The notes beneath the pieces are model-generated. The model was not told the origin of the DNA and searched no databases. It saw nothing but the letters and a program-made list of their open reading frames with translations. A DNA stretch of 44,921 nucleotides, taken from positions 1 to 44,921 of the forward strand of contig NZ_AQOR01000033.1 of the NCBI RefSeq assembly GCF_009846755.1, given 5' to 3'. This DNA is from Alcanivorax sp. S71-1-4. GTDB lineage: Bacteria; Pseudomonadota; Gammaproteobacteria; Pseudomonadales; Alcanivoracaceae. Both the position numbers and the translations under genes were made by a program. This document shows positions 1 through 44,921 of the stretch, in pieces (within the stretch, counting starts at the first letter, position 1; each line of letters opens with the position of its first letter).

Positions 1-18
1 TCGCTCTACCCACCCTAC
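1..18. repeat. Right end of a dispersed palindromic repeat (partial copy)
   Basis: The first 18 bases match the right terminus (CTCTACCCACCCTAC) of the palindromic elements at 2119, 14736 and 19140. Only the edge is visible. The preceding bases TCG resemble the copy at 2119 more than the other two. Confidence 0.75.
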
Positions 19-39
19 CGTCGATATAAATAGACGGAT

Positions 40-432
40 TCAGCGACGCTGAACCTGCCCGCGATAGACCAGCGTCACGCCGGTGCGCGCGGCACTCTCG
101 ACACTGGAGGCTGCCGGCTCCGGTGTTTGCGCCTTCGGCGCATCCGGAATCACCTGGCCACGATAACGCCGCTGCCCGGCAGGCGCAGCGGGTGCACTGA
201 CCAGCTCATCCGGCCCCTCCAGATCGATCAGCGCCAGCCGCAACTCCGCGTACACCCGTTGCAGCGCCTGATTGCGTGAACGGCCGGCAAACTGCGCCAG
301 CATTTCACGCAGTGTGTCGTCTGTCAGATGCAATTTTTCCCCGAACTCCGACTGGATCAGACGGCGGCACTGGTTCACCAACCGCAGAATGCGGTACTGC
401 ATCAGCCAGTTACTGTCTGAGACGGCTTCCAT
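40..432 (-). CDS. Hypothetical protein with two YRGQV motifs
   Basis: A 130-residue cytoplasmic protein of unknown function. I start it at the ATG at 432, which has a G-rich ribosome site (GGGGG) just upstream; a longer frame reaches 519 but its extra residues look non-coding. Residues 1 to about 75 are predicted helical and charged (LRLVNQCRRLIQSEFGEKL and following). After an Ala/Pro-rich linker come two copies of the motif YRGQV, one near residue 94 and one seven residues from the C-terminus. The motif recalls the YRG element of DUF4278 proteins, but that is only a resemblance. It ends 22 bases from a dispersed repeat. No role can be assigned. Confidence 0.6.
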   Translation of the reverse strand: MEAVSDSNWLMQYRILRLVNQCRRLIQSEFGEKLHLTDDTLREMLAQFAGRSRNQALQRVYAELRLALIDLEGPDELVSAPAAPAGQRRYRGQVIPDAPKAQTPEPAASSVESAARTGVTLVYRGQVQRR

Positions 433-612
433 AACGACCCCCACGTCGACGGTGGGCCCATACTGCACAGGCCCGTGTGAACAGCCACGCAGTTTCCGTG
501 CCAGAGTGCACAAAAACATGACCGCTCGGTATTAGCAGGGGTGCATTGTAGAACCGGGGACCAGGAAACGAACCTTCATTGTGCAACACAAGATGTCATG
601 CACCATCCTGGA

Positions 613-1452
613 TCACGCGTCGGGCAATCGGATCTCGTGCGGTGACAGGGTGATCAGCCGCTGCCGGTAGAGCATGCCGATCGCCTGGCGAAACGCATTC
701 TTGCTCAGCCCGGTAGCCGCCCGGATGGCCTCCGGGCTGCTCTTGTCGCCCAGCGGCATGACACCACCAGCCTGTTGCAGCCGCGCCAGCACATCCGCCG
801 CCGCGCCTTCCAGGCGCACCATGCCGACCGGCGTCAGCGAGAGGTCAAGCCGGCCATCCTCGCGCACGCGGCGCACATAGCCGGTTACCCGTTCCCCCAG
901 CCGCAGCGGACGCGGCAGGTCACTGCTGTAGAGCAGGCCCCAGAACCGATGATTGACCACCGCCTTGAATCCCAGCGCGGTGCGGTCCGCCATCACCAGC
1001 GTCACCTCATCGCCGGCACGCAGGTCTTCCGCTTCGTCGCGGATAAAATCATCCAGCCGGGTCGAGGCGGCCACACGGCCGCGCGCATCGCGGAACACCA
1101 TGGCCAGCACGTGCTTGCCGGCTTCCGGTGGGAACCGCTGCTCGCCGTGGGGCAACAGCAGGTCCTTGGGCATGCCCCAGTCAAGAAAGGCCCCCACGGG
1201 CGACAGGCTCACCACACGCAGCCAGCCCACCTCGCCCACCTGTGCCAGCGGCGCGCGCGGTGTGGCCACCAGGCGGCCATCGGCATCGACAAAAATGAAC
1301 AGCGACAGGGTATCGCCGACATGGCAATCCGCCGGCGTATGTTGCGGCAGGATCAGGATCTCGCCGTCATCACCGCCGTCCACATAAAAGCCGGCGCGGC
1401 CACGCCGCACCACGGTCAGATCATTGAAACGCCCGGTAGCGACCGTTGTCAT
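613..1452 (-). CDS. cvfB: CvfB/YitL-like S1-domain RNA-binding protein
   Basis: A 279-residue protein whose order of parts matches the CvfB (conserved virulence factor B, YitL) family: tandem S1-like OB folds over roughly residues 1-210, then a C-terminal winged helix (about 225-279, with KSSPEAIRAATGLSKNAFRQ). Visible S1-type strands include FYVDGGDDGEILILP, GAFLDWGMPKDLLLP and GYVRRVREDGRLDLSL. Family members bind RNA and affect gene expression; the exact target is unknown here. It lies 4 bases downstream of the DUF2058-like gene on the same strand, so the two are probably cotranscribed. Length is normal for the family (about 280). Confidence 0.85.
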   Translation of the reverse strand: MTTVATGRFNDLTVVRRGRAGFYVDGGDDGEILILPQHTPADCHVGDTLSLFIFVDADGRLVATPRAPLAQVGEVGWLRVVSLSPVGAFLDWGMPKDLLLPHGEQRFPPEAGKHVLAMVFRDARGRVAASTRLDDFIRDEAEDLRAGDEVTLVMADRTALGFKAVVNHRFWGLLYSSDLPRPLRLGERVTGYVRRVREDGRLDLSLTPVGMVRLEGAAADVLARLQQAGGVMPLGDKSSPEAIRAATGLSKNAFRQAIGMLYRQRLITLSPHEIRLPDA

Positions 1453-1456
1453 CGGG

Positions 1457-1990
1457 TTACCACATCAGATCGTCAGGGATCGGATAATCCGCGTAGGGGT
1501 CATCCTCGGCAGCCACGCTGGTGTCGCGCGAGTGCAGGACCACCACGGCTTCCGGCAGCCGTGCCTGGATTTTCTGCGCCACCACCGCCGGGACCACTTC
1601 ATAGCCGTTCTCCAGCCGCACCACGGCCAACTGGCCACGGGCAAGCTGGTCCACCATCGGCGCCAGCACGTAGATTTTCTGGATTTTCTTCTGGTCGGTG
1701 AACTGGTACGGCGCATCACCTTTGGCACGGTCCACACGATGCTCGCTGACCAGTTGACGCACCTGCGCCACCAGCGCGCGCTGCCGCGCCTCATCCTCAC
1801 GCTGCTGGTTGAGCTGGCGCGACCGCTCAGCCTGTTCCGCCTGCTGCTGACGCACGCGGGCGGCGGCATCCTCCACCGACTCACCCTGCTCGCGGCGTTT
1901 GTTTTCCTGGCGTTTCTGATGGTCGGCCTGGCGCGCCCGCTTCTTGTCGACGAGCCCGGCCTTGAGCAACTGGTCCTTGAGGGAAGCCAT
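1457..1990 (-). CDS. DUF2058 family protein (YaiL-like)
   Basis: A 177-residue protein of the DUF2058/YaiL family, sometimes called nucleoprotein or polynucleotide-associated. The family start MASLKDQLLKAGLVDKK sets the ATG at 1990; a longer in-frame extension to 2137 would run into repeat-flanking DNA and is rejected. Residues 1-90 are a highly charged, Lys/Arg/Glu/Gln-rich predicted coiled coil. The C-terminal half has the family's conserved stretch YQFTDQKKIQKIYVLAPMVD, then RGQLAVVRLENGYEVVPA. It ends 4 bases before the cvfB-like gene. The function of the family is not established. Confidence 0.85.
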   Translation of the reverse strand: MASLKDQLLKAGLVDKKRARQADHQKRQENKRREQGESVEDAAARVRQQQAEQAERSRQLNQQREDEARQRALVAQVRQLVSEHRVDRAKGDAPYQFTDQKKIQKIYVLAPMVDQLARGQLAVVRLENGYEVVPAVVAQKIQARLPEAVVVLHSRDTSVAAEDDPYADYPIPDDLMW

Positions 1991-2118
1991 GGGATCTATC
2001 CAGCACTGTTTGCGATGCCGGTATTCTGGGCGACCCGGCCGCCAAGTGCCAGCGCCACACCGCCAGCCTGCGTGCACAGCCTCCCCCCGGGTGGCGGCGC
2101 GGAGGGGGCGTACCCGCC

Positions 2119-2287
2119 GTAGGGTGGGTAGAGCCAAAGGCGAAACCCACCGGGTCCATGCCCGTTAATCACTCCCGCAAAACCATCGAAATCACCCGGC
2201 TTGGGAGGCCAGGTAGTTTCGATGATTCTGTGCGAGCAGTGTGCGGCATGGACCCGGTGGGTTTCGCATTCGCTCTACCCACCCTAC
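2119..2287. repeat. Dispersed palindromic (MITE/REP-like) element, copy 1, 169 bp
   Basis: Begins GTAGGGTGGGTAGAGC and ends with the inverse CTCTACCCACCCTAC. The arms continue inward: GAAACCCACC faces GGTGGGTTTC, GGGTCCATGC faces GCATGGACCC, and CCATCGAAA faces TTTCGATG. So nearly the whole element can fold into one long hairpin. It is closely similar to the 169-bp copy at 19140 and shares its ends with the 212-bp copy at 14736. Each copy is bordered by TA. It carries no credible gene. Confidence 0.9.
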
Positions 2288-2295
2288 TGGCCGCG

Positions 2296-3162
2296 TCACA
2301 TTGCGGCCAGGGCCTCTTCGGGCGGGGCATACCAGTAGGAACTGTTGACCGGCGTCGAGAACTGGGTCAGGCGATCCTGCACCTTGTCGTCATTCAGGGC
2401 GAACATGCGGCGCAGCAGATAGTCGAGCCGCGACTGTTCACAGCAGAACGCGACAAAATAGCTACCGTGTTCAAGGGTGCCACCGTAGGGGACGCTGCGA
2501 CGCCAGATTTTCTGTGGCACGCCGTCGCGGTCGACATCGGTGCGGCCGACGTGGGAATCGTTCGGCATGCGCTCTTCGTCAAATTCCACCGCGTCGGCCT
2601 TGGTGCGACCGAAGACATTTTCCTGCTCACTGACCGGCAATTGTTCAAACGCCGCCAGGTTGTGCACCCATTTCTGCGTCAGCACAAAGCTGCCACCGGC
2701 ACCCGGCTGTCCGTCCGGCACCAGCGCCGCCAGCCTGGCCTTGTCACCCACCGGGTTGCCGATACCGTCGACAAAGCCGGTCAGGTCACGCAGATCGTGG
2801 TACACGAACGCATCGATTTCCAGTTGCTGCCGGAACGCCTGGCTCACGGTCAGATGCGCAGCACGGGCCACATCGAAGGCATGGCTGCGGTCGGCGGCCT
2901 GCACCCACACCAGCAGATCGGCCTGTGTCGCCGGCACGCGCCCATCCAGCGAGAACGCCTCGAAATCCACCTGCCCATCCAGCTGGCGCCACAGCGCCGG
3001 CCCGAAGGCCACCGTGATCACGGCGTTGTCCTGGTATTGCGCACGCAGCGTCAACAGCGCCTTGACGGTCTGCCTGGCCTTGTCACTGTCTTCCATGAGG
3101 TATTCGAGAAACACCTGGTCACGAAAACGCTTGTCAAAAATCCCCGGCTGGAAACTGCTCAC
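2296..3162 (-). CDS. DyP-type heme peroxidase
   Basis: Dye-decolourising peroxidase, a heme enzyme that oxidises bulky substrates with H2O2. The 288-residue protein has the family's GxxDG motif (GFVDGIGNP, catalytic Asp about 132), the proximal heme ligand His about 204 (NDSHVGRTD) and a distal Arg near 221-222 (RRSVPYG). It has no signal peptide or Tat motif, so it is probably cytoplasmic. I chose the GTG at 3162 (VSSFQPGIFD) because GGGGGAG lies 8 bases upstream; an in-frame ATG at 3204 would add 14 unlikely residues. It is 90 bases downstream of the carboxylase gene, in the place usually held by allophanate hydrolase. Read-through from that operon is possible. The physiological substrate is unknown. 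Confidence 0.9.
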   Translation of the reverse strand: MSSFQPGIFDKRFRDQVFLEYLMEDSDKARQTVKALLTLRAQYQDNAVITVAFGPALWRQLDGQVDFEAFSLDGRVPATQADLLVWVQAADRSHAFDVARAAHLTVSQAFRQQLEIDAFVYHDLRDLTGFVDGIGNPVGDKARLAALVPDGQPGAGGSFVLTQKWVHNLAAFEQLPVSEQENVFGRTKADAVEFDEERMPNDSHVGRTDVDRDGVPQKIWRRSVPYGGTLEHGSYFVAFCCEQSRLDYLLRRMFALNDDKVQDRLTQFSTPVNSSYWYAPPEEALAAM

Positions 3163-3236
3163 CCGTCGTGCTCCCCCTGATCTGGACGGCGACAACAATA
3201 GCAACGGCGGGCAGGCATCGCCAGCCTCAACAGCAG

Positions 3237-3252
3237 GGGCACGGCAGTGCCC
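3237..3252 (-). terminator. Hairpin directly after the carboxylase stop codon
   Basis: A perfect 6-bp stem, GGGCAC/GTGCCC with a 4-base loop, starts right after the TAA of the carboxylase gene. No T run follows, so termination would be weak or partial. Confidence 0.35.
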
Positions 3253-6200
3253 TTACCCCTCCTCTCCGGCCAGCACGAGCATCGCCTGCCCCGGTGTCAC
3301 CGGCGCCCCCGGCGACACCAGTACCCGGCGGACACGGCCGGCCACCGGCGCGGAAACCGGAATTTCCATCTTCATGGATTCAATCACGGCGACAGTCTCA
3401 CCCGCACACACCGTCGCGCCTTCGTCGACGGTCACCTGCCAGATACTGCCGGGCACATGACTGTCGATGGTGCGCTCGCCCTCCGCCAGCACCAACGCAT
3501 CCTCCGGCGCGATCTCCGGCTCGCCGGGGCTGACCACATCTTGCCCCGCCTCGGCCCAGCGCTGCCGTTCTTCTGCAAACGCCTGGCGCTGATGGCTGCG
3601 GAAAGACTCGATCTGCGCCGCGTTGTCGGCCAGGAAGCGGTTGTAGTCGCGCAGGCTGAAGGTATCTTCCTCGATCTTCAGGCCGGCACGGCCACGGGGA
3701 AAATCCTCGCGCAGTTGCATCAGCTCGTCATGACTGACCTCGTAGAAGCGCAACTGGTCGAAAAAGCGCAACAGCCACGGCTGGTCCTGCTGGAATTCGG
3801 CCGTTTGCTTCCAGGTATTCCACATCTGCACCGTGCGGCCCACAAACTGATAACCGCCCGGCCCTTCCATGCCGTACACGCACAGATAGGCGCCGCCGAT
3901 GCCGACCGCGTTCTCCGGTGTCCAGGTGCGGGCCGGGTTGTATTTTGTTGTGACCAGGCGATGACGCGGGTCCAGCGGCGTGGCCACCGGCGCGCCCAGA
4001 TACACGTCACCCAGCCCCATGACCAGATAGCTGGCGTCGAATACCGTGCGTTTCACCGCGTCGATGTCCGCCAGCCCATTGATGCGGCGAATGAACTCCA
4101 GGTTGCTCGGACACCAGGGCGCGTCCTGGCGTACCGACTGCATGTATTTCTCAATCGCCAGCCGACATTGCTCGTCATCCCATGACAACGGCAGGTGCAC
4201 GATGCGTGTCGGGACTGTCATGTCATCAATGTTGCCCAGGGCATGCTCGGCCTCACACAGGGCATCCAGCAGTGTGTCCCGTGGCAGGTGCAGGTTGTCG
4301 TAATTCACCTGCAGGGAGCGGATACCGGGCGTCAGTTGCAGTACCCCCGGCAGTCGTGCCTGTTCCAGCCACTGCATCAGCGCGTGCACGCGGAAACGCA
4401 GGTTCAGGTCGAGCACCTGTTCGCCGTATTCCACCAGAATGTTGTCGTCACCGGAGACGCGGTAGACCACACCCACCGGGTGTTCCTGCACGCTCAGTGT
4501 GCGCAGCACCGGCGTGACCGGCCTGACAGCCTGGATCATCGGCGCTGTCACCGGCGACAGTGTTTCCACCTGCTGCCGTTGCAGGCGTTCGAGCTGTTCG
4601 GCGTCCTGTTGCGACACCGGCACGAAACGTACCGTGTCACCGGGCCGCAATTGCCCCATCTGCCACAGGTCAGCGCGAATGATGGTCACAGGGCAGACAA
4701 ACCCGCCCAGGCTGGGGCCGTCCGGCCCGAGGATCACCGGCATGTCGCCGGTAAAATCCACCGCCCCGACGGCATAGGCGTTGTCGTGGATATTCGACGG
4801 ATGCAAACCCGCTTCACCGCCATCGGTGCGCGCCCACTGCGGCGTCGGGCCAATCAGGCGTACGCCGGTACGGCTGGAGTTGTAGTGCACGGCCCAGTCC
4901 GTGCCGAGCAGCATGTCGATGTCTTCCGGCGTAAAAAAATCGGGGGCTCCATGTGGACCGTATATGACGCGCAAGTTCCAATGATGCGTCAGCGCCGGAC
5001 GCAGCGCCTCCGGCAGGCAAGTGCGCGCCACGGCAGGGTTGTCCGCCCGGCAATGCAGCACGTCACCGGGGCGCAATGCGCGGCCGCCGTGGCCGCCAAA
5101 GCCGCCCAGCGTAAAGGTGCTGGCACTGCCCAGATAATCCGGCACATCCAGGCCGCCAGCCACGCACAAGTAGGTGCGGCTGCCGGCGCCCTGGACGGCG
5201 CCGAGTGTCAGCACAGCGCCGGCAGGCACTTGCAGCACTTGCCAGTTGGCGACGGTTTCACCGTCGATCGCCGCCTGCATGTCGGCGCCGGCAAGCACGA
5301 TGCTCGCTGGCTGGCGGAACTTGAGCGTGGCGCCGGTCATGGTCATTTCCAGCCCCGGCGCGCCCGGTGCGTTGCCGAGCAGCGCATTGCCCAGCCGCAG
5401 CGCCATGTCGTCGAACGGGCCGGACGGCGGCACACCGATATTCCAGTAGCCCACGCGGCCAGGCCAGTCCTGTACCGTGCTCTGGGTGCCGGCGTCCAGC
5501 ACTTCGATGCCTCGCGCGGCGAAGGCAAAATCGTTCAGGTACGCCGTGTTCTGCCGGCCTTCGGCAAATACTGCATCGTTGAGGATGGCCCCCAGATAAA
5601 CCCGGTTGGTTTCCAGGCCGGTCAGCACCGTCTGTTGCAACGCCTCCCCCAGGGCCCGGCGGGCACTGTCACGGTCAGCCCGATGTACGATCACCTTCGC
5701 CAGCATCGGGTCGTACAGGGCCGGCACCTCGGTGCCGGATTCCACCCAGGTGTCGCAACGCACACCCGGTGGCCACTGCACGGCGGTGAGACGTCCGGCA
5801 CTGGGCTGAAACCCCCGCGCCGGATCCTCGGCATAGACGCGCACCTGGATCGCATGCCCTTGCGGTGCGTGCTGATAGCGCTGCAGGAAATCCCGCTCCC
5901 CGGCCGCCAGCCGGATCATCCAGCCGACCAGATCAACGCCGGTGATTTCCTCGGTGACACCGTGTTCCACCTGCAGGCGCGTGTTCACTTCCAGAAAATA
6001 AAACGCCTGCTGCCGGTCGTCGTAGATAAATTCCACCGTGCCGGCAGAGCGATAACCGATGCTTTCGCCAAGCCGCACGGCGGTGGCCATCATTGCCTCG
6101 CGCAATGCTTGCGGCAGGTTTGGCGCCGGCGCTTCCTCCACCACTTTCTGGTTGCGGCGTTGCAGAGAACAGTCGCGTTCGCCGAGCGCCACGACATGAC

Positions 6201-6852
6201 CGGCGCCATCACCGAAGATCTGAACCTCGATATGCCGGGCGTGCTGCACGAATTTTTCCAGGAACAGGCCGTCGTTGCTGAAGTTGTTGCGGCTCAACCG
6301 CTGCACCGACGCGAACGCCTCGGACAGCTGCGCGGCATCGAAGCAACGCTGCATGCCGATGCCGCCGCCCCCGGCGGTGCTCTTGAGCATCACCGGATAA
6401 CCGATACGTTCGGCTTCGACGAGCGCTGCGTCCACATCGGCCAGCAAACCCGAGCCGGGCAGCAACGGCACCGCACTCTTTTCCGCCAGTGCACGGGCGG
6501 TGTGCTTGAGGCCAAAGGCTTCAATCTGATCCGGTGCCGGGCCGATAAACACAATGCCGGCGGCTTCACAGGCCGCAGCAAAAGTCAGGTTTTCGCTGAG
6601 AAAGCCGTAGCCGGGATGAATCGCCTCGGCGCCGCTGTCGCGGGCCGCCGCCATCACCTTGTCGATATTCAGATAGGTGTCGCTGGCGCTGCCCTCGCCC
6701 AGGCAGATGGCTTCGTCCGCCTGCTGGACATGCAACGACCCGGCATCGGCGCGTGCGTACAGGGCCACCGACGGAATACCCATGGCTTTGAGGGTGCGGA
6801 TAATGCGGCAGGCTATGGCACCGCGGTTGGCAATCAGCACTTTACTGAACAT
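3253..6852 (-). CDS. Biotin-dependent guanidine carboxylase (commonly annotated urea carboxylase)
   Basis: ATP- and biotin-dependent carboxylase of about 1,199 residues. Domains in order: biotin carboxylase (1 to about 450, starting MFSKVLIANRGAIACRI, with the ATP-grasp loop KSTAGGGGIGMQ), KipA/AHS2-like part (from about 460, STVQDWPGRVGYWN), KipI/AHS1-like part (from about 800), and a C-terminal biotinyl domain with biotin-lysine motif ESMKM (Lys about 1161). The upstream guanidine-I riboswitch and the two DUF1989 neighbours point to guanidine as substrate, giving carboxyguanidine. In the carboxyltransferase part it reads GGYQFVGRTVQMWN, where I recall true urea carboxylases having Asp in place of the final Asn (about 1012). 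Start: ATG 6852 preferred over GTG 6858. It is the last gene of the operon; no allophanate hydrolase follows or is fused. Confidence 0.9.
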   Translation of the reverse strand: MFSKVLIANRGAIACRIIRTLKAMGIPSVALYARADAGSLHVQQADEAICLGEGSASDTYLNIDKVMAAARDSGAEAIHPGYGFLSENLTFAAACEAAGIVFIGPAPDQIEAFGLKHTARALAEKSAVPLLPGSGLLADVDAALVEAERIGYPVMLKSTAGGGGIGMQRCFDAAQLSEAFASVQRLSRNNFSNDGLFLEKFVQHARHIEVQIFGDGAGHVVALGERDCSLQRRNQKVVEEAPAPNLPQALREAMMATAVRLGESIGYRSAGTVEFIYDDRQQAFYFLEVNTRLQVEHGVTEEITGVDLVGWMIRLAAGERDFLQRYQHAPQGHAIQVRVYAEDPARGFQPSAGRLTAVQWPPGVRCDTWVESGTEVPALYDPMLAKVIVHRADRDSARRALGEALQQTVLTGLETNRVYLGAILNDAVFAEGRQNTAYLNDFAFAARGIEVLDAGTQSTVQDWPGRVGYWNIGVPPSGPFDDMALRLGNALLGNAPGAPGLEMTMTGATLKFRQPASIVLAGADMQAAIDGETVANWQVLQVPAGAVLTLGAVQGAGSRTYLCVAGGLDVPDYLGSASTFTLGGFGGHGGRALRPGDVLHCRADNPAVARTCLPEALRPALTHHWNLRVIYGPHGAPDFFTPEDIDMLLGTDWAVHYNSSRTGVRLIGPTPQWARTDGGEAGLHPSNIHDNAYAVGAVDFTGDMPVILGPDGPSLGGFVCPVTIIRADLWQMGQLRPGDTVRFVPVSQQDAEQLERLQRQQVETLSPVTAPMIQAVRPVTPVLRTLSVQEHPVGVVYRVSGDDNILVEYGEQVLDLNLRFRVHALMQWLEQARLPGVLQLTPGIRSLQVNYDNLHLPRDTLLDALCEAEHALGNIDDMTVPTRIVHLPLSWDDEQCRLAIEKYMQSVRQDAPWCPSNLEFIRRINGLADIDAVKRTVFDASYLVMGLGDVYLGAPVATPLDPRHRLVTTKYNPARTWTPENAVGIGGAYLCVYGMEGPGGYQFVGRTVQMWNTWKQTAEFQQDQPWLLRFFDQLRFYEVSHDELMQLREDFPRGRAGLKIEEDTFSLRDYNRFLADNAAQIESFRSHQRQAFAEERQRWAEAGQDVVSPGEPEIAPEDALVLAEGERTIDSHVPGSIWQVTVDEGATVCAGETVAVIESMKMEIPVSAPVAGRVRRVLVSPGAPVTPGQAMLVLAGEEG

Positions 6853-6932
6853 GGTCACTGTCCCGTGACGGGCGCAGGTCGTCCTGCGGTGGTTCCGGCA
6901 CGCCGGGCCGTCCCGGCGGCGTTCGTTCTGTG

Positions 6933-7577
6933 TTATTCCGCGGCCCAGACCAGCATTTCGATCGGGGTCGGGTTGTAGGCGTTGCAGGGGTTGTTCAACT
7001 GCGGGCAGTTGGACACCAGCACCAGCACGTCCATCAGCGCGCGCAACTCAACGTATTTGCCGGCACCGCTGATGCCATCGGCGAACGTGAGACCGCCCTC
7101 GGGTGTCACCGGGACGTTCATGAAGAAGTTGATGTTGTGGGTGATGTCGCGCTTGCTCAGGCCGTATTGCGGGTGCTCGCTCACGGCCAGCAGGTAGCTG
7201 TCGCGGCACGCGTGCATGCCTTTCTTTTCCCGCGCGTAGCGCACCGTGTTGCTTTCGGTGGCGCAGGCGCCGCCGAGCGTGTCGTGCCGCCCGCAGGTGT
7301 CGGCAATGATCTCCAGCATCGGGTTGGCCTGGGACGACAGCAGGCGGGTGCCGGTGCCCAGGTACAGGTTCTGCTGGGCCTGGATGGTGTTCATGGCGCT
7401 GTAGTGTTCTGCCGGGTCACGGGCGTTGAAAAACAGCGTGTCCGCCGCCTGGTTGCCTTCCAGATCATGGATGCGCAGCACTTCGCCGCATGTCACTTCA
7501 TACAGCCAGTAATCACCAGCGCCAACCACCTCGCGGTAGCGGGCCTGTGTCGGGTCGCGATGGCTTTCACGCAGCAT
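6933..7577 (-). CDS. DUF1989 protein, probable carboxyguanidine deiminase subunit (UAAP2/CgdB-like)
   Basis: A 214-residue DUF1989 protein of the type called urea-carboxylase-associated protein 2. With its partner it is known from guanidine-degrading bacteria as a carboxyguanidine deiminase, converting carboxyguanidine to allophanate and ammonia. Conserved stretches seen: [45 protein letters not shown] and [17 protein letters not shown]. The ATG at 7577 overlaps the TGA of the upstream DUF1989 gene (TGATG), implying translational coupling and equal output of the two subunits; an upstream in-frame start at 7598 would overlap by 22 bases. The role rests on family knowledge and context. Confidence 0.85.
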
Positions 7578-8299
7578 CAGTGGTGTCCTCCGCAGCATTG
7601 ACCGGCGTACAGCGCGGTATTGATGAAGCCGCGACGGTTTTCGTCGCAGCCGGCATCCGCCAGCGGCGCGACGCCTTCCAGCAGTTCGAAACGCACCGGG
7701 CCGGCGGGGTACTCGGACGCCATGTCCAGCGGATGCGGGCAGGTGTGCAAGACCACCAGTGTGTCCATGTCAAACCGCAGTGAGATTGTCTCGCCCGCTT
7801 TCGAGGCACCGGCGACGTGCGTCAGGTTGCCGTCGGCATCAGGCGCCACTTTGCTGAACAGATTCAGGTTGGCAACGATGTCGCGCCGGTCGAGGCCGTA
7901 TTTGGCCAGCTCAATCAGGAAGCCGTCGCGGCCGTTACGGTGCATGCCGTTGCGGGCCGTCTGGTAGTCCAGCGCGCCCCAGCGCTCGGCCACCGTCTGT
8001 TTGTCACAGGTGCCACAGACGCTGTCGTGCCAGCCGAGGCTGTCCTCGACGATGGTGCAGAACACGCGCCCCATGTCGGAATACAGCGCGTGCCCTTTGC
8101 CCAGCAGAAAGGTGTGCTGGCATTTGAGCGTGTCGGGAATGTTCAGACGCTCCAGCAGGTTGTACGGGTTGAACAGCAGCATGCCGACATTGGCGCCGCC
8201 GCGTATATCGGTCAGCCGCAACGTGTGGCCACGCCCCACTTGCAGGGACCAGTGGCAGCCGGCGCCAAGGGTATCCTGATCCAGAATGGTTTCGCTCAT
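7577..8299 (-). CDS. DUF1989 protein, probable carboxyguanidine deiminase subunit (UAAP1/CgdA-like)
   Basis: A 240-residue DUF1989 protein (urea-carboxylase-associated protein 1 type), partner of the downstream 214-residue paralogue. Visible conserved parts: [50 protein letters not shown] and TCPHPLDM. Cys/His-rich spots (CGTC, CPHP, terminal CCGGHH) could bind a metal, but I cannot prove which residues are ligands. It starts at ATG 8299, overlapping the ATPase stop as TGATG. It sits between the transporter genes and the carboxylase, the usual order of the guanidine operon. Expected to be cytoplasmic. Confidence 0.85.
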
Positions 8300-9105
8300 C
8301 ACACCGCTCCCTTGACGGTTTTTTCAGACAGGAACTGGCCTGTGGCCTGCACCGAGCGGGTCACCCGGGAGAGGGTATCGGTGTCGCGCCGGCCGATCGG
8401 CAGGTCGAAGGTGATGGTGGCGCCATAGGCCCCCGGCACCTGCGGGTCCAGGCGCACCTTGTCGAATACCAGCAGGCGCGTGCCGAGGGAAAAACCTTCT
8501 TTCAGGTCATGCGTCACCATGAACACGGTGAGGTGATTTTCTTCCCACAAGCGCAACACCAGCTCGTGCATGTCGGCACGGATGCCGGGGTCCAGTGCAC
8601 CGAAGGGTTCATCCAGCAGCAACACGCGTGGCTTCATGATCAGCGCCTGGGCAATGGCCAGTCGCTGCTGCATGCCGCCGGAGAGTTCACTGGGGTATTT
8701 GTGCAGCACGTGTTGCAGCCCCACCTGCGTGAGGATGTGTTCCGCCGCTTCGCGAATGGCCTTGCGCCCGGCGCCCCAGGTGCGGCCGAGAAAACGGCTT
8801 TGCTGCAACTCCGGCCCGAGCATCACGTTGCGCAATACGGACAGGTGCGGGAACACCGAATAACGCTGGAACACGATACCGCGTTCCGGCCCCGGCTCGC
8901 GCGGCATCGGCTTGCCGTCCATCAGCAACTCGCCGCTGCTGGGTTGCTCGTCACCGAGCAACATGCGCAGGAACGTGGTCTTGCCGCAGCCGGAGGTGCC
9001 GACCAGCGTGCAGAACTCGCCGGCTTCCACATTCAGGTTGAGTTTTTCCAGCACCACGGTGTCGCCATAGCGCTTCCACAGTTGACGTACTTCGATCAGG
9101 CTCAT
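8299..9105 (-). CDS. ABC transporter ATPase, NitT/TauT type (guanidine uptake)
   Basis: Nucleotide-binding subunit of 268 residues, with Walker A GTSGCGKTT (about 38-46), signature LSGGMQQR, Walker B VLLLDEPFGALD and the switch His in VTHDLKEG. It belongs to the nitrate/taurine/sulfonate importer class. The start ATG at 9105 overlaps the permease stop (ATGA), and its own stop overlaps the next gene. The C-terminus (about 230-268) is longer than the core fold and contains FDLPIGRRDTDTLSRV. Operon position between permease and deiminase subunits, plus the upstream riboswitch, implies that it powers guanidine import together with the binding protein encoded at 12972. Confidence 0.9.
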   Translation of the reverse strand: MSLIEVRQLWKRYGDTVVLEKLNLNVEAGEFCTLVGTSGCGKTTFLRMLLGDEQPSSGELLMDGKPMPREPGPERGIVFQRYSVFPHLSVLRNVMLGPELQQSRFLGRTWGAGRKAIREAAEHILTQVGLQHVLHKYPSELSGGMQQRLAIAQALIMKPRVLLLDEPFGALDPGIRADMHELVLRLWEENHLTVFMVTHDLKEGFSLGTRLLVFDKVRLDPQVPGAYGATITFDLPIGRRDTDTLSRVTRSVQATGQFLSEKTVKGAV

Positions 9106-9926
9106 GCGTTGCGCTCCTGTCCGGCGTGAAACCAGGGGAACATCAGCTGCGAGGTCTTGCGCAGGCCCAGGTCCATGACCCAGGCCAGCAACGTGATCCA
9201 GAGCACGTACGGCAGGATGACATCCATCGACAGGTAGCGGCGCACCAGGAAGATGCGATACCCGAGCCCTTCGGTGGCGGCGATGGCTTCTGCCGCAATC
9301 AGAAACAGCCAGGCCGATCCCAGGCACAGACGGATGACCGACAGCAGGCGCGGCAACACCTGCGGCAGCACGACGCGCAGCATCAGATGCCAGCTGCTGC
9401 CGCCCAGGGTCTGCAACTTGATGGCCTGCTCCGGTGGCAAATCCAGCACACGCTGAGTCATGTCACGGATCATCACCGGCGCCGTGCCGATCACAATCAA
9501 CACCACTTTCGACAACTCGCCCAGGCCGAACACGATGAACAGAATCGGCAGGATCGCCAGCGGCGGCACCATCGACACCACCGCGACCACCGGCCCGGCA
9601 ACGGCGCGCGCCAGCGGCAAGGTGCCGAGCAGTACGCCGGCCAGCAACGCCATGGAGGCCGAAATGCCTATGCCGATCAGCAACCGCTGCAGGCTCGCAG
9701 CGGTATCACTCCAGAAAATGTACTCACCGGAACGGCGGTCTTCCTCAAACGCCAGCCGCTGCACGGCGTCGACCATGCTCTGCATGCTCGGCAGCAGTTT
9801 GTCGTTGGGGTTTTCCGCCAGCCGCGCGTCCGAGGCCGTCATGTACAGCAGCAACAGCGCGATAAAAGGCAGCAGCGCCAGCAGCACGGCCAGCGGACGT
9901 TGAGGGCGCAGATTCATCAGGCGCAT
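9102..9926 (-). CDS. ABC transporter permease, NitT/TauT type (guanidine uptake)
   Basis: Inner-membrane permease of 274 residues with about six hydrophobic segments; the first is LAVLLALLPFIALLLLYM. The coupling-helix region characteristic of BPD-type permeases is seen at KLQTLGGSSWHLMLRVVLPQ. I choose the ATG at 9926 because GGGAGG lies 7 bases upstream; ATG 9917 and an upstream start at 9950 are alternatives. It is the first full gene behind the guanidine riboswitch, after a 26-codon open frame that overlaps its start. The binding protein that normally accompanies this permease is absent here and lies 3 kb away on the other strand. Confidence 0.88.
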   Translation of the reverse strand: MRLMNLRPQRPLAVLLALLPFIALLLLYMTASDARLAENPNDKLLPSMQSMVDAVQRLAFEEDRRSGEYIFWSDTAASLQRLLIGIGISASMALLAGVLLGTLPLARAVAGPVVAVVSMVPPLAILPILFIVFGLGELSKVVLIVIGTAPVMIRDMTQRVLDLPPEQAIKLQTLGGSSWHLMLRVVLPQVLPRLLSVIRLCLGSAWLFLIAAEAIAATEGLGYRIFLVRRYLSMDVILPYVLWITLLAWVMDLGLRKTSQLMFPWFHAGQERNA

Positions 9927-9997
9927 CGGCGCGCCTCCCGATGCGGGCACGCACCTGTCGCGGAAAAACGGATACTGCGCGGGAAGTGTACCGACAT
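9917..9997 (-). CDS. Short leader open frame before the permease (26 codons)
   Basis: Between riboswitch and permease, an ATG at 9997 has an unusually strong ribosome site (GAGGAGGAGAGG). It opens a frame of 26 residues, starting MSVHFPRSIRFSATG, whose TGA falls 10 bases inside the permease gene. The permease's own ribosome site lies inside this frame, so translation of the leader could help expose or couple permease initiation. The peptide has no recognisable family. It may be a real leader, or the scar of a first gene that moved away (the binding protein usually sits here). Confidence 0.4.
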   Translation of the reverse strand: MSVHFPRSIRFSATGACPHREARRCA

Positions 9998-10091
9998 GCC
10001 TCTCCTCCTCGGTTTACACGGTGACCGGAATGCGAGGGAACCTGTGAATAATTCCCTGGGTGTACAGCGTGGAAAATCGTTCTGCGATCTT

Positions 10092-10197
10092 CCCTGGTCT
10101 CCCGGGCTTTTATCCCGCCGTGTAACCCCTCTGGAGGAGAGGCCGGTGACTCTCGGACCAGTCACTGCGTTGGCAGCCGGAACCCTAGTCACCCTGA
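10092..10197 (-). promoter_or_regulatory. Guanidine-I (ykkC) riboswitch
   Basis: Read on the minus strand, three conserved blocks of the ykkC/guanidine-I aptamer appear in the right order and spacing: CTAGGGTTCCGGC (10188-10176), ACTGGTCCGAGAG (10162-10150) and GGGATAAAAGCCCGGGAGA (10116-10098). These are the hallmark sequences of the guanidine-binding class. It lies 95 bases upstream of the leader frame and about 165 upstream of the permease. Downstream, AGGGAA (in the end of the aptamer and again near 10050) can pair with TTCCCT, a possible expression platform. I could not assign a clear intrinsic terminator. Guanidine binding is expected to turn the operon on. Confidence 0.93.
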
Positions 10198-10251
10198 TGC
10201 TGTACGGGGCGCACCAGAACTCATCCGGTGCGCCGCATTCAGGCAGGCGGT

Positions 10252-10267
10252 TGCAGGTTCCATGCCA
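10252..10267 (-). promoter_or_regulatory. Sigma-54-type promoter for the guanidine operon
   Basis: The minus strand reads TGGCATGGAACCTGCA, matching the -24/-12 consensus TGGCACG-N4-TTGCA with GG and GC at exact spacing and two mismatches. It lies about 55 bases before the riboswitch aptamer, so transcription would start near 10240 and include it. Confidence 0.55.
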
Positions 10268-10316
10268 GCGCGAAAGCACGGTGTGACACGGGCCAAGTCG
10301 CGCTGCCGCCAAGGAC

Positions 10317-10337
10317 GCCGCACCGTTCGGGTGCGGC
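10317..10337. promoter_or_regulatory. NtrC-like palindrome (or terminator of the hydrolase gene)
   Basis: A perfect 8-bp inverted repeat GCCGCACC/GGTGCGGC with a 5-base centre contains GCACC-N5-GGTGC, close to the NtrC enhancer pattern. Two further TGGTGC half sites lie at 10338-10356 on the minus strand. It is 50-70 bases upstream of the sigma-54-like promoter. It could equally be the terminator of the gene ending at 10359, but no T run follows. Confidence 0.4.
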
Positions 10338-10358
10338 ACCACCTTTTCTGCACCACAA

Positions 10359-11372
10359 TCAGGCAGCCTCATGCAGAAGCCCCTCCAGCGCGCCGAGGAT
10401 CTGTTGCATCGCGTCAGCGGAACGGCCAGGACCGCCGCCGCAGTGGCCCCAGTCCGTGGTCAGTAACCGGTAACGGGCACCGGGCATCTGCGCCGCATCC
10501 CGGGCTATTTCATCGGGCACAAAATACAGATCCGAGCTGGCCGGCATGATCAGCGTCGGCGCACGCATCGCGCCCAGCGCCGCCGCATAGTTGCCGGCAA
10601 ATACCGGGTTATCGCTGATGTCGCCGGTGTACCAGGTGTCCATCACCGCCAGCAGATCGTGCGCGTCCTGTTGCAGATGATCCTGCTCCCACCAGCTCAG
10701 CAACGCCTCGCGGGAGCCAAAGCCCAGTTCGCGCCAGCACTGCCTGCGCCAGAACGGTGCCGCATAGGCCCAGCTTGCATAGACGCGCGCGAACGCGCGC
10801 AACCCGGCACGCGGCACCTCGCCACGCCGGTAACGCGGGTCCGCTTTCAGCGCTGATGACACGCCGGCAAGAAACTGCTGATTCAGCGGATGGCACCGCG
10901 CACTCGCGCACCAGGCCGCCACCCGCTGCACGCGCTCGGGATACAGACATCCCCATTGCAGGCTTTGCATGCCCCCCATCGACCAGCCCGCCACCAGCGC
11001 GAGCTGATAGTCACCGGCCAGCTCACCGAGCATCAGGTGCTGCGCGCGCACCGCGTCGTACAGGCTGACGCCCGGCCACTGGTCGCCACGTTGCGACGGG
11101 TGCGCATTGGACGGCGAGGTGGATTCGCCGCTGCCGAACAGTGCCGGGATGATGACGGTATAGCGCGGGTCCTCCAGCGGGCCTTTTTCCGTCAACGGAC
11201 GATTGCCCGCACAACGACCGCCGTAATAGGTGGGCAGCAGCACCAGTTCGGTGCCCGCTGCCCCGATCTCGCCCCGCTGCTGGTAGCGAATGCGTGCATC
11301 GCGGAGCACCTCGCCGTTCTGCAACAGCAAGTCACCGAGCATGAATTCTTTCGTAACCCATTGAACGTTCAT
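10359..11372 (-). CDS. Alpha/beta-hydrolase of the homoserine O-acetyltransferase (MetX-like) family
   Basis: A 337-residue cytoplasmic alpha/beta-hydrolase fold protein. The nucleophile elbow GWSMGGMQ gives Ser about 131, and the rest of a catalytic triad is plausible at Asp about 281 (MPASSDLYFVP) and His about 310 (TDWGHCGG). Overall it resembles MetX-like acyltransferases and their hydrolase relatives, but true MetX function is not shown: there is no methionine gene nearby. It is transcribed away from the glutamine synthetase gene; the two share a 143-base control region with a palindrome. Possible roles include hydrolysis of a nitrogen-containing amide or ester, which is speculation from context only. 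Confidence 0.75.
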   Translation of the reverse strand: MNVQWVTKEFMLGDLLLQNGEVLRDARIRYQQRGEIGAAGTELVLLPTYYGGRCAGNRPLTEKGPLEDPRYTVIIPALFGSGESTSPSNAHPSQRGDQWPGVSLYDAVRAQHLMLGELAGDYQLALVAGWSMGGMQSLQWGCLYPERVQRVAAWCASARCHPLNQQFLAGVSSALKADPRYRRGEVPRAGLRAFARVYASWAYAAPFWRRQCWRELGFGSREALLSWWEQDHLQQDAHDLLAVMDTWYTGDISDNPVFAGNYAAALGAMRAPTLIMPASSDLYFVPDEIARDAAQMPGARYRLLTTDWGHCGGGPGRSADAMQQILGALEGLLHEAA

Positions 11373-11410
11373 GATTTGCTACTGCTCCCTCACCCGCGCA
11401 CCGACGTTAT

Positions 11411-11436
11411 ATATGCATGCTGGCATGTATATTGAA
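11411..11436 (+). promoter_or_regulatory. Palindrome and sigma-54-like promoter before glnT
   Basis: ATATGCATGC-TG-GCATGTATAT (11411-11432) is a near-perfect inverted repeat, suitable as an operator for a dimeric regulator such as the TetR encoded downstream. Overlapping it, TGGCATGTATATTGAA (11421-11436) fits the sigma-54 promoter spacing exactly, with GA instead of GC at -12. Both lie about 80-105 bases before the glnT start. The two readings compete or may work together. Confidence 0.4.
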
Positions 11437-11515
11437 TGCATCAGGACAAGGCGGATGGAAGAACCGTGCCAACCCCGCACCACCGCCGCACACCCATCTT
11501 GAGGAGAGCAGTCCG

Positions 11516-12874
11516 ATGAGCAGCAGCCCCGTTTCAGATTCCCTTCGGCAAACACTGGAAGCCGACGGTGTGAAGTACGCCATGGCCGGCTACGTGGACA
11601 TCCACGGCTGTATCAAAGGCAAGTTCGTTCCGCTGAAACACCTGGGCAACATGCTCGGTGGCTCTGAGCTGTACACCGGTGCGGCGCTGGATGGCGTACC
11701 GCAGGACATCAGTGACAACGAAGTGTCGGCGGTGCCCGATCCGGCGTCGGTGATGCAGTGTCCGTGGCAGCCGGAACTGGCCTGGTTCGCCAGCAACCTG
11801 CATCTCGACGGTGCGCCGTTCGACGCCTGTTCACGCAACATACTGCGCCGCCAGCTCGATGAAGCCGCGAAGATGGGCTACACCTTCAATCTGGGTATCG
11901 AGACAGAATTTTTCCTGTTCCGGGACCAGGGTGACGGCACCTTCGGCCCGATCAGCGACCGCGATGCCGGCGAAAAGCCCTGCTATGACCCGCGCACCCT
12001 GATCGACAACCTGCCGATCATGGACGAGCTGGTCAGCGCCATGAACACGCTGGGTTGGGATGTGTATTCGTTTGACCACGAGGACGCCAACGGCCAGTTC
12101 GAAACCGATTTCACCTATACCGACGCGCTGACCATGGCCGACCGGCTGACCTTTTTCCGGTTGATGGCGGTAGAGATCGCGCGCAAGCACGGCGCCTTCG
12201 CCAGCTTTATGCCGAAACCGTTCGCCAACCGCACCGGCAGTGGCGCCCACTACAATATGTCACTGGCGGATATCGACACCGGCCGCAATCTGTTCGCCCC
12301 GGACGGCGATGACCTGCACGACTGCGGCATCTCGAAGCTCGCCTATCACTTCACCGCCGGCGTGCTGCGCCATGCGCGCGCCATCAGTGCCGTGATCGCG
12401 CCCACCGTGAACAGCTACAAGCGGCTGGTGCGCCAGGGTTCCATGTCCGGCTCCACCTGGGCGCCGGTATTTGTCTGCTACGGCAACAACAACCGCACCA
12501 ACATGATCCGCGTCCCCGGGGCTGGCAGCCGCATTGAATGCCGTGCGGCTGACATCAGCTGCAACCCCTATCTCGGCGCCGCACTGATCCTTGCCGCCGG
12601 CCTGGAAGGCGTGCGCGAACAGCTCGACCCGGGCGCGCCACGGCGCGAGAACATGTACCGCTACAGCGACGCGCAGATCGCAGAGATGGGCGTGCAGTTC
12701 CTGCCACGCACGCTGGGCGAGGCGGTGGAGGCCTTCGAGGCCGACCCGCTGGCACGCGAGGTATTCGGCGACGCCATGTTCAAGGCGTTCGTGGAATTCA
12801 AACAGGCCGAGTGGGAGAGCTACCACACCGCTGTCTCGGACTGGGAGATCAAGCGCTACCTGAAGATGTTCTGA
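11516..12874 (+). CDS. glnT: Type III glutamate-ammonia ligase (glutamine synthetase family)
   Basis: A 452-residue enzyme of the proteobacterial type III (GlnT) glutamine synthetase family, which ligates glutamate with ammonia or a small amine using ATP. Motifs seen: VDIHGCIKGKFVPL in the N-terminal beta-grasp region, GIETEFFLF (metal-binding Glu residues), FMPKPFANRTGSGAHYNMSL, NSYKRL, and the C-terminal RIECRAADISCNPYLGAAL. In GSGAHYNMSL the second His of the usual GSGMHVHQS is replaced by Asn, as is normal for this subfamily. Start ATG 11516 has GAGGAGAG 7 bases upstream. It is followed after 97 bases by the binding-protein gene, linking ammonia fixation with guanidine uptake. Other amine substrates cannot be excluded. 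Confidence 0.88.
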   Translation: MSSSPVSDSLRQTLEADGVKYAMAGYVDIHGCIKGKFVPLKHLGNMLGGSELYTGAALDGVPQDISDNEVSAVPDPASVMQCPWQPELAWFASNLHLDGAPFDACSRNILRRQLDEAAKMGYTFNLGIETEFFLFRDQGDGTFGPISDRDAGEKPCYDPRTLIDNLPIMDELVSAMNTLGWDVYSFDHEDANGQFETDFTYTDALTMADRLTFFRLMAVEIARKHGAFASFMPKPFANRTGSGAHYNMSLADIDTGRNLFAPDGDDLHDCGISKLAYHFTAGVLRHARAISAVIAPTVNSYKRLVRQGSMSGSTWAPVFVCYGNNNRTNMIRVPGAGSRIECRAADISCNPYLGAALILAAGLEGVREQLDPGAPRRENMYRYSDAQIAEMGVQFLPRTLGEAVEAFEADPLAREVFGDAMFKAFVEFKQAEWESYHTAVSDWEIKRYLKMF

Positions 12875-12971
12875 GGCCACCGTCTCGCCCGCTGGCGCAG
12901 AACTTGCAGCCACCCGGGCGAGCGATCCATTGATCAACGACTTGCGCAGCACCGACACCTGGAGGTTCACC

Positions 12972-14060
12972 ATGCGACATCCTTCCCGCACCCGCACCCG
13001 CACCCGTGCCCTGCTCTGCGGCCTGCTGGCCGCCGTGCTGGTGGCCCTGTCACCGGCAGCGGTCTCCGCCGAGAAGAAAAGCTTCCGCATTGCCTGGAGC
13101 ATCTACGCCGGCTGGGTCCCCTGGCACTACATCAAGGAATCCGGCCTGATGAAGAAATGGGCCGACAAGTACGGCATCGAGGTCGAGATCGTGCAGATCA
13201 ACGACTACATCGAATCCATCAACCAGTACACCGCCGGTGAATTCGATGGCGTGACACTGACCAGCATGGACGCGCTGTCGATCCCTGCGGCCAGCGGCGT
13301 GGACACCACCGCCCTGCTGATCGGCGACTACTCCAATGGCAACGACGGTATCGTGTCAAAAACCGCCACCAGCATTGAGCAGCTCAAAGGCACCCACATC
13401 CACATGGTGGAACTGTCGGTGTCTCACTACCTGCTGGCCCGCGCCCTGGATGACGCCGGCCTGCGCGAGCGTGACGTCACCATCGTCAACACGTCCGATG
13501 CCGATATCGTTTCCGCCTTCCAGACCCGCGACGTCACCACCGTGGTGACCTGGAACCCGCTGCTGGACGAAGTCGCGTCCAGGCCCGGCTCGCATCGCCT
13601 GGTGGATTCAAGCAGCATTCCGGGCCACATCAAGGACCTGACCGTGGTCAACACCGACACGCTGCGCGACAACCCGGCCCTGGGCAAGGCGCTGGCCGGG
13701 GCCTGGTACGAGATGATGGCGGACCTGGGTGCCGACACCGAGACCGGTATCGAGATGCGCGAGTTCCTGGGCACCGTCTCCGGCACCGACCGTGCCGGCT
13801 ACGAAGCACAGCTGGCTGGCATGCACATGTTCTGGAAACCGACGGATGCCCTGGCGTTCTACACTTCCGAACAGGCCTTCGGGGCCATGGACAGCGTGCG
13901 CCATTTCTCCTTTGACCACGGCCTGCTCGGCGAAGGCGCCAGCGATGCGGACTTTGTCGGCATCAGCTTCCCGGATGGCAAAGTGCTGGGCGACAACGGC
14001 AATATCAAGCTGCGTTTCGACACCACCTATACGCAGATGGCCGCTGACGGCACACTGTGA
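12972..14060 (+). CDS. Periplasmic substrate-binding protein of the guanidine/urea-carboxylase ABC transporter
   Basis: A 362-residue periplasmic protein of the NitT/TauT binding-protein class. It resembles the family found beside urea/guanidine carboxylase genes. A signal peptide (about 1-33, LLCGLLAAVLVALSP then VSA) ends before EKKSFRIAWSIYAGWVPWHY. Aromatic-rich spots such as WSIYAGWVPWHY and MFWKPTDALAFY are candidate cation-binding surfaces. Start ATG 12972 follows GGAGG; an upstream ATG at 12930 would spoil the signal peptide. It is almost certainly the partner of the permease and ATPase at 8299-9926, yet lies on the opposite strand behind glnT, an unusual split. A CACCCG triplication encodes RTRTRT at its N-terminus. 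Confidence 0.85.
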   Translation: MRHPSRTRTRTRALLCGLLAAVLVALSPAAVSAEKKSFRIAWSIYAGWVPWHYIKESGLMKKWADKYGIEVEIVQINDYIESINQYTAGEFDGVTLTSMDALSIPAASGVDTTALLIGDYSNGNDGIVSKTATSIEQLKGTHIHMVELSVSHYLLARALDDAGLRERDVTIVNTSDADIVSAFQTRDVTTVVTWNPLLDEVASRPGSHRLVDSSSIPGHIKDLTVVNTDTLRDNPALGKALAGAWYEMMADLGADTETGIEMREFLGTVSGTDRAGYEAQLAGMHMFWKPTDALAFYTSEQAFGAMDSVRHFSFDHGLLGEGASDADFVGISFPDGKVLGDNGNIKLRFDTTYTQMAADGTL

Positions 14061-14124
14061 CCGTGACCGCGTGCCGGACCACCGGCACGCGGCTTCCTTC
14101 CCCCGCAACCGGAACCCCTGCGGC

Positions 14125-14739
14125 ATGCGAAAGACCCGCGAAGACACGGAAAAAACCCGCCTCGGTGTGATCGCCGCCGCCCTGAAACTGTTCAGCAGCA
14201 ACGGCTATTCCCGCACCACACTGAACATGATCGCCGCCGAAGCCGGCTTCAGCCGCGGGCCGATCTACTGGCACTTCCGCAACAAGGACGAACTGTTCGA
14301 AGCCGTGCTGCACTATTCGCAGCAACCGTTGCAGCAACTGATCGAACAGGCGCAGGCCTGCCCCGATCCGGTGGCCGGCATCACCCTGTTTATCGATGAA
14401 TGGTTCCGCTTGCTGGTGGAGGACCGCTGGTACCGGCAATCGTTCGAAATCCTGCTCAACAAGACTGAACTGACCGACAGCATGGCCGCCACCATCCGCC
14501 GCGAACGGCAACTGACGCGCAATATGGTGGAGATGCTCTCAAAGCGACTGACGGAAGCCGCCGACGCCGGTCAGTTGACACTGACCGACCCGGCGGAGGA
14601 CGTGGCCTTGCTGCTGTATACCACGCTGATGGGCATTACCCAGAGCTGGCTGTTCTCACCCAGGCTGTTCTCCCTGGCACACCAGGCGCCGTTTTTCCGG
14701 CGCCGGTTGCTGGCAATGGCCGGACATGGTGGGCCGTAG
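14125..14739 (+). CDS. TetR/AcrR-family transcriptional regulator
   Basis: A 204-residue TetR-type repressor. The DNA-binding helix-turn-helix lies at about residues 30-65 (RTTLNMIAAEAGFSRG then IYWHFRNKDELFEAVL). The ligand domain resembles AcrR/NalD-like proteins (FIDEWFRLLVEDRWYRQSF). I place the start at ATG 14125 (MRKTREDTEKTRLG), 64 bases after the binding-protein stop; the upstream part of the frame overlaps that gene and is not coding. No drug-efflux genes are adjacent, so it may control the glnT/binding-protein unit. Its stop codon TAG is formed by the left end of the palindromic repeat that starts at 14736, so the original C-terminus may have been longer. Confidence 0.88.
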   Translation: MRKTREDTEKTRLGVIAAALKLFSSNGYSRTTLNMIAAEAGFSRGPIYWHFRNKDELFEAVLHYSQQPLQQLIEQAQACPDPVAGITLFIDEWFRLLVEDRWYRQSFEILLNKTELTDSMAATIRRERQLTRNMVEMLSKRLTEAADAGQLTLTDPAEDVALLLYTTLMGITQSWLFSPRLFSLAHQAPFFRRRLLAMAGHGGP

Positions 14740-14947
14740 GGTGGGTAGAGCCAAAGGCGAAACCCACCACGTCCATGCCCGTTATTCACTCCCGCAAAAT
14801 CATCGAAACCACCCCCATTGCAGCCAGGACAGTACCTTCTCCAACGGCAGGCAGTGTTGATTGTGCAGAGGGTTGCTTCGCCGGTTTTGTGCGAGCAGTG
14901 CGTGACATGGACGCGGTGGGTTTCGCCTTTGGCTCTACCCACCCTAC
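14736..14947. repeat. Dispersed palindromic (MITE/REP-like) element, copy 2, 212 bp
   Basis: Same ends as the other copies. The outer arms pair perfectly over about 33 bases (GAGCCAAAGGCGAAACCCACC faces its exact complement near 14910-14940). The centre differs from the 169-bp copies: about 40 extra bases around 14810-14880. It provides the stop codon of the TetR gene and is followed after 9 bases by a second, unrelated hairpin element. Confidence 0.9.
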
Positions 14948-14956
14948 CCATCCTAT

Positions 14957-15109
14957 GCAGGGTGTTGAAAAAGCATAGAAGATGCTTTTTCAAGCCACCT
15001 TTGCGGCGCAGGTCCGCAAAGGTGGGCACTCAAAATCAATCGCTTATCGCGTTTGATTTTGCTGACGGCCCATCTGGCCGTCAGCGCAGGGTGTTTTTCA
15101 ACACCCTGC
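14957..15109. repeat. Multi-hairpin element bounded by a 16-bp inverted repeat
   Basis: The ends GCAGGGTGTTGAAAAA (14957-14972) and its exact inverse (15094-15109) enclose a row of hairpins: TTGAAAAAGCAT/ATGCTTTTTCAA (14965-14993, 12 bp), CCACCTTTGCGG/CCGCAAAGGTGG (14995-15025, 12 bp), CAAAATCAATCGC/GCGTTTGATTTTG (15031-15061, 12 of 13), CTGACGGCC/GGCCGTCAG (15062-15084, 9 bp) and GCAGGGTGTT/AACACCCTGC (15086-15109, 10 bp). It could form either five stem-loops or a cloverleaf. It may also stop transcription between the converging TetR and outer-membrane-protein genes. Confidence 0.85.
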
Positions 15110-15126
15110 CAATGAATGAAGGCCGG

Positions 15127-15867
15127 TCAGAATCGCAGCGCCAGCGCCAGATAAGGCCCACCGATCGTGATGTCGCTGTCCAGGTCGCTGACGTCATCCA
15201 GCTCCAGGTCCATGCGGCTGAAGCCCAGCTCGACCCCCAGCAGGAAATCCGAGGCCCAGCCGACGTGCAGGTTGCTGTCCTGCAACTTGCTGCCGTCGTA
15301 GCTGACGGCGTTCACTTCCGCCCCCACGTAGAAGCCGGTCAGCGGCAGATCGGCCTGGGCGGCGACATGCAACATGGGAATGGTCTTCTCGGCCTTCTCA
15401 TGCCCGCGCTGGGCGCCGGACTCGATGGTGAACTCACCGTCCAGACGGCGCACGTTCAGGCCCAGGTCCAGGTTCAGCCAGTTGTCCAGCGGGCTGTAAT
15501 AGAGGGTGAGATCGGTCATGTCGAGATCCAGGTCGGAACGCACGGTATTGCCGGCCACGAACGTGCCGCCACCGAAGCTGAAGCCGCGTGTGAGCGTGTT
15601 GCGCTGGTCGTCGGCGATCGCCATGTGACGCAGCCGCACGTTCGGCACCAGCGGCACCGGGTGTTCCAGGCCGATGTAGAACACGTTCTCGCGGGTCTTG
15701 TCGAAATCCAGGTCTTTCTCCAGATCCACCTTGTCGCTGCCGGTGGCGATATCGCCACTGATTTCGGCATTCCAGGTGTAGGCACCGGCGTAGACATCGA
15801 TCAACGGGGCACTGAAGGCGGCGGGGGTGGCGGACATGAGGGCAACGGCAACCAGTGACTTGCGCAT
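15127..15867 (-). CDS. TIGR04219-like outer membrane beta-barrel protein
   Basis: A 246-residue outer membrane protein with a cleavable signal peptide (MRKSLVAVALMSATPAAFSA). Alternating hydrophobic strands follow: LTLYYSPLDNWLNLDLGLNV, LPLTGFYVGAEVNAVSYDG, FLLGVELGFSRMDLELDD. It ends in the aromatic strand GPYLALALRF, the usual signal for barrel insertion. Length and the LPLTGFYVGAEVNA block recall the TIGR04219 family; function unknown. Start ATG 15867 has AGGAG 8 bases upstream; the longer frame runs into the DUF2236 remnant and is rejected. It converges with the TetR gene across the repeat-rich gap. Confidence 0.82.
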   Translation of the reverse strand: MRKSLVAVALMSATPAAFSAPLIDVYAGAYTWNAEISGDIATGSDKVDLEKDLDFDKTRENVFYIGLEHPVPLVPNVRLRHMAIADDQRNTLTRGFSFGGGTFVAGNTVRSDLDLDMTDLTLYYSPLDNWLNLDLGLNVRRLDGEFTIESGAQRGHEKAEKTIPMLHVAAQADLPLTGFYVGAEVNAVSYDGSKLQDSNLHVGWASDFLLGVELGFSRMDLELDDVSDLDSDITIGGPYLALALRF

Positions 15868-15954
15868 CAGACAACTCCTTGCAACTCGTGGATGGCCCGG
15901 CATCGTGCCAGGCCCCTGCCCGGGCAGTATTACACCTGCCACGGCACCGACAAA

Positions 15955-16226
15955 GTATTGAATGTAAATGGTTTGTGAGCGCCGCAGGCCCGCAAGCGGC
16001 GTGCCGGCCGATGGCATTGGCCACCCGGGGATGGGCCAGCCGCAACAGCACAGCGCGGCCGGCCCCCAGAACGGCGATTGCCTCGCGGCCCACCCGCCGC
16101 ATCATCGATGTCCGGGCCGAACAGCCCCGCCTCCGGGTGAGGGCTGCGGTGCAGCGCGCCACCGGACCAGTGCGGCAATTGTGCCCGCTCACTGCAGTGC
16201 GCTATGGGCGCGGTGACAGTGGGCAT
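15955..16226 (-). pseudogene. Frameshifted, truncated DUF2236 (MpaB/latex-oxygenase-like) remnant
   Basis: On the minus strand a frame starting MPTVTAPIAHCSERAQLP (16226) reads EAGLFGPD near 16110. One base later, in the neighbouring frame, it continues SMMRRVGREAIAVLGAG then RAVLLRLAHPRVANAIGRHA. In intact DUF2236 proteins these two pieces join as GLFGPDSMMWRVNREA-like and HPxVAxGVxxHS-like sequence. Removing a single A (in GACATCGATG) restores the frame. Similarity stops after about 20 further residues, where the outer-membrane-protein upstream region begins. So this is the N-terminal stub of a dead gene. The recognition is by eye and needs a search. Confidence 0.45.
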
Positions 16227-16286
16227 GCGGCCTCCAGACAGAACCAGGGGGTTCCAACGCTGCAGGCGGAGCATGGTCTGCCGAAA

Positions 16287-16304
16287 AATGACCAATTGGT
16301 CATT
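16287..16304. promoter_or_regulatory. Perfect 18-bp palindrome, TetR-type operator candidate
   Basis: AATGACCAATTGGTCATT is a perfect palindrome in the region between the DUF2236 remnant (minus) and plsB (plus). Its form matches operators of TetR-family repressors. It lies 61 bases upstream of the remnant's start and 119 before plsB. It could be the abandoned operator of the dead gene or a live site controlling plsB. Confidence 0.5.
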
Positions 16305-16422
16305 ACCTGTCCACCCGCCCGGTTGTCGGCAGGTTACATCCTGAAATATGCGCCGCCTGTTCCCGGTGCAGGGGTTTGATTACACTTTCGCTACCTTTCA
16401 GAGCCTGTTCCCGACAAAAACT

Positions 16423-18915
16423 ATGACTTTCTGGTTTGGTCTAGATCGCCTGTTCTTCTTCCTCGCCCGCCTTTTTCTCAACTGGTGTACCCGTACCACC
16501 AGTCTGCATCGGGAGCCGGCCGACCTGGGCCTGGACCCGAACCGGCCGGTGTTCTACGTGCTGCGCGAGGCCTCCCTGGCCGATCTGCTGTTGCTCGACC
16601 GGGAAGCCCGGCGGCTGGGGCTGCCCAGCCCGCTGTCGCCGCTGGCGCTGCCGGACCGCACCCTGCGACGCAGTTACTTCTACATGTACAAACGCAAGGC
16701 GCTGGTGGGCCGCGAGCGTGTCGGCGGCAACAACCGCCGCCTGATACAGCTGGTGGAGTCACTGGGCGCCCACCCGGACCAGGACGTGCAACTGGTCCCG
16801 GTGTCGCTGTTCTGGGGCCGCCGCCCGGAAAAGGAAAATTCGCTGTGGAAGATCATCTTCGCGGAGAACTGGTCGCCACCGGGCTTTATCAAGAAATTCT
16901 TCATCATCCTCACCCAGGGCCGGCAGCTGTTCATCAACATCAGCCAGCCGATGTCGCTGCGACAACTGGTGGATGAAAGCGCCAGCCCCGAGCGCACCGT
17001 GCGCAAGGCACAACGTATCGTGCGCGTGCATTTCCGCCGCCAGCGCGAGGCCGTCATCGGCCCCGACCTGTCACACCGGCGCACACTGGTCAACAGCCTG
17101 GTGGAAAGCACGCCGGTGCGCGAAGTGATCAGCCAGGCGGCGGCGGAAAGCGGCGAAGCCTACGAAAAACTGGAAGCCCGCGCGCGCGGCTACGCCATGG
17201 AGATCGCGGCGGATTACTCGCACACCGTGATCCGCTTCCTTGAGATTGTGCTGGAATGGGTCTGGAACCGTCTCTACAGCGGCTTGCGCGCCTACAACCT
17301 GCACCGCCTGCAGGCGGTGGCGCAGGATCACGAGATCATCTACGTGCCCTGCCACCGGAGCCACGCCGACTACCTGCTGCTGTCCTACCTGCTGTACAAG
17401 AACGGCCTGGTACCGCCGCACATTGCCGCCGGCATCAACCTGAACCTGCCGGTGATCGGGACTATTCTGCGTCGGGGCGGCGCCTTCTTCATGCGCCGCA
17501 GCTTCAAGGACAACCCGATCTACGCGGCAGTGTTCAATGAATACATGCACGTCACCCTCAGCCGGGGTTATTCCATCGAGTACTTCGTCGAAGGCGGCCG
17601 CAGCCGCTCCGGGCGCATGCTCAACCCGCGCCCCGGCATGCTGAAGATGACCGTGGAGAGTTTCATCCGCGACAGCCAGAAGCCCATCGCGCTGGTGCCG
17701 GTGTATATCGGCTACGAGAAGCTGATTGAAGGCAGCACTTATATCGGCGAGCTGCACGGCAAGAAGAAACAGAAGGAAAGCATCTTCGGCTTCCTGAAAT
17801 CACTCTCGGTGTTGCGCAGCCACTTCGGCCAGGTGCACGTGAACTTCGGCGAACCCCTGCTGCTGAAATCCTTCCTGGATGAACAGGCCCCGGCCTGGCA
17901 ACAGACCGACCTGAACCAGCCATTCCCGGCGCCGATGAAACAGGCCATCAATGCCCTCGGCAACGAAGTGGTGACACGCATCAACGCCGTGGCCGTCGCC
18001 AACCCGGTGAACCTGCTGAGCCTGGCCCTGCTGGCAACGCCCAAACACACCATGGACGAAGTACAGCTCACCCGCCAGCTGGAGCTGTACATCACCCTGT
18101 TGCAGCAGGCGCCCTACAGCAACGGCGCCCAGATCGCCAACAGCGATGCGGCGGACATCATCGAGTACGGGATGAAGAACGATTTCATCCACCGTATTGA
18201 ACATGCCATGGGTGACCTGATCGGCACCGACAACGTCACCGCGTTGCAGATGGCCTATGTGCGCAATAACAGCCTGCACCTGTTCGTGCTGCCCGGGCTG
18301 GTGTGCTCGCTGCTGAAAGATGCGCGCAGCATCCGGCGTGACCAGCTCAAGCAACTGGTGCATCTGCTCTATCCGTTCTTCCAGGGTGAATACTTCCTGC
18401 ACTGGGACAACGACGAAGAGCTGTTCCATGCCGTCGATGACATCCTGCGCGTCCTGGCTGACCAGGGCCTGGTGATCATCGAAGACGACCAGTTACGCGG
18501 CGCAGCGCTGCACTCGATGGAGTCGGAATTGCTCAATCACCTGGCGCAGACGGTGGCGCAGGCACTGGAGCGCTTCTACCTGACGATTCGCATCCTGGTG
18601 CAGCACGGCAGCGACCGGCTGACCCCCGAGGCGCTGGAAGAGCTGGCGCAGCAGACCGCCCAGCGGCTGTCGCTGCTGTACGAGTTCAATTCACCGGAAT
18701 TCTTCGACCGCGTGGTGCTGCGCAACTTCATCGCCCAACTGCGCGCCTACAGCCTGGTCGGCACCAACGACGCCGGCCTGCTGACGTTCGACGACCGCCT
18801 GCGCGCCCTGGACGGCGAGGCGCGTCGCATGCTCAGCCCGACCCTGCGCCAGGCCATCGTGCGGCTGACGCAACTGTGCCAGGCGCAGGAGCAGGACGCC
18901 CCCACGGCCCCCTGA
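16423..18915 (+). CDS. plsB: Glycerol-3-phosphate 1-O-acyltransferase PlsB
   Basis: Membrane-associated enzyme that puts the first acyl chain on sn-glycerol-3-phosphate, starting phospholipid synthesis. The 830-residue length matches PlsB. The catalytic HX4D block is seen as CHRSHADYLLLSY (His about 311). Other acyltransferase motifs are GGAFFMRRSFKDN (block II), FVEGGRSRSGR (block III) and IALVPVYIGYEKL (block IV). The start ATG 16423 (MTFWFGLDRLFFFLARLF) begins with a hydrophobic segment and fits family N-termini; a longer frame to 16348 lies in the leader. It stands alone and is followed by a GC hairpin. Confidence 0.95.
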   Translation: MTFWFGLDRLFFFLARLFLNWCTRTTSLHREPADLGLDPNRPVFYVLREASLADLLLLDREARRLGLPSPLSPLALPDRTLRRSYFYMYKRKALVGRERVGGNNRRLIQLVESLGAHPDQDVQLVPVSLFWGRRPEKENSLWKIIFAENWSPPGFIKKFFIILTQGRQLFINISQPMSLRQLVDESASPERTVRKAQRIVRVHFRRQREAVIGPDLSHRRTLVNSLVESTPVREVISQAAAESGEAYEKLEARARGYAMEIAADYSHTVIRFLEIVLEWVWNRLYSGLRAYNLHRLQAVAQDHEIIYVPCHRSHADYLLLSYLLYKNGLVPPHIAAGINLNLPVIGTILRRGGAFFMRRSFKDNPIYAAVFNEYMHVTLSRGYSIEYFVEGGRSRSGRMLNPRPGMLKMTVESFIRDSQKPIALVPVYIGYEKLIEGSTYIGELHGKKKQKESIFGFLKSLSVLRSHFGQVHVNFGEPLLLKSFLDEQAPAWQQTDLNQPFPAPMKQAINALGNEVVTRINAVAVANPVNLLSLALLATPKHTMDEVQLTRQLELYITLLQQAPYSNGAQIANSDAADIIEYGMKNDFIHRIEHAMGDLIGTDNVTALQMAYVRNNSLHLFVLPGLVCSLLKDARSIRRDQLKQLVHLLYPFFQGEYFLHWDNDEELFHAVDDILRVLADQGLVIIEDDQLRGAALHSMESELLNHLAQTVAQALERFYLTIRILVQHGSDRLTPEALEELAQQTAQRLSLLYEFNSPEFFDRVVLRNFIAQLRAYSLVGTNDAGLLTFDDRLRALDGEARRMLSPTLRQAIVRLTQLCQAQEQDAPTAP

Positions 18916-18922
18916 CCCACCC

Positions 18923-18944
18923 TGCCCCGCCCGCTGGCGGGGCA
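18923..18944 (+). terminator. GC-rich hairpin downstream of plsB
   Basis: Perfect 8-bp stem TGCCCCGC/GCGGGGCA with a 6-base loop, 8 bases after the plsB stop. Only two T residues follow, so it is a weak candidate. Confidence 0.4.
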
Positions 18945-19139
18945 TTCTCCTACAGCGATGGGGCGCAATCACTGACACGCCCCGTCGCTCCCGCCCGACA
19001 GACGCCACGGCACGACATCCACACACTGTTCCTCCTGCAACAGGAGCCGTGCATGGATGCACACGACGATGACGATTCGACGCCATCCAGATGACGCCCC
19101 ACCACCAAGACAGCGCCCCCTTACACCCCGCATTGGGCG

Positions 19140-19308
19140 GTAGGGTGGGTAGAGCCAACGGCGAAACCCACCATGTCCATGCTCGTTAATCACTCCCGCA
19201 AAACTATCGAAACTGTCCTGCCTCGGGGGTCGGTAGTTTCGCTGGTTTTGTGCGAGCAGTGTGCTGCCTGGACATGGTGGGTTTCGCCGTTGGCTCTACC
19301 CACCCTAC
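19140..19308. repeat. Dispersed palindromic (MITE/REP-like) element, copy 3, 169 bp
   Basis: Same length and layout as copy 1. Its arms carry paired differences from the other copies: GAGCCAACGGC faces GCCGTTGGCTC where copy 2 has GAGCCAAAGGC facing GCCTTTGGCTC, and CACCATGTCC faces GGACATGGTG where copy 1 has CACCGGGTCC facing GGACCCGGTG. So substitutions on one arm are matched on the other. The flanks 18945-19139 and 19309-19426 contain no recognisable gene. Confidence 0.9.
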
Positions 19309-19426
19309 CCCACAATCGGAGACGGTGGGCGGCCAAGGAAGGCCCACGGTGAATTTTCGCAGTGTGTTTGAACGACATGCCATCGATGAAGCAGCCGGAT
19401 TGCTGGCCCGTCACTTCGGCCCGCTG

Positions 19427-20146
19427 TCAGCCCGTCACGTAGACATCAAACCGCACCGTCTTGCCCGCCAGTTGATGCGATGGCTTTCTGCCGGGCAGCA
19501 GCGGCGCTCGCAGAGGCCGCTTTACCACCACCCGTTTGCAGGCTGCCGTCAGCGCCGCCTCCAGCAATAGGGCTTCGCCCGCCGTCTCTTCAATGGGAGA
19601 GAGTTGTTGCAGCCAGGCCAGGTCTTTTTTGACGGCGGCAGACTTTTCCCGCTCAGGAAACATCGGGTCCAGATACACCGCCTGTGCCGCCACCGGATGC
19701 GACGTCAGCCAGTCGACGCTGTCGGCATTGACCAGCCTCATGCGTTGCGTCAGCGCACCCGCACGCCGCAACCCATCCGACAGCATGGCGTGCAGCACCG
19801 GCTGCCGTTCCAGCAACAACACCTGCCAGCCCGCCGCCGCCAGCACCGCCGCATCGCGACCGAGGCCGGCAGTGGCGTCTATCACCACACCGTTTTCAGG
19901 CAGGGTGCCCATCGCACGTACCAGTTTTTCGTGACGCACCCGGTCAGCGGCCACGCGGTAGCCGGTCCTGCCGCCGGCAAAATCCACAAACAGGGGCGTT
20001 TCCGGCCCACCCGGATGCCACAGAGACAACGCACCCTCGCGATGGCCCAGCACCAGATCACAGCCAGCGGCCAGCGCGGCGGCATCGCTGGCCACCGGCA
20101 CCCCGGGCAGGCCAGGGGGCACATCCGGCAACAGGCCAAGACTCAT
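19427..20146 (-). CDS. rsmJ: 16S rRNA (guanine-1516-N2)-methyltransferase RsmJ
   Basis: SAM-dependent methyltransferase of 239 residues that modifies G1516 of 16S rRNA. Evidence: the RsmJ-type SAM motif VIDATAGLGRDAAVLAAAGW, the catalytic-region motif VYLDPMFPEREKSAAVKKDL, and the late KRPLRAPLLPGRKPSHQLAG block. Start ATG 20146 (MSLGLLPDVPPG) lies 4 bases after the uppP stop, so it is the last gene of the yoaA-tsaB-thioesterase-uppP-rsmJ operon. Length is normal for the family. Confidence 0.93.
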   Translation of the reverse strand: MSLGLLPDVPPGLPGVPVASDAAALAAGCDLVLGHREGALSLWHPGGPETPLFVDFAGGRTGYRVAADRVRHEKLVRAMGTLPENGVVIDATAGLGRDAAVLAAAGWQVLLLERQPVLHAMLSDGLRRAGALTQRMRLVNADSVDWLTSHPVAAQAVYLDPMFPEREKSAAVKKDLAWLQQLSPIEETAGEALLLEAALTAACKRVVVKRPLRAPLLPGRKPSHQLAGKTVRFDVYVTG

Positions 20147-20150
20147 GACG

Positions 20151-20948
20151 TCAGGTGAACCACAACAGCAGCACAGCGCCCAGCACCAGCCGGTACACCG
20201 CAAACGGCAGCATGCCGACACGGCTCACCAGACGCACAAAGAAAGCGATGGTGAGGTAGGCCACCAGGGCAGACAGCACACAGGCCACACTCAGTTGAAT
20301 CAGGCTGTAGGCATGCTCCAGCCCGACCAGGTCACGGCTCATCAGGACCAGCGCACCCAGAATCACGGGAATCGAGAGCAGGAAGGAAAAATGCGCCGCG
20401 TCTTCGCGCTTCAACCCGACCAGCAGTGCCGCCGTGATCGTGATGCCGCTGCGCGAGGTCCCGGGAATCAGTGCCAGCGCCTGAGCCACACCGATGAGCG
20501 TCGCCAACCCGAGGCCAATGCCCATCAGACCGATACGTTGCCGCCCGCGGGCGTCGGCAAACCACAATAACGCGCCGAACAGCACGGTGGTGGTGCCAAT
20601 CACCAGGACAGAGCGGGTGTATTGCTCGATCAGGTCCTTGAACAACAGGCCGCATACCACGGCCGGCAAGGTCGCCCAGACGATCAGCAGCCCCAGGCGC
20701 AGGTCCTCGTTCACGCGTCGCTGTGTCACCCCCTGCCAGGCGCCGCCCACCATGGCCGCCAGTTGCCGCCGGTAATACCACACCACCGCCACCAGCGTGC
20801 CCAGATGCACCGCCACATCGAACGCCAGCCCCTGGTCCTGCCAGCCGAGCAGTTGCGCCGGCAGTATCAGATGGGCAGAACTGGAGACCGGCAGAAATTC
20901 AGTCAGCCCCTGAATCAATGCCAGGACCAGTGTCTGCAACCAGTCCAT
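20151..20948 (-). CDS. uppP: Undecaprenyl-diphosphate phosphatase UppP (BacA)
   Basis: Integral inner-membrane phosphatase of 265 residues that recycles undecaprenyl diphosphate for cell-wall synthesis and confers basal bacitracin resistance. The two family motifs are clear: LTEFLPVSSSAHLIL (about 16-30) and the PGTSRSGITI block (about 170-180), with about eight hydrophobic helices. Its start overlaps the thioesterase stop (ATGA), indicating coupling. Confidence 0.95.
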   Translation of the reverse strand: MDWLQTLVLALIQGLTEFLPVSSSAHLILPAQLLGWQDQGLAFDVAVHLGTLVAVVWYYRRQLAAMVGGAWQGVTQRRVNEDLRLGLLIVWATLPAVVCGLLFKDLIEQYTRSVLVIGTTTVLFGALLWFADARGRQRIGLMGIGLGLATLIGVAQALALIPGTSRSGITITAALLVGLKREDAAHFSFLLSIPVILGALVLMSRDLVGLEHAYSLIQLSVACVLSALVAYLTIAFFVRLVSRVGMLPFAVYRLVLGAVLLLWFT

Positions 20949-21388
20949 CAGGGCTCATCCTTCACGGTGACGGCGTAGCCTTCGACAAATTCCGGCGGCA
21001 TGCGGCGGGGTTTGCCGGAGTCCACCGCCACGCATACCCAGCGGGTATGGCCACGCACCAGTGTCACCCCGTCACTTTCGCGCAGAATCTGGTAGCGGCG
21101 CGTCATGCTGATGCGGAAATCGTTCTGCACGATCCAGGTGCCCAGCAGCAATTTGTCACCGGCAAACGCGGGGCTGAGGTATTCCAGCTCCGTATGCCGT
21201 GCCACAAAGCCGCGATTGAGACGGCTATAGGTTTCCCAGCCCAGCCCCAGGGTTTCGGTATGATCCCAGGCCACCTTTTCCATCCATTGCACGTAGGCCG
21301 CGTTGTTGGCGTGGCCCATGCGGTCAATGCTGTCGTTTTCCACGACCATGGACAGCGTGTGCGGTCGGGGTAAATCCCATTCGATCAT
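20948..21388 (-). CDS. Acyl-CoA thioesterase, YbgC/4-hydroxybenzoyl-CoA hot-dog family
   Basis: A 146-residue hot-dog thioesterase. The motif SIDRMGHANNAAYVQWMEKV corresponds to the D-x-(M/Y)GHVNN-Y-x-x-(W/Y) active-site stretch of this family. Further conserved parts are HTELEYLSPAFAGDKL and RRYQILRESDGVTLVRGHT. It likely hydrolyses acyl-CoA or acyl-ACP; the substrate is not predictable. Both ends overlap neighbours by four bases (tsaB upstream, uppP downstream). No signal peptide, so cytoplasmic. Confidence 0.88.
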   Translation of the reverse strand: MIEWDLPRPHTLSMVVENDSIDRMGHANNAAYVQWMEKVAWDHTETLGLGWETYSRLNRGFVARHTELEYLSPAFAGDKLLLGTWIVQNDFRISMTRRYQILRESDGVTLVRGHTRWVCVAVDSGKPRRMPPEFVEGYAVTVKDEP

Positions 21389-22065
21389 CGGTTAGCTCCC
21401 TGAATCACCTGATCACGCAGATACACGGGCCGTGCCTGCGCGGCGTCTACCCCTTCCCCTGCGGCAAAACCCGGTGCCGCCAGCCGGACGATGGTGGCTG
21501 CGCGCGGATAGCCGTCCGGCAGCCATTCTTCTAATGCGGGCAGTGCCTGCTGCAACGCGGCACGGTGCACGTCGCCCGAGCCGGTGCCGGTACGCACCTC
21601 CCGGGGTAACGCTGGCAAGGCCAGCGGGCTGGCGAGGCAATCCTCCACCAGCACCTGCAGCGCGTCGCTGTCACCCTGCTGCGCGTACACCGCCAGATAG
21701 AGTTCGTTCATGCGCGCATCGAACGCGGTCAGCAAGGGGCCTCGGGCACCACGATCAAACGCTGCCAGCGCCGCCGAGGCCAGCGTCGAGATGCCCAGCA
21801 CCGGCCGGTCGATGGCAAACGCCAGCCCCTGCGCCACGGCCACGGCCACACGCACGCCGGTAAAGGCACCCGGGCCGCGACCGAACGCCACGCCATCCAG
21901 TTGCGACGCCGTCAGGCCCGCTTCCGCCAGCAATGCCTCCACCATCGGCAGTACCAGTTCGGTCTGCCGGCGTGGCGCCATCTCAAAGCGTTCCAGCAGG
22001 TCACCGTCCTGCCACAGGGCCACCGAGCAACTTTCGGTGGCCGTTTCAATGCCGATCAGTTTCAT
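21385..22065 (-). CDS. tsaB: tRNA threonylcarbamoyladenosine biosynthesis protein TsaB
   Basis: A 226-residue TsaB, the scaffold subunit that works with TsaD and TsaE to put threonylcarbamoyl on A37 of ANN-decoding tRNAs. It begins MKLIGIETATESCSVALW, and has the typical GVAFGRGPGAFTGVRVAV and LLTAFDARMNELYLAVY blocks. Start ATG 22065 lies 20 bases inside the 3' end of the yoaA gene, and its stop overlaps the thioesterase start. An in-frame extension to 22110 is rejected by comparison with family N-termini. Confidence 0.93.
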   Translation of the reverse strand: MKLIGIETATESCSVALWQDGDLLERFEMAPRRQTELVLPMVEALLAEAGLTASQLDGVAFGRGPGAFTGVRVAVAVAQGLAFAIDRPVLGISTLASAALAAFDRGARGPLLTAFDARMNELYLAVYAQQGDSDALQVLVEDCLASPLALPALPREVRTGTGSGDVHRAALQQALPALEEWLPDGYPRAATIVRLAAPGFAAGEGVDAAQARPVYLRDQVIQGANR

Positions 22066-24016
22066 CAGAACCCTGTCTCTGTGCGGGAAGTGCCGGCGAG
22101 GTCTGCTCAAGCATGCGGAAGAAACGCTGAACGACCTCCAGTTTGCGGGTGCGGGTCATGCCCGGCAAGCTGTCGAGAAACAGTTTGCCGTAGCTGCGAT
22201 TGACGATGCGCGGGTCGGCCACCACCAGCAGGCCGCGATCCTGCGGATCACGGATCAGCCGGCCGGCGCCCTGGCGCAATGTCAGGACTGCCTGCGGCAA
22301 CTGGAAATCGCGGAACGGCTGCCCGCCCTGCTTGCGGATATTGTCGATGCGTGCGGCAGCCACCGGATCGCCCGGCGAACCGAACGGCAGCTTGTCGATG
22401 ATCACACAACTGAGCGCGTCACCGCGCACATCAATGCCTTCCCAGAAACTGGCCGCCCCCAGCAGGACGGCGTTGCCCAGCGCACGAAACTGCTCCAGCA
22501 ATTGCCGCCGCCCGGCCTCGCCCTGCACCAGCAGCGGGAAGGGCAGCCGGTCACGCAGCAGTGTCGCCGCCTCACGCAGGGCACGGTGGCTGGTGAACAG
22601 GAAAAACGTGCGCCCTTTCGCGGCCTCGATCACCGGCAACATGGTCTCGACCACCGCACGGGTGTACTCCGGCGACTCGGGCATCGGCAGGTTTTCCGGC
22701 ACATACAGCACTGCCTGGCGACGGAAATCGAACGGGCTTGCCAGCCGCAGCGTGCGCGCCTGATCCAGCCCGAGCCGGTCCAGGAAGTGTGAGAAATTGC
22801 CGGCCACCGACAGCGTGGCAGAGGTGAAGACCCAGGCACATTTGTGCCGCGCGCGGTGCGCACCGAACGCCTCGGCCACCGCTAGCGGCGTCGCGTGCAG
22901 CATGAAGGTGCGCCGGAAATTCTCGAACCAGTACACTTGCGCCGGATCTTCCGCCCGGGTCAACCGGCCCAGGCTCGTCAGCAGTTCACGGCTGCGGCGA
23001 ACGCAGTTGTCCATGCCGCGGCTGGCTTTCTGCAATGGCGCCACCATCGCATCCAGTTCCTCCAGGCGCGCCAGCAGCGCATCCACGGCCTCCTGAACCG
23101 CCTTGAGATGCGCCACGTCCTGCCACGGGGCACGGCGGCCCTCATCCCCCAGGGCCAGCCGCAGGTCGGCTGTGGCGCGCTCCAGTGCGGCGGCAAGGCT
23201 GTTCAGCGCCTGCAGGTCGGCGGCGGTATGCCCCGCCTCGCTGAGCACGTCACGGCCCAGCTCGGTGATCTGGCGGGCGCTGAGTGATTCGCCGAAAAAA
23301 GTGGCTGCTACATCCGGCAACTGATGCGCCTCGTCGAAGATCACCGCGTTGGCGCTCGGCAGGAGATCGGAGACGCCTTCTCCCTTCAACGCCGCATCGG
23401 CAAAAAACAGATGGTGGTTGACCACCACCAGATCCGCCTCCTGGGCCCGCTGGCGCGCCTGGATGACAGGGCATTCGCTGTAGTGGGGGCAGTCCTGTCC
23501 CAGACAGTTGTCGGCGGTGCTGGTCACCCAGGGCCAGACTGGCGCGTCCTCCGGCAATTCCTGCAACTCGGCCAGGTCGCCGGTCGCGGTGCGGCCGGCC
23601 CAATGCTTCACCACCTGCAATTGCTCGGCGGTCTCGCGCGACAGAAAGCGGCCTTCCTCGATATGCAGGGCGAGGCGATAGGGACAGAGATAGTTGGCAC
23701 GGCCTTTCAGCAACGCCACGCGGCGTCGCACGCCCAATGCCTTGAGCACCACCGGCACGTCCTTGATGAATAACTGGTCCTGCAGGCTCTTGGTGCCGGT
23801 GGAAATGATGGTCGGGCCTTCGGAGAGCAACGCCGGCACGAGATAGGCGAGCGTCTTGCCGGTGCCGGTTTCCGCTTCGACCACCAGCGCCTCGTGGGCC
23901 GCCAGGGCCGTTTCCACCGCGGTGGCCATCTCCAGTTGTGGCGCGCGAGCAAGGAAGCCGGGAATGAACGCCTCAAAGCGTTCGCCCTGCTGGAGAATGT
24001 CGCGAACCTGACTCAA
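22046..24016 (-). CDS. yoaA: DinG-family ATP-dependent DNA helicase YoaA
   Basis: Iron-sulfur XPD-like helicase of 656 residues involved in DNA repair. Walker A is EAETGTGKT (about 47-55) and the DEAH box is VIFDEAHQLPDVA. The four Cys for the Fe-S cluster are visible as ANYLCPYRL, then CLGQDCPHYSEC. The late motifs LLGAASFWEGIDVRGD and QGAGRLIRDPQDRG complete the helicase core. No ATG fits the family N-terminus. I choose TTG 24016 (LSQVRDILQQGERFEAFIPG) because AGGAG lies 7 bases upstream. It heads the five-gene operon ending in rsmJ. Confidence 0.92.
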   Translation of the reverse strand: MSQVRDILQQGERFEAFIPGFLARAPQLEMATAVETALAAHEALVVEAETGTGKTLAYLVPALLSEGPTIISTGTKSLQDQLFIKDVPVVLKALGVRRRVALLKGRANYLCPYRLALHIEEGRFLSRETAEQLQVVKHWAGRTATGDLAELQELPEDAPVWPWVTSTADNCLGQDCPHYSECPVIQARQRAQEADLVVVNHHLFFADAALKGEGVSDLLPSANAVIFDEAHQLPDVAATFFGESLSARQITELGRDVLSEAGHTAADLQALNSLAAALERATADLRLALGDEGRRAPWQDVAHLKAVQEAVDALLARLEELDAMVAPLQKASRGMDNCVRRSRELLTSLGRLTRAEDPAQVYWFENFRRTFMLHATPLAVAEAFGAHRARHKCAWVFTSATLSVAGNFSHFLDRLGLDQARTLRLASPFDFRRQAVLYVPENLPMPESPEYTRAVVETMLPVIEAAKGRTFFLFTSHRALREAATLLRDRLPFPLLVQGEAGRRQLLEQFRALGNAVLLGAASFWEGIDVRGDALSCVIIDKLPFGSPGDPVAAARIDNIRKQGGQPFRDFQLPQAVLTLRQGAGRLIRDPQDRGLLVVADPRIVNRSYGKLFLDSLPGMTRTRKLEVVQRFFRMLEQTSPALPAQRQGSDETDRH

Positions 24017-24145
24017 TACCCTGCTCCTGCCATGTTGATGACGGCGACAACGGCCAGGCCGGCCACGACGGCATCGAAAAATCAGCGCAGAGAATAGCGG
24101 ATGCCGGTTATTGACCCAAGCGCGGCGCTGCCGGAAAGTCGCGTC

Positions 24146-24727
24146 ATGAGCCCTTACACACTGATCATTCTCGCCGGCGGTGCCGGCCGCCGCATGGGCG
24201 GGGCCGACAAGGGGCTGCTGCCGTGGCACGGCCAGCCGGTGGTGCAGCATCTGCTGGCGCGTTTCAGCGACGCCTCGCAACAGCTGCTGGTCGTCAATCG
24301 CCACCTTGCCGAGTACCGTGCACTGGCCGCCCCGTTCGGCGCGCAGGTGTTACAGGATCACAGCGAGGCACTGCTCGGTCCGCTGGCCGGCGTGCAGGCC
24401 GCGCTGCCCGCCGCCCGCTGCGCGCAATGCGTGGTCCTGCCCTGTGACATGCCAGGGCTGCCTGCCGTGTTGCCACGACAACTCTGCGCCGCGCGCCTGG
24501 ACACTGCGGATATTGCCGTGCTGCATGACGGCCAGCGGTTGCAACCGTTGTGCATGGCACTCGACAGCGGATACTGGCAACAGGATCTGGACAGCTGGCT
24601 TGGCGAACAGGATCGCAGCGTGCACGGCTGGCTGCGTGACAAGCCGGTGCGCCCGGTGCAGTGCAGTGAGGGAGGCATGGACGCCTTCGCCAACCTGAAT
24701 TATCCGGATGAATGGGTGTCCGGCTAA
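24146..24727 (+). CDS. mobA: Molybdenum cofactor guanylyltransferase MobA
   Basis: A 193-residue nucleotidyltransferase that joins GMP to molybdopterin. The N-terminal signature LAGGAGRRMGGADKGLL (about 8-24) binds GTP, and VVLPCDMPGLP supplies the metal-binding Asp. The C-terminal FANLNYPDEW is the usual MobA ending. Start ATG 24146 is preferred over an in-frame ATG at 24101 because the family begins a few residues before the LAGG motif. It stands alone, divergent from yoaA, and converges with the histone-like gene on a shared terminator. Confidence 0.93.
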   Translation: MSPYTLIILAGGAGRRMGGADKGLLPWHGQPVVQHLLARFSDASQQLLVVNRHLAEYRALAAPFGAQVLQDHSEALLGPLAGVQAALPAARCAQCVVLPCDMPGLPAVLPRQLCAARLDTADIAVLHDGQRLQPLCMALDSGYWQQDLDSWLGEQDRSVHGWLRDKPVRPVQCSEGGMDAFANLNYPDEWVSG

Positions 24728-24879
24728 AATGTTACCAATCGAAACACCTTGACGGCGCCAGCGCCCTGCTTCGCACCAACATCGAGCCTGATTGCTTTCT
24801 GCCGCGCGCACTATAATCGACCGGCTTAAAATCCTGTCACGGTATCCGGTCCAGGCCGGGGAGATTAAACCGCCCCCAT

Positions 24880-24907
24880 AAAAAAACCCCGCCGAAGCGG
24901 GGTTTTT
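24880..24907. terminator. Bidirectional intrinsic terminator between mobA and the AlgP-like gene
   Basis: AAAAAAACCCCGC-CGAA-GCGGGGTTTTT: a perfect 6-bp GC stem with a tetraloop, an A run on the left and a T run on the right, so it can stop transcription from either side. Confidence 0.9.
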
Positions 24908-24910
24908 CAT

Positions 24911-25720
24911 TCATCGATGGCAGACACCATCAATCAGTTGGCCGCAGCCTTCTTCGGCGGACGACCACGACGTGCTGCTTTCTTGCGAGCCGGCGCCTTC
25001 TTGGCCTTGGCCTTGCGGGCCGGAGCCTTGCGGGCAGCAGCGGCCTTGCGCGGTGCTTTCGCTTTCCGCTTCGGCGCAGCTTTCTTGGCTTTTACCTTGG
25101 CCTTGCGGGCCGCTTTCTTCTCGGCAGCCTTGGCTTTGGCAGCGGCTTTCTTGGAGCAGCCTTGGCTTTGGCAGCGGCGCGGCTTTCTTGGCGGCAGCCT
25201 TGGCTTTCACAGCGGCTTTCTTGGCTGCGGCCTTGGCTTTCTTGGCGGCTTTACGCTCCTGGTCGCGTACCTTGGTGCCGTAGTTACGCTCTGCAGTGCG
25301 TAGTTTCTTGGTTTCGCGGGCAACCAGTTTCTTGGCAGCCTGCTCTTCACCACGTACCAGTTTGATCTGGTCACGGGCTTCTTTCACTTTCAGACGCTGG
25401 GCGCTGACCTTGTCGCGGGCCGGTGCCACGGCTTTCTTAGCGGCGGCGGTGCCGGTGCGGGCCTTGTCACGCTTGGTTTTCAGGTCGGACTGGAGCTTGG
25501 CCAGTTTGCCGGCTTCGGTGTCCAGCTTCTTGCGGGCCTGGGCCTGTTTGGTGCTGGCCTGGGCGACCTTCTTCTGGGCCTGGTCGAGGACTTTCTGCTG
25601 GAGTTTTACTTTTGCTTCGGCGTTAACGATGGACTTCGGCACTGCTGCTTTTCTTGCTGCCGGTGCCTTGCGGGCTACCGCCTTTTTACGCGGTGCGGCC
25701 TTTCTCTTTGCACGAGCCAT
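24911..25720 (-). pseudogene. Histone H1-like/AlgP-like DNA-binding protein, frameshifted in the C-terminal repeats
   Basis: A Lys/Ala-rich basic protein that probably coats or bridges DNA, like AlgP. Residues 1-30 are RK/A-rich, 31-165 form a predicted coiled coil, and 160-182 begin the AAKKA repeats. After residue about 181 the frame breaks: the continuous frame reads an implausible LPKPRLLQESRCQSQGC and ends at 24911. The neighbouring frame resumes the repeats (KAARKAKVKAKKAAPKRKA) and ends RRGRPPKKAAAN at a stop at 24934; RGRP is an AT-hook-like core. Two 2-base excesses in the repeats, near 25172 and 25155, would together explain the shift. Real slippage or a sequencing error are both possible. 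Start ATG 25720 follows AGGAG. Confidence 0.8.
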
Positions 25721-26082
25721 GATTGATCTCCTAAACCATCACATTGTTTTGGGTACTGCAACGGCTGAAAAGTAGCATAAAAAAAAATCAGTTGGTACAT
25801 AATTTAGCCAACATTTTTTGAGTAAATGGAAAAAAATCGGCCGATTACCCTCTTTTGGGGTTTGAAGCGGGGTCATCAGGGGATAAACCAAAGGTAATAA
25901 AAGAAACAGCAGCGCGTTTTTGAAACCCCGATTGCCTCTCCCGTTAACCCCTTCCCGGTTTATTAACGCCGCACTGCAACGATGCCATCACCGCGTGCTG
26001 GCCACCCCTGTCACCACCACGCTCACCTGCATTTTTTATATGTTGTCGTTGCCGATCACGGAGGCCGGCGGTCGCCGGGCAT
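25721..26082. other. AT-rich control region of the AlgP-like gene
   Basis: A stretch of about 360 bases with no gene. Positions 25775-25860 are strikingly AT-rich, with A and T runs, and probably contain the promoter of the AlgP-like gene; I cannot fix a single -35/-10 pair. Nothing else was recognised. Confidence 0.5.
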
Positions 26083-26105
26083 AAAAAAGGCGGCCTCAGC
26101 CGCCT
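26083..26105 (-). terminator. Intrinsic terminator after minE
   Basis: Minus strand: AGGCGGC-TGAG-GCCGCCT followed by TTTTT, a perfect 7-bp GC stem with a T run, 36 bases after the minE stop. Confidence 0.9.
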
Positions 26106-26140
26106 GTCTTGTCCCGGAGGGAGCATCGCCCCACTGTCGT

Positions 26141-26395
26141 CTATTCCTTTTCCGGCAGCGTGATATTCAGCTCCAGGATTTCACAGCCAGACTCACGATC
26201 CACCTGCACCATCACCGCTTCCGGGTCCACCGGCACATATTTGCGCACCACGGCCAGCAGTTCTTCCTGCAATTGAGGCAGGTAATCCGGACCGCCACGC
26301 ACGGAGCGTTCACGGGCCACGATGATCTGCAGGCGCTCCTTGGCGACTGAGGCGGTGTTCTGCTTTTTCGGCAGCAGATAACTGAAGATGCTCAT
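26141..26395 (-). CDS. minE: Cell division topological specificity factor MinE
   Basis: An 84-residue MinE. The N-terminal membrane/MinD-contact helix region is seen as MSIFSYLLPKKQNTASVAKE, then ERLQIIVARERS, the stretch that stimulates MinD ATPase; the C-terminal half is the dimerisation domain. It drives MinCD oscillation so that division occurs at mid-cell. Its ATG overlaps the minD stop (26392-26395). Third gene of minCDE, followed by a strong terminator. Confidence 0.96.
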   Translation of the reverse strand: MSIFSYLLPKKQNTASVAKERLQIIVARERSVRGGPDYLPQLQEELLAVVRKYVPVDPEAVMVQVDRESGCEILELNITLPEKE

Positions 26396-27213
26396 CCCTG
26401 ACCTCCGAACAGGCGGCCCAGCAGGCCCTTTTTGGACACGGTGAGGAAGCGATGCGGCACCTGCTCACCCAGAAAACGCGCCACAGCATCCAGATAGGCC
26501 TGCCCGGCATCCGACTCGACATCCAGAATCACCGGGGTGCCCGCGTTGGAGGCATTGAGCACCGCCTGGGATTCCGGGATCACCCCCAGCAGGTCAATGG
26601 CGAGGATTTCCTGCACGTCTTCCACCGACAACATCTCGCCACGGCTGACCCGTTCTGCGGAATAGCGGGTCAGCAACAGCCGCGCGGGAATATCGCCGCC
26701 GCCCTGTTCCGCACGGCGAGTCTTGCTGGCCAGAATCCCGAGAATGCGATCTGAATCACGCACGCTGGACACTTCCGGGTTGGTCACCACCACGGCTTCA
26801 TCAGCAAAGTAGGCCGCCATCAGTGCGCCTTTCTCGATACCCGCCGGGCTGTCGCAGATGATGTAGTCCATGGCCATGTCTTCGCTGAGCGCCGTCAGCA
26901 CCCGCTCCACACCCTCCTGGGTCAGTGCATCCTTATCCCGGGTCTGCGAGGCCGGCAAAATATAGAGATTCTCGACACGCTTGTCCTTGATCAGCGCCTG
27001 ACGGATGTTCGCATCGCCGCTGATCACATTGACCAGGTCGTACACCACACGCCGTTCACAGCCCATGATCAGGTCCAGATTACGCAGACCGACATCGAAG
27101 TCGATGACCGCTGTCTTGAAGCCTCGCAGCGCGAGACCAGTGGCAAGCGCCGCGCTGGTGGTGGTCTTGCCGACGCCTCCTTTGCCGGAGGTCACAACAA
27201 TGATCTTGGTCAC
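26392..27213 (-). CDS. minD: Septum site-determining ATPase MinD
   Basis: A 273-residue deviant Walker ATPase: TSGKGGVGKTT (about 8-18) carries the signature Lys pair. FDVGLRNLDLIMG and CDSPAGIEKGA are the other MinD motifs, and the C-terminal FLTVSKKGLLGRLFGG is the amphipathic membrane-targeting helix. It recruits MinC to the membrane and is displaced by MinE. Start is GTG 27213, with GGAGAAAG upstream. Confidence 0.97.
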   Translation of the reverse strand: MTKIIVVTSGKGGVGKTTTSAALATGLALRGFKTAVIDFDVGLRNLDLIMGCERRVVYDLVNVISGDANIRQALIKDKRVENLYILPASQTRDKDALTQEGVERVLTALSEDMAMDYIICDSPAGIEKGALMAAYFADEAVVVTNPEVSSVRDSDRILGILASKTRRAEQGGGDIPARLLLTRYSAERVSRGEMLSVEDVQEILAIDLLGVIPESQAVLNASNAGTPVILDVESDAGQAYLDAVARFLGEQVPHRFLTVSKKGLLGRLFGGQG

Positions 27214-27301
27214 GCTTCTTTCTCCTCAGTGCTTGCCATGCCGGGGCCGCGAGGGCCACCTGCGAGTTGAATAGGGAACAGCGGGCCTCCCGGCCAGCCT
27301 G

Positions 27302-28036
27302 TCAGCGGGGCTTGAGCGGCGAAAACTGCATGGCTTCCCCGTCCAGGGAAATATGTACCGCCTGATTACGCCAGCTCTCCGGCAGATCCTCCGCCACCCG
27401 GTAATGCCCGGCGATGGACACCAGCTCGGCATTGAGCTGCTGGCAGAACACGCGTGCGGTGGTATCGCCGCGCACACCGGCCAGCGCACGACCGCGCAGG
27501 TTGCCGTAGACGTGGATATGCCCGTCGGCGAGCAATTCAGCGCCGGTACCCACCGGCGCCAGCACAATCAGGTCGCCACGGCTGTAGATTTGCTGTCCGG
27601 AGCGGACGGGCTGGTCGATCACCAGCGTCTCCCCCCGCGAGGCGGCCGCCGGCTCAGCCTCCGGTTTGTCCGCACGCTTCTCCGGACGTGGCACGTTACC
27701 GCCACGCTGGCTGCCCAGTGTCACCATGCCCAGCCCCAGCGCACGGATGTCCTGCTCCGAGATGGCGCTGGAGGCCGCCACGGCCACCAGATTCATGTCG
27801 CGGGCACGCAGCGCTTCCAGCACCAGTGCCAGCTCCACCACCGAGGCTTCCACCTGCGGCGGCAGGTCCAGCACGATGGGCACATCGCGCAACCAGTCCG
27901 GGGATTCCTCAAGGCTTTTGTCGAGCTGGGCATGCAGCGCATCCAGCGCCAGCGTTTTCAGATGCAGGACCGTCATCATGAGCATGCGGCCGCGGAATTC
28001 GAGGACGGTATTTTCTTCCACTACTGCTGTCATCAC
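27302..28036 (-). CDS. minC: Septum formation inhibitor MinC
   Basis: A 244-residue MinC, which blocks FtsZ assembly away from mid-cell. The N-terminal FtsZ-inhibiting domain covers about 1-110. A Pro/Ala/Glu linker follows (KRADKPEAEPAAASRGE). The C-terminal beta-helix that binds MinD and self-associates has the diagnostic RSGQQIYSRGDLIVLAPVGTG and GHIHVYGNLRGRALAGVRG. The start may be ATG 28036 or the next codon, 28033. It is 88 bases upstream of minD; that gap shows no feature. Confidence 0.95.
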   Translation of the reverse strand: MMTAVVEENTVLEFRGRMLMMTVLHLKTLALDALHAQLDKSLEESPDWLRDVPIVLDLPPQVEASVVELALVLEALRARDMNLVAVAASSAISEQDIRALGLGMVTLGSQRGGNVPRPEKRADKPEAEPAAASRGETLVIDQPVRSGQQIYSRGDLIVLAPVGTGAELLADGHIHVYGNLRGRALAGVRGDTTARVFCQQLNAELVSIAGHYRVAEDLPESWRNQAVHISLDGEAMQFSPLKPR

Positions 28037-28326
28037 TGACCTGTGTCGGGTGAGTTGCCGCGCCAGAGAGCCTCGTGCTCAAGGCGATCTGCCGCGTAAA
28101 AGGCGGCCTATTGAATGGAACGCAAGCCTAGAGCAAAGGTTCCATGGGGAAAAGCGCAAGCGCGCCACCACGAGGCATTTTTTTTGTCTGTCGGAGCACG
28201 ACGGGCACGCTTCATACATCTGAAATCAATAACATGTCCTGCTCGCGACGCGGGGACGAAATGGCGACCGAGGAATGTAAAACTGTTCACGGCCGTGACC
28301 GGCTGCCCTGATTGCTCCGCAACAAC
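28037..28326. other. Intergenic region upstream of minC
   Basis: About 290 bases without a gene between the adk terminator and minC. It should hold the minCDE promoter on the minus strand, but no strong -35/-10 pair stands out. A T/A-rich patch lies at 28176-28190. Confidence 0.5.
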
Positions 28327-28353
28327 AAAAAACCCCGGCCGGAGCCGGGGTTT
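28327..28353 (-). terminator. Intrinsic terminator after adk
   Basis: Minus strand: CCCCGGC-TCCG-GCCGGGG followed by TTTTTT, preceded by AAA. A perfect 7-bp GC stem (10 with flanking A-T pairs), 24 bases past the adk stop. Confidence 0.93.
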
Positions 28354-28376
28354 CAGTCGCCTGCCACGCAGCGTGT

Positions 28377-29060
<684 letters not shown>

Positions 29061-29234
29061 TCAGGTGCCCCGAAGGGGCCGTGTGGCGACAGCCGGCGGG
29101 CACCCGGACCTCGAAAACGCGCCACTTTACCCTGCCGGCCCGAAGGCCACAAGCGCGGGGGATTAGCCATTGGTGGCACAATGCCCCGCCCGGAATGCAA
29201 CCTTGGTGCCAGGCGGAAGCAGGAGTTTTGCCGG

Positions 29235-30248
29235 TTATCGCAACTGCAACGTGACGGTTTCACCCGGCGTAAAGGGACGCGGCGGGGCGGCCAGCATAGC
29301 CTGGTCGACGCCGGCGGCAGCCGACGGGCTGTAGCGCGCGCCGACCACCACGGCCGTATCCGCCTCGGGGAACGGTTGCAGCCAGTCGCCCTGGCGGAGA
29401 CGCACCGTCACCGGGAATTGCTCCGCCAGCACCCGCCGCGCCGCCAGTGGCTGGCCACTCCCCCCCTCCGGCTGGAGGAACACGAACAGCGAACCACCCG
29501 GCGGCACCTCCGCTGCAGCCACCGTCACACTGACCTCGGCAAACCGGCCCGCCTGCGCCTGCTGGGCGTCGGCAAACGCCAGGCTGCGGCGCAGTACATC
29601 CCCGGCCTCGCTGTCAGCGTGGCGCGACAGCAACTGGCGCCAGGCATCCGCCGCCAATGCATAGTCACGGCTCTGGCTGGCCGCCATGCCCAGCAGCATC
29701 CAGGCGCCGTCGTGTTCCGGCTGCACCGCGAGCACGCCGTCCAGCACCTCGCGGGCTTCATCGGTCAGTTGGCCCTCGGCTTCGTCCACCAGACTCTGCG
29801 CCAGCAGCAGGCGAGCCGGTATCAGGTCCGGATCAGATGCCAGCGCCTTGCGTGCCGACAGCACGGACATGGCTGGCGCCTGCAATTCACCGTACAGCAA
29901 TCCCAGCGCATACCAGCCGTCCGCCGTCGGCGTCATCGCCAGCTGCCGCTGCAGGACGCGGGTCAGTGCCGCCGGCGACACCGTTTCATCCAGCCCCTGC
30001 GGCGGGTGCCCCGCCGCCAGTTCCCGGGCCGCCGGCCGCAGCGTGTGATAATCCGCCACCCACTCCAGCGTATCGCGCTGAAAACCGAACGCCAGATACA
30101 CCAGGGCGCCCAGCACCGGCACCAGCAGACCCGCCGCCAGCCAGCCTGGCGACAGGCGTGCACCGGCGCGGCGCGCTTCCCGTTGCCAGAGCCACAGCAG
30201 CCATAACGCTGTGCCCAGGGCCAGCACCACCAGCAGCACTATCATCAT
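29235..30248 (-). CDS. ccmI: Cytochrome c maturation protein CcmI (CycH)
   Basis: A 337-residue CcmI, the apocytochrome c chaperone of system I. Two N-terminal membrane segments (MMIVLLVVLALGTALWLLWL, and LAAGLLVPVLGALVYLAFG about 37-55) flank a cytoplasmic loop. A periplasmic TPR-rich domain follows (about 90-230: WYALGLLYGELQAPAMSVL, WMLLGMAASQSRDYALAADA), then a C-terminal beta-domain. It is the last gene of ccmFGHI, overlapping ccmH by ATGA. Confidence 0.9.
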   Translation of the reverse strand: MMIVLLVVLALGTALWLLWLWQREARRAGARLSPGWLAAGLLVPVLGALVYLAFGFQRDTLEWVADYHTLRPAARELAAGHPPQGLDETVSPAALTRVLQRQLAMTPTADGWYALGLLYGELQAPAMSVLSARKALASDPDLIPARLLLAQSLVDEAEGQLTDEAREVLDGVLAVQPEHDGAWMLLGMAASQSRDYALAADAWRQLLSRHADSEAGDVLRRSLAFADAQQAQAGRFAEVSVTVAAAEVPPGGSLFVFLQPEGGSGQPLAARRVLAEQFPVTVRLRQGDWLQPFPEADTAVVVGARYSPSAAAGVDQAMLAAPPRPFTPGETVTLQLR

Positions 30249-30688
30249 TGTTCATTCTCCCGCTGGCGCTCATCCGGCTGCATGTCATCGTCATCCAGCG
30301 GTGCCTGGCTGGCGCGACGCAACTGGCGCCCGACCAGACCGCCGCCGATCAGCACCACCACGACGGGCCCAAGCCACAGCAACAACGTATTGACGGCAAA
30401 CGGTGGCCGGTAACTGACAAAATCACCGTAGCGGGCACGGAAAAACTCCACCACGTCGCGATCACTCGCGCCGTCGCGAATCATCTCGGCGGTACGTGCA
30501 CGCATGTCCGCCGCAATATCCGCATCGGAATCGGCGATGCTCTGGTTCTGGCATTTCGGGCAACGCAATTCCTGCGTCAGCGAGCGAAAGCGCGCTTCCT
30601 GCTCGACACTGTCGAATTCGTACACATCAATCACTGCCGCCGCCGCCAGTGGCAGCAGCAGACAAAGAGCCAGCAACAGACGGATCAT
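30245..30688 (-). CDS. ccmH: Cytochrome c maturation protein CcmH
   Basis: A 147-residue CcmH (NrfF/CycL type) thioredoxin-like oxidoreductase that keeps apocytochrome c thiols ready for heme attachment. It has a signal peptide (MIRLLLALCLLLPLAAA), the redox motif LRCPKCQNQSIADS, and a membrane anchor near the end (LLLWLGPVVVVLIGGGLVG, about 97-115). Start ATG 30688 overlaps the ccmG stop; a 15-residue upstream extension lies inside ccmG and is rejected. Confidence 0.95.
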   Translation of the reverse strand: MIRLLLALCLLLPLAAAAVIDVYEFDSVEQEARFRSLTQELRCPKCQNQSIADSDADIAADMRARTAEMIRDGASDRDVVEFFRARYGDFVSYRPPFAVNTLLLWLGPVVVVLIGGGLVGRQLRRASQAPLDDDDMQPDERQRENEQ

Positions 30689-31218
30689 TGCACGCCCTCC
30701 CCTTTGATCAGCGGCAGGAATTTCTGCTGCCACGCGCGTTCGTTCACTTCGCCGGTATGGCGCAGCACGATGTGGCCCTGCGGGTTGATCAGATAGGTCT
30801 CCGGCGCGCCATACACACCGAGGTCCATACCCAGTGTGCCGCGCTTGTCGACGATCACTTCGGTATAGGGGTTGCCCAGCTCGGCCAGATAGGTGCGCGC
30901 CTTCTCGTCATTGTCCTTGTAGTTGACGCCAACGATGGCCACACCCTGGCGCGCCAGTTGCAGCAGGTAAGGGTGCTCCACATAACAGGTCGGGCACCAG
31001 GTGGCCCAGATATTCAGCAGCGACCAGCGGTCCTCGAACAGCTTTGGCCCCAGCATGCGATCCTCGCCAATCAGCGACGGCAGTGAAAACGCCGGCACCG
31101 GCTGGCCCACCAGTGTTGACGGCAATTCTTCCGTGTCGCGGCCCAGGCCGTTGTACAACAGCACCACCAGCGCCAGGAACAGCACCAGCGGAATCAGCGC
31201 CCAGAGTGATTTCTTCAT
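30685..31218 (-). CDS. ccmG: Thiol:disulfide interchange protein CcmG (DsbE)
   Basis: A 177-residue membrane-anchored thioredoxin-like reductant of the cytochrome c maturation pathway. The N-terminal anchor is LWALIPLVLFLALVVLLY. The active site is WATWCPTCYVEHP (CPTC), followed by the DsbE-type NYKDNDEKARTYL and GAPETYLINPQG. Overlaps ccmF and ccmH by four bases at each end. Confidence 0.96.
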   Translation of the reverse strand: MKKSLWALIPLVLFLALVVLLYNGLGRDTEELPSTLVGQPVPAFSLPSLIGEDRMLGPKLFEDRWSLLNIWATWCPTCYVEHPYLLQLARQGVAIVGVNYKDNDEKARTYLAELGNPYTEVIVDKRGTLGMDLGVYGAPETYLINPQGHIVLRHTGEVNERAWQQKFLPLIKGEGVQ

Positions 31219-33209
31219 GCACCCGTCTCCGTCGCCACGGCAGCGGACGGCGCGGCCGTTTCTGTTTCCTCCTGCCGGCGCCGGCTGCGGTAGCGCTTGT
31301 CCGACACCGCCAGTGCGCCACCGAGCGCCATCACCAGCGCCCCGAGCCAGATCCAGCGCACGCCCGGCTTGTAATAGACGCGCACAGCCCAGGCACCGGG
31401 CATGTCCAGCGGCTCGCCTAGCGCCACATACAGGTCGTGGATCAGGCCCGGCCGCAGGGCCACCTGTGTCATGACCTGGCCGCCGACACGATAGGTGCGT
31501 TTTTCCGGATGCATGGTCGCCACGCGCCGTCCATTGCGGCTCACTTCGAAGGTGCCGCGCATGGCGTCATAATTGGGACCCTGGCGCGGGCTGATATCAA
31601 CAAAGGTAAAGTCGTAGCCGCCGACATGCGCGGTATCGCCCGGCACCATGCGCACATCCCGCTCGATTTCGTGGTGCGACACCAGGATCACACCCGCCAC
31701 CAGCAACGCCAACCCGCAATGCGCCAGCACCATGCCTTTATAGCCATTGGACAGACGCCCGATGCCACGCAGCAAACCGGCCCGGAACGCCAGCGCCTTG
31801 CGCACGACATCGTCCAGATGGCCGATCACTACCCAGGCCACCGCGATCAGTCCGAGCGTGCCGAGCCACGGCGTGCCGCCCGGCAGCCAGGCGGCGAACA
31901 GCCCGCCGACAATGGCGGCAGGAATCAGCGGCAACACCCGCCGGCGGAACTGGTCGGCGCGGTGCGATTTCCAGTTGCTGATCACGCCCAGCACCAGCAA
32001 CGCCATCAGGACCAGCGTCAACGGCACAAAGAACTTGTTGAAGTACGGCGCACTGATGGAGATGCGCAGGTTCAGCGCATCGCCAATCAGCGGGAACAGC
32101 GTGCCGAGCAGCACCACGAACGTCGCCGTGAGCAGCAGCAGATTGTTGCCCAGCAGGAAAGTCTCCCGCGACAGCAACCGGAAGCCCGCCGTGTTTTTCA
32201 GCTTCGGTGCGCGGATCGCGAACAGTGTCAGCGAGCCGCCAGCCACCAGCGCCAGGAAGATCAATACGAAAGTGCCGCGCTCAGGGTCGTTGGCAAAGGC
32301 ATGCACGGACGTGAGAATGCCGGAGCGCACCAGGAACGTCCCCAGCAGGCTCAGCGAAAACGTCAGGATCGCCAGCAGCACGGTCCAGGCGCGGAACAGG
32401 TTGCGTTTTTCCGCCACCGCCAGTGAGTGGATCAGCGCCGTACCCGCCAGCCAGGGCATCAGCGAGGCATTTTCCACCGGATCCCAGAACCACCAGCCGC
32501 CCCAGCCCAGCTCGTAATAGGCCCACCAGGAGCCAAGCGCGATGCCAATGGTCAGGCAGGCCCAGGCGATGGTGGTCCAGGGCCGCGCCCAGCGCGCCCA
32601 GACCGGGTCCAGCTTGCCCGCCAACAACCCGGCCACGGCAAACGAAAACGCTACCGAGAATCCCACATAGCCCATATAGAGCATCGGCGGGTGCACGATC
32701 AGACCGGGGTCCTGCAACAGCGGATTGAGATCCGCCCCGTCGAGCGGAAACCAGGGCAGGATGCGATCAAACGGGTTGGAGGTGAACAGCATGAAGGACA
32801 GGAAACCGATCCCCACCATGCCCATCACCGCCAGCACCCGCGCCACCATCTCGGTGGGCACCGAGCGGCTCAGCAGTGCCACCGCTGCCCCCCAGGCGGC
32901 CAGCATCCACACCCACAACAGCAGCGAGCCTTCGTGCCCGCCCCATATGGCCGACAGGCGGTAGCCCCAGGGCATGGCGGAGTTGGAATGGTTGGCGACG
33001 TAGGCCAGCGTGAAGTCATTAAAGTAGAAGGCGTAACCCAGCGCGATCATGGCGCCGGTCAGCAGCAGGCACTGCATCAGCGCCAGCGGCCGTGCGGTGC
33101 TCACCAGCGCTGTGCTGCCCCGCCAGGTGCCCAGCAACGGCAGTACGGCCTGCAATACCGCCAGCACCAGTGCCATCCAGACTGCAAAGTGTCCCAGTTC
33201 CGCCGTCAC
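31215..33209 (-). CDS. ccmF: Heme lyase CcmF
   Basis: A 664-residue polytopic membrane protein that attaches heme from CcmE to apocytochrome c. The WWD heme-handling domain is clear: GWGGWWFWDPVENASLMPW. Many hydrophobic helices surround it, and the HPPMLYMGYVGF and RNLFRAWTVLLAI blocks are typical. The start is GTG 33209 with AGGAG 6 bases upstream. It leads the ccmFGHI set. No ccmE or other ccm genes precede it here, so ccmABCDE must lie elsewhere if the pathway is complete. Confidence 0.96.
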   Translation of the reverse strand: MTAELGHFAVWMALVLAVLQAVLPLLGTWRGSTALVSTARPLALMQCLLLTGAMIALGYAFYFNDFTLAYVANHSNSAMPWGYRLSAIWGGHEGSLLLWVWMLAAWGAAVALLSRSVPTEMVARVLAVMGMVGIGFLSFMLFTSNPFDRILPWFPLDGADLNPLLQDPGLIVHPPMLYMGYVGFSVAFSFAVAGLLAGKLDPVWARWARPWTTIAWACLTIGIALGSWWAYYELGWGGWWFWDPVENASLMPWLAGTALIHSLAVAEKRNLFRAWTVLLAILTFSLSLLGTFLVRSGILTSVHAFANDPERGTFVLIFLALVAGGSLTLFAIRAPKLKNTAGFRLLSRETFLLGNNLLLLTATFVVLLGTLFPLIGDALNLRISISAPYFNKFFVPLTLVLMALLVLGVISNWKSHRADQFRRRVLPLIPAAIVGGLFAAWLPGGTPWLGTLGLIAVAWVVIGHLDDVVRKALAFRAGLLRGIGRLSNGYKGMVLAHCGLALLVAGVILVSHHEIERDVRMVPGDTAHVGGYDFTFVDISPRQGPNYDAMRGTFEVSRNGRRVATMHPEKRTYRVGGQVMTQVALRPGLIHDLYVALGEPLDMPGAWAVRVYYKPGVRWIWLGALVMALGGALAVSDKRYRSRRRQEETETAAPSAAVATETGA

Positions 33210-33746
33210 AGCGACTCCTTCAGGCTTCAGGGCCGAAGCCGGTTATGGACAGGCTGGCGCGTCATGCAGCCGGAGCCGGTCATTGATGGGGCAAGCAGGT
33301 CGGCGCAGACCTGCCCGGCAGGCGGCGCGACCGCCGCCAGCGCGCCAGACGGCGCCAACGAGAGAGCCGGGGCGCAAAGACGCGCGCACTTCAGACAGGC
33401 AAAGTGTGCCGCAACGGCACCAGCAGGCCGCCGCCATCCGGCCTGGCCAGCTTGTCCTGCGGGCGCATAGCTTGGGTGAGAAAGCACGTATTTTCAAGCT
33501 TTTGCGCGCTTTTCGCCCCCCGTGTTGATCCCCGTCAGCGACACTGCCCGCCCACCCCGTGCGCATTGCGCACTATCGCCAGGCTCCCCTCTCGCTCAGC
33601 GGCCAGGCGCTTGCAACACCTTGACATAATTCTGAAGTATCCTCGTTCACGACTGTCACAAACGCTTTGTTATGATAGCCGCGCCCTGGCGCCGGTAAGA
33701 CCAACCTGTCCGCCGGGTGTTCCACAGCCAGGAGCATGAAGATTTG
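33210..33746. promoter_or_regulatory. Divergent control region of ccmF and fabA
   Basis: A 537-base region without a credible gene. Before fabA, an extended -10 element TG-T-TATGAT lies at 33668-33676, with a weak -35 (TTCACG); a TTGACA hexamer also occurs near 33621. A hairpin GCAGGTC/GACCTGC lies near 33295-33315. On the ccmF side I see no clear promoter. Frames on both strands here are Arg/Pro/Ala-rich and not conserved-looking. Confidence 0.5.
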
Positions 33747-34265
33747 ATGGAATCACGAAAGCACAGCTTTGACCGGGACGAGTTGCTCGCCTGCGGACGC
33801 GGCGAACTGTTTGGCCCCGACAATGCACGCCTGCCGCTGCCGAACATGCTGATGATGGACCGCATCACCCACATCTGCGACACCGGGGGTGAACACGGCA
33901 AGGGCAAGATCGTCGCGGAACTCGATATCCACCCGGACCTGTGGTTTTTCCAGTGCCATTTCGAAAGCGATCCGGTGATGCCGGGCTGCCTGGGCCTGGA
34001 CGCATTGTGGCAACTGGTGGGCTTTCATCTCGGCTGGCTCGGCCATCCCGGCCGTGGCCGTGCGCTGGGGGTGGGTGAGGTGAAATTTTCCGGGCAGATC
34101 CTGCCGACGGCAAAAAAAGTCACCTACCAACTGGATATCAAGCGGGTCATGGCGCGCAAACTGACGCTCGGCATCGCTGACGGCACCGTCTCCGTGGACG
34201 GGCGCGACATTTATCACGCCAAGGATCTGCGCGTGGGGCTATTCAGTTCCACGGAAGGTTTCTGA
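33747..34265 (+). CDS. fabA: 3-hydroxydecanoyl-ACP dehydratase/isomerase FabA
   Basis: A 172-residue bifunctional enzyme that makes trans-2-decenoyl-ACP and isomerises it to cis-3, the branch point to unsaturated fatty acids. The catalytic motif [20 protein letters not shown] gives His about 71 and Asp about 85, matching E. coli FabA. The start ATG 33747 ([17 protein letters not shown]) fits the family; an in-frame ATG at 33717 is rejected. It is followed after 84 bases by fabB, the usual operon. Confidence 0.97.
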
Positions 34266-34349
34266 CGACCGTCGACACCGCTGTCCCGGCCATGCCGCGA
34301 CAACGGGCCAGAGCCGCCGGCTCCGGCACCTGTACTGAGGCTGAAGACA

Positions 34350-35576
34350 ATGAAAAGAGTTGTGATTACCGGCATGGGCATCGTCTCCTGCCTGGGCAAT
34401 GATCAGGCAACCGTCACCGAGGCGCTGCGCGCGGGCCGCTCGGGTATTCGCTACAACGAGAGCTATCGCGAACAGGGCATGCGCAGCCAGGTGTCCGGCA
34501 CCCCGGAGATCGACTTCGATGCCCTGATCGACCGCAAGGCGCGCCGTTTCATGGGCGATGCCGCCTGCTATGCGTACCTGGCCATGCAGCAGGCCATCGC
34601 CGACGCCGGCCTGAGCGATGCCGACGTGTCCAATGAACGCACCGGGCTGATTGCCGGCTCCGGCGGCGCCTCCTCCGGCAATCAGGTGGAAGCCATCGAC
34701 ATTGCCCGCGAGCGTGGTGTGAAACGCATTGGCCCGTACATGGTGACCCGCACCATGGCCAGCACCGTGTCCGCCTGCCTGGCCACCCCGTTCAAGATCA
34801 AGGGCGTGAACTACTCCATCGCCTCTGCCTGCGCCACCAGCGCGCACTGCATCGGCAACGCCATGGAACAGATCCAGCTCGGCAAACAGGACATCGTGTT
34901 TGCCGGCGGCGGTGAAGAGGAACACTGGACCATGAGCGTGCTGTTCGACGCCATGGGCGCCCTCTCCACCAAGTACAACGACACTCCGGCCGTAGCCTCC
35001 CGTGCTTACGACGCCGAACGCGACGGCTTCGTCATCGCCGGCGGCGGCGGCATGCTGGTGATCGAGGAACTGGAACACGCGAAAGCCCGTGGCGCAAAAA
35101 TCTATGCCGAGATTGTCGGCTATGGCGCCACCTCCGACGGCCACGACATGGTCGCCCCCTCCGGTGAAGGCGCGATCCGCTGCATGCGCCAGGCCCTGGC
35201 CACCGTGGAAGGTCCGATCGACTACATCAATGCGCACGGCACCAGCACCCCGGTGGGTGACCTGGCCGAACTGAAAGCCGTCCGTGCCACCTTCGCCGAC
35301 GGTCAGGTGCCGTCGATCAGTTCCACCAAGAGCCTGTCCGGTCACTCACTCGGCGCTGCCGGTGTGCAGGAAGCCATCTATTGCCTGCTGATGATGCAGA
35401 ACAACTTTGCTGCCGGCTCGGCGAATATCCAGCAACTGGATGAGGCAGCGGGTGATCTGCCGATTCTGCGCCAGAGTGAGGAGCGGGTGCTCAATCAGGT
35501 GTTGAGCAACAGCTTCGGGTTTGGCGGGACGAATGCGTCGTTGGTGTTGAGGCGGTATAGCGAATCATCTGAATAG
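34350..35576 (+). CDS. fabB: 3-oxoacyl-ACP synthase I FabB
   Basis: A 408-residue beta-ketoacyl-ACP synthase I that elongates cis-3-decenoyl-ACP in unsaturated fatty acid synthesis. The Cys-His-His triad is visible: [14 protein letters not shown] (Cys about 161), [12 protein letters not shown] and [11 protein letters not shown]. The C-terminal [17 protein letters not shown] is the standard ending. Second gene of fabAB; a GC hairpin 165 bases downstream is its probable terminator. Confidence 0.97.
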
Positions 35577-35668
35577 CAGAAGCCCACTTGCGAGGGTCTC
35601 CGCTGGTTAAGTGAACAGAGTAATAGAACCAAAAAGTACGGCTCATCTTCACATCTCGACATCCAAAT

Positions 35669-35711
35669 AATGCATTGATCCATACCAACTAATGCATTGA
35701 TCCATACCAAC
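35669..35711. repeat. Two tandem copies of a 22-bp unit
   Basis: AATGCATTGATCCATACCAAC occurs at 35669-35689 and again at 35691-35711, separated by one T, between fabB and the AT-rich orphan gene. Only two copies; ATGCAT lies within each. Confidence 0.85.
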
Positions 35712-35740
35712 GGTTTCTAGGCTAGATGAATCCAGAAATG

Positions 35741-35766
35741 ACAAGCCCCGGGCACCCGGGGTTTGT
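35741..35766. terminator. Bidirectional hairpin terminator between fabB and the orphan gene
   Basis: ACAAGCCCCGG-GCAC-CCGGGGTTTGT folds into a stem of 11 pairs, with T-rich (fabB side) and short T-containing (orphan side) tails. It lies between the two converging genes. Confidence 0.7.
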
Positions 35767-35796
35767 CAGCAGGAAGTACTGGGGTCGCATGTATAT

Positions 35797-37554
35797 TTAG
35801 TTACCAGAGAAGTGCGCTACGGCATAATTATTCTTTTCATTAATTTCGTGACCATCAGCACTCATTCTGAAAGAAAACCGATCAGGGTCCGGCAAAGGGA
35901 ACGGAAAAGGCCATCCCCAACCTGATGGCTTTTCTATACTCACCAAGACATCCAACCCCTCTCCCTCAGCAATACTGCCAAGGTCACAAACACTATTAAA
36001 AATAGGCCCTCCAGTGCAGATTACTTCATCAACGTTAAGCCCTGTCTCTGAGTCAAAAATTTGCAATGTCACATCGTACTGAGACATTGAAGGCACTGAT
36101 GCAACAACGTTGCTCGCCAGAGAGCCGCCAACATTCGAAACTCTGAATATCACCTGGAACGGCCCCAAGGAATAATCAGAACCGTCAACGACGGTCACAC
36201 TGATATCTGGCCTAACCTCAATATTATTCTGGATATAAATATCTACTTCAGACATCGGCCTAGTAGTTACTTCCCCATAGCTCCACCACTCATCCAACGA
36301 CCTCTTAATGGGCAGATAACCGTCAACCAGATAAGTATTAAATGCTTCCACGTCATCTTTGTGCTTATTCCTAACATCGGGAACAAAATAAGACCTGTCC
36401 GCTGGAATGGCGAAAATTGCCCTCCCCCCACTCGGCATATTGTTGGAATAGTAAACATTCCCCTCACAAATCCATTCACTCATGGGACCAGATTTACTGC
36501 CTTGATACCGATGAGCCTCTCTGTATATGGTTTTCACGAATCCGCCAGCTACATCGTAGACATCATAGTGCTGTATGACATTATAATGGCCGGCGTCATC
36601 AAATATGAATCCACACTCATCTTTAACCAAGAATACCGAGAACTCCTTACTCTCCCCTCCCATGGTATATGCATAACGCTGAGAACCAGCCGTTATATAC
36701 TTCGAATTATCCACTTCAACATCTGTTAGCACTCCTACGTAACTCCCATAGTCATTACTAAACTCCGACGCAAAAGCGTTTTCCCAGTAGGCCATAGTTC
36801 CGATACTGGTTTGAATGAAAAAGCCATTTATTTGACCAACAAGAACCCTTAGTACAGCTGCAGTATTCTCTTCTATAGTCTGCTCAGAAACATCTTCATC
36901 TATATGGATATTCAGCCACCTGCTATATTCTTTTTGCATCATTATTTGCAATGAAGAAATAGTTAAGTATGGATGAATATCTTCGAGGTAGTTAACTGGC
37001 TTCAAGGCTATCCTTTCTCTTACATACGTAGCATCTGCAATAAATCCGGCTAGCCGCCAATACTCTACAAATCTCTCAGCCTCACTCATGGCATTATAGA
37101 TATGGTAATTACTTATTATAGAGTTAAGCTTGGCACGAGTTTCATCTCTATAACCCTGCTCCACAGCAAGGATTATTTCTTCTTTTGCCTCATCTATTGC
37201 CCGCAGTATCATTTCGGCCATTATCTGTGATTCACTTTTCCCCACAGAACCAATCAGGTTATCAATCTTCAAGAATGGCCCGATAGAAATCATTCCCGAA
37301 AGGCTTTCTGAAAATTTTTTTCCCAGAGCATCCTCAATCAAACCATTGATAATGTCGTAAAACCCATCACTGTATAAGTCATTAATTGAATCTTCTATTG
37401 CCCCAACAATTTCTCTTTCCACTTTCCCGCCCAAAGAAAGATACCAAGCATCTTTTTCAGTATTGAAATCCTTCAAGGACGAATAAGATAATATAGGAAC
37501 CACCCACAGCAAGAAAGAAAATAATATTAGCCTCATATAAACACAGCCATCCAT
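35797..37554 (-). CDS. AT-rich orphan: secreted protein of unknown function with C-terminal CARDB-like domain
   Basis: Up to 585 residues; not recognised. An ATG at 37536 gives a clean signal peptide (MRLILFSFLLWVVPILSYSS), while ATG 37554 adds six residues; neither has a strong ribosome site. Residues about 30-190 are predicted helical and amphipathic (KVEREIVGAIEDSINDLYSD; QIMAEMILRAIDEAKEEIIL). The middle (about 230-430) looks beta-rich, with scattered Cys. Residues about 455-580 resemble a CARDB/DUF11-like beta-sandwich (PFQVIFRVSNVGGSLASNVV, then the ending EINEKNNYAVAHFSGN). Codon use is A/T-ending and unlike every neighbour, which suggests recent acquisition. The helical front plus beta back recalls some secreted toxins or adhesins, but that is only an impression. 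Confidence 0.8.
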   Translation of the reverse strand: MDGCVYMRLILFSFLLWVVPILSYSSLKDFNTEKDAWYLSLGGKVEREIVGAIEDSINDLYSDGFYDIINGLIEDALGKKFSESLSGMISIGPFLKIDNLIGSVGKSESQIMAEMILRAIDEAKEEIILAVEQGYRDETRAKLNSIISNYHIYNAMSEAERFVEYWRLAGFIADATYVRERIALKPVNYLEDIHPYLTISSLQIMMQKEYSRWLNIHIDEDVSEQTIEENTAAVLRVLVGQINGFFIQTSIGTMAYWENAFASEFSNDYGSYVGVLTDVEVDNSKYITAGSQRYAYTMGGESKEFSVFLVKDECGFIFDDAGHYNVIQHYDVYDVAGGFVKTIYREAHRYQGSKSGPMSEWICEGNVYYSNNMPSGGRAIFAIPADRSYFVPDVRNKHKDDVEAFNTYLVDGYLPIKRSLDEWWSYGEVTTRPMSEVDIYIQNNIEVRPDISVTVVDGSDYSLGPFQVIFRVSNVGGSLASNVVASVPSMSQYDVTLQIFDSETGLNVDEVICTGGPIFNSVCDLGSIAEGEGLDVLVSIEKPSGWGWPFPFPLPDPDRFSFRMSADGHEINEKNNYAVAHFSGN

Positions 37555-37845
37555 AGAAAATAGAAATAATTACAGCCTTCCCACCAAGAAAGACAATCAG
37601 ACAGAACAAATATTACCACTCACCCCGCCAAAAAATAATTTATAGCAATATAATCATTATGGCGACACCAGTTAAATAAACAATCTGAAAATCAAATTTT
37701 CAATATAAAAATACACCCACAGAATTAAAAAATAAAATTTCCAAGAATAGAAACCCCAAAAATATCAATGAAATTTTCCAGCGAGAACAGCCATAACACT
37801 CCATAAAAAAGGCCCACACTAGGGGGCTTTGCCACTTACGCCCTG
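37555..37845. other. Very AT-rich intergenic region upstream of the orphan gene
   Basis: About 290 bases of strongly AT-rich DNA with many A runs, continuing the composition of the orphan gene; the composition returns to normal at the porin terminator. It probably contains the orphan's promoter. No gene, tRNA or integrase remnant was recognised. Confidence 0.55.
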
Positions 37846-37880
37846 AAAAAAAACCACCCGCCGTTGCCGACGAGTGGTTT
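37846..37880 (-). terminator. Intrinsic terminator after the porin gene
   Basis: Minus strand: AAACCACTCG-(10-base loop)-CGGGTGGTTT followed by further T residues (eight in all). A 10-bp stem with one G-U pair, 22 bases past the porin stop. Confidence 0.85.
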
Positions 37881-37902
37881 CATATCGTTCCAGATCAGAA
37901 GA

Positions 37903-38955
37903 TCAGAAATCGTAACGAGCGCCCAAGGACAGGCCGGTAGCATCCTGACCGGTGGCATCAATACCGTCTGCGCCATCAACACCTGTTGTACGAGCCTGAT
38001 TCCACGGAGTCAGGTTAGTAGCATCATCATTCATCACAACAGCGTAGTTAGCATAGATGCGGAACGCTTTGTCCAACCGATGCTCTACACCCACAGCAAC
38101 CATGTCGGTTTTAGAGTCGTCAGCATCTGCTTCACGATTCAACCACATGGCACGCAGGTAAGTTTGCTGGCCAGCTTTGAACTCGCCACCCAGGCCCCAT
38201 ACGTCTGCGGTCAGAGTGTCTTCTTTCGCTGGATTTACAGCGTCGGTGTATTCAGATGTCTGGAAAAAGCCGACCAACTTCACTGCACCCAGTTTATAGG
38301 CAGCAGCCGCACGTACCGCTTCACGCTCACCACGACCGTTGTCTTCACCGTAGGTCTCGTAAGCCAGAGCACCCTCAAAACCACCTTGAGTGTAGCCCAG
38401 CGCCAAGCTGACACCTTCACCGTCAGCATCGCTCATGTGGGTATCATCTTCGTGGATAGAGTAACCCAACGTAGCCTTGAAGCCGCTGAAATCCGGAGTT
38501 TGATACTCGATGGTGTTTGGCATACGCTCGTCAAAACGTGCGTCGCCAACGCGGGTCAGGTTACGCATGTCACCAACCTGATCACCGAACAGGTTGGCCG
38601 GACCACGAGCTGCCTTGAACGGAGAGTCGAATCGACCAGCACGAACGCGGCCAAAATCACCTTTCAGGCCGACAAAAGTATCACGTCCAGCCCAGTCAGC
38701 ACCTTCACCCTGCGCAAAGTTGATTTCCTGTTCAATCTGGAAGAACGCGGTCAGGTCGCCCGTCGCCAGCTTGGTGTCACCGCGGAAGCCCAGGCGGGAA
38801 GAGTTGGAAGACAGGTTCAGTTCGCTATAGTCGTTACCATCGTCCAGTTGGTCCAGGGACACGTGCGCACGGCCATAGATGGAAATGTCGGCCAGGGCCA
38901 GACCCGGCATCAAAACTGCAGCCCCCACAGCAATCGCAAGCAGCTTCTTGTTCAT
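37903..38955 (-). CDS. General porin, gram-negative trimeric (Porin_4-like)
   Basis: A 350-residue outer membrane porin. Signal peptide MNKKLLAIAVGAAVLMPGLALA, mature start DISIYGRAHVSLDQ, internal strands such as SSRLGFRGDTKL and AFFQIEQEINF, and DTFVGLKGDFGRVRAGRFDSPFK (shown here as two motifs: DTFVGLKG and FGRVRAGRFDSPFK), the conserved PEFxG-like loop region. It ends with GLSLGARYDF, whose final Phe is the barrel-assembly signal. Asp/Glu-rich loops suggest a cation-tolerant or acidic channel. GGGAGA precedes the ATG. Codon use is more uniform and biased than in neighbours, as in highly expressed genes. Confidence 0.93.
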   Translation of the reverse strand: MNKKLLAIAVGAAVLMPGLALADISIYGRAHVSLDQLDDGNDYSELNLSSNSSRLGFRGDTKLATGDLTAFFQIEQEINFAQGEGADWAGRDTFVGLKGDFGRVRAGRFDSPFKAARGPANLFGDQVGDMRNLTRVGDARFDERMPNTIEYQTPDFSGFKATLGYSIHEDDTHMSDADGEGVSLALGYTQGGFEGALAYETYGEDNGRGEREAVRAAAAYKLGAVKLVGFFQTSEYTDAVNPAKEDTLTADVWGLGGEFKAGQQTYLRAMWLNREADADDSKTDMVAVGVEHRLDKAFRIYANYAVVMNDDATNLTPWNQARTTGVDGADGIDATGQDATGLSLGARYDF

Positions 38956-39093
38956 TCGTGATCTCCCAAATTCAGGCTCATTCGTTAGCGACGTAACAAC
39001 ATTGCTACGACTGGCGCGAAGTATGGAAAGACCCTGTGACGGCCAAGTTGCGCATTTATGAAGTTTTTGTGAATCGGGAACCTGGCCGGTGAA

Positions 39094-39113
39094 GGGGCCG
39101 ACACGGCGGCCCC
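39094..39113 (-). terminator. Hairpin downstream of the OmpA-like lipoprotein gene
   Basis: Perfect 7-bp stem GGGGCCG/CGGCCCC with a 6-base loop, followed on the minus strand by TTC only. It lies 7 bases past the stop; a weak but plausible terminator. Confidence 0.5.
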
Positions 39114-39120
39114 GATGCTC

Positions 39121-39885
39121 TCAGCGGGAGCGCGCCGGGCGGCGCAACAGGGCCCGCGTCTGGGTGCCGGAGACCTCGACCTCAACACGGCGGTCCGGGC
39201 TCAGGCACATGATCAGTTCGCAGTGCACCAGGTCGTCGGGGCATTCACCCGGCGCAGTGGCCGGCTGGCGCTCGCCGCGCCCTTCGGCGGTGATGGCCGA
39301 GGCCGGCAGGCCAAGGTCGATCAGTTTGTCGCGCACGCTGTGCGCGCGTTGCTCCGACAGTGTCTGGTTCGCGGCGGCATCGCCGATACGGTCGGTGTGG
39401 CCGATAATCCGCACCTGCAGGTCCTCACCGCCACGCAGGCGAATACGGTCCGCCAGGGTCGCCACGGCCTGCTCGCCGGCGTGGCTCAGGCGATGGTGAC
39501 CGAAATGGAAAGTGGCGTCCGCGCTGAGCAGGAATGGCTGTGTGGCAGGCGGCTCGGGTTCTGCCGGCGCAGCGGGCGTTGCGGCCTCCTCGACCGTCAC
39601 TGACAGGCTGTCATGGGCAATGTCTTCTTCCGCGGTCTCTTCTTCCACCTGAGCCCGTTCGCGCTGGCGCCGCACCACTTCCGGGTCGCACTCGGGAATC
39701 GCCAGCGCCGGCCGCCAGGCAGCCGTGCGCCAGCACTGTCCTGCATCGTTGTACAACAGGGCGCCGCCGGGTGTGGTCAGGTAACCGGGGATGCGGCTGT
39801 CTACCGGGCGGACGGTGCATCCTGCCAGCAGCGCCAGCCCCAGCGCGGACATCAGCATGGCGCGGGGATATGTCAGTTTCTGCAT
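39121..39885 (-). CDS. OmpA-family lipoprotein
   Basis: A 254-residue outer-membrane lipoprotein with lipobox LALLAGC (Cys about 23). An N-terminal segment follows with YNDAGQCWRTAAWRP, then a Glu/Ala/Pro-rich linker (about 75-115), and a C-terminal OmpA-like peptidoglycan-binding domain: VRIIGHTDRIGD and NQTLSEQRAHSVRDKLIDLG carry the Asp and Arg that bind the cell wall. It starts 19 bases after the autotransporter stop on the same strand, with GAGAG as ribosome site, so the two are probably cotranscribed. It could anchor or stabilise the autotransporter at the envelope (inference). Confidence 0.9.
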   Translation of the reverse strand: MQKLTYPRAMLMSALGLALLAGCTVRPVDSRIPGYLTTPGGALLYNDAGQCWRTAAWRPALAIPECDPEVVRRQRERAQVEEETAEEDIAHDSLSVTVEEAATPAAPAEPEPPATQPFLLSADATFHFGHHRLSHAGEQAVATLADRIRLRGGEDLQVRIIGHTDRIGDAAANQTLSEQRAHSVRDKLIDLGLPASAITAEGRGERQPATAPGECPDDLVHCELIMCLSPDRRVEVEVSGTQTRALLRRPARSR

Positions 39886-39904
39886 GGTGGCTCTCTTTTT
39901 TTCG

Positions 39905-42900
39905 TTACCAGCGCACGTTGAAGCTCAACAGCGCGTTGTGTTCTTCCAGGGTGTCGCCGAAGCGGCCCTGATAGCCGGCCCACAGCGACACACCTTTGGC
40001 CAGGTACACTTCACCGCCGGCGGTCAGCCCCATTTCCAGCGCGCCCGCATCACTGGCGCTGACACTGAACGGCACACCGGTGCCGAGGACGCTGGTGCGC
40101 TGGGTGAGGCGCGTATCGCCAAACGGTTTGATCAGCGACAGGCCGCCTTGCAATTGCGCCCAGCGTTCGTCGCCCAGCAGCCAGGGCCGGGACACTTCCA
40201 GGCCCAGGCCGATTTCGCCGTTGTCGTAATCACCGTCGGCCACTTGCAGGCCCGCGTCTCCGCCAGTCTGTTCGCGGAAGCCATCGCGCTGCATGCGCTG
40301 CATCGTCAGCGCGGCGAACGGCCGCAGGCCGTAGTTGCCCGCATGCAGTCCGAGGCCGGCCTCCAGGGTCAGGCGGGTGCCGGTAACGGTACTGCTGGAG
40401 GTCGCAGCCTCACCGCCGGGTGGTGTGGTGCGGCGTTGATCCAGTTCTGTTTCGCCGTGGTTGAGCGCGGCCTTGAGGTGCAGTGCGCCACCGCTGTCCC
40501 AGCGGCTGTATAACCCGGCTTGCCAGCCGGACAGTTCACCGCTGGCGCGCCGGTCGCCAAAGCTGAGGTCGCCTTCGGTAATGCCGACGGCGGCGCCGAC
40601 GATCAGGTCGTCGCGCCAGTAACCGTCCAGGCCGGCGGTAAGCATCTGGCCGTCCACGGTCAGGTCCGGGTTGCCAATGCCCTGGTCGCCCTTTTCCCGG
40701 ATCTGCAGTTGCTGTGCCTGCACCCAGGCGCCCTCCAGCGGCCGTACCGGGCCGTTGGCCGCCGGCAGCGGTTCGGCAATGACCGGCGCGTTGCCGGCCA
40801 GCGTTTGCAGATCCTGCTGCAACCGTTGCTCGACACGCCCCCGCGACGCCACGCCCAGACGGCTGGTGCGCTGCTGGAGATGGTCACTGAATTGCCGGCC
40901 GATGCGTGTGCCGGTGGTCAGCCCTGCCAGTAATGTGTCGCCGCTGAGTTCATCGTAGGCATCACGCGCGCCGGTCGCATTGAGGCCGGAGACGTAGGCC
41001 GTGACCGGGTGCGCCGGGTCCATCCGGTCCAGCGCCCCCGCCACGGCCTGCTGGTTGCGGGTCAGGGATATTTGCGTAAAGGCGGTGTCGTTCCGGCCCA
41101 GCACCAGTTCAACGAAATCGCTGCCGTAACGCAGCGTGGGTGTCAGGAAGACCAGATCGGAGCTGAGTGTGTCGAAGGTGCCGGCCACACTGTTGGCGTC
41201 CAGCAGGCGGTACACGCTGCCATCGAGATAATCGCCGCCGCCCCCGGCCAGAATCTGCACGTCGCCGGCGAGGGTGGCCGTACCTCCCACGAACAGGTGA
41301 TCCGCCGTGCCGTCGGCCCGCACGTCCACCTGCCAGGTGCCGCCGGGGTCGAACGATGCGTCGCCGTCGACACGCAGCGCGCCCACCGAGGCCCCCACGG
41401 CCAGCGTCCCGCCACTGGCAATCACCAGATCGCCGCCGAGACGTCCGTTGCCGAGCAGGGTTCCCCCCTGCACGCTCAGATCGCCGCCAAGTACGCCATC
41501 GAGATGCAAACGGCCACTGTGGACCGTGGTCTGGCCATCGAACAGCAGGCTGTCGCCGGTCAGAAACAGGCTGCCGGTGCCGCGTTGATGAATGTCGCCA
41601 TCGCCGCTCAGCACGCCGGAAAAGTTGAACGGATCGCTGCGTTCGAACCCCAGCGCGGCACCATGATCAATCCGCACATCGCCCAGCAGGGTGCCTTGTG
41701 TACCACCGGCCCCCACGCGCAGTTCTCCGCCGCTGACACGTGTCTGGGTAGCGGCCAGCACACCGGTCAGGGCCAGCACGCCGCTGCCGGCTTTGGTGAA
41801 GGCGCCGTTGCCGCTGATGATCTGGCTGTACTGGACATCGAAGCCGTTGGTATCGAGCGTGCCGCCGGCGTTGCTCAGGCGCACACCGCGCAGGTTGTCG
41901 AACGCCTGTGACCAGGCAAAGGCGCCGCCGTCGAGAATCAGTTCACCGCCACCGAGGCGGTTGTCGGCGTCCGCCGCCAGACGGCCGGCGCGCACACGGA
42001 CATCGCCGGTAAAGGTGTTATGGCCGCTGAGCACCGTGGTGCCGGTGCCGATCTGCCAGAGGCCGCCCGCGCCGCTGAGACCGCCGGTCAGCGACAGCGT
42101 GTCACTGCGGTTGAGCAGCAGCCGGGTGCCGCCGGACAACTGCACATCGCCGGCCAGGCTGCCTGCCGTGCCGCCGTCACCGATCTGCAATCCGCCGCCC
42201 GCCACGCGCGTGCCGCCGGTGTGCGTCGCCGCGCCGGTGAGCATCAGTGTGCCGGCGCTGGTGGTGACCAGTTCGCCGTCACCGCTGACGTCGCCGTTAA
42301 ACAGCAGATCGTCAGTGCGATCGAAAATCAGCCGTGCGCCGCTGTCGATGACCGCATCACCCAGAATACTGCCCTGGGTGCCACCCATGCCGATACGCAA
42401 GGTGCCACGCTCCACATGCGTGCCACCGGTGTAGGTCTGCGCGGACGTCAGCACCAGTTCGCCGTTGCCGCGCATGACCATCGCCCCGGCACCCTGAATG
42501 GCGTGCTGGTAGGCAGACAGGTCATCGCGCCCGAATGCAACGCGCGCGCCCGCCGCCACGTCCACGTCACCGGCCAGAATGCCGCGCAGCCCGTCGCCAA
42601 CCTGCAGCGTGCCCGCTGTCACGTGCGTGCCACCATCGTGCGCCACCACGCCGGTGACGATCAGCGTGCCCTGGCCGTTTTTTTCCATCAGGCCGGTGCC
42701 GGCGGTATCGCCCAGCAGCGAAAAGGCCGCGCCGGCGTCCACCACCAGCTCGCCATTATTCGCACCCAACTCGAGACTGGCATTCAGATCGCTGCCGAAC
42801 AGCAGGCCACCGCCGTCCAGCAGCACCGGCGACAGGCCGAGCAGGCCCGCGCTGTCGAAACTGACATACCCCTGTTCCACATGCAGCCCGCCCTGGAACA

Positions 42901-44921
42901 GATTGCTGTGGCTACCGGTGAACGCCAGGGTGCCGGTACCGGTCTTGCGCACCGCACCGGCACCGCTGATCACGCCATCGAGCGTGAGCGTACCGGCACG
43001 GTCAATATCCAGCCGCGCGTTCTGGCCGATGTTGACGTTGCCCGCCAGCGAACCGTCCAGGGCGCCCTGCCCCACCTGCAACACGCCGGCGCGAATATCC
43101 GTGCCGCCCTGATACTGGCTGGTGCCGGCCAGCACCAGCGTGCCCAGGCCATCCTTCACCAGCCGGTCGCCGGCCTGACTGCCGATGATGCCGCCCTGCG
43201 ACACCACTTCAAACCCGTTCGTATTGATGGTCCCGCCGCCGGATTGCAGGATGACTGTTTGCAGGTCGGCGGTGTCGCCAAGCAACAGCAGGCCGCCGAG
43301 TTCCGACAGCACCAGGTTGCCGTCGCCGATACTGGCGCCCGTGCGCAACCCGAGCAGGGAGTTCGCGCCTTTGACGATGGTGTCGCCCTGAAAGGTGTTC
43401 GCGTTGCTGAAAATGGTGGTGCCACCGGTGAGTGTCAGATCCCCCGCGCCGGCAATCACACCACTCACCTCCAGCGTGCCGCCACGTTGGGCCAGTGTGC
43501 CGTCACCCGCCATGACATAGTCCCGCTGGGTGGTGGCATCCATGTCGAACAGCAGGGTGCCGCCGGCAAAGGTCACGCCTCCGGTTCCCAGGTTCTCGTC
43601 ACGGGACACGGTTAACTGACCGCTGACCAGACGCGTGCCGCCGCTATAGGTGTTGGTCCCGCTCAAGCGCATGACACTCTCGGCCACACCGGCCATCACC
43701 AGCCCGCCGGTGCCGGTCAGCGTGCCGTTAAACAGCACTTCAGGGTTGTCCGCATCAAATTCCGCCAACAGTGTCAGCAGATGGCCGTCATCCAGTTGGA
43801 CAGTGCCGCTGCCCTGAATATCACGCACCTGACGATCCTGGCCGTCGAGGTTGTACACGGCATCGCTGCTCAGGATCAGCGAGCCTGAGCCGACGCCACC
43901 CGACAGCGTCGTGGCATTGTTGACCACTGTATTGCCGGCATGGCCCAGCACGCCGGTGACGGTGAACTGGCCGCCGCCGGTATAGGTCACATCGCCGTCA
44001 CCGAGCACGCCGTTTTCCAGACGCACGGCGTGTCCGCCCGCATCGAGCACGCCGCCGTTACCCGTGACCGTCACGGTACGCAGGTCGTCGAAGGCCGCAC
44101 TGAATCGCAGGCCGCCCCCGTCAAGCCACAACGACGAATTGCCCAGCCGCGCATCACGATCGATCACGAGATGGCCGTCGCCCACGACCCAGTTGCCCTG
44201 AAAGGCCGTGTCCACCGCCAGCACCAGATCACCACCGCCTTCCTTGCGCACGCCGCCATCGCCGTACAGGTTGCTGTTGAGCGTGGCGCTCTGGCCGGTG
44301 TCCACACCCAGCACGCCGCCGCGTGCATTGACCAGCACGTCGCGCGCCAGGGTGAAACCGTCGCCCATGGCCAGCCCGCCGTTATCCAGCACGACCATGC
44401 CGAGGCTGCCGCCGAGGTGACGATCTTCAGCGACCACCAGCGTGGTGTCGGACACATAGGTATCGCCGCTGTAGCGGTTATCACCCGACAGGACCACGCG
44501 GCCATCAATGTCCGCGCCGCTGATGATCAGGTTCCAGCGGTCATAGTCATTCGCGCCCGCCAGCCCGGCGCCGACGGCGTCAGAAATATCGTCGGCGATG
44601 ATCAGGCTGCCGTTGGCCGGCCCGCGCAGGGACAGGTTGCCGGAGCCTTGCAGAAACAGCCCGTTGCCGGCGGCGCTGCCGTGATGCGCGCCGCTGCCAG
44701 CCACCACGCTGCCGCCGTTGACCGAGGTACTGCCGCCCACGGTCAGCCCGCCCCCTTCGGCAACAAAGATCGCCCCCCCGAGGCCGGCTCCGCCGCCACC
44801 TTGCGTGGCACTCCCGGCGCCGGCGCCTGTCCCCGCATGGCCGCCTGTGCCACCGGCACCGCCGCCCGCGCCGTAACCGCCATCGCCGCCCTGGACACCG
44901 GCACCACCGCCACCGCCGAAG
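39905..44921 (-). CDS. Giant autotransporter adhesin (5' end beyond the window)
   Basis: A type V secreted protein; more than 1,670 residues are visible and the frame stays open to the window edge. The apparent GTG start at 44740 is internal, since coding continues upstream (GLGGAIFVAEGGGLTVGG). The edge region is glycine-rich (GGGAGGTGGHAGTGAGAG). The passenger consists of many passenger-associated repeats of the form GxLVLxGxxxYxGGTxVxxGxLxVG, for example TGGTHVERGTLRIG and GTLVLAGTSQYQGGTDIRAG, predicting a long beta-helix. The last 300 or so residues form the beta-barrel (from LEGAWVQAQQLQIREKG), ending LLSFNVRW with a terminal aromatic. No RGD or protease triad was recognised. Confidence 0.93.
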   Translation of the reverse strand, partial: FGGGGGAGVQGGDGGYGAGGGAGGTGGHAGTGAGAGSATQGGGGAGLGGAIFVAEGGGLTVGGSTSVNGGSVVAGSGAHHGSAAGNGLFLQGSGNLSLRGPANGSLIIADDISDAVGAGLAGANDYDRWNLIISGADIDGRVVLSGDNRYSGDTYVSDTTLVVAEDRHLGGSLGMVVLDNGGLAMGDGFTLARDVLVNARGGVLGVDTGQSATLNSNLYGDGGVRKEGGGDLVLAVDTAFQGNWVVGDGHLVIDRDARLGNSSLWLDGGGLRFSAAFDDLRTVTVTGNGGVLDAGGHAVRLENGVLGDGDVTYTGGGQFTVTGVLGHAGNTVVNNATTLSGGVGSGSLILSSDAVYNLDGQDRQVRDIQGSGTVQLDDGHLLTLLAEFDADNPEVLFNGTLTGTGGLVMAGVAESVMRLSGTNTYSGGTRLVSGQLTVSRDENLGTGGVTFAGGTLLFDMDATTQRDYVMAGDGTLAQRGGTLEVSGVIAGAGDLTLTGGTTIFSNANTFQGDTIVKGANSLLGLRTGASIGDGNLVLSELGGLLLLGDTADLQTVILQSGGGTINTNGFEVVSQGGIIGSQAGDRLVKDGLGTLVLAGTSQYQGGTDIRAGVLQVGQGALDGSLAGNVNIGQNARLDIDRAGTLTLDGVISGAGAVRKTGTGTLAFTGSHSNLFQGGLHVEQGYVSFDSAGLLGLSPVLLDGGGLLFGSDLNASLELGANNGELVVDAGAAFSLLGDTAGTGLMEKNGQGTLIVTGVVAHDGGTHVTAGTLQVGDGLRGILAGDVDVAAGARVAFGRDDLSAYQHAIQGAGAMVMRGNGELVLTSAQTYTGGTHVERGTLRIGMGGTQGSILGDAVIDSGARLIFDRTDDLLFNGDVSGDGELVTTSAGTLMLTGAATHTGGTRVAGGGLQIGDGGTAGSLAGDVQLSGGTRLLLNRSDTLSLTGGLSGAGGLWQIGTGTTVLSGHNTFTGDVRVRAGRLAADADNRLGGGELILDGGAFAWSQAFDNLRGVRLSNAGGTLDTNGFDVQYSQIISGNGAFTKAGSGVLALTGVLAATQTRVSGGELRVGAGGTQGTLLGDVRIDHGAALGFERSDPFNFSGVLSGDGDIHQRGTGSLFLTGDSLLFDGQTTVHSGRLHLDGVLGGDLSVQGGTLLGNGRLGGDLVIASGGTLAVGASVGALRVDGDASFDPGGTWQVDVRADGTADHLFVGGTATLAGDVQILAGGGGDYLDGSVYRLLDANSVAGTFDTLSSDLVFLTPTLRYGSDFVELVLGRNDTAFTQISLTRNQQAVAGALDRMDPAHPVTAYVSGLNATGARDAYDELSGDTLLAGLTTGTRIGRQFSDHLQQRTSRLGVASRGRVEQRLQQDLQTLAGNAPVIAEPLPAANGPVRPLEGAWVQAQQLQIREKGDQGIGNPDLTVDGQMLTAGLDGYWRDDLIVGAAVGITEGDLSFGDRRASGELSGWQAGLYSRWDSGGALHLKAALNHGETELDQRRTTPPGGEAATSSSTVTGTRLTLEAGLGLHAGNYGLRPFAALTMQRMQRDGFREQTGGDAGLQVADGDYDNGEIGLGLEVSRPWLLGDERWAQLQGGLSLIKPFGDTRLTQRTSVLGTGVPFSVSASDAGALEMGLTAGGEVYLAKGVSLWAGYQGRFGDTLEEHNALLSFNVRW

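Follow-up and report, generated by a model that had tools for sequence, protein, structure and literature searches.

The "urea carboxylase" gene cluster of the marine bacterium Alcanivorax sp. S71-1-4 is, we believe with high confidence, a guanidine-assimilation operon placed under two riboswitches (Table 1). It lies on contig NZ_AQOR01000033.1, of which we analyzed 44,921 nucleotides, referred to here as the window. In the model we propose, an ABC transporter would import guanidine, the enzyme encoded at 3253-6852 would carboxylate it using ATP and biotin, and two DUF1989 subunits would deiminate the product to allophanate. The latter would be split by an allophanate hydrolase encoded elsewhere in the genome, where its gene adjoins that of a distinct urea carboxylase. 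Guanidine would be sensed by two riboswitches belonging to different classes, and a neighboring divergent cassette (glnT, a substrate-binding protein (SBP) gene and a TetR-family gene) would provide the binding protein. Computation establishes both RNA families, the identities and order of the genes and the specificity residues; ligand, substrate, level of regulation and the part played by the cassette are inferred from these.

Guanidine operons with two riboswitches have been published before (PMC12508155, PMC12186494, in the accessible parts of both papers). What looks unusual here is a pair of predictions: the mode of action of the Guanidine-I element and the location of the binding-protein gene. 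The present case also extends a known annotation correction to Alcanivorax sp. S71-1-4, whose urea-named genes in this operon are very probably for guanidine.

Table 1. Features of the predicted guanidine operon and of the adjacent glnT cassette (window positions)
Feature	Position	Strand	Evidence or remark
Probable guanidine carboxylase (annotated urea carboxylase)	3253..6852	-	TIGR02712 1860 bits, cut-off 1304
Guanidine-II (mini-ykkC), two hairpins, loops ACGG and ACGA	6874..6917	-	RF01068 35.8 bits, gathering 32
CgdB-like carboxyguanidine deiminase subunit (UAAP2, DUF1989)	6933..7598	-	TIGR03424 323 bits, cut-off 285; PF09347
CgdA-like carboxyguanidine deiminase subunit (UAAP1, DUF1989)	7577..8302	-	TIGR03425 300 bits, cut-off 206; PF09347
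ABC transporter ATPase	8299..9105	-	PF00005
ABC transporter permease, TauC/SsuC type	9102..9926	-	PF00528; best NCBIfam match TauC, below cut-off
26-codon open frame, putatively coding	9917..9997	-	Strong Shine-Dalgarno; overlaps permease start
Shine-Dalgarno sequence GGAGGAGAGG of first open frame past aptamer	9999..10008	-	Fold ensemble
CCGTGTAA	10014..10021	-	Complementary to conserved aptamer core TTACACGG (10118-10125), by fold
Guanidine-I (probably ykkC subtype 1) aptamer	10097..10199	-	RF00442 93.3 bits, gathering 63
Predicted anti-Shine-Dalgarno CCTCTCCTCC, aptamer P2 5' strand and loop	10133..10142	-	Exact complement of 9999-10008
MetX-like alpha/beta hydrolase of cassette	10359..11372	-	PF00561; PRK07581 309 bits, just under cut-off 332
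GlnT, type III glutamate-ammonia ligase / glutamate-methylamine ligase-like	11510..12874	+	TIGR03105 573 bits, cut-off 470
SBP, "urea carboxylase region" ABC family	12930..14060	+	TIGR03427 511 bits, cut-off 334
TetR-family regulator after SBP gene	14125..14739	+	PF00440, PF08361

A Guanidine-I riboswitch heads the operon

A preliminary description of this DNA had placed a Guanidine-I aptamer at 10092-10197, in front of transporter, DUF1989 and carboxylase genes, and had called for a covariance-model check. Our search of the whole window on both strands bears out the aptamer well past the cut-off (full model 1-107, E 9.2e-16) and its position to within 5 bases; the genome (4.18 Mb) has no second RF00442 match with an E of 0.001 or lower. 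Aligned to the RF00442 model alone, the aptamer agrees with the consensus at CUAGGGUUCCG, CUGGUCCGAGAG, CACGG and the GGGAUAAAAGCCCGGGAG stretch. Residue A46 is described as the marker that distinguishes the subtype-1 pocket from that of subtype 2 (ppGpp, PRPP, NDP) in the accessible part of PMC6031431. We infer guanidine as the ligand of the window's element. A search of 9900-10420 turned up no sigma-70-like promoter.

Profile matches place the expected genes behind the riboswitch, all on the minus strand. For the permease, the most likely start is ATG 9926 and not the 9950 end of its open frame (9102-9950); for the carboxylase it is ATG 6852 rather than GTG 6858, since relatives begin with ATGTTC or ATGTTT at that point. 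Two different DUF1989 subunits exceed the curated cut-offs of the UAAP1 and UAAP2 models, which upholds, on the basis of profile models, the earlier reading of the pair as carboxyguanidine deiminase; CgdA and CgdB clades are described in PMC11410670. The operon is not "complete" in the sense of including an allophanate hydrolase and an SBP gene, and the gene next after the carboxylase gene (gca) encodes a DyP peroxidase. A match to Transposase-2 RNA at 8864-8952, within the ATPase gene, fell below the cut-off and was discarded.

Guanidine rather than urea as the likely substrate

Asp at position 701 separates guanidine from urea carboxylases, and two positions have been named (PMC11410670). 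Following that work, a guanidine carboxylase is taken here to be a TIGR02712 protein with Asp at model positions 701 (K. lactis 1330) and 956 (K. lactis 1584). The window's enzyme has Asp701 and Asp951 (numbered from GTG 6858), which align to K. lactis 1330 and 1584; it does not have the Asn701 of urea carboxylases. Residue 701 was read in 75 of 81 TIGR02712 sequences (unread: G003:C7, G005:C4, G020, two G045 pieces and G040:C88): it is Asp in 45 of 45 carboxylases from riboswitch operons and Asn in the 30 others. The same genome carries one copy of each kind, and thereby a built-in contrast: the Asn paralogue, on another contig (C44:12959-16552), adjoins an allophanate hydrolase (C44:16609-18291) that is the only one in the genome above the cut-off. 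No match to urease alpha was found in this genome.

We may also consider that this is a urea carboxylase operon whose riboswitch merely co-senses a related compound, as the NCBIfam names would have it (urea carboxylase, urea amidolyase associated proteins, putative urea ABC binding protein). This is highly improbable in view of Asp701, of the Asn paralogue and its neighbor, of an Asp/Asn split that tracks the riboswitch in all 75 carboxylases read, and of two classes of guanidine riboswitch, one ahead of the operon and one ahead of the carboxylase; we rejected urea as substrate on the Asp701/Asn701 split. Guanidine, already favored over urea in the preliminary description, is the likely substrate, as suggested jointly by the riboswitch, the UAAP pair, Asp701 and the contrast with the paralogue. 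That automatic annotation would overlook guanidine holds for NCBIfam taken alone, which names urea carboxylase and urea amidolyase associated protein, but not for Rfam, which finds both riboswitches.

A Guanidine-II riboswitch precedes the carboxylase gene

Immediately ahead of the carboxylase start, two hairpins with ACGR loops match the Guanidine-II model above its cut-off (E 2.7e-5 for the genome). Of 45 loci, 42 (41 by exact pattern) carry the hairpin pair at the same place ahead of the carboxylase, and its stems covary (21 distinct pairs), so that a chance match was ruled out; the loci named in this work are the best 80 of at least 568. The location is consistent with translational control, and the element would likely act as a second, translational gate on the carboxylase gene. 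No switching fold was seen in the lowest-energy fold, as both hairpins are already formed there. Further Guanidine-II matches in the genome are weak and below the cut-off. The preliminary description had included neither the Guanidine-II element, nor the lack of SBP and allophanate hydrolase genes in the operon, nor the nearby glnT cassette.

The closest parallels are in publications cited here for their accessible parts. The Vreelandella boliviensis operon (PMC12508155) shares with ours a Guanidine-I at the head, a Guanidine-II between cgdB and gca, the ABC transporter, cgdA, cgdB and gca itself; the window operon differs in having no atzF, SBP gene or gene of the mgdH/mgdL kind. Published values for guanidine binding in V. 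boliviensis are 44 and 93 uM (PMC12508155). A second published system likewise has importer and deiminase genes under Guanidine-I, with the carboxylase under Guanidine-II immediately downstream. There the allophanate hydrolase goes with the carboxylase, whereas in the window's genome it sits on another contig beside the urea carboxylase. In Alcanivorax dieselolei, of the same bacterial family, Guanidine-I heads the same kind of operon and precedes a gene for a putative urea substrate-binding protein (PMC9788540). In contrast, in the window and in its relatives G006, G010 and G016, the riboswitch is followed by a short open frame and no binding-protein gene, the binding protein being encoded in the glnT cassette. 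The same paper reports a Guanidine-II before a SugE-like gene; in the window, one also precedes gca.

Guanidine-I may control translation

An intrinsic terminator is described as the usual, not the defining, platform of Guanidine-I (PMC12186494, accessible part). In the window, no intrinsic terminator was found after the aptamer at 9900-10420 on the operon strand, and this platform was rejected here for want of any terminator-like site on that strand. We observed instead that the 5' strand and loop of P2 pair with the Shine-Dalgarno sequence of the first open frame in the minimum-energy fold of the leader. This Shine-Dalgarno has an unpaired probability of 0 in the free ensemble; with the aptamer enforced, the probability is 0.91-0.99 at 8 of 10 bases and 0.07 and 0.10 at the other two. 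A second complementarity, between CCGTGTAA and the aptamer core, is present also in the leaders of G006, G007, G010 and G016. Short frames equivalent to the 26-codon frame have 25, 18 and 18 codons in G006, G010 and G016. This frame may be the remnant of a binding-protein gene, an idea not adopted here; the three operon binding proteins with readable ends terminate differently.

A P2 strand complementary to the Shine-Dalgarno, together with the absence of a detectable terminator, suggests translational control: the bound aptamer would most likely free a Shine-Dalgarno that the P2 strand otherwise covers. For Guanidine-I alone, we give this fold-based model about an even chance. The alternative fold lies 21 kcal/mol below the aptamer-enforced fold, a gap too large for ligand binding to reverse, so that a co-transcriptional choice must be assumed.

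Within the window's family, whose leaders are related to one another, pairing of the Shine-Dalgarno with the P2 segment exceeds 0.5 in 32 of 37; outside the family it is seen in 20 of 52, little above a swapped control (83 of 267). When partners were swapped among 56 representative leaders, own pairs did better than swapped ones, and 20,000 permutations never gave a value that low. Ranking by strand, however, placed the own partner first in only 2 leaders and ranking by Shine-Dalgarno in only 4, and it came within the top tenth in 14. These 56 represent the 91 leaders remaining after removal of L142, where the search pattern caught a second CCGAGAG, and of one more by a length filter. The 89-leader analyses comprise 93 leaders minus 4 skipped and retain L142 with the wrong segment, scored as unpaired to P2. 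In many leaders the post-aptamer part alone already covers the Shine-Dalgarno, and strict two-state behavior is seen in only 1 of 89.

A competing hypothesis keeps the same substrates and has Guanidine-I act on transcription, by intrinsic or Rho-dependent termination, and not on ribosome access. Guanidine-I is usually a transcriptional ON switch in print (PMC12186494), termination is presumed after the Guanidine-I of V. boliviensis (PMC12508155; accessible parts of both), and a Rho effect would have no obvious sequence mark. Furthermore, a loose scan flags a terminator-like site in 11 of 93 leaders, including leaders from all four Marinobacter loci, and in 4 of the 42 leaders from the window and its fetched relatives. 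However, the leader of the window is not flagged, and a run of at least 5 T between aptamer and start codon occurs in just one of these 42. Together with the P2 complementarity in the window's family and against swapped pairs, this leaves transcriptional control a serious possibility, somewhat short of an even chance. The translational model makes this operon a place where an effect of Guanidine-I on translation can be put to the test.

A divergent glnT cassette may supply the binding protein

The SBP gene lies outside the riboswitch operon, on the opposite strand, in a cassette of its own; neither a riboswitch ahead of this cassette nor a sigma-70-like promoter at 11350-11560 was found. The cassette would supply the operon's binding protein, which would make it a possible partner of guanidine uptake, a role for which our literature search found no printed account.

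The best solved match of GlnT is a glutamate--methylamine ligase (9qur, 419 bits). Alkylated guanidines or amines may therefore be among the physiological substrates, the cassette handling nitrogen derived from methylamine or methylguanidine and guanidine being one of several inputs; moreover, one Guanidine-II switch, in a guanidine operon that includes demethylation genes, is shown not to discriminate methylguanidine (PMC12508155, accessible part). We regard this as unlikely: TIGR03105 describes a type III glutamate-ammonia ligase, and plain ammonium capture is simpler.

Combining these elements, we tentatively propose, at rather less than an even chance, that in Alcanivoracaceae Guanidine-I is a translational switch with the aptamer's own P2 strand as anti-Shine-Dalgarno. 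Ribosome access would then be gated by guanidine at two different genes of the operon, through RNAs of unrelated class, and the operon's uptake protein would come from a separate glnT-TetR cassette tying guanidine uptake to the synthesis of gamma-glutamyl (methyl)amide or glutamine. We confine the translational claim to this bacterial family since our recount supports it only weakly for part of the wider Proteobacteria.

In a tree of 90 binding proteins, from which we excluded 13 loci duplicating fetched genomes, matches shorter than 280 residues and matches with a stop, the cassette proteins form one group of 11 (support 98). The cassette type of binding protein recurs in Alcanivoracaceae and Marinobacter; in all four Marinobacter loci, it comes after the carboxylase of a Guanidine-I operon.

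A probable guanidine operon with two riboswitches

The contig studied (the window), one of those making up a 4.18-Mb genome of the family Alcanivoracaceae, had been described in a preliminary reading as carrying a Guanidine-I aptamer ahead of transporter, DUF1989 and carboxylase genes, with guanidine rather than urea as the likely substrate. A covariance-model search confirmed the aptamer (Table), and it is the sole RF00442 match at E 0.001 in the whole genome. Downstream of it, all on the minus strand, lie genes for an ABC permease, an ATPase, UAAP1 and UAAP2 (the DUF1989 pair) and a TIGR02712 carboxylase. The operon is a further example of an already known guanidine operon type; the parts of it that deserve a test are the Guanidine-I expression platform and the glnT cassette.

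Features of the guanidine locus and related sites (C44 and C45, other contigs of the same genome)
Feature	Position	Strand	Remarks
Guanidine-I (RF00442)	10097-10199	-	93.3 bits, cut-off 63
Guanidine-II (RF01068)	6874-6917	-	35.8 bits, cut-off 32; between second DUF1989 gene and carboxylase
Predicted pairing, CCTCTCCTCC (P2 strand and loop of aptamer) with Shine-Dalgarno GGAGGAGAGG	10133-10142 with 9999-10008	-	window leader fold
Predicted pairing, conserved core TTACACGG with CCGTGTAA	10118-10125 with 10014-10021	-	window leader fold
DyP-type peroxidase gene	2296-3204		downstream of operon
CvfB-like S1 protein gene	613-1452		downstream of operon
Dispersed imperfect palindrome, ~172 bases	2116-2290, 14733-14947, 19137-19308		three window copies
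Second genomic Guanidine-II over cut-off	C45:175402-175450		precedes SugE-like exporter gene; only other one among 150 of 624 candidates scored
Asn-type carboxylase	C44:12959-16552		adjoins allophanate hydrolase
Allophanate hydrolase	C44:16609-18291		single one over cut-off in genome

The guanidine reading is also supported. PMC11410670 takes an Asp at TIGR02712 position 956 (K. lactis 1584) to be conserved and required, and distinguishes guanidine carboxylases from urea carboxylases by the Asp that the former have at position 701 (K. lactis 1330); the corresponding residues of the window enzyme are Asp951 and Asp701. Residue 701 was read in 75 of the 81 TIGR02712 rows from 75 related genomes, and the split follows the riboswitch operons: Asp in 45/45 riboswitch-operon carboxylases (in genome G004, where the two sit on separate contigs, the linkage is presumed) and Asn in 30/30 others. 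Since the same genome also has an Asn-type carboxylase beside its allophanate hydrolase, and no match to urease alpha, urea and guanidine appear to be processed in this cell by two sister carboxylases, which would use one common allophanate hydrolase. The separate urea carboxylase with Asn701 and the hydrolase lie together in stretch C44:9000-19006.

The covariance-model scan revealed a Guanidine-II element that the preliminary description had overlooked. Pairs of GGACGRCC-type hairpins precede the carboxylase in 42 of the 45 loci examined (exact pattern in 41, a single base altered in L142), and there is none at that place in L174, L176 and L180. Among 21 distinct pairs, the four positions of stem 1 are paired in 21, 21, 21 and 17 cases (shuffled means 16.7, 11.4, 16.5 and 11.6), and those of stem 2 in 21, 21, 20 and 16 (19.3, 19.3, 14.5 and 12.5). 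A set of 80 named loci, the best of 568 listed, contains the Guanidine-I core pattern in 62 cases, the Guanidine-II pattern in 52 (0/80 when shuffled) and both in 38. This double arrangement has been described for V. boliviensis, with in-line probing (PMC12508155), and for three enterobacteria (PMC12186494).

The second genomic Guanidine-II probably marks a guanidine export arm. It is followed by a small SugE/Gdx-like exporter gene (the two span C45:175402-175780, 1501-1879 of the extracted stretch), which scores 88 bits, below its model's cut-off of 126.

Expression platform of the Guanidine-I riboswitch

Guanidine-I usually acts on transcription, according to a review (PMC12186494). On its operon strand, the window shows no terminator-like site 3' of the aptamer, and only one of 42 leaders (window and fetched relatives) has a run of at least five Ts ahead of the start codon; with a looser terminator scan, 4 leaders of this set were flagged, and 11 in the full collection of 93. 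The predicted fold of the window leader pairs the P2 strand and loop of the aptamer with the Shine-Dalgarno sequence. In the free ensemble, Shine-Dalgarno bases have an unpaired probability of 0; when the aptamer is enforced, this rises to 0.91-0.99 at eight of ten bases, with 0.07 and 0.10 at the remaining two. As the free fold has an energy of -94.7 kcal/mol versus -73.8 for the enforced one, the choice between folds would have to happen during transcription.

This pairing was compared across leaders. In a swap test of 56 representative leaders, mean energy was -15.5 for a leader's own strand and Shine-Dalgarno versus -12.9 for swapped pairs, and 0/20,000 permutations were as low; the own partner was in the top tenth in 14 cases versus 5.6 expected, but ranked first in just 2 (by strand) or 4 (by Shine-Dalgarno) of the 56. 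In folds, the Shine-Dalgarno paired with the P2 segment at >0.5 in 52/89 leaders versus 83/267 segment-swapped controls. The window's family, whose sequences are related, accounts for 32 of these (of 37 leaders); outside it the count is 20/52, little above the swapped control, with 0/7 in Azospirillum. Only 1/89 leaders satisfied a strict two-state criterion. The Guanidine-I of the window may act through P2-Shine-Dalgarno pairing, a claim that we narrow to its family. We recognized no published description of a translational Guanidine-I among the papers listed by the literature searches.

A binding-protein gene outside the operon and the glnT cassette

In 36 of 48 Guanidine-I genomes, a TIGR03427 binding-protein gene directly follows a Guanidine-I on the same strand (for G004, counted from stretch L139). 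In the window and three related genomes, G006, G010 and G016, what follows the riboswitch is a short open reading frame (26, 25, 18 and 18 codons, respectively) with a strong Shine-Dalgarno and an overlap with the permease start. Their binding protein is found in a divergent cassette, one arm of which is a MetX-like hydrolase gene and the opposite arm glnT, the binding-protein gene and TetR. The same cassette occurs elsewhere in genomes G032 and G038, whose operons lack the binding protein, as does that of G040, where the fetched part of the cassette comprises glnT, the binding protein and TetR. G030 has both an operon binding protein and the cassette, the latter in two pieces, and G009 has an unlinked binding protein and no cassette.

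The RNA family scan of the window found no riboswitch upstream of glnT; it is Marinobacter that ties the cassette to guanidine. In a tree of 90 binding proteins, the 11 cassette proteins cluster together with a support of 98, and four of the 11 are Marinobacter sequences. Each of the four Marinobacter loci among the best 80 of 568 has the cassette binding protein after the carboxylase of a Guanidine-I operon, with TetR behind; in two of these, glnT and the MetX-like gene adjoin, followed by a second Guanidine-I and a permease.

The nearest solved structure to the cassette GlnT is glutamate--methylamine ligase (419 bits). Other glnT-like genes (52-53% identity) sit between the transporter ATPase and deiminase genes of guanidine operons at L196, L212, L217, L227 and L256, and divergent ones lie near L267 (54%) and L215 (partial, 47%). 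Among the papers listed by the literature searches, none had a title or abstract linking guanidine in this way with glutamine synthetase or gamma-glutamylmethylamide synthetase. At the same five loci the ABC binding protein, where seen, is only ~28-31% identical to that of the window. In L227 and L256, the carboxylase match, between cgdB and atzF, spans only about residues 450-1106 of 1201, and the enzyme is possibly split or shortened.

Dispersed palindromes

The imperfect palindrome present three times in the window occupies about 40 full-length places genome-wide among the matches listed (40 of 195 candidates scored), and folds as DNA far better than shuffled sequences (z -13). Two copies flank the stretch from the DyP gene to TetR that contains the guanidine genes, and one adjoins the SugE-like gene on C45.
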